This document shows, piece after piece, positions 1 to 64,000 of a stretch of 64,000 bases of DNA. Source of the stretch: Pseudomonas sp. Marseille-Q3773 (GTDB taxonomy: Bacteria; Pseudomonadota; Gammaproteobacteria; Pseudomonadales; Pseudomonadaceae); the NCBI RefSeq assembly GCF_916618955.1, contig NZ_OU745390.1, positions 3,968,001-4,032,000 on the forward strand, written 5' to 3'. Position 1 is the first letter of the stretch. The number at the start of each line of letters is the position of its first letter. The notes under the pieces were generated by a model. It was not told the origin of the DNA. It saw nothing but the letters and a program-made list of their open reading frames with translations, and ran no database searches. A program made the position numbers and the translations under genes.

Positions 1-553
1 CGTGTCCTGGGGCGGCGCCCTGGCCCAGCAGTTCGCTCACGATTACCCCGAGCGCTGCAAGAAGCTGGTGCTGGCCGCCACTGCGGCCGGTGCGGTGATG
101 GTGCCCGGCAAGCCCAAGGTGCTGTGGATGATGGCCAGCCCGCGGCGCTACGTACAACCGTCGCACGTCATCCGGATTGCGCCATTGATCTATGGTGGTG
201 GCTTCCGACGCGACCCGGACCTGGCCATGAAACATGCCGCCAAGGTGCGCTCCGGCGGCAAGATGGGCTACTACTGGCAGCTGTTCGCCGGGCTTGGCTG
301 GACCAGCATCCACTGGCTGCACAAGATCCAGCAGCCAACCCTGGTGCTGGCCGGCGACGACGACCCGTTGATCCCGCTGATCAACATGCGCCTGCTGGCC
401 TGGCGGATTCCCAATGCCCAGCTACACATTATCGACGACGGCCATCTGTTCCTGATCACCCGGGCCGAGGCCGTCGCCCCGATCATCATGAATTTCCTTC
501 AGCAAGAACGACAGCGCGCCGTCATGCACCCTCGCCCGGTTTCGGGCGGGTAG
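1..553 (+). CDS. phaZ: PHA depolymerase PhaZ, C-terminal part (5' end outside window)
   Basis: Intracellular depolymerase that hydrolyses stored medium-chain-length polyhydroxyalkanoate on the granule surface. The frame is open from the window edge, so the N-terminus is missing. The visible 183 residues begin inside the nucleophile elbow (V-S-W-G-G, the end of a G-x-S-x-G box). They carry the remaining alpha/beta-hydrolase landmarks: the acid in LAGDDDPLIP and the histidine in DDGHLFLI near the C-terminus. phaC2 follows, separated by a REP pair, which is the usual phaC1-Z-C2-D order. The identification rests on the fold motifs plus this context. Confidence 0.93.
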   Translation, partial: VSWGGALAQQFAHDYPERCKKLVLAATAAGAVMVPGKPKVLWMMASPRRYVQPSHVIRIAPLIYGGGFRRDPDLAMKHAAKVRSGGKMGYYWQLFAGLGWTSIHWLHKIQQPTLVLAGDDDPLIPLINMRLLAWRIPNAQLHIIDDGHLFLITRAEAVAPIIMNFLQQERQRAVMHPRPVSGG

Positions 554-561
554 ATCGACGC

Positions 562-635
562 GGCCTTCTGCGCGGGTGCGCCCGTGCCCACAGGGACGGC
601 GCTGAACCCGTGGGCGCGGGCATGCCCGCGAAGGT
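562..635. repeat. Inverted REP pair between phaZ and phaC2
   Basis: Two copies of the P. putida-type REP in opposite orientation (about 562-594 and 607-635). Each contains a cgcggg...cccgcg palindrome and a cccaca/tgtggg tail. It could fold as a strong hairpin in the phaZ-phaC2 message and tune mRNA stability or partial termination; that role is inference. Confidence 0.8.
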
Positions 636-672
636 CTCGACAGCGGAACGGCTCAGACGAGGGAGTGTTGCC

Positions 673-2355
673 ATGAAAGACAAACCGGCCAAAGGAACGC
701 CAACGCTTCCCGCCACCCGCATGAACGTACAGAACGCCATCCTCGGCCTGCGCGGGCGTGACCTGTTGTCCACGTTGCGCAATGTCAGCCGTCACGGCCT
801 GCGTCACCCGCTGCATACCGCACACCATCTGTTGGCCCTGGGCGGCCAACTGGGCCGCGTGCTGCTGGGCGACACGCCGCACCAGCCGAACCCGCGCGAC
901 CCGCGCTTCAACGACCCTACGTGGAGCCAGAATCCGTTCTACCGCCGCGGCCTGCAGGCTTATCTGGCCTGGCAGAAGCAGACCCGCCTGTGGATCGAGG
1001 AAAGCCATCTGGACGACGATGACCGGGCCCGGGCGCACTTTCTGTTCAACCTGATCAACGACGCTCTGGCGCCCAGCAATTCGCTGCTCAACCCACTGGC
1101 GGTCAAGGAGCTGTTCAACACCGGCGGGCAGAGCCTGCTGCGCGGTGTGGCTCACCTGCTCGACGACCTGCGCCACAATGACGGCCTGCCGCGCCAGGTC
1201 GACGAGCGTGCCTTCGAGGTGGGCGGCAACCTGGCCGCGACCCCCGGCGCAGTGGTGTTTCGCAACGAGCTGCTGGAGCTGATCCAGTACAAGCCGATGA
1301 GCGAAAAGCAGCACGCCCGGCCACTGCTGGTGGTGCCGCCGCAAATCAACAAGTTCTACATCTTTGACCTCAGCCCGACCAACAGCTTCGTGCAGTACAT
1401 GCTGAAGAGCGGCCTGCAGGTATTCATGATCAGCTGGCGCAACCCCGACCCGCGCCACCGCGAATGGGGCCTGTCCAGCTACGTGCAAGCGCTGGAAGAA
1501 GCGCTCAACGCCTGCCGCAGTATCAGCGGCAACCGCGACCCCAACCTGATGGGCGCCTGCGCCGGCGGCCTGACCATGGCCGCGCTGCAAGGCCACCTGC
1601 AGGCCAGGCAGCAACTGCGCCGGGTGCGCAGCGCTACCTACCTGGTCAGCCTGCTGGACAGCAAGTTCGAGAGCCCGGCCAGCCTGTTCGCCGACGAGCA
1701 GACCATCGAGGCCGCCAAACGCCGATCCTACCAGCGTGGCGTGCTCGACGGCGCCGAGGTGGCACGGATATTCGCCTGGATGCGGCCCAATGACCTGATC
1801 TGGAACTACTGGGTCAACAACTATCTGCTCGGCAAGACGCCACCGGCCTTCGACATCCTGTACTGGAACGCCGACAGCACGCGCCTGCCCGCTGCCCTGC
1901 ATGGTGACCTGCTGGACTTCTTCAAGCTCAACCCGCTGACCTATCCGGCCGGCCTGGAGGTGTGCGGTACGCCCGTCGACCTGCAGAAGGTCGACCTGGA
2001 CAGTTTCACCGTCGCCGGCAGCAACGACCACATCACCCCTTGGGACGCGGTGTACCGTTCGGCCTTGCTGCTGGGTGGCGACCGGCGCTTCGTGCTGGCC
2101 AACAGCGGGCATATCCAGAGCATCATCAACCCGCCTGGCAACCCCAAGGCCTATTACCTGGCGAACCCCAAGCTGCCCGGAGACCCACGCGCCTGGTTCC
2201 ACGACGCCAAGCGCAGCGAGGGCAGCTGGTGGCCGTTGTGGCTGGACTGGATCACCCCGCGCTCCGGCCCGCTCAAGGCACCGCGCAGGGAGCTGGGCAA
2301 TGCCACCTATCCACCGCTGGGGCCCGCACCGGGTACCTACGTGATGACCCGCTGA
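673..2355 (+). CDS. phaC2: Class II poly(3-hydroxyalkanoate) synthase PhaC2
   Basis: Polymerises (R)-3-hydroxyacyl-CoA (C6-C14) into PHA at the granule surface. The frame is open much further upstream, but the ATG at 673, giving MKDKPAKG and 560 residues, matches class II synthase length and follows the REP pair. The lipase-like box G-A-C-A-G-G places the catalytic Cys at residue 296. The other triad members are Asp452 (in SNDHITPW) and His480 (in NSGHIQSI). It lies downstream of phaZ and 13 bp before phaD. The C296-type nucleophile instead of Ser is the family hallmark. Confidence 0.97.
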   Translation: MKDKPAKGTPTLPATRMNVQNAILGLRGRDLLSTLRNVSRHGLRHPLHTAHHLLALGGQLGRVLLGDTPHQPNPRDPRFNDPTWSQNPFYRRGLQAYLAWQKQTRLWIEESHLDDDDRARAHFLFNLINDALAPSNSLLNPLAVKELFNTGGQSLLRGVAHLLDDLRHNDGLPRQVDERAFEVGGNLAATPGAVVFRNELLELIQYKPMSEKQHARPLLVVPPQINKFYIFDLSPTNSFVQYMLKSGLQVFMISWRNPDPRHREWGLSSYVQALEEALNACRSISGNRDPNLMGACAGGLTMAALQGHLQARQQLRRVRSATYLVSLLDSKFESPASLFADEQTIEAAKRRSYQRGVLDGAEVARIFAWMRPNDLIWNYWVNNYLLGKTPPAFDILYWNADSTRLPAALHGDLLDFFKLNPLTYPAGLEVCGTPVDLQKVDLDSFTVAGSNDHITPWDAVYRSALLLGGDRRFVLANSGHIQSIINPPGNPKAYYLANPKLPGDPRAWFHDAKRSEGSWWPLWLDWITPRSGPLKAPRRELGNATYPPLGPAPGTYVMTR

Positions 2356-2368
2356 GCCTGCCGACGGG

Positions 2369-2983
2369 ATGAAGACTCGCGACCGTATCCTCGAATGCGC
2401 CTTGCAGCTGTTCAACCAGCAGGGCGAGCCGAACGTCTCCACCCTGGAGATCGCCAACGAACTGGGCATCAGCCCGGGCAACCTGTACTACCACTTCCAT
2501 GGCAAGGAGCCACTGGTACTGGGCCTGTTCGAGCGCTTCGAAGAGGCACTGATGCCCTTGCTCGACCCACCGCTCGAAGCGCGCCTGGAGGCCGAAGACT
2601 ACTGGCTGTTCCTGCACCTGATCGTCGAACGCATGGCGCAATACCGCTTCCTGTTCCAGGACCTGTCGAACCTGACCGGGCGCCTGCCCAAGCTGGCACG
2701 CGGCATGCGCAGCCTGATCAACGCGCTGAAGCGTACGCTGGCAGCGTTGCTGGCCAGCCTCAAGGGCCAGGGGCAGGTGGAAAGCGAAACCCAGGCGCTG
2801 GGGCAATTGGTGGAACAGATCACCCTGACCCTGATGTTCTCGCTGGATTATCAGCGCGTGCTTGGGCGCGAGGGGGATGTGGGGATCGTGGTGTACCAAG
2901 TGATGATGCTGGTGGCGCCGCATCTGCAGGCCCAGGCGCGGGGGGCGGCAGAGCAGTTGGCGGTGCGCTATCTGGAGGGGTAG
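2369..2983 (+). CDS. phaD: TetR-family transcriptional regulator PhaD
   Basis: Regulator of the PHA genes. The protein has 204 residues, with an N-terminal TetR helix-turn-helix (about residues 20-50, TLEIANELGISPGNLYYHF) followed by an all-helical ligand/dimer domain. It starts 13 bp after phaC2, so the two are probably co-transcribed. In P. putida PhaD is known as an activator of the phaC1 and phaI promoters that responds to fatty-acid-derived CoA metabolites. A candidate operator is visible upstream of phaI at 4434-4453. It is followed by a REP pair and the convergent phaF. Confidence 0.95.
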   Translation: MKTRDRILECALQLFNQQGEPNVSTLEIANELGISPGNLYYHFHGKEPLVLGLFERFEEALMPLLDPPLEARLEAEDYWLFLHLIVERMAQYRFLFQDLSNLTGRLPKLARGMRSLINALKRTLAALLASLKGQGQVESETQALGQLVEQITLTLMFSLDYQRVLGREGDVGIVVYQVMMLVAPHLQAQARGAAEQLAVRYLEG

Positions 2984-3002
2984 GCCTGGTGTTTCGGCAC
3001 CA

Positions 3003-3091
3003 CGGCCTTCGCGTGCAAGCCCGCTCCCACAAGGCCTGCGCTGAGCAGATGATCGGCGCGATACTTGTGAGAGCGGGCGAGCCCGCGAAGC
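3003..3091. repeat. Inverted REP pair between convergent phaD and phaF
   Basis: A REP unit at about 3003-3034 and an inverted, degenerate unit at about 3064-3091 share the cgctcccacaagg / cttgtgagagcggg core. They lie between two convergent genes, where such hairpins often act as bidirectional transcription barriers (inference). Confidence 0.75.
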
Positions 3092-3104
3092 AGGTGACGC
3101 GGTA

Positions 3105-3920
3105 TCAGATCAGGGTACCGCTGCCATTGGCTGCCGACGGCGTGCTGCTGGCCGGGGCGGCGGCAGGTGCCGGGGCGGCGGTCGCAGCTGGCGCAGCACT
3201 GGTCGCAGGCGCTGCCGGCTTGGCGGCTGCCGGTTTGGCCGGTGCCTTTTTAACCGCTGGCTTCTTCGCTGCCGCTGGCTTGGCCGTTGCCGGTTTCGCC
3301 GCGGGCTTGGCTGCCGCTGGTTTGGCCGTGGCGGTTTTCGCCGCTGGCTTCGCCGCTGCCGTCTTGGCGGCCGGTTTTACCGCTGCTGCCTTGGCTGCCG
3401 GCTTGGCCGCTGCGGTTTTCGCCGCAGGCTTGGCCGCTGCCGCCTTGGCCAATGGCTTGGCCGCTGCCTTGCTCGCGGCCGGCTTGGCGGCCGCACGCGA
3501 CGAGACCGGCGTAACCGATGCACCGGTCAGTTTCTCGATCTGCTTGGTCAGGCTGTCCACCTGCTGGTGCAGGGCCTTGATCTCGTTGCGGCTGGGCACG
3601 CCAAGGCGCGAGATGGCGCTGTTCAGGCGCTTGTCGAAGGCCTCTTCGAGTTCGCTCCACTTGCCCAGGGCACGGTCCTTGACGCCAGACACACGTGAAC
3701 TGGTCGACGACTTGGCGGTTTCCGCCACGTCTTCAGCCGTCTTCTTCGCTTGCTTCTCGGCCTTCTCGCCATCCTTCACCAGCGAGTCGAACAGCTTCGA
3801 GCCGTCCTGGTCGATCTTCGAATAGATACCCAGCCCTGCCAGCCAGATCTTGCGGGAGTACTTCTCGATCCCGCCGACCCAGGAGCTGCCTTCTTTCTCG
3901 GAATTCTTCTTGCCAGCCAT
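3105..3920 (-). CDS. phaF: PHA granule phasin PhaF with histone H1-like tail
   Basis: Phasin that coats PHA granules and, through its basic C-terminus, binds the nucleoid and helps distribute granules at division. The start is the ATG at 3920 (MAGKKNSEKEG), 271 residues; an upstream in-frame Met lacks family similarity. Residues 1 to about 135 form the phasin domain (IWLAGLGIYSKIDQDG; amphipathic helix and coiled coil QQVDSLTKQIEKL). About residue 140 onward is an Ala/Lys/Pro repeat tail of AAKPAA units. It lies 10 bp downstream of phaI, with which it is probably co-transcribed. The opposite strand of the tail encodes long Ala/Gly-rich spurious ORFs. Confidence 0.95.
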   Translation of the reverse strand: MAGKKNSEKEGSSWVGGIEKYSRKIWLAGLGIYSKIDQDGSKLFDSLVKDGEKAEKQAKKTAEDVAETAKSSTSSRVSGVKDRALGKWSELEEAFDKRLNSAISRLGVPSRNEIKALHQQVDSLTKQIEKLTGASVTPVSSRAAAKPAASKAAAKPLAKAAAAKPAAKTAAAKPAAKAAAVKPAAKTAAAKPAAKTATAKPAAAKPAAKPATAKPAAAKKPAVKKAPAKPAAAKPAAPATSAAPAATAAPAPAAAPASSTPSAANGSGTLI

Positions 3921-3930
3921 CCTGCTCTCC

Positions 3931-4350
3931 TTATGGTTTGTGCGCGACGCGCTCAAGCAGCTCATGCAGCTGTTCAAGCTTGATGGACAACGCCTCAACG
4001 TCATGTTTAGACGGAATGCCCAGGCGATTCAAGGCGCGCCCTACCCGTGCGTCGAAAGCTTTTTCGATTTTGTCGAGTTGAATTTCGACCCGCCCCGGGA
4101 CGCGGCTAACGGCCTGGGTCGCTTCATCGATCTGGCTGTTGGCTGCATCCAGTTCCTTGTCGATACGCTTCTTGCCCCGTTTTTCGAGGCCTTCACCGGC
4201 CTTGACCAGCTCGTTGAAGTAGTCGGAGCCTTCCTGGCCCACGCGCGCATAGGCGCCGATACCCGCCAGCCAGATCTTGCGCGCATAGCCGCGCACCTCG
4301 CCCAGCGTACCCGGGGCGTCGTCCTTTTTCTTCGCAGTCACTTTGGCCAT
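3931..4350 (-). CDS. phaI: PHA granule phasin PhaI
   Basis: Small phasin of the granule surface, paralogous to the N-terminal domain of PhaF (shared IWLAGIGAYARVGQEG segment). The ATG at 4350 (MAKVTAKKKDD) gives 139 residues, the usual length; the open frame upstream is not family-like. It has a coiled-coil region with heptad hydrophobics towards the C-terminus. It is the first gene of a phaI-phaF operon, whose promoter lies between 4351 and 4460 and contains an inverted repeat. Confidence 0.95.
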   Translation of the reverse strand: MAKVTAKKKDDAPGTLGEVRGYARKIWLAGIGAYARVGQEGSDYFNELVKAGEGLEKRGKKRIDKELDAANSQIDEATQAVSRVPGRVEIQLDKIEKAFDARVGRALNRLGIPSKHDVEALSIKLEQLHELLERVAHKP

Positions 4351-4433
4351 GCTCTGTACCTCATGCTCATGAGTGGAGGAGGAACCGCCCATGGAGGTTG
4401 GGCTTGAGCACAAGGTAGAGAGGGAAATTAGAA

Positions 4434-4453
4434 TCTTCACCCTAAGGTGAAGA
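4434..4453. promoter_or_regulatory. Candidate PhaD operator upstream of phaI
   Basis: Inverted repeat with half-sites tcttca and tgaaga, 6 bp each, separated by 8 bp; the inner bases extend the symmetry (cttcacc/ggtgaag). It lies 84 bp upstream of phaI and 18 bp beyond the end of the convergent small gene at 4471. The geometry (6-8-6) fits what I recall of PhaD sites. Assignment to PhaD is inference. Confidence 0.55.
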
Positions 4454-4470
4454 CAGGGCCCGGCACGGGA

Positions 4471-4746
4471 TCAGGCCAAGGCCTTGTCCAGTGCCCGCTC
4501 GATCTCGCCCTTGATCGTGCCGCTCATCATCGACAGCATCATGCCGAGCTTCAGCTCCACGCGGATGCTGTCTTCGCCGATATGCACGCTGCCGTTGGCA
4601 CCGCTGCGCGCCACATCGACCCGGTCACCGTTCCAGGTAGCCTTGAGGTCGTATTCACGGACCAGCCTGTCCACCAGTGCCTCGGCCTTGGCACGGGCGG
4701 CATCACGGCCGAGGGAATGTTTGCGTTCGACGCTGATCTGAGTCAT
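4471..4746 (-). CDS. Polyhydroxyalkanoic acid system family protein (small PHA-granule region protein)
   Basis: 91-residue protein starting at the ATG at 4746 (MTQISVERKHSLG); the longer upstream frame is not conserved-looking. It resembles the PHA_gran_rgn family found beside pha genes, for which no reaction is known. It has an alternating strand pattern (VDRLVREYDLKATWNGDRVDVARSG in two runs) and ends in a helical MLSMMSGTIKGEIERALDKAL segment. It is upstream of and in the same direction as phaI and phaF, across a 120-bp gap that holds the putative PhaD site. The functional link to PHA is by context. Confidence 0.8.
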   Translation of the reverse strand: MTQISVERKHSLGRDAARAKAEALVDRLVREYDLKATWNGDRVDVARSGANGSVHIGEDSIRVELKLGMMLSMMSGTIKGEIERALDKALA

Positions 4747-4870
4747 GCAGGTGTTCCTGGAGATGAAGACATAATCGGCATTATGCCCGCCCCTGCCCAC
4801 TGGCACACCCCGCCAAGACAAATCCGCCCGTTCGCCCTAGAATGGCGGTAATTTTTTTCGGTGAAGCGAT

Positions 4871-5641
4871 ATGAACGACCAGCGCAAAGGCGACCAAGCC
4901 GAACCCACCACCCATTTCGGTTACCAGGACGTCCCTGAAAGCCAGAAGGCGAAGAAAGTCGCCGAAGTGTTTCACTCGGTGGCGGCCAAGTACGACCTGA
5001 TGAACGACGTGCTTTCCGGCGGCATGCACCGCCTGTGGAAGCGCTTCACCATCGAGCTGTCGGGCGTACGCGCCGGCAACCGCGTGCTGGACATCGCCGG
5101 CGGTACCGGTGACCTGGCCGCCAAGTTCTCGCGGCTGGTCGGCCCGACCGGGCAGGTGGTGCTGGCCGACATCAACGAATCGATGCTCAAGGTTGGCCGT
5201 GACCGCCTGCTCGACCGTGGCGTGGCCGGCAACATCGAGTTCGTCCAGGCCGATGCCGAGAAGCTGCCGTTCCCGGACAACCATTTCGACTGCGTGACCA
5301 TCGCCTTCGGCCTGCGCAACGTCACCCACAAGGACGAGGCCATCCGCTCGATGCTGCGTGTACTCAAGCCGGGCGGCCGCCTGCTGGTGCTGGAGTTCTC
5401 CAAGCCGACCAACAAGCTGATGTCCAAGGCCTACGACGCCTACTCGTTCGCCTTCATGCCCCTGGCCGGCAAGCTGATCACCAACGACGCGGACAGCTAC
5501 CGCTACCTCGCCGAGTCGATCCGCATGCACCCCGACCAGGAAACCCTCAAGGCCATGATGGTCGACGCCGGTTTCGACCGCGTCACCTACCACAACATGA
5601 CCAGCGGCATTGTCGCCGTACACCGGGGAATCAAGCCCTGA
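4871..5641 (+). CDS. ubiE: Ubiquinone/menaquinone C-methyltransferase UbiE
   Basis: SAM-dependent C-methyltransferase acting on the benzoquinol ring (2-octaprenyl-6-methoxy-1,4-benzoquinol type substrates) in ubiquinone synthesis. 256 residues, typical length. Class I methyltransferase motifs are visible: [15 protein letters not shown] (SAM motif I), an acidic end of strand 2 ([11 protein letters not shown]), [25 protein letters not shown], and the C-terminal [17 protein letters not shown]. It is the first of ubiE-ubiJ-ubiB; its stop codon shares one base with the ubiJ start. Confidence 0.98.
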
Positions 5642-6264
5642 TGCTGCTGGCCGGGCTGTTCGCCAGCGTCGAACATGGCCTGAACCGCGTCCTGCGCATG
5701 GATAGCACGGCCCTGCCGCGGCTGGCCGCGCTGGAAGGCAAGGTCATCGAGATCGACTGCCGCCAACCGGCCCTGCAGGTATTCATCCTGCCCGATGAAG
5801 AGGGCCTGATGCTGGCCGCCCACTGGGAAGGCGAGGTCGACTGCAGCCTGCGCGCCCCGGCCGGCAGTCTGGCGCAACTGGCGCTGGCCAGGGACAAGAC
5901 TGCGGTGCTGCACAGCCCGCAGGTCGAGCTGCATGGCGACAGTGCCGTACTGCTCGACCTGTTCGGCGTGCTGCAGGACCTGGAACTGGACTGGGAACAC
6001 GAGCTGCAGCGCTGGCTCGGCCCGGTCGCCACGGCCATGCTGGCCGGGCACATCCGCCTGCGTGCCCGCTGGACCCGCCAGGGCCTGGCGCGCTTCAGCC
6101 ACAACCTTTCCGAGTACCTGGCCGAAGAGTCCCGCACCCTGGTCGGCAGACGCGAAGCCGAAGCCGCCTTCAGCGAACTCGATGCCCTCAAGCTTGATAC
6201 CGAACGCCTCGAGGCGCGCATCAAGCGCCTCTCCCGATCCCTTGATACCAGCGATAACGCATGA
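5641..6264 (+). CDS. ubiJ: Ubiquinone biosynthesis accessory protein UbiJ (SCP2 domain)
   Basis: 207-residue accessory factor of the soluble Ubi metabolon. It is thought to bind ubiquinone intermediates or lipid through an SCP2-type domain (about residues 15-115; [29 protein letters not shown]) and to scaffold Ubi enzymes. The C-terminus is a coiled coil ([31 protein letters not shown]). It starts on the last base of ubiE and overlaps ubiB by 4 bp, so translation of the three genes is coupled. Confidence 0.93.
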
Positions 6265-7880
6265 AGCTGCTCGCCGTCCGCCGTCTTTTCCGCATCCAGC
6301 GCGTAGTCATCCGGTACCGGCTGGATGACCTGCTGTTCGACTACCCGCTGCCCTGGTGGCTGATGAGCCTGCGGCTGCTGATGCCGTGGCGCTGGCTGCC
6401 ACGCAAGCCGTCCGAACTCAGCCGTGGCGCACGCCTGCGCCTGGCGCTGCAGGACCTGGGGCCGATCTTCATCAAGTTCGGCCAGTTGCTGTCGACCCGG
6501 CGTGACCTGCTGCCAACCGACATCGCCGACGAGCTGATGTTGCTGCAGGACCGCGTACCGCCATTCGACCCGCAACACGCCGTGGCGCTGATCGAGGAAC
6601 AGCTCGGAGCCAAGGTGGGCGAAGTGTTCAGCCGCTTCGACGTCGAGCCACTGGCCTCCGCTTCGGTAGCCCAGGTGCATGCAGCCCGCCTGAAAAGCGG
6701 CGAAGAGGTGGTGGTCAAGGTGGTCAGGCCGGGCCTCAAGCCGGTAATCGCTGCGGATATTGCCTGGCTGTTCCTGATCGCCAAAGGCGCCGAGCGTGCC
6801 TCTGCCGATGCCCGCCGGCTGCATCCGGTGGAAATCGTCGGCGATTACGAAAAGACCATCTACGACGAACTCGACCTGCTGCGCGAAGCGGCCAACGCCA
6901 GCCAGCTGCGACGCAATTTCGAAGGGTCCGAGCTGATGTATGTGCCGCAAGTGTACTGGGACTGGTGCCGGCCGAAAGTCCTGGTGATGGAACGCATCTA
7001 CGGCGTCCCGGTAACCGACATGGCGACCCTCGCCGATCAGCGCACCGACATGAAGATGCTGGCCGAGCGCGGGGTGGAGGTGTTCTTCACCCAGGTGTTC
7101 CGCGACAGCTTCTTCCATGCCGACATGCACCCCGGCAACATCTTCGTCAGCACGGTGCGGCCCTGGAGCCCACAGTACATTGCCATCGACTGCGGCATCG
7201 TCGGCAGCCTGACGGACGAGGACCAGGACTACCTGGCGCGCAACCTGATCGCCTTCTTCAAGCGTGACTACCGCCGCGTTGCACAGTTGCACATCGACTC
7301 GGGTTGGGTCCCGGCGCACACCAAGGTCAATGAATTCGAAGCGGCGATCCGCACCGTGTGCGAACCGATCTTCGAAAAACCGTTAAAGGATATTTCCTTC
7401 GGCCAGGTGCTGATGCGCCTGTTCCAGACTGCCCGGCGCTTCAACATGGAAGTGCAGCCGCAGCTGGTACTGCTGCAGAAAACCCTGCTCAATATCGAAG
7501 GCCTGGGCCGCCAGTTGTACCCCGACCTGGACTTGTGGAGCACCGCCAAGCCGTTCCTGGAACGTTGGATGCGTGAGCGCATGAGCCCGAAAGCCGTGCT
7601 TGGCAACATCCACAGCCAGGTCGAACAGCTGCCGCACCTGGCCGACATGGCCCGTGACGTGCTCGAACGCCTGTCTCAACCGCACCTGCACGATCCGCAA
7701 CTCCCCGAGCGCCGGCGCCAGGGCGACCGCTGGCCGCTGCGCCTGCTGGGTGCCGGCCTGCTGGGCGGCGGTGCGGTGTTGGCGGCGGGTGCTGCCGAGG
7801 CCGCCAGCCTGGTCGCCCCGACTGCCTGGCCGGCTTGGCTGATGCTGGTTGCTGGCCTTTACCTGATCGTGCGCCAATAG
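6261..7880 (+). CDS. ubiB: UbiB, atypical kinase/ATPase for ubiquinone biosynthesis
   Basis: 539-residue ABC1/ADCK-family protein-kinase-like ATPase needed for ubiquinone synthesis, probably by extracting lipid intermediates from the membrane. The inhibitory KxGQ motif is seen as IKFGQ (K72-F-G-Q75), the Ala-rich nucleotide loop as [11 protein letters not shown], and the catalytic loop as HADMHPGN (D288). Two hydrophobic C-terminal helices ([15 protein letters not shown] and [15 protein letters not shown]) anchor it to the inner membrane. Start overlaps ubiJ by 4 bp (ATGA). Confidence 0.97.
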
Positions 7881-7910
7881 CCAGCCGCGCGCATGGCTGG
7901 CACACTAGCG

Positions 7911-7944
7911 CAAAGGGCCCGGCACAGGAGCGGGCCCGCTTTGG
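7911..7944. terminator. GC-rich hairpin between ubiB and hisI
   Basis: Arms caaagggcccg and cgggcccgctttg flank an 8-9 nt loop, a strong stem followed only by a short T run. It may be a terminator or attenuator ahead of hisI; the function is inferred. Confidence 0.45.
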
Positions 7945-7952
7945 AGTCGACG

Positions 7953-8345
7953 ATGAAAGACTGGCTGGACGAGATCAAGTGGAACAGCGAGGGCCTGGTA
8001 CCGGCGATCGCCCAGGACCACAAGACCGGACGCGTGCTGATGATGGCCTGGATGAACCGCGAATCGCTGGCCCTTACCGCCGCCGAACAGCGTGCCATCT
8101 ACTGGTCGCGTTCGCGTGGCAAGCTGTGGCGCAAGGGCGAGGAGTCCGGGCATGTGCAGAAACTGCATGAAATGCGCCTGGACTGCGATGCCGACGTGAT
8201 CATCCTGATGGTCGAGCAACTGGGCCATATCGCCTGCCATACCGGCCGTGAAAGCTGCTTCTACCGCGTTTTCGAAGACGGCCGGTGGAAAACCGTCGAC
8301 CCGGTCCTGAAGGATCCGGATGCCATCTACAGCGCAGGACACTGA
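7953..8345 (+). CDS. hisI: Phosphoribosyl-AMP cyclohydrolase HisI
   Basis: Third step of histidine biosynthesis: hydrolytic opening of the adenine ring of PR-AMP. The ATG at 7953 ([11 protein letters not shown]) gives 130 residues, the normal monofunctional length. Family signatures: [29 protein letters not shown], and the Zn/Mg-binding CDAD...[10 protein letters not shown] with conserved Cys. The hisE gene follows after 1 bp; in many enterics the two are fused as HisIE. Confidence 0.97.
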
Positions 8346-8346
8346 C

Positions 8347-8682
8347 ATGAGCGACACCCTCAATCGCCTGGCCGACGTGCTTGAACAACGCAAGCAAGCG
8401 GCGCCCGACAGCTCCTACGTGGCCAGCCTGTACCACAAGGGCCTGAACAAGATTCTGGAAAAGCTCGGCGAAGAATCGGTCGAGACGATCATTGCCGCCA
8501 AGGATGCTGCAGTCAGCAAGGATTACAGCGATGTCATCTATGAAACCGCCGACCTGTGGTTTCATAGCCTGGTGATGCTCAGCGCGCTGGGCCAGCATCC
8601 GCAAGCCGTGCTCGATGAACTGGAACGCCGTTTCGGGCTGTCCGGGCACGATGAGAAGGCCGCACGAACGCCTTCTGCCTGA
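8347..8682 (+). CDS. hisE: Phosphoribosyl-ATP pyrophosphatase HisE
   Basis: Second step of histidine biosynthesis (PR-ATP to PR-AMP plus PPi). 111 residues from the ATG at 8347 (MSDTLNRL). It has the all-alpha MazG-like fold with metal-binding acids in [16 protein letters not shown] and [18 protein letters not shown]. It starts one base after the hisI stop, so the two should be co-translated. A REP pair separates it from tatA. Confidence 0.96.
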
Positions 8683-8695
8683 CGTATTCCGGGCG

Positions 8696-8779
8696 CCTGT
8701 GGGAGCGGGCGTGCCCGCGAAGAATGCGACGCGGTGCATGGCACCGGCTGGTGTTCGCGGGCATGCCCGCTCCCACAGG
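8696..8779. repeat. Inverted REP pair between hisE and tatA
   Basis: Units at 8696-8721 and 8754-8779 are near-perfect inverted copies (cctgtgggagcgggc... and ...gcccgctcccacagg). They probably separate the his and tat transcripts as a stem-loop (inference). Confidence 0.85.
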
Positions 8780-8830
8780 GGCCGTGTTGCCGGATCGATT
8801 TGCTGTACACACACTTTTCAGGAGTACGAA

Positions 8831-9103
8831 ATGGGTATCTTTGACTGGAAACACTGGATCGTCCTGCTGGTCGTCGTGGTCCTGGTGTTCGGCACCAAGA
8901 AGCTGAAGAACTTCGGCAGCGACCTGGGCGAGTCGATCAAAGGCTTCCGTAAGGCCATGAGCGACGAAGAGAACAAGCCGGCCGAGCAGACTCCGCCACC
9001 AGCCCAGCCCGTCCCACCGGTGCAGAACACCGCCCAGCCAAACCAGGGCCATACCATCGAAGGCCAGGCCCAGCCGGTCCAAGAGCCGCAGCGGAAAGAC
9101 TGA
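8831..9103 (+). CDS. tatA: Sec-independent translocase subunit TatA
   Basis: Pore-forming subunit of the twin-arginine translocase, which exports folded proteins. The ATG at 8831 follows an aggagt ribosome-binding site. 90 residues: an N-terminal membrane helix (about 6-22, [13 protein letters not shown]), the [24 protein letters not shown] amphipathic helix, then a Pro/Gln-rich flexible tail. First gene of tatABC; tatB begins 3 bp after the stop. Confidence 0.97.
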
Positions 9104-9106
9104 CCC

Positions 9107-9484
9107 ATGTTCGGCATCAGTTTCAGCGAGCTGCTGCTCGTCGGCCTGGTCGCCCTGCTGGTGCTCGGCCCCGAGCGCCTGCCCGGTGCCGCGCGCACGG
9201 CGGGCCTGTGGATCGGTCGGCTCAAGCGCAGCTTCAACAGCATCAAGATGGAAGTGGAGCGCGAAATTGGCGCCGACGAAATCCGTCGCCAGCTGCACAA
9301 CGAGCACATCCTGCAGATGGAAGAGGAAGCCAGACGCATCCTCAACCCGATGACCCCACCGGCACAGCCGCCGGTCACCACTGCAGTCGTGCAGCCCCCT
9401 GCGGGGCTTGAAGCCCGGCCAGTCGAGACAGCTGCCGCCCCGGCCACACCTTCCGAACCGCCCCAACCGCCGCGAGCCCCATGA
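9107..9484 (+). CDS. tatB: Sec-independent translocase subunit TatB
   Basis: Receptor-complex subunit that works with TatC to bind twin-arginine signal peptides. 125 residues starting [13 protein letters not shown], the typical TatB N-terminus with a single membrane helix. It continues with [21 protein letters not shown] and a long amphipathic helix, then a Pro/Ala-rich tail that is probably disordered. The stop overlaps the tatC start by 4 bp (ATGA). Confidence 0.96.
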
Positions 9485-10272
9485 GCGAGAACCCGGAACA
9501 CGACCAGCCGATGCCGCTGGTATCGCACCTGACCGAACTGCGCACGCGCCTGTTGCGCTGCGTTGCCGTCATTTTCCTCATTTTTGCCGGGCTGTTCTCC
9601 TTCGCCCAGCAGATCTACACGCTGGTCTCGGCGCCGCTGCGCGAGCACTTGCCGGCGAATGCGACGATGATCGCCACCGACGTGGCCTCGCCGTTCCTGA
9701 CACCGTTCAAGCTGACCATGATCGTCTCGCTGTTCCTGGCGATCCCGTTCATCCTGCAGCAGATCTGGGGCTTCATCGCACCCGGGCTGTACCGTCATGA
9801 AAAGCGCATCGCCATCCCGCTGCTGGTGTCGAGCATCCTGTTGTTCTACGCCGGCATGGCCTTCGCCTATTTCCTGGTGTTCCCGCTGATCTTCGGATTC
9901 TTCGCCAGTGCCACGCCGGAAGGCGTGTCGATGATGACCGACATCGCCAGCTACCTGGACTTCGTGATGACACTGTTCTTCGCCTTCGGCGTGGCCTTCG
10001 AGATCCCGGTGGCGGTGGTACTGCTGGTGTGGATCGGCGTGGTCGACGTGAAGTACCTGAAGAAGATCCGCCCCTACGTGATCATCGGCTGCTTCGTGGT
10101 CGGCATGGTTCTCACCCCGCCGGACATATTCTCCCAGACCCTGCTGGCCGTACCCATGTGGCTGCTGTTCGAGATCGGCGTGCTGTGCGGCAGCCTGATC
10201 CGCAAGCGCAGTGAAGCCGACGACAACGCCGCCAACGACCACAACGACCAGCCGCCAGCGACCCAACCGTGA
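9481..10272 (+). CDS. tatC: Sec-independent translocase subunit TatC
   Basis: Polytopic inner-membrane core of the Tat receptor. 263 residues with six predicted membrane helices. Signatures: [13 protein letters not shown] at the N-terminus, [35 protein letters not shown], and the conserved periplasmic/inner loop before YFLVFP. The last residues are hydrophilic. It overlaps tatB by 4 bp and rsmE by 4 bp (GTGA), so rsmE is translationally coupled to tatABC. Confidence 0.97.
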
Positions 10273-10976
10273 ACCTGTTGCTTCTTGAAGAGGCCGACTT
10301 CGTCGCGGCCGACCGCGTCGTTCTTGCTGACCGGCGCTTCACCCACATGCAGGAAATCCACCGCGTGACGGTGGGCGACAGTCTGCGCGTGGGCCTTGTC
10401 AATGGCCTGATGGGCAAGGCCACGGTGCTGCGCCTGGAAACCCACGACGCCGAACTGGAAGTCGTCTTCGACCAGCAGCCACCGGCCAAACTACCGTTGA
10501 CCCTGGTACTGGCCGTGCCCCGCCCGAAAATGCTGCGTCGGCTGTTCCAGACCGTAGCCACCCTGGGCGTTCCGCGGCTGATCCTGGTTAACAGCTACAA
10601 GGTCGAGAAAAGCTTCTGGCAAACGCCCTTCCTGCACCCCGACAGCATTCGCGAGAACCTGATCCTCGGCCTGGAGCAGGCACGTGACACCGTGCTACCC
10701 GAGGTGATCATCGAGAAACGCTTCAAACCGTTCGTCGAAGATCGCCTGCCGTCCATCGCCGCAGGCACCCTGGGCCTGGTCGGCCACCCCGGTCCATACC
10801 CCGACTGCCCACGTGCCGTGGAGCAAGCCGTGACCCTGGCCATCGGCCCGGAGGGCGGCTGGATCCCCTACGAAGTGGAGCTGTTGGGCCAGGCCGGCCT
10901 GGCGCCGGTGCAACTGGGTGAGCGCATCCTGCGGGTAGAGACCGCGGTGACAGCGTTGCTCGCGCGAATATTCTGA
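10269..10976 (+). CDS. rsmE: 16S rRNA m3U1498 methyltransferase RsmE
   Basis: SPOUT-class methyltransferase that N3-methylates U1498 of 16S rRNA. 235 residues from a GTG start embedded in the tatC stop. It has an N-terminal PUA-like domain ([21 protein letters not shown]) and the C-terminal knot motifs [15 protein letters not shown] and [17 protein letters not shown], which form the SAM site. The pairing with tatC by overlap is an operon convenience with no obvious functional link. Confidence 0.95.
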
Positions 10977-11077
10977 CGCAAAAGTCAACTTTTACCCATA
11001 AAGTTTCCCTTCCCCGCGCCGATGGCCTTGGCAACAACAACAGATATCGTGCTGCCAAGCCGGCCAGGGAGTTTCAC

Positions 11078-12994
11078 ATGTATCAATGGATCGCCCAATC
11101 GTTGGGCAACGTGAGCGTCAGTCGCAAACTGGGGCTGGGGTTCGGCCTCGTGCTGCTATTGACCCTGGCCACCACCCTGACTGGCTGGTACGGCATGGAC
11201 AGCATCGTCAACCGTGGCGACAAGCTGGGTAACATCTCGGTCATTCTGGAATATACCCAGGATCTGCGCATCGCCCGCCAGCAATACCAGCGCCAGCGTG
11301 ATGACGCTTCGGTGGCAGAGCTGGAAAAAGCCCTGGCCAAACTCGACCGCCAGGTTCAGCTGATGCTCACGCAGATCGAACAACCCGCCGACCGCCAGCG
11401 CCTGGAACAGCAGCGCGAGGCCGTGCGCGGCTACCAGCAGGCATTCAGCGAGCTGAAACAGGCCGGGCAACGTCGCGAGGCCAGCCGCAGCGTGCTTGGC
11501 GACACAGCCGACAAGGCCACGGAACTGGTCGGCCGCGTACAGCGTAGCCTGTTGCAAGGTGGCGATATCAGCCAATACCAGTACGCCGTTGAGGTCAGTG
11601 CCTTGCTGCAACAGGCGCGCTTCCAGGTCCGCGGCTACACCTACAGCGGCAATGCCGACTTCCAGCAAACCGCACTCAAGGCCATCGACCAGGCCCTGGT
11701 CGAGTTGCGCGCGTTGCCGGCCAAGGTGCCTGCCGAACATGCCGCCAGCCTGGACGACGCCGCCACTGCCATGGCTGGCTACCGTGATGCGGTAACCCAG
11801 TTCGGCAACGCCCAGGCCGCTACCGAGCAGGCCCTGCAAGACATGGTCGCGCACGGCACGGTGCTGTTGCAGACCAGCCAGGCGATGACCGCTTCGCAGA
11901 CCGAGGTACGCAACGCCGGCGCCGCGCAGGCCAAGAGCCTGCTCACCCTGGCCACCGCGCTGGCCCTGGCCCTGGGCCTGCTGGCGGCCTGGACCATCTC
12001 CCGGCAGATCATCATCCCGCTGCGCCAGACCCTGCGCGCCGCCGAACAGGTGGCCAGCGGCGACCTGACCCAGCAACCCCAGGTGCAACGCCGCGACGAA
12101 CTCGGCCAGCTGCAGGCCAGCATGCAGCGCATGACCCAGGGCCTGCGCGAACTGATCGGCGGCATCGGCGATGGCGTCACGCAGATCGCCAGCGCCGCCG
12201 AGGAGCTGTCGGCGGTGACCGAGCAGACCAGTGCCGGGGTCAACAACCAGAAGGTCGAAACCGACCAGGTGGCGACGGCCATGAACCAGATGACCGCGAC
12301 CGTGCACGAAGTGGCCCGCAATGCCGAACAGGCCTCGGAAGCCGCGCTGGTAGCCGACCAGCAGGCCCGAGAAGGCGACCGCGTGGTGGGCGAAGCGGTG
12401 GCGCAGATCGAGCGCCTGGCAGGCGAAGTGGTCAACTCCAGCGAGGCCATGAACCAGCTCAAGGCCGAGAGCGACAAGATCGGCAGCGTACTCGATGTGA
12501 TCAAGTCGGTGGCCCAGCAGACCAACCTGCTCGCCCTCAATGCGGCGATCGAGGCCGCCCGTGCCGGTGAGGCCGGGCGTGGCTTCGCCGTGGTTGCCGA
12601 CGAGGTGCGCAGCCTGGCCCAGCGAACGCAGCAATCCACCGAGGAAATCGAAGAGCTGATCGCCGGCCTGCAGAGCGGCACCCAGCGTGTGGCCAGCGTG
12701 ATGGACAGCAGCCGCCAGTTGACCGACAGCAGCGTCGAACTGACCCGCCGCGCCGGCAGTTCACTCGAGACCATTACCCGGACCGTGTCGTCGATCCAGG
12801 CGATGAACCAGCAGATCGCCACGGCGGCGGAACAGCAGACTGCAGTGGCCGAGGAGATCAACCGCAGCGTGATGAACGTGCGCGACATTTCCGACCAGAC
12901 CTCGGCAGCCAGTGAAGAGACGGCCAGCTCAAGCGTGGAGCTGGCACGGCTGGGTACCCACCTGCAGGGGTTGGTGAGGCGGTTCAAACTCTGA
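11078..12994 (+). CDS. mcpQ: Methyl-accepting chemotaxis protein with helical bimodular sensor (McpQ-like)
   Basis: Transmembrane chemoreceptor of 638 residues. TM1 (about 18-40), a periplasmic all-helical region of about 245 residues fitting the HBM (helical bimodular) size, TM2 (about 288-310), HAMP, then a cytoplasmic signalling coiled coil with the conserved hairpin tip ([21 protein letters not shown]). In P. putida KT2440 the receptor I recall immediately after rsmE is McpQ, specific for citrate and citrate-metal complexes. The symbol rests on that position and the domain type, so ligand specificity is inference. No CheR-binding pentapeptide is seen at the C-terminus. Confidence 0.85.
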
Positions 12995-13196
12995 TCGGGT
13001 GAATGGATAGCCTGTGCTGTACCTGTGGAAGTGGGTTTAGCCACGAGGAGGGTCAGCACAGGCAGATCATTCCTACCTGTTAAGGGGAAATTTCCTACCT
13101 GATTTTCAGGTCAAGTCCTACAACTCCGCTGCCGATTGGCAGGTGTGATGCTGGCACTGCGCCCGCATCCGCTCCCCAATTGCACGGAGAATTACC
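12995..13196. other. Intergenic region between the two chemoreceptor genes
   Basis: 202 bp without a gene. It holds a degenerate repeat (cctgtgctgt...gtcagcacagg, about 13011-13052) that could form a hairpin ending the first receptor transcript, and presumably the promoter of the second receptor. I see no confident promoter motif. Confidence 0.4.
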
Positions 13197-15140
13197 ATGC
13201 TCGGCTACCTCAACCGCAAGTTCGGCAACATCAGTGTCGGTGCCAAGCTCGCCCTCGGCTTCGCCGTGGTGTTGCTGCTTACCTTGGCAACCACGATCAG
13301 TGGCTGGCGCGCGCTGGATGGCGCCATCGTGCGCTCGCAGCAACTCAGCGAAATAGGCCTGATCAACGACCTGACCAAGGACCTGCGCGCGGAACGCATC
13401 ACCTACCGTGTCCTCAGCGATGACACCAGCAAAGCACAGATCAGCAGCATCCTCGACCAGCTGAACAACAGGCTGACCACCCTGCTGCAACGCAGCAACG
13501 TCGACGAATCCCGGCAGATACTCAGCGAAAAGCTGGCATTGTTGCAGCGCCTGCGTGACGATTTCAGCGAACTGCAACGCAGCGTCGCCAACCGTACCGC
13601 CCTGCGCCAGGCCATGCAGGCCCAGGAGCAGAAACTCAACGACGCGATCGACGAACTGCAGACCCAGGCCTTGCTGAGGATGGGCACCGACAGCCAGCAA
13701 AGGGGCGTACTCGGCCTGATGGACACGGTAAGCCGACATATCGACGCTGCCAACCAGCAGAGCCTGGTGCCGGCCTACACCTTTTCCCCGGTCGAAGACT
13801 TCACCAAGGTCGGAAACAGCGCCCTGGCCGCCGCTGACAGCAGCCTCGAGCAGTTGCTCAAAGGCATTGCCCCGCTAGGCTTGCCCCGCGCCCTGACCGA
13901 ACAGCCGACGGCCGAACTGGCCAGGTACCGCGCCAGCCTGGAGCAGTACCGCCGCGCCGCCGTGCACGTCGAGCAGCTACAGAACAACCTGGAAACAGTG
14001 GGCGACGAGCTGCGTGCCGCAAGCCTGGAACTGGGCAAGCGCAAGATCGAGCAACGCGACAGCGAAGCCCTGGCCGCCCGCTCGCTGCTGACCAGCGTGG
14101 CACTGCTGGCGCTGGTGGTAGGTGTGCTGGCCAGCTGGCTGATCACCTTGCAGATTACCCAGCCCCTGCGCCAGACACTGGGCGTGGCTGCGCGCATTGC
14201 CAAAGGCGACCTGAGCCAGGTCGAAGCCGTGCAGCGTCGTGACGAGATGGGCCAGCTACAAGGCAGCATGCGCGACATGACCTTGAGCCTGCGCGCGCTG
14301 ATCGGCGGCATAGACCAAGGCGTCGGCCAACTGTCACAGGCCGCTTCGGAGCTGGCGACCAGCAGCGAGGACACCAAGCTGCGCATCAACCAGCAGCGCG
14401 AGGAAACCGACCAGGTGGCCACCGCCATGCACCAGATGAGCGCCACGGTGCAGGAAGTCGCGCAGAACGCCGAGCAGGCCTCGCTGGCCGCGACCAATGC
14501 CGATCAGCAGGCGCAGATGGGCGACCAGGTGGTAGCCGAGGCCATCGGCCGGATCGAGCAACTGGCCAGGCAGATGGACCACTGCCTGGCGGCCATGCAG
14601 CACCTGGCCGGCGAAAGCCAGCGCATCGGCAGCATCCTCGATGTGATCAAGTCGGTGTCCGAACAGACCAACCTGCTGGCCCTGAACGCAGCGATCGAGG
14701 CGGCACGGGCCGGTGAAGCCGGGCGCGGCTTTGCCGTGGTGGCCGACGAAGTCCGTGGCTTGGCCCAGCGCACGTCGACAGCGACAGAAGAAATCGGCCA
14801 ACTGATCGACAGCTTGCACAGCGGTACCGATGAAGTGACCCGGCTGCTGGACAACAGCAAGAGCCTGACCGAGCAAAGCGTGGAACTGAGCCGTAGGGCC
14901 GGGCATGCGTTGGGCCAGATTACCGACACGGTATCGAGCATCCAGGGCATGAACCAACAGATCGCCACGGCCAGCGAAGAACAGAGCGTGGTCGCCGAAC
15001 AGATCAACCGTAGCGTACTGAATGTGCGGGACGTTTCGGACCAGACCAGCGCGGCCAGCGAGCAGACGGCGGCTTCGAGCGGGGAACTGGAGCAGTTGGG
15101 GCAACAGCTGCGGGGGATGGTGAGGCGGTTCAGCATTTGA
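13197..15140 (+). CDS. Methyl-accepting chemotaxis protein, paralogue of the preceding receptor
   Basis: 647-residue chemoreceptor with the same architecture as its neighbour: TM1 (about 18-40), a large helical periplasmic domain (about 41-298, HBM-like), TM2 ([17 protein letters not shown], about 302-320), HAMP, and a methyl-accepting domain with the [21 protein letters not shown] tip. Both begin with nearly the same motif ([13 protein letters not shown] versus [13 protein letters not shown]) and end with a VRRF-type tail, pointing to tandem duplication. The sensor regions differ strongly, so the ligand is probably different and unknown. Confidence 0.9.
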
Positions 15141-15148
15141 GATTGCCG

Positions 15149-15251
15149 GGGCTGCTTTGCAGCCCTTTCGCGATGCATGGCCGCTCCTACACGAGATCAC
15201 CTACCTCTGCAGGAGTGGCCTTGCGTCGCGAAGGGGGCGCAAAAGCGCCCC
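15149..15251. repeat. Hairpins between chemoreceptor gene and amino-acid ABC operon
   Basis: A gggctgc-ttt-gcagccc stem at 15149-15165 followed by ttt lies just after the chemoreceptor stop and fits a terminator. Further on, a cgcgatgcatggccgctcct / aggagtggccttgcgtcgcg inverted pair is a second REP-like class, and ggggcgc-aaaa-gcgcccc (15234-15251) is a hairpin near the end of the opposing operon. Confidence 0.55.
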
Positions 15252-15257
15252 TGGTGG

Positions 15258-15992
15258 TTACAGCACCTGACGCAGGAAGGCCTGCGCGCGCGGGTCCTTC
15301 GGCGCAGCGAAGAATGCCGCTGGCGCCGAGTCCTCCAGCAACTTGCCATGGTCGAAGAACAGCACGCGGTCCGCCACTTCGCGGGCAAAGCCCATCTCGT
15401 GGCTCACGCAGACCATGGTCATGCCCTCCTGAGCGAGGGTCTTCATCACGTCCAGCACCTCGCCGACCATTTCCGGGTCCAGCGCCGAAGTCGGCTCGTC
15501 GAACAGCATTACTTTCGGGTCCATGGCCAGGGCGCGGGCGATTGCCACCCGCTGCTGCTGGCCGCCGGACAGGCGTGACGGGTATTCGTTGGCCTTCTGT
15601 GCGATGCCGACCTTCTCCAGCAGCGCCCGGGCCTTGGCCTCGCGCTCGGCCTTGTTGCGCTTGCGCACCACTTTCTGCGCCAGGCACAGGTTTTCCAGCA
15701 CGGTCATGTGCGGAAACAGGTTGAAGTGCTGGAACACCATGCCGACTTCGCGGCGGTAGGCGTTGATGTCGGTCTTCGGGTCGGCCAGTTGCAGGCCATC
15801 GATGGCCACATGGCCTTCGTCGAAATGCTCCAGGCCGTTGAGGCAGCGCAGGAAGGTCGACTTGCCCGAACCCGACGGGCCGAGCACCACCACCACTTCA
15901 CCCTTGGCGACCTGGGTGGTGACGTTATCCACAGCGCGTACCACGTGGCCACGGGTGTCGAAGACTTTCAGCAGGTCACGGACTTCAATCAC
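15258..15992 (-). CDS. Polar amino-acid ABC transporter ATP-binding protein
   Basis: ATPase subunit of a type 3 (polar amino acid) importer. Walker [10 protein letters not shown], signature LSGGQQQR, Walker [13 protein letters not shown] and the switch His in CVSHEMGF are intact. I chose the GTG at 15992 ([11 protein letters not shown], 244 residues), which has GGAGG 10 bases upstream. A TTG three codons earlier has the ribosome site only one base away. It overlaps the permease gene by 8 bp. The substrate is probably a polar or acidic amino acid or its amide, but the sequence does not decide it. Confidence 0.93.
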
Positions 15993-16947
15993 TTTGCGCA
16001 AGCCTCCGCTCGAGCCGGCTGGCCAGGTGCGACAGCGGCAGGTTGATCAGCAGGTACAGGCCTGCCACGCAGAACCAGATCTCGAAAGTCGAGAACGAGG
16101 TGGTGATGGCCTCGCGGCCGCTCTTGGTCAGTTCGGTGATGGCGATCACCGACACCAGCGAGGTGTCCTTGACCAGGCTGATGAACTGCCCGGCCAGCGG
16201 CGGCAGCACACGCTTGAACGCCTGCGGCAGGATCACATGACGCATCGACTGGCCCGCGTTCAGGCCCAGCGAGCGGGCGGCTTCGTTCTGGCCCTTGGCG
16301 ATGGACTGCACGCCGGCACGCACGATTTCCGCCACGTAGGCGCCGGTGAACAGCGCCAGCGCGGCGACCCCGGCAAACTCGCGGGACAGGTTAAGCACCG
16401 TACCGATGAAGAAATAGAAGATGAAGATCTGCACCAGCAGCGGGGTACCGCGCACCAGTTCGACGTATACCGTCGACAAGTCACGCAGGGTCGGGTTGCT
16501 GGACAGGCGGCAGAGGCCGGCAAACAGGCCGATCACCAGGCCCAGGGCACCGGATACCACCGAAATCCATAGCGTGGTCCACAGGCCCCAGGCCAGCGGA
16601 CCGGCAGCCCAATGGCGAGTCACGCCAATCTGGTCGCCTTCGGAGACATCGTCGCCGCGGCTCAGTTGCAGGCTGTCCTTGGCCACGTCGAGCACCTGCT
16701 CGCCACCGTTCTCGTCTTTCAGCGTGACACGGGCATTGTCGCCGGAGACGACGATCTCCTGAACGGTTCCGTAACCGGCGGCGCGCTGTGCTTCCTCGGC
16801 CTTGTAGGCGAAGTACTGAGGGACGCGGTTCCAGCGCCACTCATAGGAAATCATCGAGGTGGCCAGGTACAGGCTGAACGCCAGGCCCACCAGGACCAGG
16901 GCGGTCAGCCCATGCCAGGGCCACTGGGCTTTCTTGTGTTTGATCAC
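15985..16947 (-). CDS. Polar amino-acid ABC transporter permease with N-terminal periplasmic insert
   Basis: Inner-membrane permease of 320 residues with a GTG start (RBS ggaag). The core HisM/GltK-like domain (about 110-315) carries the EAA loop ([23 protein letters not shown]). Ahead of it is one membrane helix (about 12-33), then roughly 75 residues of soluble, strand-rich sequence ([21 protein letters not shown]) before the permease core. Typical family members are 220-250 residues, so this extension is notable. It lies between the ATPase and binding-protein genes of one operon and is probably the only permease, acting as a homodimer. Confidence 0.92.
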
Positions 16948-17026
16948 GTGGGGTACTTCCGTAAATGCGAACGCGCAGGGTTTGCCTGCGCGTCGGGGTC
17001 ATAAAGCCGGGCTTGTGGCCTGGGCC

Positions 17027-17827
17027 TTACTCCATTTCCTTCAGCCAGTCCTTGTTCTTGAACCACTTGTCGTGAATACGATCGTAGGTCCCGTCATGCT
17101 TGATCTGGTGCAGGAAGTTGTTGATGAAGTTGATGCTGTCGTAATCGCCTTTCTTCAGGCCGAAGGCCAGCGGCTCGTAGGTGAAGGGTTCTTCGAGGAA
17201 CAGCAGCTTGCCGGCACCGGCTTTCTCTACTGCCACGACGTTGTAAGGCGCGTCGTAGACGAAGGCATCGGCCTTGCCGTTGACCACGTCCATCACCGCT
17301 TCCTGCTCGTTGTCGTAGCCATGGTACTTGGCTTTGCCGATCAGCTTCTTGGCGACCATCTCACCGGTGGTACCCAGCTTGGAAGTCAGGCGGTACTTCT
17401 CGTTGTTCAGGTCCTTGTACGACTTGATCTCGCCCGCCAGCTCCTTGCGGATCAGCAGGGTCTGGCCGACCACGATGAAGGGTTCGCTGAAGTTCAGGCG
17501 CAGGTTGCGTTCCTGGGTCAGGGTCATGCCGCTGCCGATCATGTCGAACTTGTCGGTCAGCAGGGCCGGGATGATGCCGTCATAGGCGGTGGAGACCGGC
17601 TCGAACTTGACGCCCATGGATTTGGCCATGGCTTTGAGGATGTCGACTTCGAAGCCGATGATCTCGCCACGCTTGTTGGTCATCTGGAACGGCATGTAGG
17701 TCGGGTCCATGCCCACCCGCAGGGTGCCGCGCTTGACCGCGTCATCGATGGCGCCCGCCTGGGCCGCAGTCACGGCGACCAGGGCGGTGACACCGACCAA
17801 CAGTCGCGAAAGGTATTTCTTGATCAT
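17027..17827 (-). CDS. Periplasmic amino-acid-binding protein of the ABC transporter
   Basis: Family 3 extracellular solute-binding protein, first gene of the importer operon. The ATG at 17827 (MIKKYLSRLLVG) gives 266 residues with a Sec signal peptide cleaved near TAAQA-GAI. Family motifs: LRVGMDPTYMPFQMTNKRGEIIGFEVD, DGIIPALLTDKFDMI, and TLTQERNLRLNFSEPFI. An IS element sits 186 bp upstream, so its promoter must lie in 17828-18013 or be modified by the IS. The ligand is uncertain. Confidence 0.93.
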   Translation of the reverse strand: MIKKYLSRLLVGVTALVAVTAAQAGAIDDAVKRGTLRVGMDPTYMPFQMTNKRGEIIGFEVDILKAMAKSMGVKFEPVSTAYDGIIPALLTDKFDMIGSGMTLTQERNLRLNFSEPFIVVGQTLLIRKELAGEIKSYKDLNNEKYRLTSKLGTTGEMVAKKLIGKAKYHGYDNEQEAVMDVVNGKADAFVYDAPYNVVAVEKAGAGKLLFLEEPFTYEPLAFGLKKGDYDSINFINNFLHQIKHDGTYDRIHDKWFKNKDWLKEME

Positions 17828-17983
17828 CACCAGGTCCCCTAGCAAGAAAAGTAGCGAATCTTATTGTTGGCACGGCCGTGCTGGCCGATGCGGCATGTCG
17901 GAGAGGGATGCTAACGCATGGCGGCCTGGGGACCTAGAGCCGGGGGGGACTTTGTTGGCCAAAATCGGTGGAAGCCCTGAAAA

Positions 17984-18011
17984 GCTTCGCGGGCACGCCC
18001 GCTCCCACAGG
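17984..18011. repeat. REP unit on the left side of the IS
   Basis: The core gcttcgcgggcacgcccgct plus the cccacagg tail is the P. putida REP. Its end abuts the insertion sequence; the matching inverted unit lies at 19503-19535, so the IS split a REP pair. Confidence 0.85.
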
Positions 18012-18013
18012 TA

Positions 18014-18039
18014 TGAACTGCGCCCCTGATGTTGGACAA
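18014..18039. repeat. Left terminal inverted repeat (IRL) of the IS
   Basis: Starts with TGA and pairs with 19445-19470. It is bordered outside by ggta. Confidence 0.85.
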
Positions 18040-18064
18040 AAATCCAACCTCAGGGGCGTTTCAC

Positions 18065-18598
18065 ATGAGCAAGCACACCAGACAGTTCAAGCTTTCCGCC
18101 ATCCAGGCTTTTCTGCAACGAGGCCTTGGCTACCGTTTCATTGCTGCGAAGTTCCAGATGGACCCCTCCTTGCTGCGCCGCTGGGTACAGGCCTACCGCA
18201 TCCATGGCGAGACCAGCCTGTCCAGACAAGCGCGGACCTTCAGCCCTGAGTTCAAGCTCTCGGTGCTCGAGCGAAAGTGGCGCGACAAATTGTCGTTGCG
18301 CCAAACAGCGGCCGTTTTCAACCTGACGCATTCCAGCCAGATAGGCATATGGGAAGCGCAGTACTACAGTGGCGGCATCAAAGCCCTGGTAGCAGGAACC
18401 AAAGGACCGCGTAACGTCATGATCAAACCATCCGTCCCACCCGCCAGCACGTCGCCGAAGGCCGATGAAGAACTCTCGCACGCCGAACTGCTAGCCAGGC
18501 TGCGCCACGCCGAGATGGAGATCGCCTACCTAAAAAAGTTAAAAGAACTGCGCGAGGAGAAGGCGAGACAGAAGAAGGCCGGGAAGAAAAAGTCCTGA
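18065..18598 (+). CDS. IS3-family transposase OrfA
   Basis: DNA-binding subunit of the transposase, 177 residues from the ATG at 18065 (MSKHTRQFK). It contains two helix-turn-helix segments: about residues 8-50 (YRFIAAKFQMDPSLLRRWVQAY) and about 60-105 (LSLRQTAAVFNLTHSSQIGIWEAQY). A C-terminal leucine-zipper/basic coil follows (HAELLARLRHAEMEIAYLKKLKELREEKARQ). The length and double HTH are typical of the IS150 group. Near the 3' end lies the A-AAA-AAG slippery site used to make the OrfAB fusion. Confidence 0.9.
   Translation: MSKHTRQFKLSAIQAFLQRGLGYRFIAAKFQMDPSLLRRWVQAYRIHGETSLSRQARTFSPEFKLSVLERKWRDKLSLRQTAAVFNLTHSSQIGIWEAQYYSGGIKALVAGTKGPRNVMIKPSVPPASTSPKADEELSHAELLARLRHAEMEIAYLKKLKELREEKARQKKAGKKKS
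18532..18538 (+). promoter_or_regulatory. Programmed -1 frameshift site (A AAA AAG)
   Basis: The heptamer aaaaaag is phased exactly as A-AAA-AAG in the orfA frame. A -1 slip enters the orfB frame, which is open from there through the conserved ISALRTRFPLDGLLKLAGLA segment that precedes the first orfB Met. This fits IS3-family production of an OrfAB transposase. Confidence 0.8.
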
Positions 18599-19437
18599 TC
18601 ATCTCGGCCCTGCGCACCCGCTTCCCGCTCGACGGTCTGCTTAAGCTGGCCGGACTGGCGCGCAGTACGTATTACTACCAGCGCAAGTTGATGGCCGCCG
18701 GTGACAAGCTGGCTCCGCTCAAGGACCGTATCCGTGAGATCCAGGAGCGGCATAAAGGTCGCTACGGCTATCGGCGCATGACAGCGACACTGCGCAGCGT
18801 CGGCCATGTAGTGAACAGCAAGGTCGTGCGGCGACTGATGGCCGAGCTCGACCTCAAATGCACGGTTCGCGTGAAGAAGTACAAGTCCTATCGTGGCCAG
18901 CCCGGACGCATTGCCCCCAACACGATGGAGCGCAAGTTCACGGCAGAAGAGCCAAACACGAGGTGGGTAACGGACGTGACCGAGTTCAAGGTGGCGAGTG
19001 AAAAGCTGTATCTCTCTCCGGTGCTGGACCTATTCAATGGCGAGATCGTGGCACATCAGATCGACACTTCGCCGCACTATCCATTGGTTGGTCAGATGCT
19101 CGAAAAGGCGCTGTCACGGCTGCCGGAAGGTGCCAGGCCTATGCTGCACTCCGACCAGGGCTGGCAATATCAGTACTACCGCTACCGAAATCGACTTGAG
19201 GAGAAGGGGCTGGAGCAGAGCATGTCACGCAAGGGCAACTGCCTGGACAATGCGCGAATGGAGAGTTTCTTCGGCACACTGAAGACCGAGATGTATCATG
19301 GTCAGCGCTTCGCCAGCATCGAAGATCTGAGCGCTGCAATTGATGAATACATCGATTACTACAACCATGATCGAATCAAGATGGGGCTGGCCGGCCTGAG
19401 TCCCGTGGCATACAGGAATCAGGCGGCAGCAGCCTAA
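18535..19437 (+). CDS. IS3-family transposase OrfB (catalytic, rve integrase domain)
   Basis: Catalytic DDE part, made as the C-terminal half of an OrfAB fusion by -1 frameshifting at 18532-18538; the first internal ATG is at 18688. An N-terminal HTH_21-type region (KDRIREIQERHKGRYGYRRMTATL) is followed by the rve catalytic core. Core landmarks: TRWVTDVTEFKV (first D), MLHSDQGWQYQYYRYR (second D), and CLDNARMESFFGTLKTE (E). It ends YYNHDRIKMGLAGLSPVAYR, typical of the family. All catalytic acids are present. Confidence 0.9.
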   Translation, partial: KVKRTARGEGETEEGREEKVLIISALRTRFPLDGLLKLAGLARSTYYYQRKLMAAGDKLAPLKDRIREIQERHKGRYGYRRMTATLRSVGHVVNSKVVRRLMAELDLKCTVRVKKYKSYRGQPGRIAPNTMERKFTAEEPNTRWVTDVTEFKVASEKLYLSPVLDLFNGEIVAHQIDTSPHYPLVGQMLEKALSRLPEGARPMLHSDQGWQYQYYRYRNRLEEKGLEQSMSRKGNCLDNARMESFFGTLKTEMYHGQRFASIEDLSAAIDEYIDYYNHDRIKMGLAGLSPVAYRNQAAAA

Positions 19438-19444
19438 TCAAAGA

Positions 19445-19470
19445 TTGTCCAACAAATGGGGCGCACCTCA
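19445..19470. repeat. Right terminal inverted repeat (IRR) of the IS
   Basis: Reverse-complement partner of 18014-18039. It ends in CA and is followed directly by the ggta target duplication. Confidence 0.85.
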
Positions 19471-19502
19471 GGTACAGCGCATGCCTCAAAGGCTGTGGAG
19501 TA

Positions 19503-19535
19503 CCTTGTGGGAGCGGGCGTGCCCGCGAATAGGCC
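19503..19535. repeat. REP unit on the right side of the IS
   Basis: Inverted counterpart (ccttgtgggagcgggcgtgc...) of the REP at 17984-18011. Without the IS the two would be only about 32 bp apart. Confidence 0.85.
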
Positions 19536-19538
19536 CGA

Positions 19539-22112
19539 TCAGGCGCCGACGAGTGCCGGCTGGCCTTCATTCTTCGGATGCAGCGGCAACAGCGGCGAAT
19601 GCGGGTCGTTCTTTATCGACGCACGCCACACATCGATCCATGCCGCGTTGTGCTCGGCCCACACCTGCTCGTGCAGGCGGCTCAACGCCACCGGGTCGCT
19701 GAGCAGGGCCAGGCGGGTGTTGAGGTCCAGCCCCTTTGGCCCGACCTCCATCGCCCTGGCCACACGCTCGGCACGCAGCGCCTCGATCGGTGCCGCCTGG
19801 CCGTGACGGGCCGTGGCCATGGCGCAAGCCAGGGCGTTCTGCCGTGGGTCGACCACAGCGCGTACGAAGCCATCATGCAGGGCATGCCAGCGGTTTTCGT
19901 GGGTGTACTGGTCGGTGGCCAGCAGCTCCTGCGGCGTTGCGTATTCCTCGGGGATGAGGAACAGCTTCTCATCCTTGGCCGCCAGGCCCAGGCGGGTGCG
20001 GCTGGAAATCACCGAAACCGGGATCGACAGCACCAGCGAACCGACGATCGGCGCCAACCACCACAGGAAGCTAGGGTTCAGCCAGGCCACCAGCGCCGCC
20101 CAGGCAATACCCAGCAGGGTCTGCGGACCGTGGCGACGCACGGCTTCGCTCCAGGGCGTGGAGTCGTCGTCACGCTGCGGCGAGTTCCAGGTCGCTGCCC
20201 AGCCGAGGAACGCGGCCAGCACGAAGCGGGTGTGGAAGATCATGCGCACCGGCGCCAGCAACATGGAGAACAGCATTTCCATCAGCATCGACAGGGTGAC
20301 CTTGATCCGTCCACCGAACTCGGTCGCGCCCTTGGCCCAGATCAGGATGACGCTGAGCAGCTTGGGCAGGAACAACAGCACGATGGTAGTGGAGAACAGC
20401 GCCACGGCCTTCTCCGGGTGCCACTGCGGCCACAGCGGGTAGAGCTGGTACGGCTCGATGAAGTACTGCGGCTCCATCAACGTGTTGGTCGCCAGCAGCG
20501 CAGTCGACAGCACCAGGAACAGGAACCACAACGGCGCCGACAGGTACGACATCACCCCGGTCAGGAACACCGCGCGGTGCACCGGGTGCATGCCCTTGAC
20601 CAGGAACAGGCGGAAGTTCATCAAGTTGCCATGGCACCAGCGGCGGTCGCGCTTTAGCTCGTCGAGCAGGTTCGGCGGCAATTCCTCATAGCTGCCCGGC
20701 AGGTCGTAGGCGATCCACACGCCCCAGCCGGCGCGGCGCATCAGTGCGGCCTCGACGAAGTCGTGGGAGAGGATCGCCCCGGCGAACGCGCCCTTGCCCG
20801 GCAACGGCGCCAGGGCGCAGTGCTCGATGAACGGCTTCATGCGGATGATCGCGTTATGGCCCCAGTAGTGCGACTCGCCCAGCTGCCAGAAGTGCAGGCC
20901 GGCGGTGAACAGCGGGCCATACACGCGGGTGGCGAACTGCTGCAGGCGCGCATACAGGGTGTCCATGCCCGAGGCCTTCGGCCCGGTCTGGATGATACCG
21001 GCGTCCGGGTTGGCCTCCATAAGGCGCACCAGGCTGCTCAGGCATTCGCCGCTCATGACGCTGTCGGCGTCGAGCACGACCATGTACTTGTACTCCCCAC
21101 CCCAACGACGGCAGAAGTCGTCGAGGTTGCCGCTCTTGCGCTTCACCCGGCGCCGGCGACGACGGTAGAAGATGCGGCCGAAGCCTTTGGTTTCGCGGCA
21201 CACGTCCAGCCAGGCCTGTTGCTCGGCCACGGCGATGTCGGTGTCGTTGGTGTCGCTGAGCACGAAAAAGTCGAAGCGATCGAGGTTGCCGCTGGCGGCT
21301 ACCGACTCGAACGTTGCGCGCAGGCCGGCAAACACCCGCGGGACGTCTTCGTTGCAGATCGGCATCACCAGCGCGGTACGCGCCTCGGGCGCAATCGGCT
21401 CATTACCGGCACTGCTCCCCGAAATCTTGTATTTGTCGCGCCCGGTGAGCAACTCGAGGAAGCCCATCAGTGCGGTCCAGAAACCTGCCGACACCCAGCA
21501 GAACAGGATGCCGAAAAGCACCAGGATGGAGGTCTGCAAGGCGTACGGCCACACCTGTACCACGGTGTCCCACAGCGGCTGGTTGACGACTTCGTCGAAG
21601 TCCACGAACGACCAGCCCTGGTAAGGCAGGATGCCCTTCATGTACCAGCCGGCGACGATGGTCTGGCCGATCATCAGCGCCAGCAGGATGTAACGGCGGA
21701 TCGAGCCGACCGTACGCCAGCGTGCCGGCGGCAGCTCGCGCTTGGGCGGCTGTGGTGCATTGGTACGGCCGGTCATGCGTCGCCACATGCGGATCAGGAT
21801 GTTGGTGCGCCATGGCTCGGGCACGACCTTGGTGCGCTTGATCGGCGGGGCGATCTTCAGGCACAGCCGGCCGCTGCCGTCGACGCCGAGCATTTCGGCG
21901 TCTTCCAGCTCGGCGGCGCTGCCTACGGTCAGGCGCGGACCCACCGAGGCCTGCACGGCCTCGGCAGGGCTGGCGGCCGGGTTGGCCGCCAGGCGTTGGT
22001 GCAGCTCACTGAAGGACGCGCAGCTGGCGAGTTCCGCCCGTTGCTCGTCGCTCAGTGGTAGGTGGGCCAGATACTCGCGCAGCGATTCCGGCCTTGCGCT
22101 TGAGTTACTCAT
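19539..22112 (-). CDS. opgH: Glucans biosynthesis glucosyltransferase H (OpgH/MdoH)
   Basis: Inner-membrane family GT2 glucosyltransferase that builds the beta-1,2-linked backbone of osmoregulated periplasmic glucans from UDP-glucose. 857 residues, starting [12 protein letters not shown] cytoplasmic N-terminal region of about 130 residues is followed by two TM helices. The GT2 core has [17 protein letters not shown] (DxD) and [10 protein letters not shown] (Q/RxxRW motif), then several C-terminal TM helices. Its start overlaps the end of opgG by 8 bp, so the two are translationally coupled. Its 3' end lies just beyond the IS/REP cluster. Confidence 0.96.
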
Positions 22113-23826
22113 CGGCAGGCAACTGATAGCTCCAGGTCTCGGTCAGCACCTTCTCGGTGGTGGCCGGGGTCCCGTTGGTGGGTGCCGCATCGGCGGCAGG
22201 TTGTTCGGCCTTGGCGGCTTTGTCGGCCTTGGCATGCTTGGTTGCAGCCTTGTCCTGCTTGGCATCCGCGGCAGGCTTGGCGGTCTCGACCGGCACGTCA
22301 CGCACCAGCGCGGCACGCATTTCGGTCGATTTGTTGGCTTCCTTGACCTTCAGACGCAGGGTCAGGCGCCAGCCCTTGGTCTCAGGGTTATAGCGCAAGT
22401 TGTTCTCGACCACCTCGGCGTTGTCGCCGACGCTGATCTGGCTGCGCACCGCGGTGTCTTCCGGCAAGGCCGCCAGCGTCGGGCCGGCGAAGTCGACCAG
22501 GAAGGCCACGCTGCCGTCAGGCTGGCGGATCAGGTTGGATTGCTTGACGTCACCGGTAGAGCGCAGGGTCTGCTTGACCCAGCCCAGCTCAGGCGCCTGG
22601 AACTTCGGCTCGTCGATGGTCCAGTGCAAGCGGTAGGCATACTCGAACGGCTTGCCTGGCTCGGGCAGCTTTTCCGGGCTCCAGAACGCTACGATGTTGT
22701 CGTTGGTCTCGTCGGCAGTCGGGATTTCGACCAGGTCGACGGTGCCCTTGCCCCAATCACCCTTCGGCTCGATCCAGGCGCTCGGGCGCTTCTGGTAGTT
22801 GTCATCGAGGTCTTCGTAGTCACTGAAGGCGCGCTGACGCTGCATCAGGCCAAAGCCGCGCGGGTTCTCGACACTGAAGTTGCTGACGGCCAGGTGTTTC
22901 GGGTTGTTCAGCGGACGCCACAGCCACTCGCCGTTACCCGCATGGATCGACAGGCCTTCGGAGTCATGCAGGGCCGGGCGATAGTTGAGGACCTTGGACG
23001 GCTGGTTGGGGCCGAACAGGTACATGCTGGTCAACGGGGCGATGCCCAGGCGGCTGACGTGATCACGCAGGAAAACGCGGGACTGCACGTCGACTACCGT
23101 GTCGTTGCCCGGACGCAGGGTCAGCTTGTAGGCGCCAGTGGAACGTGGCGAGTCCAGCAGTGCGTAGATCACCAGGTGCTTGTCGGCCGGCTTGGGCTTC
23201 TCGACCCAGAACTCGGTGAAGCGCGGGAACTCCTCACCCGACGGCAGCGCCGTGTCGATGGCCAGGCCACGGGCCGAGAGGCCATACACGTGGCCCTTGC
23301 CGACTACACGGAAATAGCTGGCGCCAAGCAGGGTCATGATCTCGTCCTGCTTGTCAGCCTTGTTGATCGGGTACAGCACGCGGAAACCGGCGTAACCCAG
23401 GTTCTTTGTGGTTTCCGGGTCGTGCGGCACGTCACCGAACTCGAAGCGGCTCGGGTCGTACTTGATTTCCTCGACCTTGGTGGCGGTGACCTGGTTGATC
23501 TTCACCGGCGTGTCGAAATGCATGCCCTGGTGATAGAACGACAGTTTGAACGGGGTCTTGTCCTTGGCCCATTCGGCCTTTTCCTGCAGGAAGTGGATCT
23601 TCTGGTAGTCCGCGAACTTCATGTCGCGGAACACCGCCGGCAGGTTGCTTTTCGGTGCTTCGTACTTCTGGCCGGCCAGATCCTTTGCCTTGGCTGCAAC
23701 ATCGTCAAGATTGAATGCCCACAGCTGGCCCGCGCTCATCAGGCCGACCACTGCCACGCCGGCCATCAAGGCCTTGCGTAACCGAACACCGGGGATTCTT
23801 GATGCTTTTTGGGGACTAACAATCAC
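22105..23826 (-). CDS. opgG: Glucans biosynthesis protein G (OpgG/MdoG)
   Basis: Periplasmic protein required for branching and elongation of osmoregulated periplasmic glucans. I chose the GTG at 23826 ([15 protein letters not shown] 6-7 bases upstream), giving 573 residues. An upstream in-frame ATG adds unrelated sequence. A Sec signal ([20 protein letters not shown]) precedes [25 protein letters not shown]. The two-domain body ends in an Ala/Lys/Asp-rich linker ([19 protein letters not shown]) and [13 protein letters not shown]; the linker is longer than I would expect for the family. Confidence 0.95.
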
Positions 23827-24089
23827 GAGCAACCCTCGCCGAAAACAGATCATGAAACCAACGGCCAGCGACAAATGCCGGGTTGGCGAGCACTGTTCGG
23901 ACCCCGTGAGGGCGTAATGATTCCCCAAACGGATCCAGACAATGCTCGAGTCAGAGTGAAACGAACCTGCGAACGCAGGTCCATGCAGCGCGCGATTATC
24001 CAGCAGGTCGCGTTACAACGCATCAGGCTGGAACAACTATTTATCGTACAAAACCCCTTGTTTTCCTGTGAACACGGGGTTTTTCGACC
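23827..24089. other. opgG upstream region with a terminator-like hairpin for dtd
   Basis: 263 bp without a gene. The cccc-rich stem aaaacccc / ggggtttt (24050-24083, 18-nt loop) could terminate the dtd transcript. The rest should carry the opgGH promoter; no confident -35/-10 pair was picked out. Confidence 0.4.
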
Positions 24090-24527
24090 TCATATTTGTA
24101 ACATAAATGTTACGGGGCCATCATTGACCAGGTGCACCTGCATATCCGCGCCGAATTGCCCACTCGCGACGTCACCATGCAGGGCCTTCGCCTGCTGCAG
24201 AAGATAGTCGAACAACTCGGCACCAAGGGCCGGTGGTGCCGCCGTCGAGAAGCTCGGGCGCATGCCATTGCGGGTGTCTGCTGCCAGGGTGAACTGGGAA
24301 ACCAGCAACAGCCCAGCGCCAACATCCTTCAGCGACAGGTTCATCTTGCCCTGCTCGTCGCTGAACACGCGGTAGTTCAACAGTTTGTGCAACAGCTTGT
24401 CGGCCTTTTCTCGTGAATCTTCAGGCTCGACCGCCACCAGCACCAGCAACCCCTGGTCGATGGCGCCGACGACTTCCCCGGCCACTTCGACCCGCGCGCC
24501 ACGCACACGCTGCAGCAGGCCCTTCAT
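24090..24527 (-). CDS. dtd: D-aminoacyl-tRNA deacylase Dtd
   Basis: Proofreading enzyme that hydrolyses D-aminoacyl-tRNAs (and mischarged glycyl-tRNA-Ala). 145 residues. Both active-site signatures are present: [12 protein letters not shown] (SQFTL motif) and the Gly-cisPro motif in [11 protein letters not shown] at the C-terminus. It overlaps the upstream pip gene by 4 bp (ATGA), so dtd is coupled to pip. Confidence 0.97.
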
Positions 24528-25495
24528 GCTTCTTCCAGAGGCAGGTCGAGCAAGCGCCGAGCCATCTGGTCCGCAGCACGCACCAGGGCATCGGTGATAC
24601 CAGGCTCGGAAGCCGCGTGGCCGGCGTCGCGGATCACCTTCAGCTCACTGTTCGGCCAGGCCTGGTGCAATGCCCACGCGTTGTCCAGCGGGCAGATCAC
24701 GTCGTAACGGCCATGCACGATCACTGCCGGCAGGTGGGCGATCTTCGGCAGGTCGCGGATCAGCTGGTCCGGCTCGAGGAACGCGTTGTTCATGAAGTAG
24801 TGGCACTCGATGCGGGCGATCGACAAGGCGCGTTGCGGCTCGGAGAAGCGGTCGACGACCAGCGGATTGGGGCGCAGGGTGGCAGTGCGGCCTTCCCAGG
24901 TGGACCAGGCCTTGGCGGCGTGCATCTGGGCGATCTGGTCGTTGCCGGTCAGGCGCTTGTGGAAGGCCGCAACCAGGTCGCCGCGCTCTTCCGGCGGGAT
25001 TGGCGCGATATAGTCCTGCCAGTAGTCGGGGAACAGCCGGCTGGCGCCCTCCTGGTAGAACCAGTGAATCTCCTGCGGCCGGCACAGGAAGATGCCACGC
25101 AGGATCAGGCCATGTACCCGCTCGGGGTGCGTCTGGGCGTAGGCCAGGGCCAGGGTAGAACCCCACGAGCCGCCGAACAGCACCCATTTGTCTATCCCGA
25201 GGTGCTCGCGGATACGCTCCAGGTCTTCCACCAGATGCCAGGTAGTGTTGTTCTCCAGGCTCGCGTGCGGCGTGGAGCGGCCGCAGCCGCGCTGGTCGAA
25301 GGTGATGATGCGGTACAGCGTGGGGTCGAAGTAGCAGCGGCTCTGGGCGTCGCAGCCAGCCCCCGGGCCACCGTGGATGAACACCACCGGCAGACCTTCT
25401 GGCGAGCCGCTTTCGTCGACATACAGCACATGCGGCGCTTCCACGGCCAGATCGTGCCGGGCGTAGGGTTTGATCTGCGGGTACAGGGTCTGCAT
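24524..25495 (-). CDS. pip: Proline iminopeptidase
   Basis: Serine peptidase (S33 family) that removes N-terminal proline from peptides. 323 residues. Alpha/beta-hydrolase landmarks: oxyanion HGGPGAG, nucleophile G-G-S-W-G-S ([16 protein letters not shown]), acid in [10 protein letters not shown] and His in [12 protein letters not shown] cytoplasmic enzyme with no signal peptide. It is the first gene of the pip-dtd pair. Confidence 0.95.
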
Positions 25496-25663
25496 TGCGC
25501 ACTCCGTGTGAGGATTATTCGGCCGTGGGCCATCATAAACCTGAATTGCGCTTTCAGCACCGTCCTCGCTGATACGTCCGCTGTGCAGCGGCAGACATAT
25601 CTACCCCACACGGGCCAGGCCACCCGGTGATAGTCCCTTGCCCTATCAAGCGAGACCGCCGAT

Positions 25664-28600
25664 ATGCCAAACCCAGCGATTTCCCAGCCTGGCGTTCACT
25701 ACGCCACCATCGAACGCAAGATCCCCGCCTGGCTCAAGCTTGCCCCGCCGGAAACCCACCGCGCGATGCGCAACAGGCAGCTGGCCCCCGCCTGGCTACC
25801 GGCAGCCATCCAGCAGCAACCGGACGTCGCCAAGGCTTGGCAGGAAGAACATGCCCGGCACCGCGAGCACCAGGCGCAGGTGCACAAACTGTTCGAGCGG
25901 CTACCAGACCTGGAAACCTACGCCAGCGAAACGCTGACCAAGGCAATCAAACAGCGCTTCGGGCTTGACCTGGACGTCCGCAACACCTACCTGGTCGATG
26001 CCCGCCTGATCGATAGCCGTAACGCGATCGATAGTCGTCAGGCGATCGATCGGGCCACCCGTTCGCTGCTGCACTGCGCGCTGCACAACTTCGACCAGGC
26101 CGCCGCGGCGGAGCATGGCATGGATGCGCCTGATGCCTTGCTGAAGAAGTCGGTCATCCTCGATCACCGCCGCTTCATGGGCACGGTGCCGATCACCAAT
26201 ACGGTAGACATCACCGCCGAAGCGTTTGCCGACTTGTGTCGCACCCTGGATATCGGCGGCAAGTACCATGAGCAGGTGCATGCCATCTACTACCCAGCGG
26301 GCATGCCCCGTGCAGAAGCCGACCAAGCCGCACTGGCTGTCTATGAAACCTTGGGGCGCGCCGAGGTTTCGGCGTTCAGGCAATCGCTGCATTTCGCCCG
26401 ACTCAAGGGGGACATCAGCGAAACGCTGTACGCCGCCGCCCTCGCCGCGCCCCTTGAGCAGGCGCCATCGACCAACTCGACAGTAACGTTCAGCTGGCTG
26501 GATTTGTGGGAGGCGGAACTGACCGGCGTCGTGCTCCTCACGCTGCAGGCAGCCGAACGCCAGGCCGTGGCCCTGTACATTCCGGAAGACAGCACGCGGC
26601 CGCTGAAGGAGTTCGCCAGCCAGGAAGCCTTGCTGGCCGAGCTCGGCGAAAGGTTGCAGGCCGATATCCACTATCTGGACAAACATATCTGCGACCGTGA
26701 CAAAGCGTCTGTCATCACCCGTCTCAAGGATCGACTCACACCACTGGGCTGGAGCACCCGAGGGATCCGAGAGCCTGTTGCGGACCTGCATGCCACCCTG
26801 CATCCCGTGACAAAGCCCTTCAGCCATGCGTTCCAGGGCGTCATGGCGTTCCAGAAAACCCAGCGCCATGAAAAGGATGTGCTGTTCCATGCCATCCCGA
26901 CCGAAATCGTCGACCGGCGTACAGCCCAGGCCCACCTGGAACTGGTTGCCGGGCGCGTATGGACCTCCTTGAATATCGCCGGGTTCTTCGTGCCCGGGCT
27001 GGGCGAGATCATGCTCGCCGTGTGCGTGGCGCAATTGGCAACCGAGGTATATGACGGCATCCAGGCCTGGCAAAACGACGAACGTGATACCGCCTACACC
27101 TATATGCTCGATGTGATCGAGAACGTGGCGATCATGACCGCCCTCAGCGCCGCAGCCCGCGCCTTGAAAGGCGCCAACGGCGGCGATGCTAGCGGCGTCG
27201 GCGAGCCGCCGCTGGTAGAAGAGCCCGACGAGGAACTGCCCGAAGTCGAACGTATTCCGGTAGCAACCCCCTCCTTCATCGAAGAACTGGAAGACGTCGA
27301 AACACCCGATGGCGAGGTTCGCCTGTGGAAACCCGACCTCACCCCCTACCAGAGCACTGAAAGGCTGCCCGCCGGCCTGGAGACGGACGAGCTCGGCCTG
27401 GTTCAGCACGATGGCAGGCAGTGGTTGGCGCTATCTGGCGAAAACTATATCGTCGGCCAGGCACCTGCCACCGGCGAGTACTACCTGCAGCACCCACAAG
27501 ACCCGCACCGTTACCGGCCGCCACTGAGGCATAACGGCGCCGGGGCCTGGCTGCACCGGGCAGATAACCCACTGAGCTGGTCGGGAATGGAACTGCTGCG
27601 GCGTATCGGTCACCTCAGCGCCCACTTCGATGACCAGACATTGCAACGACTGGTCGCGGTAAGCGGTATCGGCGAAGACGCGTTACGCCGGGCCTTGGCC
27701 GAAAGCCAGCGGCTGCCCGCCTTGCTGCAAGATACCCTGCAACGTTTCAAGCTGGACCAGACAATCCGCCTGCGATCCACCGGCAACACCCGGCCGTCCG
27801 ATTTCGCTGCGGCCTACGCAGGCCTATCCCGTCAACTTGAGCCGGGCGCGGAAGCCATCCAGCGGGCCTACCCGACCTTGCCGACCGCAGTCGCCAATGA
27901 ACTGGCACACGCCATGAGTGCCAGCGAACTGCAGATGCTCAGCGGCAAGGTGCCCCTGCGCCTCGGTGAGGAAATTCGCATCTACCGGCAACAGATCCGT
28001 CTCGCCCGCGCCTATGAGGGGTTGTACCTGTGCAGTGGGCCAAACTGGGATACCGACCGGTTGATCATGCAGACACTCGCCAGTCTGCCAGGCTGGCCAG
28101 GCGAAACCAGGATCCAGCTACTGCAGCGCCTGTCGTGGCCCCCCCAGGAACATGCGCTAGGCCCACTGGAAAGCCCGCCCCATACCATCACTCACGCCGC
28201 GGCGGGATACATCGTCCACGACGAAAGCCAGCCGAATGCGCCAATCAGGCTCTACCCAAGCCTCTACGCCGCGGTGTACGCGATGCTGCCTGCGGCCATG
28301 ACGCAACTGGGCGTGGCCGATGAGCAAGCGCTGCAGCGCCTGATTCAGGACAGCCCCTTGTTGCCCCGCCCGGCCCTGAGGACGGCACTCGGCATGCAAC
28401 CTGTACGCCCCGGTTACCGTTCGCCCATGCGCCTGGCCGACGGGCGCCTCGGCTACCCGTTAGGCGGCAGCCGACCACGAGCTACCAGCATCTCCAGGCA
28501 GAGCCTGCTGAATTCGATTCGTCAGGTTGGCCAACACGTCCTTATACCCAGGCCGGCCGAGCAACTGCTGACGGCGCTGGAAAACCGCAACCTGAACCGC

Positions 28601-31213
28601 AGCCAGATCGATGACATGCTCAGGGGCCTACTGGAGCAACGTGACCAATTGCAAAGCAGGCTGGACGATTGGCGACAACTGGCTGCACTGTCGCGAAACC
28701 AGGATGTGGATGACGTGGAGCGCTTGCTGAATGCCGTTACCCAGTACTGGTACGACAGCGCGTTCCGCAACAGCGACCGCACCTCACCGCTTCAGCTGGA
28801 ACGCCTGTCACTGCTGGACTTCCCGCTGCAGTTGCCTGAATTCTTCAGTGCCAGTGTCACTGACCTGCGCCTGATCGAAACGCTGCCGGAAAACTACGAG
28901 GGGTGGAACCAGCACAGTCCGCACTTGAACAGCCTGTTTCGCCAGTTTCCTAATTTGAGGTCACTGGAGATCAGTCGCGCCTACCGCGCTGATGCTTCGC
29001 CCTCGCCCTTCCAGTTCAGCCTGCCGGTGGTAGCCCAGCATCTGCCGATGCTCGAATCGCTGAACCTGAGCAACCAGAACATCACGTTGTCCTCGACCGA
29101 TATCGATAGCCTGGTCGGACTGACCCGGTTGCGCCGGCTGGACTTGAGCGGCAACCGGCTGTCCGAAGAGTACCCGCCGCAATTCAACGAGCTGACCCTT
29201 GACTATCTCGGTCTGGACAACATGGCGCTGGACCATTGGCCAGAAGGGATACGGACCGAAACCGTGAGCCGGGTAGGTCACCTTGGCCTGCGCCACAACC
29301 ACATCAGGGTGCTCCCACGCTTCTTGAGTGATAGCCGGGTACCCGCTGCCGAGCAGGCCCTTGTCTCGCTGCAGGGCAATCCGATTTGCGAGGATGATAT
29401 ACGACGCATAATCCTCAGCGAGGACGGACGCGCCTCCCGTTTCGAAATCGACCAGTCCGAAGCATTCAGGACGCACCTGACTGCCTTGCTGGAACAACGC
29501 CAGCAACTACGCGACAGCATCGACAACTATCTGAATGCTTCCAGCTCTGCCGCGCCCGTCAGCCAAGCCATGCTGGCTAGCCGAACCCGTATTGCAACGG
29601 AGCTGAACGCGTTCTGGCATAACCAGGAAATCGGGCTTTCGCGGGCAGCACTGCGCCTGAACGATGTTTCCCTCGAACATTTCCCGAGGTCCTTGCCACG
29701 CTTTCTCACCGACCGGGTGCATAACCTTGTGCTGGAGCGCGTCAGCGGCTCGACCGCACAGCTGGAAGGGTTGCTGGGACGCTTGCCTGGGATAACACGC
29801 CTAACCATCGACAACTACCAGGGGGCAGAGCAAACCTTGCCTACGGCCTTGCTGCGTTTGCCTGGCCTGACAGACCTGGCCTTGCGCAGTTCAGGGTTGG
29901 TGATCGACCAGAATGTACTCGATACGCTAGGCCGTCTACCCAACCTCAATTCGCTGGACTTCACCGACAACCGCATGGGCGTCATCACCAGCGCCCCGCC
30001 ATCGTTGCGGACGCTGCGCCGCCTGGACCTGAACGGCATGGCGCTGGAACAGTGGCCGGACTGGGTGGACAGCTTGCTTCCCTTGGAGATGCTGGACCTC
30101 AGTGATAATCGCCTCACCGATCTGCCACCCCATATCCTGGCCAATCTGGACAACGACTTCCCGATCAGCTCGATCCTGCTGTTCAGCAACCCGTTGACCG
30201 AAGAAACGGTCGCCAGAGTGCGCGCCTCTTCAGAAAGCCAGCGCAGCTTTACCTTCGCCATCGACGTTTCAGACAGCATGAGCGACTCATCGGGAGAAGG
30301 CGCAGCCGCCGGACACTTTCACCTCCCCTATCTGGACCCTGCTGCCGACGAACCCAACGTGGATAACTGGCTGCTTGCCTCCGAGGTCGAGAACGAGGCC
30401 CTCAGAAACACCTGGGAGGCGCTTGAGGCTACGGGCTCGGCGGGAAATCTTCTGGCACTGGTGGGTCGCCTGCGCAATTCGGCGCCCTACCAGAATGGCA
30501 AGACCCGCGCAGCACTCTGTGCGCGGGTGCGCCAGGTGCTGGTGAGGGCCTTGGTCAACCCGGACGATCTTGCACTGTTCAACCATCAGGCCAGCGAAGC
30601 GCTGCTGCAGGAAAACGGCGACCAGACCTGCCATGACGGGGCATTGCTGGTTTTCCAGACCATCGAGTTGTTCATCGCCAACCAAAGTCTGCAAATCGAT
30701 GGCGCAGACACCGAAGCCAACCTCTACCGGGAATTGCGGCGCCTGTACCGCTTGCAGGCGCTGGACAAAATTGCCAAAAGCGAAGCGGCCAGTAGGGATG
30801 AAGCGGAGGTGCGCCTGACCTACCGTCGGGAATTGAACACGCCGCTGGACCTCGGGCAACCGGATGACCCCTTGCGCTACGCGATCAACGCATCCATGGA
30901 TGAGCTGGCTTCTGCCGAACTGCAGGTCCAGCGCGGCGAGCTGGGGGAGGACTTCCTCAATTTTGCCGCGGGCAACGACAGGTGGGTCCAGTACTTGCGC
31001 CAGGCCCATGCCGATCGCTTTGCAGAAATCGAGCAAGCCTACCAGGCACAAGTGTCCGAGCTTCCAGATCAGTACCCGGACCAGCCCGTCGATGCACTGG
31101 AACAACAGTTCAGAGCGCTGGAGCGGAGCAAGCAGGCGCGCGAGTTGCGCCTGATTCGCGAACTCACCTCATTCGCCGACCCTGAACGCAGGCCACGGTC
31201 ATCGACCGAGTGA
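25664..31213 (+). CDS. Giant LRR protein with dermonecrotic-toxin-like N-terminus and NEL-type E3 ubiquitin-ligase domain
   Basis: 1,849-residue effector-like protein. The N-terminal about 1,000 residues resemble the DUF6543 (dermonecrotic-toxin-associated) region, with a hydrophobic stretch at about 435-500 (IAGFFVPGLGEIMLAVCVAQLATE). Leucine-rich repeats follow in two blocks, about 1060-1240 (LTRLRRLDLSGNRLSEEYP) and about 1345-1510 (LEMLDLSDNRLTDLPPHIL). The C-terminal about 290 residues fit the NEL domain of IpaH/SspH ligases, with the catalytic C-x-D as Cys1656 in QTCHDGALLVF. No signal peptide is visible; export by a specialised system is inferred. It is a monocistronic accessory gene between pip and the hut locus. 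The biological target is unknown. Confidence 0.85.
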   Translation: MPNPAISQPGVHYATIERKIPAWLKLAPPETHRAMRNRQLAPAWLPAAIQQQPDVAKAWQEEHARHREHQAQVHKLFERLPDLETYASETLTKAIKQRFGLDLDVRNTYLVDARLIDSRNAIDSRQAIDRATRSLLHCALHNFDQAAAAEHGMDAPDALLKKSVILDHRRFMGTVPITNTVDITAEAFADLCRTLDIGGKYHEQVHAIYYPAGMPRAEADQAALAVYETLGRAEVSAFRQSLHFARLKGDISETLYAAALAAPLEQAPSTNSTVTFSWLDLWEAELTGVVLLTLQAAERQAVALYIPEDSTRPLKEFASQEALLAELGERLQADIHYLDKHICDRDKASVITRLKDRLTPLGWSTRGIREPVADLHATLHPVTKPFSHAFQGVMAFQKTQRHEKDVLFHAIPTEIVDRRTAQAHLELVAGRVWTSLNIAGFFVPGLGEIMLAVCVAQLATEVYDGIQAWQNDERDTAYTYMLDVIENVAIMTALSAAARALKGANGGDASGVGEPPLVEEPDEELPEVERIPVATPSFIEELEDVETPDGEVRLWKPDLTPYQSTERLPAGLETDELGLVQHDGRQWLALSGENYIVGQAPATGEYYLQHPQDPHRYRPPLRHNGAGAWLHRADNPLSWSGMELLRRIGHLSAHFDDQTLQRLVAVSGIGEDALRRALAESQRLPALLQDTLQRFKLDQTIRLRSTGNTRPSDFAAAYAGLSRQLEPGAEAIQRAYPTLPTAVANELAHAMSASELQMLSGKVPLRLGEEIRIYRQQIRLARAYEGLYLCSGPNWDTDRLIMQTLASLPGWPGETRIQLLQRLSWPPQEHALGPLESPPHTITHAAAGYIVHDESQPNAPIRLYPSLYAAVYAMLPAAMTQLGVADEQALQRLIQDSPLLPRPALRTALGMQPVRPGYRSPMRLADGRLGYPLGGSRPRATSISRQSLLNSIRQVGQHVLIPRPAEQLLTALENRNLNRSQIDDMLRGLLEQRDQLQSRLDDWRQLAALSRNQDVDDVERLLNAVTQYWYDSAFRNSDRTSPLQLERLSLLDFPLQLPEFFSASVTDLRLIETLPENYEGWNQHSPHLNSLFRQFPNLRSLEISRAYRADASPSPFQFSLPVVAQHLPMLESLNLSNQNITLSSTDIDSLVGLTRLRRLDLSGNRLSEEYPPQFNELTLDYLGLDNMALDHWPEGIRTETVSRVGHLGLRHNHIRVLPRFLSDSRVPAAEQALVSLQGNPICEDDIRRIILSEDGRASRFEIDQSEAFRTHLTALLEQRQQLRDSIDNYLNASSSAAPVSQAMLASRTRIATELNAFWHNQEIGLSRAALRLNDVSLEHFPRSLPRFLTDRVHNLVLERVSGSTAQLEGLLGRLPGITRLTIDNYQGAEQTLPTALLRLPGLTDLALRSSGLVIDQNVLDTLGRLPNLNSLDFTDNRMGVITSAPPSLRTLRRLDLNGMALEQWPDWVDSLLPLEMLDLSDNRLTDLPPHILANLDNDFPISSILLFSNPLTEETVARVRASSESQRSFTFAIDVSDSMSDSSGEGAAAGHFHLPYLDPAADEPNVDNWLLASEVENEALRNTWEALEATGSAGNLLALVGRLRNSAPYQNGKTRAALCARVRQVLVRALVNPDDLALFNHQASEALLQENGDQTCHDGALLVFQTIELFIANQSLQIDGADTEANLYRELRRLYRLQALDKIAKSEAASRDEAEVRLTYRRELNTPLDLGQPDDPLRYAINASMDELASAELQVQRGELGEDFLNFAAGNDRWVQYLRQAHADRFAEIEQAYQAQVSELPDQYPDQPVDALEQQFRALERSKQARELRLIRELTSFADPERRPRSSTE

Positions 31214-31222
31214 CCAGGCTGG

Positions 31223-31253
31223 CTGCGCGGTGTCTGCCCAAGACACCGCGCAG
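31223..31253. terminator. Perfect 13-bp hairpin between the LRR gene and hutG
   Basis: Arms ctgcgcggtgtct and agacaccgcgcag flank a 5-nt loop between two convergent genes. The stem is very stable but has no T-run on either side, so it is either a bidirectional barrier or needs Rho; the terminator role is inferred. Confidence 0.55.
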
Positions 31254-31268
31254 TGATGCAAGGGGCGA

Positions 31269-32072
31269 TCAACCGCCGTAACGCTCGCGGCCCCATGCCA
31301 GCAACGTTTCGAGCAGCTTGCGCAACACCTCCTGCGTCGGCTCGGCAAGGTCCTTGCGGTAAGCGAAGGGTGCCTGTTCTTCCATGTAGGTGCTTTGTGC
31401 CAGTTCCAGTTGCACAGCGTGGATGTGCCGGGCCGGATCACCATAGTGGCGCGTTATGTGGCCACCCTTGAAGCGCCCGTTGAGGACGTGACTGTAGCCC
31501 CGGGCTTCGGCACAGACGTCCCGCAGCCGCTCGGCCAGTTCCGGGTCGCAACTGGCGCCGTTGAAAGTACCCAGGTTGAAATCCGGCAGCTTGCCGTCGA
31601 ACAGGTGGGGGATTTGCGAGCGGATCGAGTGGGCATCCCACAACAGCGCGTAGCCGAACTGCTCGCGCAGGCGCTCCAGCTCGCGCTGCAGGGTATCGTG
31701 GTAAGGGCGCCAGATCTGCTCCAGGTATGCATGGCGCTCCTCACCCGTCGGTTCCATACCTGGCTTGAACAGTGGTTCGCCAGTGAACAGCGTGGCCGGA
31801 TAGAGCCCGGTAGTAGCACCGGAATACAGCGGTTTGTCGTCATCCGGCCGATTCAGGTCGATGACAAAGCGTGAATACTCTGCTGCCACCACGCTGGCAC
31901 CCAGCTCGCGGGCGAAGTGGTACAGCTGCGGAATATGCCAGTCGGTGTCCGGCAGGCTACGCGCCGGCTCGACCAGGCCGTCGCGCACGGCATCGCTCAG
32001 GCGCAGGCCAGCATGCGGCATGCTGATCAACAGCGGCAGGTGGCCTTGGTGAAAATTCAGTACCTTGTCCAT
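31269..32072 (-). CDS. hutG: N-formylglutamate deformylase HutG
   Basis: Last step of the five-step histidine route used by pseudomonads: N-formyl-L-glutamate to glutamate plus formate. 267 residues of the N-formylglutamate amidohydrolase family. Metal-site-like segments SMPHAGLRLS, PDTDWHIPQLYHFA, LLWDAHSIRSQIPHLFDGKLPDFNLGT and GHITRHYGDP are seen. Last gene of the hut operon, 10 bp after hutI. Confidence 0.95.
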   Translation of the reverse strand: MDKVLNFHQGHLPLLISMPHAGLRLSDAVRDGLVEPARSLPDTDWHIPQLYHFARELGASVVAAEYSRFVIDLNRPDDDKPLYSGATTGLYPATLFTGEPLFKPGMEPTGEERHAYLEQIWRPYHDTLQRELERLREQFGYALLWDAHSIRSQIPHLFDGKLPDFNLGTFNGASCDPELAERLRDVCAEARGYSHVLNGRFKGGHITRHYGDPARHIHAVQLELAQSTYMEEQAPFAYRKDLAEPTQEVLRKLLETLLAWGRERYGG

Positions 32073-32082
32073 CGAGCCTCAC

Positions 32083-33288
32083 TCAGTTGGAAATTTCTTG
32101 GCCCATGCGCACCACGCGCTTGGGCAGGTCACCGCCCAGCCAGTAGGCCAGGTCGGCAGGGCGTTCGATCTGCCAGGCGACGAAGTCGGCCACCTTGCCC
32201 GCCTCCAGCGAACCGCGGCTGTCGCCCAGGCCGAGCGCCGTGGCGGCGTGCAGGGTAACCCCGGCCAGGGCTTCTTCCGGAGTCATGCGGAAGCAGGTGC
32301 AGCCCATGTTCAACATCAGCCGCAGCGACAGCCCTGGCGAGGTTCCCGGATTGAGGTCGCTGGCAAGCGCAATCCTGACGCCGTGGCGGCGCAGCGCGTC
32401 CATCGGCGGCAACTGGGTTTCACGCAGGAAGTAGAACGCGCCCGGCAGCAGCACGGCGACCGTGCCGGCCTTGGCCATGGCCATGGCATCTTCCTCGGTC
32501 ATGAACTCCAGGTGGTCGGCCGACAGCGCCTGGTAGCGCGCTGCCAGGCTGGAACCGTGCAGCGACGACAGCTGTTCGGCGTGCAGCTTGACCGGCAGGC
32601 CCAGCTCGCGCGCCTTGATGAACAGCCGCTCGACCTGGGCCGGGGAGAACGCCAGGTGCTCGCAGAAGGCGTCCACCGCATCCACCAGGCCTTCACCGGC
32701 CAGGGCCGGGAGCATTTCGTCGCAGATGTGCGTGATGTAGTCGTCGGCCCGGCCGGCGTACTCCGGCGGCAGGGCGTGCGCCGCCAGGCAGGTGGTGCGC
32801 ACCGCCAGCGGCAGCTCGCCGGCCAGGCGCCGGGCCACGCGCAGCATCTTGCGCTCGTTGGCCAGGTCCAGGCCGTAGCCGGACTTGATCTCGACAGTGG
32901 TCACGCCATCGCGCATCAACGCCAGGACCCGCTGGCGGGCACTGGCGAACAGCTCGTCTTCGCTGGCCGCGCGGGTCGCCCGCACGGTGCTGGCGATACC
33001 ACCACCCTGGGCGGCGATTTCGGCATAGCTCACGCCCTGCAGGCGCTGCTCGAACTCGCCGCTGCGGTTGCCGCCGAACACCGCGTGGGTGTGGCAGTCG
33101 ATCAGCCCGGGGGTGACCCAGGCGCCGCCCAGGTCCACCGTGCGTTCAGCCTCGACCGGCGCCAGCTCGGCGCGCGGGCCGATCCATTCGATCAGCCCGT
33201 CACGGGTGACGATGGCCGCGTCCTCGATGGCCGAGTAACGGCCCTCGGCCATGGTTGCCACATGGCAGTGCTGCCAGAGGGTTGTCAT
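32083..33288 (-). CDS. hutI: Imidazolonepropionase HutI
   Basis: Zn/Fe-dependent amidohydrolase converting 4-imidazolone-5-propionate to N-formimino-L-glutamate. The ATG at 33288 ([13 protein letters not shown]) gives 401 residues, the usual length. Metal ligands: the HTH of [13 protein letters not shown], the His in KLHAEQLS and in [10 protein letters not shown], and the Asp in [11 protein letters not shown]. It lies in the operon between hutT and hutG. Confidence 0.97.
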
Positions 33289-33303
33289 GCACAATCTCCT
33301 TTG

Positions 33304-34707
33304 CTAGCGGTGCAGCTCGGCCGGTTCCGCTGCCGGCCGGCCCTGCCCGGCGCGCGGCTTGCACCACAGCAGGTAGGACGCCACCAGGAACACCACCCAC
33401 AGCACGCCGACGAGCAACGCCGCCTGGGTATCGGGGAAGTAACCGAGCACACCAAAGATGAATACCATGAACGCAATGGCCATGGCCGGGCCGTAAGGCC
33501 AGAACGGTACCGGGAATTGCAGCTTGGCGACCTGGTCGCGGCTCATGCTGCGGCGCATCGCCACCTGGGTGAGCAGGATCATCAGCCACACCCATACGGT
33601 GGCAAAGGTCGCGATCGAGGCGATCAGCAGGAACACGTTTTCCGGGATCAGGTAGTTGAGCAGCACACCGATCAGCAGTGCAGCGCCCATCACCACCACG
33701 GTCATCCACGGCACGCCATGTTTCGACAGTTTGCCGAAGCCGCGCGGGGCATGGCCTTGCCGGGCCAGGCCATACATCATGCGGCCTGCGCCGAAAATGT
33801 CGCTGTTGATGGCAGAGATCGCAGCGGAAATCACCACGATGTTCAGCACGGCGGCGGCGGAACCGATGCCCAGGTTGCTGAAGATCTGCACGAACGGGCT
33901 GCCCTGGCTGCCGATCTGCGGCCACGGGTACAGGCACATCAGCACCAGCAGGGTGAGCACGTAGAACAGCAGGATGCGCAATGGCACGGCATTGATCGCC
34001 TTGGGAATCACGCGCTGCGGGTCCTTGGCCTCACCGGCGGTGACGCCGATGATCTCGATGCCGCCGAAGGCAAACATCACCACCGCAAAGGAGGCGATCA
34101 GGCCACCCACGCCGTTGGGCATGAAGCCGCCGTGCTCGAACAGGTTGCCGATGCCCACCGCCTGCGCGCTGCCTGCCTGGCTGAAGCCGAAGGCCATGAT
34201 GCCGAGGCCGGCCAGGATCATCGCCACGATGGCGCCGACCTTGAGCAGCGACAGCCAGAATTCCATTTCGCCAAATACCCTGACATTGCACAGGTTGAGG
34301 CCACCGATCAGGAAGACGATGCCCAGCACCCAGATCCAGCGGGCCACCTCCGGGAACCAGAAGCCCATGTAGATGCCGAAGGCGGTGACGTCGGCAATGG
34401 CGACGATGACCATCTCGAAGGCGTAGGTCCAGCCGAGGATGAAGCCGGCCATGGGGCCCAGATAAGTGCTGGCGTAGTGGCCGAACGAGCCGGCAACAGG
34501 GTTGTGCACGGCCATTTCACCAAGCGCGCGCATGACCATGAACACCGCAGCGCCACCGATCAGGTAGGCCAGCAGCACGGCTGGGCCAGCCATTTGGATG
34601 GCCGAGGCGGAGCCGTAGAACAGGCCGGTGCCGATGGCGGAACCGAGGGCCATGAAACGGATATGGCGGGCTGACAGGCCGCGCTTGAGACCTTGAGCTT
34701 GTTGCAT
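33304..34707 (-). CDS. hutT: APC-family amino-acid permease, probable histidine transporter HutT
   Basis: 467-residue, 12-TM amino acid/proton symporter of the AAT (ProY/AroP-like) branch. The N-terminal substrate loop [21 protein letters not shown] and a family region [16 protein letters not shown] are present. Its place inside the hut operon, between hutH and hutI, supports histidine (or urocanate) uptake. The substrate assignment is by context, since sequence alone does not separate histidine from proline or aromatic permeases. Confidence 0.88.
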
Positions 34708-34747
34708 GTCACGTCCTTGACTTGTTTTTGTGGTCGTGAGATCGAAG

Positions 34748-34766
34748 GGGGCTGCCTTGCAGCCCC
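34748..34766. terminator. Short hairpin between hutH and hutT
   Basis: ggggctgc-ctt-gcagcccc lies in the 66-bp gap downstream of hutH and upstream of hutT. There is no T-run; it may adjust relative expression of hutH and the distal genes (inference). Confidence 0.4.
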
Positions 34767-34773
34767 AAGTGCA

Positions 34774-36306
34774 TTACAGGCTTGGCAGCACACCCGTCGG
34801 CAGCAGCCCGGTCAAACAACCCTTGGCCAACAGTTCCACGGCCTTTTCGATGTCGGGCGCGAAGAAACGGTCACGGTCGTAGTGCGGCACCTCGCTGCGC
34901 AGCGCCTGGCGTGCCTGCTCCAGCTTGGCCGAGGTCTTCAGGCCCTTGCGCAGGTCCAGGCCCTGGCAGGCACCCAGCCATTCGATGGCCAACACGCCAC
35001 GGGTGTTCTCGGCCATTTCCCAGAGACGCTTGCCAGCGGCAGGGGCCATCGACACGTGGTCTTCCTGGTTGGCCGAAGTTGGCAGGCTGTCGACGCTGTG
35101 CGGGTGCGACAGGGCCTTGTTCTCGCTGGCCAGGGCAGCAGCGGTGACCTGGGCGATCATGAAGCCGGAGTTGACCCCGCCGTTTTCCACCAGGAATGGC
35201 GGCAACTGGGACATGTGCTTGTCCATCATCAGCGAGATGCGGCGCTCGCTGAGCGAGCCGATTTCGGCGATGGCCAGGGCGATATTGTCGGCGGCCATGG
35301 CCACCGGCTCGGCGTGGAAGTTACCGCCGGAGATGACGTCACCCTCGGCGGCGAACACCAGCGGGTTGTCCGACACGGCGTTGGCCTCGACGCCCAGCAC
35401 TTCGGCGGCCTGGCGCAGCTGGGTCAGGCAGGCACCCATGACCTGTGGCTGGCAGCGCAGCGAGTAAGGGTCCTGAACCTTGTCGCAGTTCTTGTGCGAC
35501 AGCGAGACTTCGCTGGAATCGCCCAGCAGGTCACGGAAGCAGGCAGCGGTATCGATCTGGCCACGCTGGCCACGCACTTCGTGGATACGCGCATCGAACG
35601 GCGAGCGCGAGCCCAGGGCCGCTTCGACACTCAGGCCGCCGCAGGCGATGGCCGCGGCATACAGGTCTTCGGCCTGGAACAGGCCACGCAGGGCATAGGC
35701 GGTGGAAGCCTGGGTGCCGTTGAGCAGGGCCAGGCCCTCCTTGGCGGCCAGGGTCAGCGGCTCGAGACCGGCGACTGCCAGGGCTTCGGTGGCCGGCAGC
35801 CACTGGCCCTTGTGGCGGGCCTTGCCTTCGCCGAGCAGGACCAGCGACATGTGCGCCAGCGGGGCGAGGTCGCCGGAGGCGCCCACCGAGCCCTTGAGCG
35901 GGATATGCGGATAGACCTCGGCGTTGACCAGGGCAATCAGCGCATCGATGACCTTGCGGCGGATGCCGGAGAAGCCACGGCTGAGGCTGTTGATCTTCAG
36001 CACCATGATCAGCCGGACCAGGTCATCGTCCAGCGGCGCGCCTACACCGGCAGCGTGCGACAGCACCAGCGAGCGCTGCAGGTTTTCCAGATCGTGACTG
36101 GCGATGCGGGTCGAGGCCAGCAGGCCGAAACCGGTGTTGATGCCATAGGCGGTACGGTCTTCGGCAATGATCTGCTCGACGCAGGCAACACTGGCGTCGA
36201 TGGCAGGCGCAGCGCTGGCATCCAGGCTCAAGTGCAGTGGCGCCTGGTGGATACGGCGCAGCTGGGCCAGGGTCAGCTGGCCAGGAATGAGGTTCAGGGC
36301 TTCCAC
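34774..36306 (-). CDS. hutH: Histidine ammonia-lyase HutH
   Basis: Catalyses histidine to trans-urocanate plus ammonia. 510 residues. The Ala143-Ser144-Gly145 tripeptide in [16 protein letters not shown] cyclises to the MIO electrophile. The catalytic Tyr54 (AYGINTGFG) and His84 (SHAAGVG) are also present. It lies 21 bp downstream of a MIO-less paralogue, so this is the enzyme that should carry the hut activity. Confidence 0.97.
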
Positions 36307-36327
36307 GTAGAGTCTCCTTTCTATTGT

Positions 36328-37851
36328 TCAGTGCGCGGCCGGCAGCACAGGCTGCGGCGCGAGCGAGGATTTCAACAGGGCCGCGGCGCGAGCGATGTCC
36401 GGCGCCAGCCAGCGGTCTTCCAGGTACGCCGGCACCTGCTCCCGCAGCAGGCGCCAGGCGGCATGGGTGCCAACGCCAAAGCGCTGGCCATTGAAGAATT
36501 CGAAGGCCTGGGCGGCCAGCAGGTACTCGATGGCCAGAATCTGGAAACAGTTCTCCAGCACCTGGTGCAGTTTCAGCGCGGCATTGGTGCCCAGGCTCAG
36601 ATGGTCTTCCTGCAACCCGGAAGTGACGTAGTTGTCGAGCACTGCTGGTTGCGCCAGCTGGCGGTTCTGCGCACACAGCGCGGCGGCCACATATTGGGCG
36701 ATCATCATCCCTGAGTTGACGCCTGGGTTGCTGACCAGAAACGCCGGCAGGCCGCTGACCAGCGGGTTGACCAGGCGGTCCAGGCGGCGCTCGGCGATGG
36801 CACCGATCTCGGCCATGGCAATCGCCAGCAGGTCGGCCGCCAGGGCTACCGACTGGCCGTGCGGGTTGGCCTGGGAGACCACCCGGAAGTCGTCCGGCGT
36901 GCCCAGCAGCAGCGGGTTGTCGTTGGCGCCGTTGAGTTCGGCCTCGACCTGCTGCACCACATGCACCAGCTGATCGCGGGCGGCGCCGTGCACCTGCGGG
37001 ATCGAGCGAATGCTCAGGGCGTCCTGGGTACGGATGCCTTTGCTGGCAGCGATCACTTCGCTGCCAGCCAGCAGCGCTCGCAGGTTCGCGCCCACCACCT
37101 GCATGCCCGGATGCGGCTTGAGGGCAATGATCTCGGGGTCGAAGGCATCGATCTGACCGCGCAGCGCTTCGAAGCTCATGGCGCCGATCACGTCGGCCCA
37201 TTGCAGCAGCCGGCTGGCATCGTCCAGGGCCAGGCAGGCCAGCCCGGTCATGCACGGCGTGCCATTGACCAGGCACAGGCCGTCCTTGGCGCCCAGCTGT
37301 ACCGGCGCCAGGCCTTCATGGGCCAGGGCCTCGGCGGCTTCGACAATCTGCCCCCGGTAACTGACCTTGCCGATACCCAGCAGGCACACGCCAACATGGG
37401 CCATGTGGGTCAGGTAGCCAACCGACCCCTGTGACGGCACCTGTGGGGTGATGCCGTGGTTGAGCAATGCCAGCAATGCTTCGACCACGCTGCGCTGGAT
37501 ACCAGACTTGCCATGGCTGTAGTTGCAGACGGCCGCGCAGATGATCGCCCGGGTCTGATCATCAGCCAGCGCCGGGCCGACGCCACAGGCGTGGCTGAGC
37601 AAGGTGTTGTGCGACAGCTGGCTGAGCTGCTCGCCCTGCAGCGACACATTGCACAGCGCGCCCAGCCCGGTGTTCACGCCATAGGCGCGTTCACCGCTGG
37701 TGACGATATGGCGGACGATCGCCTGGGCATTGTCGATGCGCGCCCAGACCGGCGCAGCCAGTTCCAGGCGCGCCCCTTGACGAGCAACCGCGGCAACGTC
37801 CTGCCAACGCAACGCCGCGCCGCTGAGGACGACTGTTTCGACCTGCGACAT
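36328..37851 (-). CDS. Histidine ammonia-lyase paralogue lacking the MIO tripeptide
   Basis: 507-residue member of the HAL/PAL family, start ATG at 37851 with AGAGG five bases upstream. The alignment to HutH is clear along the whole length, with Tyr57 (AYGVNTGLG) and His87 (SHACGVG) kept. In the MIO loop the sequence reads GSVG-YLTHMAHVGVCLLG against Hut[22 protein letters not shown]: exactly Ala-Ser-Gly is absent after Gly145 and the flanks stay in register. It therefore cannot form the usual electrophile. It is probably not an ammonia-lyase by the standard mechanism. Possible roles are regulation, hetero-oligomerisation with HutH, or another lyase reaction. The gene starts 8 bp downstream of the importer ATPase gene, in the hut operon. 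Confidence 0.85.
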   Translation of the reverse strand: MSQVETVVLSGAALRWQDVAAVARQGARLELAAPVWARIDNAQAIVRHIVTSGERAYGVNTGLGALCNVSLQGEQLSQLSHNTLLSHACGVGPALADDQTRAIICAAVCNYSHGKSGIQRSVVEALLALLNHGITPQVPSQGSVGYLTHMAHVGVCLLGIGKVSYRGQIVEAAEALAHEGLAPVQLGAKDGLCLVNGTPCMTGLACLALDDASRLLQWADVIGAMSFEALRGQIDAFDPEIIALKPHPGMQVVGANLRALLAGSEVIAASKGIRTQDALSIRSIPQVHGAARDQLVHVVQQVEAELNGANDNPLLLGTPDDFRVVSQANPHGQSVALAADLLAIAMAEIGAIAERRLDRLVNPLVSGLPAFLVSNPGVNSGMMIAQYVAAALCAQNRQLAQPAVLDNYVTSGLQEDHLSLGTNAALKLHQVLENCFQILAIEYLLAAQAFEFFNGQRFGVGTHAAWRLLREQVPAYLEDRWLAPDIARAAALLKSSLAPQPVLPAAH

Positions 37852-37859
37852 GTTACCTC

Positions 37860-38690
37860 TCATACCGCGACCGCGCGGCGCTGGACAAAGCGGTCGACAT
37901 ATTCGTCGGCCGGGTCGTGGAGGATCTGGTGCGGCGTGCCGACCTGGATCAGGCGGCCATCCTTGAGAATGGCAATGCGGTTGCCGATGCGCACAGCCTC
38001 GTCCAGGTCATGGGTAATGAACACGATGGTCTTGTGCAAGGTCTTCTGCAGCTCCAGCAGCTGGTCCTGCATTTCTGCGCGGATCAGCGGGTCGAGGGCG
38101 CTGAACGCCTCATCCATGAGGATGATGTCGGTATCCGCCGCCAGCGCGCGTGCCAGGCCGACGCGTTGACGCATACCGCCGGACAGCTGGTGCGGGTACT
38201 TCTTCTCGTAGCCCTTCAGGCCGACGGTCTCGATCCATTGCTGGGCGCGCTCGGCACACAGCTGCTTGCTCTCGCCGCGCACCTTCAGGCCATAGGCGAC
38301 GTTATCCAGCACGTTGCGGTGTGGCAGCAGGCCGAAGCTCTGGAACACCATGCTGATCTTGCGCCGACGAAATTCGCGCAGGGCGTCCATGTCGTACTGC
38401 AGGATGTCCTCACCATCGACCAGGATCTGCCCGCTGGTGGGGTCGATCAGGCGGTTGAAATGGCGCACCAGCGTCGATTTGCCCGAACCGGACAGGCCCA
38501 TGATCACGAAGATCTCGCCACTGCCGATGGACAACGACAGGTCGTTGACGCCAACCACGCAACCGGTCTGCGCCAGCACCTGGTCCTTGCCGTGGTTGTT
38601 GCGGATCAACTGCAGGGCCTCGTCGGCACGGTCGCCGAAGATCTTGAAGACGTTTTTCACTTCGATCTTGCTGATCGGCTGCATGCTCAT
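37860..38690 (-). CDS. hutV: Histidine/quaternary-amine-type ABC transporter ATPase (HutV)
   Basis: 276-residue ATPase of the glycine-betaine/proline importer class without the C-terminal CBS pair, as in histidine importers. Walker A GLSGSGKST, signature LSGGMRQR, Walker B IILMDEAFSALDP. The start overlaps the permease stop by 4 bp. Part of the hutX-W-V importer in the hut operon; the histidine substrate is inferred from context. Confidence 0.88.
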   Translation of the reverse strand: MSMQPISKIEVKNVFKIFGDRADEALQLIRNNHGKDQVLAQTGCVVGVNDLSLSIGSGEIFVIMGLSGSGKSTLVRHFNRLIDPTSGQILVDGEDILQYDMDALREFRRRKISMVFQSFGLLPHRNVLDNVAYGLKVRGESKQLCAERAQQWIETVGLKGYEKKYPHQLSGGMRQRVGLARALAADTDIILMDEAFSALDPLIRAEMQDQLLELQKTLHKTIVFITHDLDEAVRIGNRIAILKDGRLIQVGTPHQILHDPADEYVDRFVQRRAVAV

Positions 38691-39538
38691 TTGCTCACCT
38701 CATGGCGTGGCCGGCCATAGGCCTGGGTAATGCGATCGATCACCACCGCGAGGATCACGATGGCCAGGCCCGCTTCCAGGCCACGGCCGACGTTGAGGGT
38801 CTGGATACCGACCAGCACGTCTTCGCCCAGGCCACGGGCACCGATCATCGAGGCGATTACCACCATCGACAGGGCCATCATGGTGGTCTGGTTGATACCG
38901 GCCATGATGCTCGGCAGCGCCAGCGGCAGTTGCACGCCGAACAGTTGCTGCCAACGGTTGGCGCCAAAGGCGTTGATCGCTTCCATCACTTCGCCGTCGA
39001 CCTGGCGAATACCCAGGTCGGTCAGGCGAATCAGCGGCGGCGCCGCGTAGATCACCGTGGCGAAGATCGCCGGCACCTTGCCCAGGCCGAACAACATCAG
39101 CACCGGGATCAGGTACACGAAGCTGGGCATGGTCTGCATGATGTCCAGCAGCGGCATCAGCACCGCGCGCAGGCGGTTGCTGCGCGCCGACAGGATGCCC
39201 AGGGGGATGCCCACCAGGACCGAGATCAGCGTGGCCACCAGCATCAGCGCCAACGTCTGCATCAGTTTGTCCCACAGGCCGACGGCACCCACCAGGAACA
39301 GCAGGCCGGTGATCACCAGGGTCGGCAGGACACGCCGGGTGGCGTGCCAGGCGATGACAGCCACCACGCCGAGCATCAGCCACCAGGGGGTCGACCGCAG
39401 CATGCCTTCGAGGCTGACGATCGCCCACAGCAGGGTGTCGGAGATGTGCCGGAACACATCCCCATAGTTGGTCACCAGGGCGTCGACCCAGCCGTTGACC
39501 CAGTCGGCGATGGAGAATGTCAGGTTGTCAGGAAACAT
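38687..39538 (-). CDS. hutW: ABC transporter permease, hut importer (HutW)
   Basis: 283-residue permease of the OpuAB/ProW type. The ATG at 39538 (MFPDNLTFSIADW) follows a gagtgga-like ribosome site; a GTG at 39547 is an alternative. There are about six TM helices, with the coupling loop MEAINAFGANRWQQLFGVQLPLALPSIMAGINQT (EAA-type). Overlaps hutV by 4 bp and follows the binding-protein gene by 26 bp. Confidence 0.88.
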   Translation of the reverse strand: MFPDNLTFSIADWVNGWVDALVTNYGDVFRHISDTLLWAIVSLEGMLRSTPWWLMLGVVAVIAWHATRRVLPTLVITGLLFLVGAVGLWDKLMQTLALMLVATLISVLVGIPLGILSARSNRLRAVLMPLLDIMQTMPSFVYLIPVLMLFGLGKVPAIFATVIYAAPPLIRLTDLGIRQVDGEVMEAINAFGANRWQQLFGVQLPLALPSIMAGINQTTMMALSMVVIASMIGARGLGEDVLVGIQTLNVGRGLEAGLAIVILAVVIDRITQAYGRPRHEVSK

Positions 39539-39564
39539 AGGTTCCACTCATCAGCTGAGGACGC

Positions 39565-40533
39565 TCAGAGCGCCGCGTTGATCTTCTTGGCGGCCTCTTC
39601 GCTGACCCAGGCCTGCCAGACTTCAGGATGTTCCTTGAGGAACGCCTTGGCCAGCGCCGGCGACTCGATCCGATCCTTGGTCATGCGCGCCAGGTTCTGG
39701 TTCAGCAGGTCGATCGGCAAGTTGACCTTCTGCAGCACCTCGACCAGCTCCGGGGCCTCGTCGTGGAAGGTTTTGGACAGGCCGACCTTGTTCGACACGG
39801 TCTTGTCCACGCCGTCCTTTTCCTGCAGCTTGACCAGGTCGACCTGGCCCATCAGCGGGGTGGGTGTCCAGTAGTAGAACAGGATCGGCTCGCCGCGCTT
39901 GTAGCTCGACAGCACGGCGGCATCCAGCGCAGGGCCGGTGCCGGGGCGGAAGTTGGTGTAGCTGCTCTCCAGGCCGTATTCCTTGAGCATCTTGGTGTTG
40001 TCCAGCTCGCAGGTCCAACCAGCCGGGCAGTTGTAGAAGCGGCCTTTGCTGGGCTCTTCCTGGTCCTTGAACACGCTGGAATACTTGGCCAGGTCGGCCA
40101 CGCGCTTGAGGTCTGGCGCCTTGGCTTCGAGGTTGCGCTTGGCGTCGCCCTCGATCACGTAGCGCGGCACGTACCAGCCCTCCTCCGCCCCCACGACCGG
40201 AGCGCCGACACCGACCACCTTGCCGGCGGCTTCGGCCTTGTTCCAGACCTCGCTACGGCCAACCCATTCCTCGGCGAATACCTGAATGTCATTGGTGCCC
40301 AGGGCGTTTTCCATGGTGATGGAGTTGCCGGGCAGGCTGTCGGTCGAACAGCCGTAGCCGTTCTTCAGCACGAATTGCATCACGTCGGTCAGCAGCATGC
40401 CGCTTTCCCAGTTCAATCCGGCGAACTTCACCGGCTTGCCAGACTCGCACCAGCCAGCGGCCTGGCTGCTACCGGCAGCGCCGAGCAGGCCAAGGGCGAA
40501 CAGCGAAGCAAGCAAGGTCTTGTTGGTTTTCAT
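39565..40533 (-). CDS. hutX: ABC transporter substrate-binding protein, hut importer (HutX)
   Basis: 322-residue periplasmic ligand-binding protein of the OpuAC/glycine-betaine type. Sec signal MKTNKTLLASLFALGLLG with cleavage near SQA-AGW. The mature part begins with GWCESGKPVKFAGLNWESGML. Gene order binding protein, permease, ATPase inside the hut operon suggests histidine as substrate. A 106-bp gap separates it from hutU. Confidence 0.88.
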   Translation of the reverse strand: MKTNKTLLASLFALGLLGAAGSSQAAGWCESGKPVKFAGLNWESGMLLTDVMQFVLKNGYGCSTDSLPGNSITMENALGTNDIQVFAEEWVGRSEVWNKAEAAGKVVGVGAPVVGAEEGWYVPRYVIEGDAKRNLEAKAPDLKRVADLAKYSSVFKDQEEPSKGRFYNCPAGWTCELDNTKMLKEYGLESSYTNFRPGTGPALDAAVLSSYKRGEPILFYYWTPTPLMGQVDLVKLQEKDGVDKTVSNKVGLSKTFHDEAPELVEVLQKVNLPIDLLNQNLARMTKDRIESPALAKAFLKEHPEVWQAWVSEEAAKKINAAL

Positions 40534-40639
40534 TGCGTGACGCTCCCAAACTTGAAAGTGGAATTCGGCAGTCCTTGCAAGAAAAAAGCTGGCTCCATGA
40601 AGGTGCTGCGTGGCTCAGCCGGCAGCACCCCATGGCCTG

Positions 40640-42319
40640 TCAGCCAGTGATCATCGGCAGGTTCAGACCCTGCTCTTTGGCGCAATCAATCGCGATCTGG
40701 TAACCCGCGTCGGCGTGACGCATCACCCCGGTGGCCGGGTCGTTGGTCAGCACGCGGGCGATACGCTCGGCCGCCGCGTCGGTGCCGTCACATACGATGA
40801 CCATGCCAGAGTGCTGGGAGAAGCCCATGCCCACGCCGCCACCATGGTGCAGCGAAACCCAGGTGGCACCGCTGGCAGTGTTCAGCAGGGCATTGAGCAG
40901 CGGCCAGTCGGATACGGCATCCGAACCATCCTGCATGGCCTCGGTCTCGCGGTTGGGGCTGGACACCGAACCCGAGTCGAGGTGGTCGCGACCGATCACG
41001 ATCGGTGCCGACAGCTCGCCACTGCGCACCATCTCGTTGAACGCCAGGCCCAGCTTGGCCCGCAGCCCCAGGCCAACCCAGCAGATACGGGCCGGCAGGC
41101 CCTGGAAGCTGATGCGCTCGCGGGCCATGTCCAGCCAGCGGTGCAAGTGGGCGTCGTCCGGGATCAGTTCCTTGACCTTGGCGTCGGTCTTGTAGATGTC
41201 CTCGGCATCGCCGGACAGCGCGGCCCAGCGGAACGGGCCGATACCGCGGCAGAACAGTGGGCGGATATACGCCGGGACGAACCCCGGGAAGTCGAAGGCA
41301 TTGGCGACGCCCTCTTCCTTGGCCATCTGGCGGATGTTGTTGCCGTAGTCGAAGGTCGGCACGCCCTGCTTCTGGAAGTCGAGCATGGCCTGCACGTGCA
41401 CGGCCATCGACTGCTTGGCGGCCTTGACCACGGCGGCCGGCTCGGTCTGCGCACGGTCGCGATACTGTTCCCAGGTCCAACCCGCCGGCAGGTAGCCGTT
41501 GAGCGGGTCGTGGGCGCTGGTCTGGTCGGTGACCATGTCCGGGCGTACGCCGCGCTTGACCAGTTCTGGCAGAATTTCTGCGGCGTTGCCGTGCAGGGCG
41601 ATAGAAATGGCCTTGCCTTCGGCGGTGTACCGGGCAATGCGCGCCAGGGCGTCGTCAAGGTCGTGGGCTTGCTCGTCCACGTAGCGGGTCTGCAGGCGGA
41701 AATCGATTCGGCTCTGCTGGCACTCGATGTTCAGCGAGCAGGCGCCGGCCAGGGTGGCCGCCAGTGGCTGGGCGCCGCCCATGCCGCCCAGGCCCGCGGT
41801 CAGCACCCACTTGCCTTTGAGGCTGCCCCCGTAGTGCTGGCGACCAGCCTCGACGAAGGTTTCGTAGGTGCCCTGGACAATGCCCTGGCTGCCGATGTAG
41901 ATCCAGCTGCCGGCGGTCATCTGGCCGTACATGGCCAGGCCCTTGGCATCCAGCTCGTTGAAGTGCTCCCAGTTGGCCCAGTGCGGTACCAGGTTGGAGT
42001 TGGCGATCAGCACGCGCGGGGCGTTGGCGTGGGTCTTGAACACACCGACCGGTTTGCCGGACTGCACCAGCAAGGTTTCATCGTCGTTCAGCTGGGTCAG
42101 GCTCTCGACGATCTTGTCGTAGCAAGCCCAGTTGCGTGCGGCGCGACCAATGCCGCCATACACCACCAGTTCTTTCGGGTTTTCGGCAACCTGTGGGTCG
42201 AGGTTGTTCATCAGCATGCGCAGCGGCGCTTCGGTCAGCCAGCTTTTGGCGGTCAGCTTGTTGCCACGCGGGGCGCGGATCTCGACGTCACGGAATTTGT
42301 TCAGCTTGTTGTCAGTCAC
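40640..42319 (-). CDS. hutU: Urocanate hydratase HutU
   Basis: Second step of histidine degradation: urocanate plus water to imidazolonepropionate, using tightly bound NAD+ as electrophile. 559 residues. The NAD-binding [18 protein letters not shown] and the C-terminal signature [29 protein letters not shown] are present. First gene of the long hut transcript. A sigma-54-type promoter and a TGTA-N2-TACA site lie 115-146 bp upstream. Confidence 0.98.
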
Positions 42320-42433
42320 GAAAAGTGCTCCTCGAGCGATCTATCCAAAACCCGACGCGATCGGCGGGCCAGTGGTGCGGTCTGTACAGCGCGAAGTGGA
42401 CGGCCTATCCACTTTCGCCTACTTGGCTTTACT

Positions 42434-42443
42434 TGTACATACA
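42434..42443. promoter_or_regulatory. Candidate HutC operator upstream of hutU
   Basis: The core TGTA-CA-TACA (42434-42443) sits in the larger near-palindrome cttgtacatacaag (42432-42445). HutC is known from Pseudomonas to recognise TGTA-N2-TACA. The position, 12 bp or less beyond the -12 element of the adjacent sigma-54-like promoter, would block transcription initiation (inference). Confidence 0.7.
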
Positions 42444-42449
42444 AGCATA

Positions 42450-42465
42450 TGCAATTGAACGGCCA
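42450..42465 (-). promoter_or_regulatory. Sigma-54-type (-24/-12) promoter of hutU
   Basis: On the - strand the sequence reads TGGCCGTTCAATTGCA, which has GG-N10-GC spacing and a good TTGCA -12 box. It lies about 130 bp upstream of hutU and points to it. Hut genes in pseudomonads are known to be RpoN-dependent with NtrC/CbrB-type activators. Confidence 0.65.
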
Positions 42466-42702
42466 AGTTGCTTCGCCGGGCGTGTTCATGGGCCGGCTCA
42501 TGGCGTTGCAGGCCGCATGGCGCAAGGGCTGCAGGAAATGGAAAAAACCTGGCGAGGCGATTGGCGAGGGGGATGAGGGCCCCGTGGGCATTGCGCCAAC
42601 TTGGGGCATTCGGTAACAGGCCAGACCTTTTCGGGGCGTTACCGTGTAACTCCTGATGGGGTGGTGCGGCCCTTTCGCCGGGTTGCGAAGGGCCGGCGGG
42701 TA

Positions 42703-43278
42703 TTACGAAAGCGCAGTCAGCTCGATCACACAGCAACGTCCGAGCACTTCCACTTCAAGCAGGTGGTCGTTACCGCTCAGTTGCAAGCAGTCATACAGCC
42801 CCAGCCCCGGCTGCAGCTGGCCGTCGATACTCACCTGCAATTGCGCCTGGCCACTGAAAACCAGCACGGTGCCGGCGGCACTGAACAGCCGGCTGTCGCC
42901 GTGGTACCACTGCAGTCGCGCACGGTAACGCAGTGGTGCGTAGATCAGGTTGAAGTCGCGAATCGCCCCGCCCAGCAGCGCGCAACTCACCTGGCTTTCA
43001 CCGCTGAACGCGTAGGCATCGAAGGGCACCAGCGGCCGGCTGGGCTGGCCATCCACGGTAAGGCGCATGCCATCGCCTTGCAGCACGGTTATGATGCGCT
43101 GGTAACCGGCAAAGGTAGAGAACCCACCAGAGGCCTCGATATCGGCGATCGACAGGCGCCAGCCGAAGCCCTCGAGCCCGTCCCCGGCATCGCGGGTGAT
43201 TTCCTCGGTGAAGCCGCCACCGTTCTTCCACGGCATGCGCGGGTAGTCTTTGGCACGCAACCAGTGCACTTGGCTCAT
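42703..43278 (-). CDS. hutD: HutD family protein (histidine-utilisation governor)
   Basis: 191-residue bicupin-like protein; start ATG at 43278 (MSQVHWLRAKDYPRMPWKNGGG). The upstream open frame runs into hutC and is spurious. HutD is known to set an upper limit on hut expression, but its biochemical action is not established. Motifs: WKNGGGFTEEI, GFGWRLSIADIEASGGFSTFAGYQR. It overlaps hutC by 4 bp (ATGA), giving a coupled regulatory pair. Confidence 0.93.
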   Translation of the reverse strand: MSQVHWLRAKDYPRMPWKNGGGFTEEITRDAGDGLEGFGWRLSIADIEASGGFSTFAGYQRIITVLQGDGMRLTVDGQPSRPLVPFDAYAFSGESQVSCALLGGAIRDFNLIYAPLRYRARLQWYHGDSRLFSAAGTVLVFSGQAQLQVSIDGQLQPGLGLYDCLQLSGNDHLLEVEVLGRCCVIELTALS

Positions 43279-44021
43279 TTGCTGAAACGTCCTTCCAGGC
43301 GATGACGGGAACCGGGGTGGATCAACCGCGCCGCGGTGACAGGCTGGCGGCCGGACCAGGTGCGGCGGCGGATCAACAGACACGGCTCACCTTGCTCGAT
43401 CTGCAGCAACCTGCATTCGTCAGGCTCGGCGAGGATGGCTTCGACGACGTGCTCGCCCTCGGTCAGCGGCGCTACCTGGGACAAGTAGGCATAGGGCGTC
43501 TGCAGGGTGAAATCCTGCTTGAGGTAGTCCGGGGCGATCTGGGCATTGACGTAACGGTCTTCGATCTGCACCGGGACGCCGTTTTCGTAATGCACGATCA
43601 ATGAATGGAACACCCGCTGGCCTTCGCGCATATCGAGGGCCAGGGCGCGTTCGGAGCCGGCGGTCTCCTCGGCCAGAGTGATCAGCTGGCAACTATGCTG
43701 GTGGCCACGGGCGGCAATCTCGTCAGCGATGTTGTTGACTTCGAACAGCGCCGAACGGGTCTTGGGCTCGGCAACGAAGGTGCCGACCCCCTGCATGCGC
43801 ACCAACAGCCCTTCGGCGGTCAGCTCACGCAATGCGCGGTTGATGGTCATGCGGCTGAAGCCCAGCTGGCTGACCAGCTCGCTTTCGGACGGCACGCGGT
43901 GGTGCGGCGGCCAGCTGCCATTCTCGATCTGCTGGACGATCATCTGCTTGACCCGGGCGTACAGCGGCGCCGGGCCCTCGCCCATTTGGGCCACCAGCGC
44001 GGAAACAGAAGGTGTCGGCAC
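43275..44021 (-). CDS. hutC: GntR-family repressor of histidine utilisation HutC
   Basis: 248-residue repressor; GTG start at 44021 (MPTPSVSALVAQMG). The N-terminal winged helix (about 20-85: RVPSESELVSQLGFSRMTINRALRELTAEGLLVRMQGVGTFVAEP) is classical GntR. The C-terminal UTRA domain binds the effector, urocanate in this family. It is transcribed divergently from hutF; the 106-bp space contains a TGTA-N2-TACA operator, implying autoregulation plus control of hutF. Confidence 0.96.
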   Translation of the reverse strand: MPTPSVSALVAQMGEGPAPLYARVKQMIVQQIENGSWPPHHRVPSESELVSQLGFSRMTINRALRELTAEGLLVRMQGVGTFVAEPKTRSALFEVNNIADEIAARGHQHSCQLITLAEETAGSERALALDMREGQRVFHSLIVHYENGVPVQIEDRYVNAQIAPDYLKQDFTLQTPYAYLSQVAPLTEGEHVVEAILAEPDECRLLQIEQGEPCLLIRRRTWSGRQPVTAARLIHPGSRHRLEGRFSK

Positions 44022-44092
44022 GGCTTTGATCCTTGTGCGAATAGATTGATGGTAGCTTGCCGCAGTTTACCCGGCAGGCAAACGGCTGTATA

Positions 44093-44102
44093 TGTATATA
44101 CA
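44093..44102. promoter_or_regulatory. Candidate HutC operator between hutC and hutF
   Basis: A perfect 10-bp palindrome TGTATATACA within a longer TA-rich tgtatatg/caag context, 26 bp upstream of hutF. It has the same TGTA-N2-TACA core as the site upstream of hutU. Confidence 0.7.
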
Positions 44103-44127
44103 AGTTGAACAATAACAGGATAGCGCA

Positions 44128-45492
44128 ATGCCCGCCTATTACGCCGAACGTGCCCTCCTGCCCAGCGGTTGGGCTCACAATGTCCGTTTCGAGGTAGCCG
44201 CCGACGGCACTCTGGCGGCAATCGCAGCCGATGCCAGTGGCGAAGGCGCAGAGCACCTTGGCGGCCCTGTGCTGCCAGGCATGCCCAACCTGCACTCGCA
44301 TGCCTTCCAGCGGGCCATGGCGGGTCTGGCGGAGGTGGCTGGCAACCCCAACGACAGCTTCTGGACCTGGCGCGACCTGATGTACCGCCTGGTCGGCCAG
44401 ATCAGCCCGGAACAACTGCAGGTCATCGCCCGCCAGCTGTACATCGAGATGCTCAAGGCTGGTTACACCTCGGTGGCCGAGTTCCATTACGTGCACCACG
44501 ACCAGGCCGGCCAGGCGTATGCCGCCCCGGCGGAGCTGTCCCGCCGCATCAGCGCGGCTGCCAGCGACAGCGGCATCGGCCTGACCTTGCTGCCGGTGCT
44601 GTACAGCCATGCCGGGTTTGGTGGCCAGGCGCCGAATGATGGGCAGCGGCGTTTCATCAACTCCACCGAAAGGTACCTGCAGCTGCAAGCACAGCTGGCC
44701 CCGCTGCTGGCCAGCCAACCGGCACAGCAACTGGGTTTGTGCTTCCACTCGCTACGGGCGGTGACACCCGGGCAGATTACCGAGGTGCTGGCAGCCAGCG
44801 ACAAGCAATGCCCGGTACATATCCACATCGCCGAGCAGCAGAAGGAAGTCGATGACTGCCTGGCCTGGAGCGGCCAGCGCCCGTTGCAGTGGCTGTACCA
44901 GCATGTGGACGTCGACCCGCGCTGGTGCCTGGTACATGCCACCCATGCCGAGCCGGATGAAGTCACCGCCATGGCCCGCAGCGGCGCGGTGGCGGGGCTG
45001 TGCCTGACCACGGAAGCCAACCTGGGCGACGGCATCTTCCCGGCGGTGGACTACCTGGCCCAGGGCGGCCGCCTGGGCATCGGCTCCGACAGCCATGTAT
45101 CGCTCAGCGTGGTGGAGGAGCTGCGCTGGCTGGAATACGGCCAGCGGCTGCGTGACCAGCGGCGCAACCGCCTGTATCGCGGCGACCAGCCGATGGTCGG
45201 GCGCACCTTGTATGACGCCGCACTGAGCGGTGGCGCACAGGCGTTGGGGCAGGCGGTCGGGGAGCTGGCAGTGGGCAAGCGTGCCGACTGGCTGGTGCTC
45301 GATGGGCAGGACCCCTACATCGCCATGGCCGAGGGTGACGCCATCCTCAACCGCTGGCTGTTTGCTGGCGGTGACCGGCAGGTGCGCGATGTGATGGTGA
45401 ACGGGCAGTGGGTAGTGCGCCAGGGGCGCCATGCGCAGGAAGAGGAAAGCGGGCGGGCGTTCGCCGGGGTGTTGCGCCAGCTGTTGGGGTAG
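44128..45492 (+). CDS. hutF: Formimidoylglutamate deiminase HutF
   Basis: Metal-dependent amidohydrolase converting N-formimino-L-glutamate to N-formylglutamate plus ammonia, the branch that makes HutG the final step here. 454 residues from MPAYYAERALL. Zn ligands: NLHSHAFQRAM, VHIHIAEQQKEV, LVHATHAEPDEV and GIGSDSHVSLSVVEELR. It is divergent from hutC, so a separate transcript from the main operon but with the same operator type. Confidence 0.97.
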   Translation: MPAYYAERALLPSGWAHNVRFEVAADGTLAAIAADASGEGAEHLGGPVLPGMPNLHSHAFQRAMAGLAEVAGNPNDSFWTWRDLMYRLVGQISPEQLQVIARQLYIEMLKAGYTSVAEFHYVHHDQAGQAYAAPAELSRRISAAASDSGIGLTLLPVLYSHAGFGGQAPNDGQRRFINSTERYLQLQAQLAPLLASQPAQQLGLCFHSLRAVTPGQITEVLAASDKQCPVHIHIAEQQKEVDDCLAWSGQRPLQWLYQHVDVDPRWCLVHATHAEPDEVTAMARSGAVAGLCLTTEANLGDGIFPAVDYLAQGGRLGIGSDSHVSLSVVEELRWLEYGQRLRDQRRNRLYRGDQPMVGRTLYDAALSGGAQALGQAVGELAVGKRADWLVLDGQDPYIAMAEGDAILNRWLFAGGDRQVRDVMVNGQWVVRQGRHAQEEESGRAFAGVLRQLLG

Positions 45493-45501
45493 CGGTGAAT
45501 C

Positions 45502-45520
45502 GGGGCTGCCTCGCAGCCCC
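45502..45520. terminator. Hairpin after hutF
   Basis: ggggctgc-ctc-gcagcccc lies 10 bp past the hutF stop and just before the end of the convergent lipocalin gene. The stem is the same as at 34748-34766. No T-run. Confidence 0.45.
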
Positions 45521-45525
45521 GGAAT

Positions 45526-46098
45526 TCAATGCATCTTGACGATCTGCTGGTCCGAAGCGCGCCAGATCAGGCGGCTGGTGTCATACCCCTGTTGCCGCGC
45601 CCTGGACATCAGGTTCTCGCGCTCCCAGGCCGGCAGTGTCGGCGTCCGCGACAGCAGCCACAAGTGCTTGCGGTCGGGGCTGCCAACCACCGCCGTGCGG
45701 TAACGCTCGTCCACGTACAGAATCCAGTACTCGCCCCTGGCCACGCCTGGCACCAGCTTGGTGAACCAGTTGTCGAACTCGACCCACAACTTGTCGGTGT
45801 GGCCCGGCTCCTGAATATTCGCGTGCCCTTCTGCACGCAGCCATTCGTCACCCATGGTGCGGCAACGGTTGAGCACGCCCAGGCTGCCATCGACCCTGAG
45901 GTTGTAGTGCGCCTCGGATTGCTCGCAACCGTCCTGGTATTGCATCGGCAGGCGTGCCAGTTCGTACCATTTACCCTGGTAGCGCTTGAGGTCGACATTG
46001 CCAGCGGTCTTCGGCGCGAGCGGGTCGTGCACCGAGCCGGCACAGCCACCCAGCAGCAACGCCAGGCATACCCCCATCAGCAGGTACAGGCGCCTCAT
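45526..46098 (-). CDS. blc: Bacterial lipocalin lipoprotein (Blc-like)
   Basis: 190-residue outer-membrane lipocalin thought to bind fatty acids or lysophospholipids. Lipoprotein signal with lipobox LLGG-C (Cys19). Lipocalin motif 1 is GKWYELARLPM, and later strands include VARGEYWILYVDERYRTAVVGSPDRKHLWLLSR. The start overlaps the upstream small-lipoprotein gene by 4 bp, so both are translated together. Confidence 0.95.
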   Translation of the reverse strand: MRRLYLLMGVCLALLLGGCAGSVHDPLAPKTAGNVDLKRYQGKWYELARLPMQYQDGCEQSEAHYNLRVDGSLGVLNRCRTMGDEWLRAEGHANIQEPGHTDKLWVEFDNWFTKLVPGVARGEYWILYVDERYRTAVVGSPDRKHLWLLSRTPTLPAWERENLMSRARQQGYDTSRLIWRASDQQIVKMH

Positions 46099-46349
46099 TT
46101 GAGGCCCTGCCCGGAATACATCAGCACCTTGTCAGCCGCGTACTGCACACTGATGAAGCTCTTCTCGTCCCCCCAGGTGCAGCTGCTCATGCCCAGCGCG
46201 CCGGAACACTCGGTCGGCGTGCCGAGCAACTGCTCGACCTCGGCCTTGTTCATACCGGCCTTGATCTTGGAATAGTTTTCCTGGTTGATCTTGCTGCAGG
46301 CAGTCAGGACGACGCACAGCGACAACAGGGCGAGGGAACGCAACGACAT
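46095..46349 (-). CDS. Small lipoprotein with BamE/SmpA-like domain
   Basis: 84 residues from the ATG at 46349 (MSLRSLALLSL), with GGAG 8 bases upstream. Lipobox VLTA-C. The body KINQENYSKIKAGMNKAEVEQLLGTPTECSGALGMSSCTWGDEKSFISVQYAADKV has the KI..GM....V...LG.P pattern of BamE/SmpA- or DUF3862-type lipoproteins. Its function is unknown. It is upstream of and coupled to the lipocalin gene. Two internal Cys (ECS, SSCTW) could form a disulfide. Confidence 0.88.
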   Translation of the reverse strand: MSLRSLALLSLCVVLTACSKINQENYSKIKAGMNKAEVEQLLGTPTECSGALGMSSCTWGDEKSFISVQYAADKVLMYSGQGLK

Positions 46350-46513
46350 GAAGGACACTCCTGGACAGGGGATACAGGCGAGTGGCCTGCAGTGACCTTC
46401 GACGGAAAAATCCCTCCCAGGTTCCCTGCCCTCCTCCCTTTCCCCCTACACCATTGGTCGGATGGCCACTAATGTGCGATTAATCACAAAGCATTAGTCT
46501 CACAGGCAATAAA

Positions 46514-46541
46514 AAGGCCGCTTCCGTGCAGAAGCGGCCTT
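46514..46541 (-). terminator. Rho-independent terminator for fbp/DUF924
   Basis: A perfect 11-bp stem aaggccgcttc / gaagcggcctt with a 6-nt loop, followed on the - strand by a ttttt run. It lies 36 bp past the end of the DUF924 gene. Confidence 0.85.
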
Positions 46542-46576
46542 GCGTCGTGACGGCTTGCGCAGTGCGCCCCGTGGCC

Positions 46577-47173
46577 TCAGAACCTCGACCCGGGCTCCAG
46601 CAGAAAGTCCATCTCTTCGCTGGTACTGGGCCGTTCCAATACCAGGTTGCGGTGCGGGAAGCGCCCGAACCGCTCGATCACCCGCCGGTGCTGTTCGGCA
46701 TAGTCGAGAAAGCCTTCGAACAACCGGCGGTTGGCCTCTGGCTGCTCGTCCAGCAGCATCTGGTAGCGCTCGACACACAGGTTCTGCCAGTCCAGCACTT
46801 CGGCATGCTCAAGCACTAGCAGCACGAACACCCGCTGGATCGGCAGCAACTGGTAGTCCCAGCCCTTCTGCAGGCCCTGCATGGCTACTACCTGAGCGCG
46901 CCGGTCACCCTCGAAGGCGCGTGGCGTGTCGCGATAGATCATGCGCGGCAGCTGGTCCAGCAGGATCAGCAGGCCCAGCCAGCCTTGCGGGCTCTGTTGC
47001 CACTCGTCGAGCCCGCCGGCCAGGGCGTGCTCGACCAGTTCGCCAAACAGCGCATGGGCCTCGGCATCGTGATGCTTGCCGAACCACAGCGTGCTCTTCT
47101 CGTCAGCCACGGCCTGGGGACTGGTGCCCCAACCGAACCACCACTCCAGCAACGGCTGCCAAGGTGCGAGCAT
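46577..47173 (-). CDS. DUF924 family protein
   Basis: 198-residue protein of the DUF924 (YPO1639-like, TPR-like helical) family, with no established function. Signatures: WWFGWGTSPQAV..., PQGWLGLLILLDQLPRMIYRDTPRAFEGD, and VFVLLVLEHAEVLDWQ. All-helical. The gene lies 3 bp downstream of fbp and shares its terminator, so they form an operon; the metabolic link is unclear. Confidence 0.9.
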   Translation of the reverse strand: MLAPWQPLLEWWFGWGTSPQAVADEKSTLWFGKHHDAEAHALFGELVEHALAGGLDEWQQSPQGWLGLLILLDQLPRMIYRDTPRAFEGDRRAQVVAMQGLQKGWDYQLLPIQRVFVLLVLEHAEVLDWQNLCVERYQMLLDEQPEANRRLFEGFLDYAEQHRRVIERFGRFPHRNLVLERPSTSEEMDFLLEPGSRF

Positions 47174-47176
47174 GAC

Positions 47177-48187
47177 TTACTCCTTGTGGTAGGCGGTGAC
47201 GCGCTCGACCTCTTCCTTCGAGCCGAGAATCACCGACACGCGCTGGTGCAGGCTCTCAGGCTGGATGTCGAGGATGCGATCGTAACCGTTGGTGGAAGCG
47301 CCGCCAGCCTGCTCGATGATGAACGACATCGGGTTGGCTTCGTACATCAGGCGCAGTTTGCCCGGCTTGCTCGGCTCGCGGGCGTCACGGGGGTACATGA
47401 ACAGGCCGCCACGGGTGAGAATGCGGTGCACGTCGGCCACCATCGAGGCGATCCAGCGCATGTTGTAGTTCTTTTTCAGCGGGCCGGTCTCGCCTGCAAG
47501 CAGTTCGCCCACGTAGCGCTGGATCGGTGCTTCCCAGTGGCGCTGGTTGGACATGTTGATGGCGAACTCGGCGGTGCTTTCCGGCACGCGGATGTTCTCG
47601 TGGGTCAGGACGAAGCTGCCCAGCTCGCGGTCCAGGGTGAAGCCCTTGACGCCGTTGCCCAGGGTCAGGATCAGCATGGTCTGCGGGCCGTAGATGGCAT
47701 AACCGGCGGCGACCTGCTGGGTGCCTGGCTGCAGGAAGGCTTTTTCGTTCAGGGTCTCGTTCTGGCTCAGGAACTCGTTAGGGCAACGCAGTACCGAGAA
47801 GATGGTGCCGACCGACACGTTGACATCGATGTTGGACGAGCCGTCCAGCGGATCGAAGACCAGCAGGTAGGCGCCTTTCGGGTACTTGCCCGGGATCTGG
47901 TAGGCATTGTCCATTTCTTCGGAGGCCATGCCTGCCAGGTGCCCGCCCCACTCGTTGGCTTCCAGCAGAATATCGTTGGAAATCACGTCCAGCTTCTTCT
48001 GGACTTCGCCCTGCACGTTTTCAGTGCCCATGCTGCCCAGTACACCACCGAGGGCGCCTTTGGACACGTGATGGCTGATTTCCTTGCACGCACGCGCCAC
48101 CACCTCGATCAGGAAGCGCAGATCGGCAGGGGTATTGTTGCTGCGGGTCTGCTCAATCAGATAGCGACTCAGGGTAACGCGGGACAT
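47177..48187 (-). CDS. fbp: Fructose-1,6-bisphosphatase class I
   Basis: Gluconeogenic enzyme: fructose-1,6-bisphosphate to fructose-6-phosphate plus phosphate, Mg-dependent. 336 residues. Active-site signature [27 protein letters not shown] and substrate loop [37 protein letters not shown]. First gene of fbp-DUF924. Important because pseudomonads depend on the Entner-Doudoroff pathway plus gluconeogenesis. Confidence 0.97.
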
Positions 48188-48336
48188 GTATGGCTCCGAA
48201 AGGATTGGCGGGATAAAAACCCACGCAGTTTACAGGGAGAGTTGCAGGCTAGCGAGTGATGAGATTCGCCATGGCTCTCAGACGGCACAATAGGTCGGTA
48301 GTTCAGCGTGCGCCAGGCCGACGGTCTGGTCATGGA

Positions 48337-48364
48337 CCTGTTCACGGGCATGCCCGCGAACAGG
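48337..48364. repeat. REP-like palindrome between fbp and glgP
   Basis: A solitary REP core cctgttcacgggcatgcccg continuing to cgaacagg; forms a hairpin just past glgP and ahead of fbp. No inverted partner is nearby. Confidence 0.7.
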
Positions 48365-48380
48365 CCAGTTCAGGCTCGAA

Positions 48381-50831
<2,451 letters not shown>

Positions 50832-50950
50832 GCGGCATCCTCGGGCAAGTTGACGAAAACGGAGGGAGACTTCTGAGCCTAGACCCTTCGACAGGGAGTG
50901 ACAGTTACCGTTCGCAGTTTTCATGCCCACTCTGCGATTCCGGCAAAAGG

Positions 50951-50969
50951 TTGTTCATAAATTGAACAA
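50951..50969. promoter_or_regulatory. Palindromic operator candidate upstream of the YkgJ-type gene
   Basis: Perfect 7-bp inverted arms ttgttca / tgaacaa with a 5-bp AT spacer, followed 6 bp later by tatgat (50976-50981), which could serve as a -10 box. Between divergent glgP and the YkgJ-type gene. The binding protein is unknown. Confidence 0.5.
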
Positions 50970-51016
50970 TTCCGGTATGATCGCGCGCCCCAAGACCGTG
51001 ATTCGCCCTCATAACG

Positions 51017-51421
51017 ATGAAAACGACCCTGATCGCCGCGGCCGAAGTCGACCGCCTGGAGACCTGGCAGCGCTACACCAGCAACATGTGCCATGGCTGC
51101 CATTCGACCTGCTGCACCCTGCCAGTGGAGGTGAAGATCAAGGATCTGATCCGTATCGGCGTGGTCGACGAATTCGAAAAAGACGAACCGCCGAAGAACA
51201 TCGCCAAGCGCCTGCAGAAAGAAGGCATCATCGAACGCTTCAACCAGAAGTCGGGAATCTTCACCCTGACCCGCATGAGCAACGACGACTGCCTGTACCT
51301 GGACCGCAAGAGCCGGCTGTGCACCATTTACGACAAGCGTCCGGATACTTGCCGTAATCATCCCAAGATTGGTCCGCGTCCGGGGTATTGTGCCTACAAG
51401 CCCAAGGTGGCCGCGCGCTAG
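51017..51421 (+). CDS. YkgJ family cysteine cluster protein
   Basis: 134-residue protein with a conserved Cys cluster: NMCHGCHSTCCTLP (C-x2-C-x3-CC), then NDDCLYLDRKSRLCTIYDKRPDTCRNHP and GYCAYKP. This pattern is typical of the YkgJ/CxxCxxCC family and suggests Fe-S or Zn binding, but its role is unknown. Divergent from glgP. Confidence 0.88.
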   Translation: MKTTLIAAAEVDRLETWQRYTSNMCHGCHSTCCTLPVEVKIKDLIRIGVVDEFEKDEPPKNIAKRLQKEGIIERFNQKSGIFTLTRMSNDDCLYLDRKSRLCTIYDKRPDTCRNHPKIGPRPGYCAYKPKVAAR

Positions 51422-51460
51422 GCGCGTGCCTGCGTAGCTGTACGCAGGCAGGCCAGCTCT

Positions 51461-52885
51461 TCAATTTGCGTCAGCAGGGAAGCTTCTGCACGCGCCTCCC
51501 TGTTGCGCTGGCGGATGGACGGGAGAGGTCCGTGGCAACACATGCACCGCGCTGGTTGCAATGAAGCCGTCTGCGAACCTCGCCTCGACAAAATGTGCCT
51601 GCCAGCCCTCTGCCGGTGGCAGGCGCTGCAAAGTGAAGTGTTGCGCAGGAACCAGCGTCTCGGACTGATAGCGCACCCCACAGGCATAGCGGAAGTCGCG
51701 GTCGCGACGGTTGCTTGCCGTCCATACCTTCAGCGCTATCGGCGGTTCGGAGAGGTCGACGTCGAAATTTCCGGATTGCATGTTTGCCGACACCTGCACA
51801 CTCGGCAGAGACACGCCATCGCGCAGGCGCGTTACCGCCGGCGCCAAGGTGCTGAGTACCGCCTGGCGCACCCCGCCATGGTCTGAGTTCGGCAATACCC
51901 TGAGGCTGGTCTGGCCGGGCAGGCGCTGCTGATAATCGGTCACAGGATCCGGGGCGAAAAAATCATCGCCGCTGGCAGAAATTAGGTATTTGGGCATGGC
52001 CAGGCGCTGCCCTGGCTCGTTCAGGTACTGCATCGGGTCCATCATCGCCATCAGCCGGTCGAAAGCGGGGCTACCCAGTTGCTGCAGCACGCCGGCCTGC
52101 TGGTATGGCCACAGCGCCAGCGGCCAGTGGCCGCCATAGCGCATGCGCAGGCCCCTGAGCATGTCCGAGGTGTCAGCGATGTCGATGACACTGGGTACGA
52201 TGGCCATCACCCGCTCATCAGCCAATGCCGTCAGCCATGCACTCCAACCGCGCTTGGAGGCACCCGTGATGATGAAGTGCTCGACCGTCAGCCCTTGCTT
52301 TCGCAACTCCAGCTCGGCCAGATCCATCGCCCGGCTTGCCGCAGCGGCCATCGGCACATGCAATGGCAGCTCCGGCGCAGCGCCTCGCAGCGAATGCGCC
52401 CAGGTGTGGGCCACAGCATCGTCCTCACGCATCGGCTGTTCGGCGTCATCGAAGGTCACATACTGGTTGGGCACGTCGCTGATCATGACCACCGCGGTAC
52501 GCGTCGCAAGGGCCAGCTCGCGTAGCACTTCGCGCGTATAGTCCGGTGTCTGCGCCGGCCCGTGGCGCACGCCGTTGTTCACCACCAGCAAAGCCTTGCC
52601 AGGCACGGCATTCAATGGCCTGTGCAATTCGACATCGTGCTCCCACCGGCGGGGTGCCGCCACCGGGGCGGGTGCCCATGATTGGGAGACCATCTGCAAA
52701 CGCCGGAAGGTGTAGCCAGGCCCGATAGCCTCTTCGAGCAGCGTGTACTCCAAGGGCGTCTGCCGCACATTGCCGATATGGCAATGGACGACTTTCTGCG
52801 GATGCAGGCCGCTGCAGTCTTGCAGGGCACTGGCATGGAAACTGGCCAGCAGACAAGGGACGGCCAGTGCAAATCGGTACTTCAT
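51461..52885 (-). CDS. PqaA-type (PhoPQ-activated pathogenicity-related) secreted protein
   Basis: 474 residues, start ATG at 52885 (MKYRFALAVPCLLASFHA) chosen because GGAAG lies 7 bases upstream. Sec signal peptide with cleavage near ASA-LQD. The core is an alpha/beta-hydrolase-like fold with a G-A-S-K-R-G-W elbow (FIITGASKRGWSAWLTALAD), then an Asp region (YLISASGDDFFAPDP) and a His (NSDHGGVRQAV). This matches the PqaA family. A possible peptidase/esterase; substrate unknown. Monocistronic. Confidence 0.85.
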   Translation of the reverse strand: MKYRFALAVPCLLASFHASALQDCSGLHPQKVVHCHIGNVRQTPLEYTLLEEAIGPGYTFRRLQMVSQSWAPAPVAAPRRWEHDVELHRPLNAVPGKALLVVNNGVRHGPAQTPDYTREVLRELALATRTAVVMISDVPNQYVTFDDAEQPMREDDAVAHTWAHSLRGAAPELPLHVPMAAAASRAMDLAELELRKQGLTVEHFIITGASKRGWSAWLTALADERVMAIVPSVIDIADTSDMLRGLRMRYGGHWPLALWPYQQAGVLQQLGSPAFDRLMAMMDPMQYLNEPGQRLAMPKYLISASGDDFFAPDPVTDYQQRLPGQTSLRVLPNSDHGGVRQAVLSTLAPAVTRLRDGVSLPSVQVSANMQSGNFDVDLSEPPIALKVWTASNRRDRDFRYACGVRYQSETLVPAQHFTLQRLPPAEGWQAHFVEARFADGFIATSAVHVLPRTSPVHPPAQQGGACRSFPADAN

Positions 52886-53020
52886 GAGCATGCTTCCTGG
52901 GCAACAAAGCAAGTCACGTTATGGCGCTCTGCAGCGGCTCACAAGGCGCCGGCCGCCTCAAGAGATACGACTTACATCGGCTTAAGAGAAGGATTACAAG
53001 ACCTTCCGCCGCATGAACAA

Positions 53021-53054
53021 AAAACGCCCCCGGCCTTGCGACCGGGGGCGTTTT
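53021..53054 (-). terminator. Rho-independent terminator of typA
   Basis: A 13-bp perfect stem aaaacgcccccgg / ccgggggcgtttt with an 8-nt loop and T/A runs on both sides, 21 bp past the typA stop. A strong bidirectional terminator. Confidence 0.93.
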
Positions 53055-53075
53055 CTTTCAGCTCAAGCTAGACGA

Positions 53076-54896
53076 TCAAGCCTTGGCTTTCTTGGCAGCG
53101 CGGGTACGCTCGCCTTCGTCCAGGATCTTCTTGCGCAGGCGGATCGACTTCGGCGTGACTTCGCACAGCTCGTCGTCCTGGATGAATTCCAGGGCCTGTT
53201 CCAGGGTGTGGCGAACCGGCGGCACCAGGGCGATGACTTCGTCCTTGCCCGAAGCACGCATGTTGTCGAGCTTCTTGCCTTTGGTCGGGTTCACGCCCAG
53301 GTCGTTGTCACGGCTGTTCAGGCCGATGATCTGACCGTTGTAGATGTCCTGGCCGTGCTCGATGAACAGCTTGCCGCGCGCCTGCAGGGTTTCCAGCGAG
53401 TAGGTCAGCGCCTTGCCGGTCTCGATCGAAACCAGTACACCGTTCAGGCGGCCGGACATATGGCCTGGCTTCATGGTGTCGTAGCGATCGAAGATCGAGG
53501 TCAGGATGCCGGCACCGTTGGTCAGGGTCAGGAACTGGTTACGGAAACCGATCAGGCCACGAGCAGGTACGTTGTACTCCAGACGTACACGGCCCTTGCC
53601 ATCCGGCGCCATGTTGGTCAGGTCGCCTTTACGCAGGCCCATTTCTTCCATGACCTTGCCCTGCGATTCTTCAGGGATGTCGATGGTGACGTTCTCGTAC
53701 GGTTCCTGCTTGACGCCGTTGACCTCGCGGATGATCACTTCAGGACGGCCTACGGCCATCTCGAAGCCTTCACGACGCATGGTTTCGATCAGCACCGACA
53801 GGTGCAGCTCACCGCGGCCGGAAACCTTGAACTTGTCAGCCGAGTCGCCTTCTTCAACGCGCAGGGCAACGTTGTACAGCAGCTCCTTGTCCAGACGTTC
53901 CTTGATGTTACGGCTGGTGACGAACTTGCCTTCCTTGCCGCAGAACGGCGAGTCGTTGACCTGGAAGGTCATCGAAACGGTCGGCTCGTCAACGGTCAGC
54001 GGCTTCATGGCTTCGACGTGGTTCATGTCGCACAGGGTGTCGGAAATGAACAGCTCGTCGAAACCGCTGATGCAGACGATGTCGCCAGCAGTGGCTTCTT
54101 CGACGTCGACGCGGTGCAGGCCGTGGTGGCCCATCAGCTTCAGGATACGGCCGTTGCGCTTCTTGCCCTCGGTGTCGATGGCGATGACCGGGGTGTTCGG
54201 CTTGATGCGGCCGCGGGCGATGCGACCAACGCCGATCACGCCGAGGAAGCTGTTGTAGTCCAGTGCCGAGATCTGCATCTGGAACGGGCCGTCGACGTCA
54301 ACGGTCGGGGCCGGTACGTGGTCGACGATGGCCTGGTACAGCGGGGTCATGTCTTCGGCCATGTTGGTGTGGTCCAGGCCGGCGATGCCGTTCAGGGCCG
54401 AGGCGTAGACAACCTGGAAGTCCAGCTGGTCGTCGGTGGCGCCGAGGTTGTCGAACAGGTCGAAGATCTGGTCCAGAACCCAGTCAGGACGCGCACCCGG
54501 GCGGTCGACCTTGTTGATGACCACGATCGGCTTCAGGCCGGCTTCGAAGGCCTTCTTGGTCACGAAGCGGGTTTGTGGCATCGGGCCATCCTGGGCGTCG
54601 ACCAGCAGCAGCACCGAGTCGACCATCGACATCACGCGCTCAACCTCGCCACCGAAGTCGGCGTGGCCGGGGGTGTCGACGATGTTGATGCGGTAGTCGT
54701 TCCAGCGGATGGCAGTGTTTTTCGCCAGGATGGTAATGCCGCGCTCTTTTTCCTGGTCGTTGGAGTCCATCACGCGCTCGTCGTTGAGCTCGTTACGCTC
54801 CAGGGTGCCGGACTGACGCAGGAGTTTGTCGACCAGGGTGGTTTTACCATGGTCAACGTGGGCGATGATGGCGATGTTACGCAGATTTTCGATCAC
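53076..54896 (-). CDS. typA: Translational GTPase TypA/BipA
   Basis: Ribosome-associated GTPase (EF-G-like) involved in stress adaptation and ribosome assembly. 606 residues. G motifs: [15 protein letters not shown] (P-loop), DTPGHADFG (G3), [10 protein letters not shown] (G4). A BipA-specific C-terminal domain ends near [24 protein letters not shown]. Well-conserved single-copy gene with its own terminator. Confidence 0.98.
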
Positions 54897-55023
54897 AACT
54901 GTATCTCGATCAGAGGATTCGGTTGCCGCCAGTGTAGGCGGCGAATATGTACGCTTTGAGGCTCAGCGGGCCCGATGGTCGGGAGGGCGATGGCGGATGC
55001 TGCCGCCATACAGCCCTGGCGTC

Positions 55024-56478
55024 TTATGCCGGACGATAAACACGCACATTGGCATGTCCCTCACTGAGCAGGTGGTGTGCGTGCAGACGGCTCATCACAC
55101 CTTTGTCGCAATACAGCAGGTACTGGCGGTTGGCGTCCAGGTGCTTGAACTTGCTGTTGATCGCGTAGAACGGCATGGCCTGGACTTCGATACCGTCCAG
55201 CACCAGAGGTTCGTCTTCCTGGGCATCGGGGTGACGGATATCGATGATGATCTGGCCAGGCAGCGCCTCGGTCACTTCCTCGATTTCGATGTCCTTGCCC
55301 AGCTCATCGATCACGTGGTCGATGGAAATCAGCCTGGCGCGCTCCAGGGCGCGCTCCAGCACGGCCATGTCGAACTGCTTCTCTTCATGCTCCATGCGGT
55401 GGCGCTTGGCGTGGGTGGTCGGGTTCACCGAAATCACGCCGCAATATTCAGGCATGTGCTTGGCGAAGTCGGCGGTGCCGATCGCATAGGCCTGGTCGAT
55501 GATGTCCTGCTTGTGGCTGGCCAACAATGGACGCAGCACCAGCTTGTCGGTAGCCGAGTCGATGATCGACAGGTTCGGCAGGGTCTGGCTGGACACCTGG
55601 GAAATCGCCTCGCCGGTGACCAGTGCGTCGATTTCCAGGCGGTCGGCCATGTGCGCCGCACCGCGCAGCATCATGCGCTTGAGGGTCACGCCCATGTAGC
55701 TGTTGTCGACCTTGTTGAGGATCTCGCCGACCACTTCTTCGAACGGCACGCTGATGAACAGCACGCGCTGGCTGCTGCCGAACTTTTTCCACAGGTAGTG
55801 GGCCACTTCCATCACGCCCAGCTCGTGCGCACGGCCGCCGAGGTTGAAGAAGCAGAAGTGGGTCATCAGGCCACGGCGCATCATCTGGTAGGCCGCCACG
55901 GTGGAGTCGAAGCCACCGGACATCAGCACCAGGGTCTGCTCCAGGGCGCCCAGCGGGTAGCCGCCGATGCCCTGGTGCTGGTTGTGGATCACGTACAGGC
56001 GCTGGTTGCGGATTTCGATGCGCACCACCACTTCCGGCTTTTTCAGCTCGATGCCGGCCGCACCGCACTGCTGGCGCAGCTGGCTGCCGACGTAGCGGTC
56101 GACGTCCATCGAAGTGAAGTCATGGTGCCCGCCGCGCTTGCAGCGCACGGCAAAGTGCTTGCCGGCCAGCAAGTGGCCGAAGTGGTGCTTGCACTTGGCA
56201 ACGATGTCGTCGAAGTCACCCAGCGGGTACTCCTCTACCTGCAGGAAATGGGTGATACCCGGGGTGCAGGTGAGGCGCTCGATCATCTCGCGCTGGACTT
56301 TCTCGTCTTCGACGCGGGTGACCACTTCGAGATTGTCCCAGACACCATCGACCACGAGCTCAGGATCGAGGTCCTTGAGCACGTTGCGGATGTTCTTGCC
56401 GAGCTGGCGGATGAAGCGCTTGCGCACCGGCCGGCTCTTGATGGTGATTTCTGGGAAGACTTTGACGATAAGTTTCAT
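55024..56478 (-). CDS. thiI: tRNA 4-thiouridine/thiazole sulfurtransferase ThiI
   Basis: Adenylates U8 of tRNA and transfers sulfur to make s4U; also involved in thiamine-thiazole synthesis. 484 residues: N-terminal ferredoxin-like and THUMP domains, PP-loop ATPase ([18 protein letters not shown]), then a C-terminal rhodanese domain with Cys457 in [13 protein letters not shown] as the sulfur carrier. The full-length rhodanese form supports both s4U and thiazole roles. Confidence 0.97.
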
Positions 56479-56691
56479 TGGTTAACAGCGCGCGCAGGGC
56501 CTGCCGAAAATGAGGGGCGCGAATTATAGCGGAAATTGCTCAGGATTTGACCAACTTTTGATCAGAAGCTTTCAGATAAATGCACGAAGCAGGATTTGCG
56601 GCGCCTGCGCCGGCCTCTCCGCGAGCGCATACCCGGTAGGAGCGGATTGATCCGCGATAAGGCCCCCAAACAAAGCACACGCGTTACGTCG

Positions 56692-56708
56692 TGCACTTAT
56701 TTGGTGCT
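56692..56708. promoter_or_regulatory. NtrC-binding site (enhancer) upstream of glnA
   Basis: TGCAC followed by 6 bp, then GGTGC: the core GCAC-N7-GTGC has exactly the enteric NtrC spacing. It lies about 105 bp upstream of the -24 element, a standard enhancer distance. Confidence 0.75.
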
Positions 56709-56812
56709 CTACACTGAATTTCTGCCTCCTAAGAGTGCACTTTCGCTCGCTCCAAGCCCGCCAGATGCCCACAACCGCCCCTTTTTATCCCGCACTCGCC
56801 ATTTTCGGGCAC

Positions 56813-56828
56813 TGGCATGCAATTTGCT
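56813..56828 (+). promoter_or_regulatory. Sigma-54 promoter of glnA
   Basis: The sequence tggcatgcaatttgct has GG-N10-GC spacing with strong -24 (tggca) and -12 (ttgct) boxes. It lies 100 bp upstream of glnA. Confidence 0.8.
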
Positions 56829-56927
56829 CCCTTGTGAGGCAGGTACGCTTGGCCGACTATCCGCGCCCGGCAACACCCTTTTTCCAGGGCAGCGGCCCAC
56901 CGCGCCCTAGACCATCCGGAGGACAAC

Positions 56928-58334
56928 ATGTCGAAGTCGGTTCAACTCATCAAAGATCATGACGTCAAGTGGATTGATCTGCGTTTCACGGACACCAAAG
57001 GCACTCAGCACCACGTGACCATGCCGGCGCGTGATGCGCTGGACGACGACTTCTTCGAAGTCGGCAAGATGTTCGACGGTTCCTCCATCGCTGGCTGGAA
57101 AGGCATCGAAGCCTCCGACATGATCCTGATGCCGGTCGACGAAACTGCCGTCCTGGACCCGTTCACCGAAGAACCGACCCTGATCCTGACCTGCGACATC
57201 GTCGACCCGTCGAGCATGCAGGGCTACGACCGTGACCCACGCGCCATCGCCAAGCGCGCCGAAGAGTACCTGAAGAGCACCGGTATCGGTGACACCGTAT
57301 TCGCCGGCCCGGAGCCAGAGTTCTTCATCTTCGACGAAGTGAAGTTCCAGTCGGACATCTCCGGTTCGATGTTCAAGATCTTCTCCGAGCAAGGCTCGTG
57401 GATGACCGGCGCTGACATCGAAGGTGGCAACAAGGGCCACCGTCCAGGCGTGAAAGGCGGCTACTTCCCGGTTCCGCCGTTCGACCACGACCACGAAATT
57501 CGTACTGCCATGTGCAACGCACTGGAAGAAATGGGCCAGACCGTCGAAGTCCACCACCACGAAGTGGCGACTGCCGGCCAGAACGAAATCGGCGTCAAGT
57601 TCAACACCCTGGTGAAGAAGGCTGACGAAGTACAGGCCCTGAAATACGTGGTGCACAACGTTGCCGACGCGTACGGCCGTACCGCCACCTTCATGCCGAA
57701 GCCCCTGTACGGCGACAACGGCTCGGGCATGCACGTGCACATGTCGATCTGGAAAGACGGCAAGAACACCTTCGCTGGTGAAGGCTATGCCGGCCTGTCC
57801 GACACCGCCCTGTACTTCATCGGCGGTATCATCAAGCACGGCAAGGCCCTGAACGGCTTCACCAACCCGTCGACCAACTCCTACAAGCGTCTGGTCCCAG
57901 GCTTCGAAGCCCCGGTAATGCTGGCCTACTCCGCTCGCAACCGTTCCGCCTCGATCCGTATTCCTTACGTCGGCAGCCCGAAAGCCCGCCGTATCGAAGC
58001 ACGCTTCCCGGACCCATCGGCCAACCCGTACCTGGCCTTCGCGGCCCTGCTGATGGCCGGCCTGGACGGTATCCAGAACAAGATCCACCCAGGCGATGCC
58101 GCCGACAAGAACCTGTACGACCTGCCGCCTGAAGAGGCCAAGGACATCCCGCAGGTTTGCGGCAGCCTGAAGGAAGCCCTGGAAGAGCTGGACAAAGGCC
58201 GTGCGTTCCTGACCAAGGGCGGCGTGTTCTCCGATGACTTCATCGATGCCTTCATCGAACTGAAGAGCGAAGAAGAGATCAAGGTCCGCACCTTCGTCCA
58301 CCCGCTGGAATACGAGCTGTACTACAGCTGCTGA
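56928..58334 (+). CDS. glnA: Glutamine synthetase type I GlnA
   Basis: ATP-dependent glutamate plus ammonia to glutamine; central to nitrogen assimilation. 468 residues after a ggagg ribosome site. Signatures: [12 protein letters not shown], metal-site [11 protein letters not shown] region [16 protein letters not shown], and the adenylylation Tyr397 (counting Met) in NLYDLPPEE, implying control by GlnE. Activated through the upstream sigma-54/NtrC elements; the terminator follows 20 bp after the stop. Confidence 0.99.
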
Positions 58335-58353
58335 TCCGACAGAGTCTGATCAT

Positions 58354-58379
58354 AACGGCCTCCTTCGGGAGGCCGTTTT
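58354..58379 (+). terminator. Rho-independent terminator of glnA
   Basis: A 10-bp stem aacggcctcc / ggaggccgtt closed by a TTCG tetraloop and followed by tttt, 20 bp after the stop. Confidence 0.92.
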
Positions 58380-58491
58380 CGTTCCTTCGCTTTAATCGTT
58401 CTTTTTCCTACAAAGCAAAGGGATGCCACTGACAGTTCCCCGCAGTAACGACTCTCAAGGTAGACGTCCACTCATCAACGGACGCCATACC

Positions 58492-59403
58492 ATGCGCAAA
58501 TTCATACCCGCAGTACTGACCTTATCCGCCTTCCTCGTCGGCTGCAGCAACCAACCCGGAGCGGTACAGACGCAAGTGCTTCATCGTGCTACCGGCAGCT
58601 GGGACGGCGAGCCCTACACCCACTACCCGGATGGTGAGCCCGTGCTGTCACTGGTGAAAGTCAGCATTCCACCGAATACCACCCTCGACTGGCACTGCCA
58701 CCAAGCGCTCAACCTCGGTTATCTGAAAGAAGGCGAGCTGGAAGTGGAAACCCGCAGCGGCAAGCGAACGACATTGACGGCAGGCAACACCCTGGCTGAG
58801 CTGGTAGGCGAGGTGCACCGCGGCAGGACGACACGACAGGCTGCCACGGTGCTGGTCTTTCACGCCGCGAACGAGGAGCTGGCCTTTTCCACGCCGCAAG
58901 ACCAGTGCCCAGGGCAACGGCCGCCAGCTGACGGGCCGCTGGACATCCTGCTCGATGATATCGAGCATCGCCTGGCAAGCGCCGAATCCGTGGCACTGCA
59001 CAAATGGGATAAGGCTCAACCCGTGCAAGACAACAAGCGCGAGCTGCAGATCCTGAACGACGTGCGCAACAACGCGTGGCGCTACCAATTGCCAGCCGAA
59101 CGGGCAGCAGCTTTCTTCACCGACCAGATCGAAGCACACAAAATGATGCAGTACAGCTTTCTTAACCGCTGGCACAGTCAAGGCCGTACACCTGACACAC
59201 CTCGCCGGGACCTACAGCAGGAGCTACGCCCCGAACTGGACGCCCTGCAAGCCAGGCTACTGCAGCATCTGGCCAGCCTGCCCAGTGATACCGGTTCCGC
59301 TTGCAACCAACGGTTGGCGTCCTCGATCAACGAGCGCGGCTTGTCGCCATTGATGAAACAGGCCATGGTTCGTGCCACTGGCCAGCTGTGCGATCAGCAC
59401 TGA
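58492..59403 (+). CDS. Predicted lipoprotein fusing a cupin domain to an AroQ-gamma chorismate mutase
   Basis: 303 residues; the ATG at 58492 (MRKFIPAVLTLSAFLVGC) starts a signal peptide with lipobox LVGC (Cys18). Residues about 40-130 are a cupin: metal-ligand pattern H68-C-H70, E80/E82 in LKEGELEVE, and a second motif with H109 in EVHRGRTT. Residues about 150-300 match the secreted AroQ-gamma chorismate mutases. That match covers Arg160 (EHRLASAE), Lys171 (LHKWD), R183-E184 (DNKREL), Gln212-Glu214 (DQIEAHK), and C-terminal Cys271/Cys300, spaced as in the known disulfide of this class. The likely reaction is chorismate to prephenate outside the cytoplasm; the role of the cupin is unknown. 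It lies between glnA and ntrB. Confidence 0.82.
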   Translation: MRKFIPAVLTLSAFLVGCSNQPGAVQTQVLHRATGSWDGEPYTHYPDGEPVLSLVKVSIPPNTTLDWHCHQALNLGYLKEGELEVETRSGKRTTLTAGNTLAELVGEVHRGRTTRQAATVLVFHAANEELAFSTPQDQCPGQRPPADGPLDILLDDIEHRLASAESVALHKWDKAQPVQDNKRELQILNDVRNNAWRYQLPAERAAAFFTDQIEAHKMMQYSFLNRWHSQGRTPDTPRRDLQQELRPELDALQARLLQHLASLPSDTGSACNQRLASSINERGLSPLMKQAMVRATGQLCDQH

Positions 59404-59667
59404 AACCTCTATGCTCTAAATTGGTGCATTTAGCGGACCAACGCCCCTGAATGCACCCCAAAAAAGGACACAAGAAACGTTACACCAGAACATTCTGGTG
59501 CAGAATTGCGCCATTCTTGGCCTTTCTCGGCTAAATCCGCTTCTTTTCGGAGCCTTGGTTTGTTTCTTGCATTTGCTGCAGGAAGACTGGAATCAGCGGA
59601 TTCACTGCGCGGCCAATCATGCCCGCCCCACTGCCAGACAAGCGCCAAAAGAGGTCAACGACGCCTT
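59404..59667. promoter_or_regulatory. ntrBC upstream region with inverted repeats
   Basis: 264 bp without a gene. It contains an inverted repeat ggtgcatt (59423-59430) / aatgcacc (59450-59457) and a near-perfect 18-bp palindrome CACCAGAA-CA-TTCTGGTG (59483-59500). The halves resemble NtrC TGCACC/GGTGCA elements but with other spacing; the factor is not assigned. Confidence 0.5.
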
Positions 59668-60753
59668 ATGACCATCAGCGATGCACAGCACCGTCTGCTT
59701 CTGGACAACCTGACCACCGCCACGCTCCTGCTCAACGCCGAGCTGTGCCTGGAATACATGAATCCGGCTGCGGAAATGCTGCTGGCGGTCAGTGGGCAGC
59801 GCAGCCACGGGCAGTTCATCAGCGAGCTGTTCACCGAATCGAGCGAAGCTCTCAGCTCGCTGCGCCAGGCAGTCGAGCAGGCGCATCCGTTCACCAAACG
59901 CGAGGCGCAGCTCACCTCGCTGACCGGGCAGACCATCACCGTCGACTACGCGGTAACGCCCATCCTGCACCAGGGCCAGACCTTGCTGCTGCTGGAGGTG
60001 CACCCGCGTGACCGGCTGCTGCGCATCACCAAGGAAGAAGCCCAGCTGAGCAAGCAGGAAACCACCAAGATGCTGGTGCGCGGCCTCGCCCACGAGATCA
60101 AGAACCCCCTCGGCGGCATTCGCGGCGCAGCCCAGCTGCTGGCGCGCGAGTTGCCCGAGGAAGGCCTGCGCGACTACACCAACGTGATCATCGAGGAAGC
60201 CGACCGCCTGCGTAACCTGGTCGACCGCATGCTCGGCTCGAACAAGTTGCCGTCCCTGGCCATGACCAACATCCACGAAGTGTTGGAGCGGGTCTGCAGC
60301 CTGGTGGAAGCCGAAAGCCAGGGCTGCATCGCTTTGGTGCGCGATTACGACCCCAGCCTGCCGGACGTGCTGATCGATCGCGAACAGATGATCCAGGCCG
60401 TGCTCAACATCGTGCGCAACGCCATGCAGGCAATCAGTTCGCAGAATGAGCTGCGCCTGGGCCGCATCACCCTGCGCAGCCGAGCCCTGCGCCAGTTCAC
60501 CATCGGCCATGTGCGCCATCGCCTGGTGGCCCGCGTGGAGATCATCGACAACGGGCCCGGCATCCCTCCGGAACTGCAGGACACCCTCTTCTACCCCATG
60601 GTCAGCGGCCGCCCGGACGGTACCGGGCTGGGCCTGGCCATTACCCAGAACATCATCAGCCAGCACCAGGGCCTGATCGAGTGTGAAAGCCATGCAGGCC
60701 ACACCGCCTTCTCGATCTACCTGCCTCTGGAACAAGGAGCCACCGCCTCATGA
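59668..60753 (+). CDS. ntrB: Nitrogen regulation sensor kinase NtrB (GlnL)
   Basis: Cytoplasmic PII-controlled kinase/phosphatase for NtrC. The ATG at 59668 (MTISDAQHRLLLDNL) gives 361 residues, matching family length; the longer upstream frame is spurious. N-terminal PAS (about 10-120), H-box GLAHEIKNPLGGIRGAAQLLAREL (phospho-His in AHE), N-box (VLNIVRNAMQAI), and G boxes DNGPGIP and GTGLGLAI. Overlaps ntrC by 4 bp. Confidence 0.97.
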   Translation: MTISDAQHRLLLDNLTTATLLLNAELCLEYMNPAAEMLLAVSGQRSHGQFISELFTESSEALSSLRQAVEQAHPFTKREAQLTSLTGQTITVDYAVTPILHQGQTLLLLEVHPRDRLLRITKEEAQLSKQETTKMLVRGLAHEIKNPLGGIRGAAQLLARELPEEGLRDYTNVIIEEADRLRNLVDRMLGSNKLPSLAMTNIHEVLERVCSLVEAESQGCIALVRDYDPSLPDVLIDREQMIQAVLNIVRNAMQAISSQNELRLGRITLRSRALRQFTIGHVRHRLVARVEIIDNGPGIPPELQDTLFYPMVSGRPDGTGLGLAITQNIISQHQGLIECESHAGHTAFSIYLPLEQGATAS

Positions 60754-62186
60754 GCCGAAGTGAAACCGTATGGATCGTCGACGATGATCGCTCCATCCGC
60801 TGGGTCCTGGAAAAAGCCCTGCAACAGGAGGGCATGACCACCCAGAGCTTCGACAGCGCCGACGGCGTGATGGGCCGCCTGGCACGCCAGCAGCCAGACG
60901 TGATCATTTCCGATATCCGCATGCCCGGTACCAGCGGCCTCGACCTGCTGGCGCAGATCCGCGAACAGCATCCGCGCCTGCCGGTCATCATCATGACCGC
61001 CCATTCCGACCTGGACAGCGCCGTGGCGTCGTACCAGGGCGGCGCCTTCGAATACCTGCCCAAGCCATTCGACGTGGACGAGGCGGTCTCGCTGGTGAAA
61101 CGCGCCAATCAGCACGCCCAGGAGCAACAAGGTCTGGACGTACCGCAAAGCCTGGCACGTACCCCGGAGATCATCGGTGAAGCACCGGCGATGCAGGAGG
61201 TGTTCCGTGCCATTGGCCGCCTCAGCCATTCCAATATCACCGTACTGATCAACGGCGAATCCGGTACCGGCAAGGAACTGGTTGCGCATGCCCTGCACCG
61301 CCACAGCCCGCGGGCGGCTTCGCCGTTCATCGCCCTGAACATGGCCGCCATCCCCAAGGATCTGATGGAGTCGGAACTGTTCGGCCATGAGAAAGGGGCA
61401 TTCACCGGTGCGGCCAACCTGCGCCGCGGCCGCTTTGAACAGGCCGACGGTGGCACCTTGTTCCTCGACGAAATCGGCGACATGCCCGCCGACACCCAGA
61501 CCCGCCTGCTGCGGGTGCTGGCCGATGGCGAGTTCTACCGCGTGGGCGGCCACGTGCCGGTCAAGGTGGACGTGCGCATCATCGCCGCCACCCACCAGAA
61601 CCTGGAGTCGCTGGTGCAGGCCGGCAAGTTCCGTGAGGACTTGTTCCACCGCCTGAACGTGATCCGCATCCACATCCCGCGGCTGGCCGACCGGCGCGAA
61701 GACATCCCTGCCCTGGCCCGCCACTTCCTTGCCCGAGCCGCGCAGGAACTGGCGGTCGAGCCGAAGATCCTCAAGCCGGAAACCGAAGAGTTCATCCGCA
61801 ATCTGCCGTGGCCGGGCAACGTGCGCCAGATGGAAAACACCTGCCGCTGGATCACGGTGATGGCCTCCAGCCGCGAAGTGCTGATCGGCGACCTGCCGCC
61901 CGAGCTGCTGAACCTGCCGCAGGACGCTGCACCGGTCACCAACTGGGAGCAGGCCCTGCGCCAGTGGGCCGACCAGGCGCTTACCCGTGGCCAGTCCAAC
62001 CTGCTGGACAGCGCAGTGCCGAGTTTCGAACGGATCATGATCGAGACGGCGCTCAAGCATACCGCCGGGCGCCGCCGGGACGCGGCGCTGCTGCTGGGTT
62101 GGGGGCGCAACACCCTGACGCGCAAGATCAAGGAGCTGGGGATGAATGTGGCGGGTGGGGATGATGAGGAAGGTGATGACCATTAA
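60750..62186 (+). CDS. ntrC: Nitrogen response regulator NtrC (GlnG)
   Basis: Sigma-54 activator, 478 residues. Receiver domain (Asp in DVIISDIRMPGTSG), AAA+ domain with GESGTGKE (Walker A), the sigma-54-contact loop GAFTGA and GTLFLDEIGDMP (Walker B), and a Fis-type C-terminal HTH (RDAALLLGWGRNTLTRKIKELG). It drives glnA and other nitrogen genes when phosphorylated by NtrB. A perfect REP pair follows the stop. Confidence 0.98.
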   Translation: MSRSETVWIVDDDRSIRWVLEKALQQEGMTTQSFDSADGVMGRLARQQPDVIISDIRMPGTSGLDLLAQIREQHPRLPVIIMTAHSDLDSAVASYQGGAFEYLPKPFDVDEAVSLVKRANQHAQEQQGLDVPQSLARTPEIIGEAPAMQEVFRAIGRLSHSNITVLINGESGTGKELVAHALHRHSPRAASPFIALNMAAIPKDLMESELFGHEKGAFTGAANLRRGRFEQADGGTLFLDEIGDMPADTQTRLLRVLADGEFYRVGGHVPVKVDVRIIAATHQNLESLVQAGKFREDLFHRLNVIRIHIPRLADRREDIPALARHFLARAAQELAVEPKILKPETEEFIRNLPWPGNVRQMENTCRWITVMASSREVLIGDLPPELLNLPQDAAPVTNWEQALRQWADQALTRGQSNLLDSAVPSFERIMIETALKHTAGRRRDAALLLGWGRNTLTRKIKELGMNVAGGDDEEGDDH

Positions 62187-62208
62187 TCCTTGACTGGCTG
62201 CACCGACG

Positions 62209-62296
62209 CATTCGCGGGTAAACCCGCTCCCACAAGTACAGCGCCAGCCTCAAGGTCGGCGCCGTACTTGTGGGAGCGGGTTTACCCGCGAATGCG
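62209..62296. repeat. Perfect 32-bp inverted REP pair after ntrC
   Basis: 62209-62240 and 62265-62296 are exact reverse complements (gcattcgcgggtaaacccgc plus ctcccacaagtac). They are spaced by 24 bp. A very strong stem just past the ntrC end, likely a transcript-end or stability element (inference). Confidence 0.9.
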
Positions 62297-62460
62297 TTTG
62301 TAGAACCAGAACAGATATCGGCTCGATGCACCGTTCTTGTGCCCGATGCACCTCACGAAGGCACAAATCCCCTCAAAAAACGGCTAATTCACCCTTAAAA
62401 CCCAATATTCACGGGCTTTGCAAAACTGGCACGCCCCCTGCAATAGCCAATACGTACCCA

Positions 62461-62510
62461 GTTTCGGGGGCCCTGGTACAGGCAGGCCGGGTGAACCCCT
62501 CTTTTATTCG
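62461..62510. repeat. Direct repeat, copy 1 (about 50 bp)
   Basis: Shares tacaggcaggccggg and cccctcttttattcg with 62522-62571; offset of 61 bp. About seven substitutions by eye. Confidence 0.75.
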
Positions 62511-62521
62511 CAACACCGCCC

Positions 62522-62571
62522 GTTTTGGGGACCTCGGTACAGGCAGGCCGGGAAATCCCCTCTTTTATTCG
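62522..62571. repeat. Direct repeat, copy 2 (overlaps the end of the hypothetical gene)
   Basis: Second copy; it contains the stop codon (ttattc on +) of the - strand hypothetical protein, so copy 1 may be a duplicated gene end. Confidence 0.75.
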
Positions 62572-63002
62572 TGCAGCTTCACCTGCACCCGCCAGCGCCC
62601 AGCGTCCTCTGCACCGGCCCATTCGCCGTGCAGGGGGCGCGCGGCCACCACCGTCAGCAACAAGCCTTCCTTGCTCTTCTGCACCTTCCAGCTCACCGGT
62701 TTGCCTTGCAGGCTCAATTGCCCCTGCTGGCGCTTGCCCTGGGCCTGGAACAGCAGCGCCACCGTGCCTTCCACGTTCTCGCCGTGCAGCCGCGGCTCGG
62801 CGTTGAACCATAGCTCCAGGCCATCCTGCACCACCTGCACCTGCTGCAGTTCGCGCTCCTCGGGCGCGGTCAGGCGGCCGATCATCAGCCCCACCATTAC
62901 CCCGACAATCGCCAGCGACAACATGACCCGCGGGAACGCCTTCGAACGCACGTCCGGTTCGGGGGTAGAATGCCCGTCATCTTCACGCTTGGAGCCGTGC
63001 AT
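62565..63002 (-). CDS. Membrane-anchored hypothetical protein
   Basis: 145 residues. N-terminal charged segment, one TM helix (about 25-46: RVMLSLAIVGVMVGLMIGRL), then an extended strand-rich domain (LELWFNAEPRLHGENVEGTVALLFQAQG, VSWKVQKSKEGLLLTVVA). I do not recognise the family. The soluble part would be periplasmic by the positive-inside rule. Its ATG at 63002 shares bases with the divergent trmL start; an internal Met at 62924 is an alternative. It is divergent from trmL, which suggests shared upstream control. Confidence 0.72.
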   Translation of the reverse strand: MHGSKREDDGHSTPEPDVRSKAFPRVMLSLAIVGVMVGLMIGRLTAPEERELQQVQVVQDGLELWFNAEPRLHGENVEGTVALLFQAQGKRQQGQLSLQGKPVSWKVQKSKEGLLLTVVAARPLHGEWAGAEDAGRWRVQVKLHE

Positions 63003-63462
63003 GTTTCACGTCATCCTTTTTCAACCAGAAATTCCGCCGAATACCGGCAACATCATTCGCCTGTGCGCCAACAGCGGCTGCGACCTGCACCTGATCGAGC
63101 CCATCAGCTTCGAACTGGATGACAAGCGCCTGCGCCGCGCGGGGCTGGATTACCACGAGTATGCCACGCTCAAGCGCCACGAGAGCCTGGCCGGATGCCT
63201 GGAAAGCCTGGGCAATCCACGGCTGTTCGCCTTCACCACCAAGGGCTCGCGGCCGTTCCATGAAGTAGCCTACCAGCCGGGCGATGCCTTCCTGTTCGGC
63301 CCGGAAAGCCGTGGCTTGCCGGCCGAGGTGCTGGACAGCCTGCCGGGCGAACAGCGCCTGCGCCTGCCGATGCGGCCAGGGTGCCGTAGCCTTAACCTGT
63401 CCAATACCGTGGCGGTGACGGTGTACGAGGCATGGCGGCAGAACGGGTTCGCCGGAAGCTGA
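63001..63462 (+). CDS. trmL: tRNA (cytidine/uridine-2'-O)-methyltransferase TrmL
   Basis: SPOUT-family enzyme that 2'-O-methylates the wobble base 34 of tRNA-Leu isoacceptors. 153 residues from the ATG at 63001 (MFHVILFQPEIPPNTGNIIRLCANSG). Knot motifs FLFGPESRGLPAEVL and LRLPMRPGCRSLNLSNTVAVTVYEAWRQ are complete. GGAG ribosome site 6 bases upstream. A longer upstream frame is spurious. Confidence 0.96.
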   Translation: MFHVILFQPEIPPNTGNIIRLCANSGCDLHLIEPISFELDDKRLRRAGLDYHEYATLKRHESLAGCLESLGNPRLFAFTTKGSRPFHEVAYQPGDAFLFGPESRGLPAEVLDSLPGEQRLRLPMRPGCRSLNLSNTVAVTVYEAWRQNGFAGS

Positions 63463-63476
63463 TCTTGCGCCCGTAC

Positions 63477-63573
63477 CGGCCTTTTCGCGGGCATGCCCGC
63501 TCCCACAGGTACAGCGCAGCACTTGTAAGCGGCGCCCTACCTGTGGGAGCGGGCGCGCCCGCAAAAGGGCCGG
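63477..63573. repeat. Inverted REP pair between trmL and secB
   Basis: Units at about 63477-63511 and 63538-63573 (ccggccttttcgcgggcatg... and its inverted form ending gggccgg). Between convergent genes. Confidence 0.85.
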
Positions 63574-63586
63574 CACAGGCAACAAA

Positions 63587-63608
63587 AAAGCGCCCCGAGA
63601 GGCGCTTT
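63587..63608 (-). terminator. Rho-independent terminator of secB
   Basis: An 8-bp stem aaagcgcc / ggcgcttt with a 6-nt loop, 17 bp past the secB stop, followed on the - strand by a T run. Confidence 0.85.
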
Positions 63609-63625
63609 CTTGATACCAACAGCTA

Positions 63626-64000
63626 TTACTGCACGGTCGGCGCTTCGCCGGCTTCCTGCATGCGCTGCATTTCCTGCGCGTACAGGGCGTCGAAGTTGAC
63701 CGGCGACAGCATCAGGGCCGGGAACGAACCGCGGGTCACCAGGCTGTCCAGCGTCTCACGGGCGTACGGGAACAGGATGTTCGGGCAGAACGCACCCAGG
63801 GTGTGGCTCATCGAAGCCGCATCCAGGTTCTTGATCAGGAAGATACCGGCCTGCTGCACTTCAGCGATGAAGGCGACCTCTTCACCGTTTTTCACGGTAA
63901 CCGACAGGGTCAGCACTACCTCATGGAAGTCACCTTCCAGGGCCTTCTGCTTGGTGTTCAGGTCCAGGGCTACGCTCGGCTCCCAGCTCTGACGGAAGAT
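63626..64000 (-). CDS. secB: Protein-export chaperone SecB (5' end outside window)
   Basis: Tetrameric chaperone that holds preproteins unfolded for SecA. 124 C-terminal residues are visible; the frame continues past the internal Met at 63916 to the window edge with [21 protein letters not shown]. The family core [27 protein letters not shown] and [33 protein letters not shown] is clear. Confidence 0.97.

Follow-up and report, generated by a model that had tools for sequence, protein, structure and literature searches.

The closest described systems are the exported CM-CDT and CDT-CM enzymes, in which an exported AroQgamma chorismate mutase is fused to a second domain (PMC10520331). In the exported mutase fusions described so far, the partner is a dehydratase. 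The CM-CDT enzymes are active and have Lys and Gln in place of MtCM E106 and E109. PMC10520331 discusses why bacteria should export chorismate mutase at all, a question still open, and nowhere uses the word "cupin". Here, we examined a gene in a stretch of 64,000 nucleotides (the window) which joins such a mutase to a cupin. The window protein has several things in common with the CM-CDT and CDT-CM enzymes: the exported AroQgamma is joined to another domain, the residues aligned with MtCM E106 and E109 are likewise Lys and Gln, the fusion is rare, and a cytoplasmic route is also present. It differs from them in its partner domain, its lipid anchor and its C-terminal Cys pair, as well as in the occurrence of the cupin fusion in many Pseudomonas clusters. 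Profile searches revealed no cyclohexadienyl dehydratase domain match in the window protein, which sets it apart from the exported CM-CDT fusions. Monofunctional AroQgamma proteins (5ts9, 6cnz; TIGR01806) are matched by residues 150-303 over most of their length, whereas the window protein adds an N-terminal cupin with its own signal peptide. The features of the locus are as follows.

56928..58334, plus strand: glnA, upstream flank of a variable slot (ORF list, slot survey)
58354..58377, plus strand: hairpin followed by T-rich sequence, likely the glnA terminator (read by eye; the terminator scan did not report the hairpin)
58492..59403, plus strand: gene of the cupin-AroQgamma fusion, 303 aa and a stop codon (ORF and domain matches)
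58492..58545, plus strand: lipoprotein signal peptide with lipobox LVGC and Cys18 (sequence; 25 of the 28 aligned fusions have Cys here)
58573..58881, plus strand: cupin domain, approximately residues 28-130, with H68, H70, N74, E103 and H109 (domain match and alignment)
58696..58698, plus strand: codon of Cys69, inside W-H-C-H, co-occurring with Cys139 (cupin sequence comparison)
58906..58908, plus strand: codon of Cys139, in the C-terminal tail of the cupin (cupin sequence comparison)
58939..59400, plus strand: chorismate mutase domain of the AroQgamma type (residues 150-303, including C271/C300; profile and PDB matches, alignment)
59668..60753, plus strand: ntrB, downstream flank of the slot (ORF list, slot survey)

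The original prediction of a lipoprotein gene between glnA and ntrB agrees with the lipobox L-V-G-C18 and with both flanking genes lying on the strand of the fusion gene. The ATG at 58492 was taken as the start since homologues align from there, although an alternative in-frame ATG exists at 58423. With E-values far beyond chance for its domain matches, and with an export signal, Cupin_2 and AroQgamma domains all present, the predicted product conforms to the exported two-domain protein that had been proposed. A protein with 97% identity is annotated as 'gamma subclass chorismate mutase AroQ' in Pseudomonas sp. SMV7. The two-domain architecture recurs in 27 further protein clusters, and partially in one more (P0002), among 49 proteins listed after scoring of the best 8000 candidates. 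Among exported chorismate mutase fusions it is a real variant that recurs. In agreement with the earlier remark that no standard cupin fusion is known, no published description of a cupin-AroQgamma fusion was found in a literature search to which subscription papers were mostly inaccessible.

The mutase half matched TIGR01806 (gamma subclass AroQ) over residues 150-260 with 98.9 bits (E 1.9e-28), above the curated cut-off of 74.15, and CM_2 over residues 153-221 with 31.9 bits (cut-off 27). The equivalog cut-off of PRK09269 was missed (151.5 bits vs 158), and the best PDB relative was chorismate mutase 5ts9 (E 6.2e-28, residues 155-300). The proposed AroQgamma identity is thereby upheld, and the half is predicted to be an active chorismate mutase of this class. 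Site residues were transferred by alignment with the solved CDT-CM enzyme 8cq4 and the residue statements in PMC10520331. The predicted site comprises R160, K171, V178, D180, R183, I187, H216, K217, Q220 and R246, corresponding in this order to R49, K60, I67, D69, R72, Q76, T105, E106, E109 and R134 of MtCM. By this alignment, R160, K171, D180, R183 and R246 are identical to MtCM, V178 replaces Ile67, and I187, H216, K217 and Q220 deviate, with K217 and Q220 matching the Lys and Gln of the active CM-CDT enzymes. R160, K171, R183, Q220 and R246 were kept in all 28 aligned fusions and K217 in 27; position 180 is Asp in only 12. As for the signature residues originally named, the alignment puts R160, K171 and R183 at active-site positions of the solved enzymes, while Q212 and E214 are conserved but lie outside the site as transferred. 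The C-terminal Cys pair pointed out at the same time is C271/C300, a putative disulfide kept in 27 of 28 fusions.

In the cupin half, Cupin_2 matched residues 57-121 with 28.8 bits (cut-off 27.2), and matches to solved cupins were weak, at the level of cupins in general. This holds for the KdgF-type pectin degradation protein 5fpz (E 0.0035) and for BacB 3h7j (E 0.021), neither of which indicates membership; nor does the (R)-mandelonitrile lyase model NF049940, to which the first cupin row scored 17.3 bits against a cut-off of 140. The substrate of BacB is a compound derived from prephenate. The subfamily of the fusion's cupin also includes exported cupins that stand alone in Pseudomonas and Betaproteobacteria (alignment A2). 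These share W-H-x-H and E-x5-H but have no mutase domain, and the ones from Pseudomonas carry a lipobox. Canonical cupin motif 1 carries a Glu metal ligand. In the fusions its position is occupied by Asn (23 of 28; Asn74 in the window protein), Ser (4) or Thr (1), while H68, H70, E103 and H109 are kept in 28/28. Thus, of the cupin residues first proposed, H68-x-H70 and H109 hold, whereas the motif-1 Glu is Asn74 and the invariant Glu is E103. From this pattern we infer that the barrel could bind a metal through three His and the Asn.

Two cysteines set some of these cupins apart. Among 194 distinct cupin sequences, restricted to those with W-H-x-H, 20 carry Cys69 together with Cys139, 174 carry neither, and 13 of the 20 are fusions; as this count ignores kinship, the pairing may reflect one or few evolutionary events. 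The co-occurrence suggests a Cys69-Cys139 disulfide. It could tie the linker to the barrel, which would suit a cupin that is a binding or regulatory domain and no enzyme, sensing a ligand and tuning or positioning the mutase. The AraC ligand-binding profile is touched as well, at 0.0093 (below cut-off) by the window protein and at best at 2.5e-07 among 4 of 11 cupin rows. We nevertheless regard such a role as improbable, for the putative metal ligands are invariant in 28/28 fusions, beyond what a scaffold needs, and cupin-less mutases are common.

To see where the two halves occur, 298 Pseudomonas genomes were searched with a cupin profile at E 1e-20; 54 of them had a hit, with 56 places in all. 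Between glnA and ntrB, the variable slot held the mutase or the cupin by itself, the two as neighbouring genes (in both orders), or the fusion. Six of the 56 cupin places were fused; on the same strand and at most 3 kb away, AroQgamma lay upstream of 11 and downstream of 12, and 27 had none within 3 kb. As many as 46 of the 56 followed glnA on its strand at a distance of up to 5 kb, and 30 of the 44 AroQgamma places over cut-off in the cupin genomes also lay near glnA. The adjacency of cupin and mutase in Pseudomonas may reflect no more than one shared slot. At the level of whole genomes the association was weak (AroQgamma in 43/54 cupin-bearing vs 156/244 cupin-less genomes, p 0.026, kinship ignored), a cupin-less genome being scored positive on any match at E 1e-3 with the fusion protein as query, and coverage of the mutase part being seen only among the matches listed. 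No AroQgamma over the family cut-off was found in 11 of the 54 cupin-bearing genomes, and each half has been lost separately in relatives of the fusion; in view of both, the new extracytoplasmic aromatic pathway that was originally envisaged is at most a hypothesis. Outside Pseudomonas, none of the fetched flanks of 24 cupin loci (among the 80 kept from 188 scan loci) contained AroQgamma, and no common partner was apparent in 13 loci whose neighbours were read by eye. In a class-wide sample, the TIGR01806 cut-off was passed by the own genome only (1/274). Of 30 rows assigned to the glnA slot, one (L070) was assigned wrongly, on the strength of NtrB/NtrC matches of 25-29%. One genome, G022, has three places of this cupin family (contigs C12, C16 and C31), one of them in the glnA slot.

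These distributions give weight to an explanation in which two exported lipoprotein genes were joined by a deletion behind glnA without any shared chemistry, the cupin serving as an anchor and having an unrelated job. The crowding of both families near glnA, the near-equal occurrence of both neighbour orders (11 and 12), the separate losses and the cupins standing alone elsewhere are all in its favour, and we hold it to be a genuine possibility, if not a probable one. What it explains less readily is the history of the fusion. In the mutase tree (92 rows), one clade (99/95) held the 21 fused rows and 20 others, either unfused or without a known place. The cupin tree (106 rows) likewise had the 21 fused rows in one clade (98/97), along with three unfused ones. 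In both trees some rows represent the same protein from two sources. P0146-P0159 and P0163 postdate the main trees; nine of these 15 were placed later, and P0147, P0150-P0153 and P0156 are in no tree. Losses are documented on either side: in the close relative G057, the cupin gene (L039, 4776-5219, minus strand) passes directly into the final codons of the mutase, read out of frame, with everything before them deleted, and by its sequence this gene is a former fusion that lost its mutase half; in P0021 both cupin ends are kept, while the cupin core is missing.

One protein, P0163 from a metagenome, stands apart. It has a cupin followed by an exported mutase, in the same order, with neither lipobox nor C-terminal Cys pair. 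Its cupin clusters (99/90) with cupins that stand alone in other Gammaproteobacteria and lie outside the glnA slot; the mutase part branches apart from the mutases of Pseudomonas, although the branches are long. A single fusion for all, with P0163 placed within the Pseudomonas fusion clade, was rejected (p-AU 4.8e-14), while for P0159 such a placement, and with it a single fusion, was not (p 0.34); the groupings used in these topology tests were defined with the tree already at hand. A separate one-fusion test (p 6e-60) was discarded, as three nested unfused rows had been left out. P0163 comes from one 7368-base contig with three member sequences and might be a chimera, and no similar fusion was found in a second genome among 369, 4 and 4 genomes. 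Judged from these placements, P0163 is probably an independent second cupin-mutase fusion, and this argues against a chance joining behind glnA. The persistence of the fused form in many clusters argues in the same direction, and so does selection: in six pairs of fused genes, dN/dS was estimated at 0.11-0.24 in the cupin and 0.12-0.43 in the mutase (rough values, as synonymous distances above 1 occur in several cases and the domain limits are approximate in all genes but that of the window), i.e. both domains are under purifying selection in the fused state. Because of the adjacency at 23 of 56 cupin places and the apparent second independent fusion, a functional link between the two halves is supported.

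Our preferred reading, to which we assign a probability of roughly 45%, is that of a lipid-anchored exported protein whose two domains would both work on one small-molecule pool. The lipid anchor would hold the protein outside the cytoplasm, the AroQgamma half would convert periplasmic chorismate to prephenate, and the cupin half, a barrel with a presumed metal site, would act on the same pool. Its substrate would most simply be prephenate or a derivative, making the cupin a second exported step. In favour of this reading are the conserved putative site and ligand residues, purifying selection on both domains, the repeated pairing in Pseudomonas, the probable second fusion, and the prephenate-using partners described below. 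Against it stand the many cupin places and the cupin-bearing genomes without AroQgamma, the weak genome-level association, the flanks outside Pseudomonas, the separate losses, the possible effect of a shared slot, the variable position 180 and the single-contig origin of P0163. As a second, unrelated partner of the mutase, often encoded by a neighbouring gene and probably joined to it in more than one event, the cupin is a concrete candidate for the fate of exported prephenate.

Exported dehydratases provide the context for this suggestion. A CM-CDT fusion from genome G314 provided its dehydratase part as query for cyclohexadienyl dehydratase (E 1e-30). A match was found in 170 of 298 Pseudomonas genomes, namely in 160/199 AroQgamma-positive vs 10/99 negative ones (p 5e-33, kinship ignored; AroQgamma scored as above). 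The source of the query (L196, 565-1959, minus strand) encodes a CM-CDT type fusion of 464 aa in another gammaproteobacterium. Genome G132 encodes a dehydratase-like exported protein (33% identity, E 2e-34) close to AroQgamma, with both genes on one strand (L134, 3155-3922 and 4884-5462, minus strand). From the co-occurrence of mutase and dehydratase and from the neighbours in G132, it follows that prephenate-using partners are usual for an exported mutase. In Pseudomonas, exported prephenate would thus usually have an exported consumer, and the fusion's lineage is without the known one: the dehydratase was matched in none of the six fusion genomes. In the own genome, where 9 of 24 first-look candidates were scored, no G[GT]TN, which we take to be a motif for recognising cyclohexadienyl dehydratase, was seen in 30 of the 33 SBP_bac_3 places; the motif was afterwards seen in L196 and L134.

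It is tempting to see the cupin as a substitute for the dehydratase. However, all six mutase-alone genomes of the fusion's mutase clade (G065, G072, G089, G091, G142 and G277) are likewise without it, and 21 of the 23 genomes with neighbouring cupin and mutase genes have it. Substitution was therefore rejected as an explanation; since mutase-alone relatives miss the dehydratase too, its absence is a lineage trait and no proof of substitution. In a stronger version of the preferred reading, the cupin would be a new prephenate-processing enzyme (a metal lyase or isomerase), giving dehydratase-less pseudomonads a two-step periplasmic pathway fused at least twice; this we consider unlikely.

Finally, we examined how the fusion gene might be expressed. 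Given the hairpin with its T-rich tail 3' of glnA, the gene is probably a transcription unit of its own, separate from glnA. No sigma-70-like site was detected in 58200-59760 and no sigma-54-like site (up to 2 mismatches) between glnA and the fusion gene, and nitrogen control of the latter was rejected, as the gap contains no NtrC-type box (up to 3 mismatches); consequently, no promoter can be named for it. Before ntrB, a terminator-like inverted repeat is located on the minus strand at 59481-59502, one of 2 such sites against 2.1 expected. In the window, sigma-54-like sites were not enriched (17 observed vs 26.9 expected), while NtrC-like palindromes (up to 3 mismatches) were found at 17 places vs 5.4 expected from shuffles. 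One sigma-54-like site, at 56813-56828 with a single mismatch, lies about 100 bases 5' of glnA.
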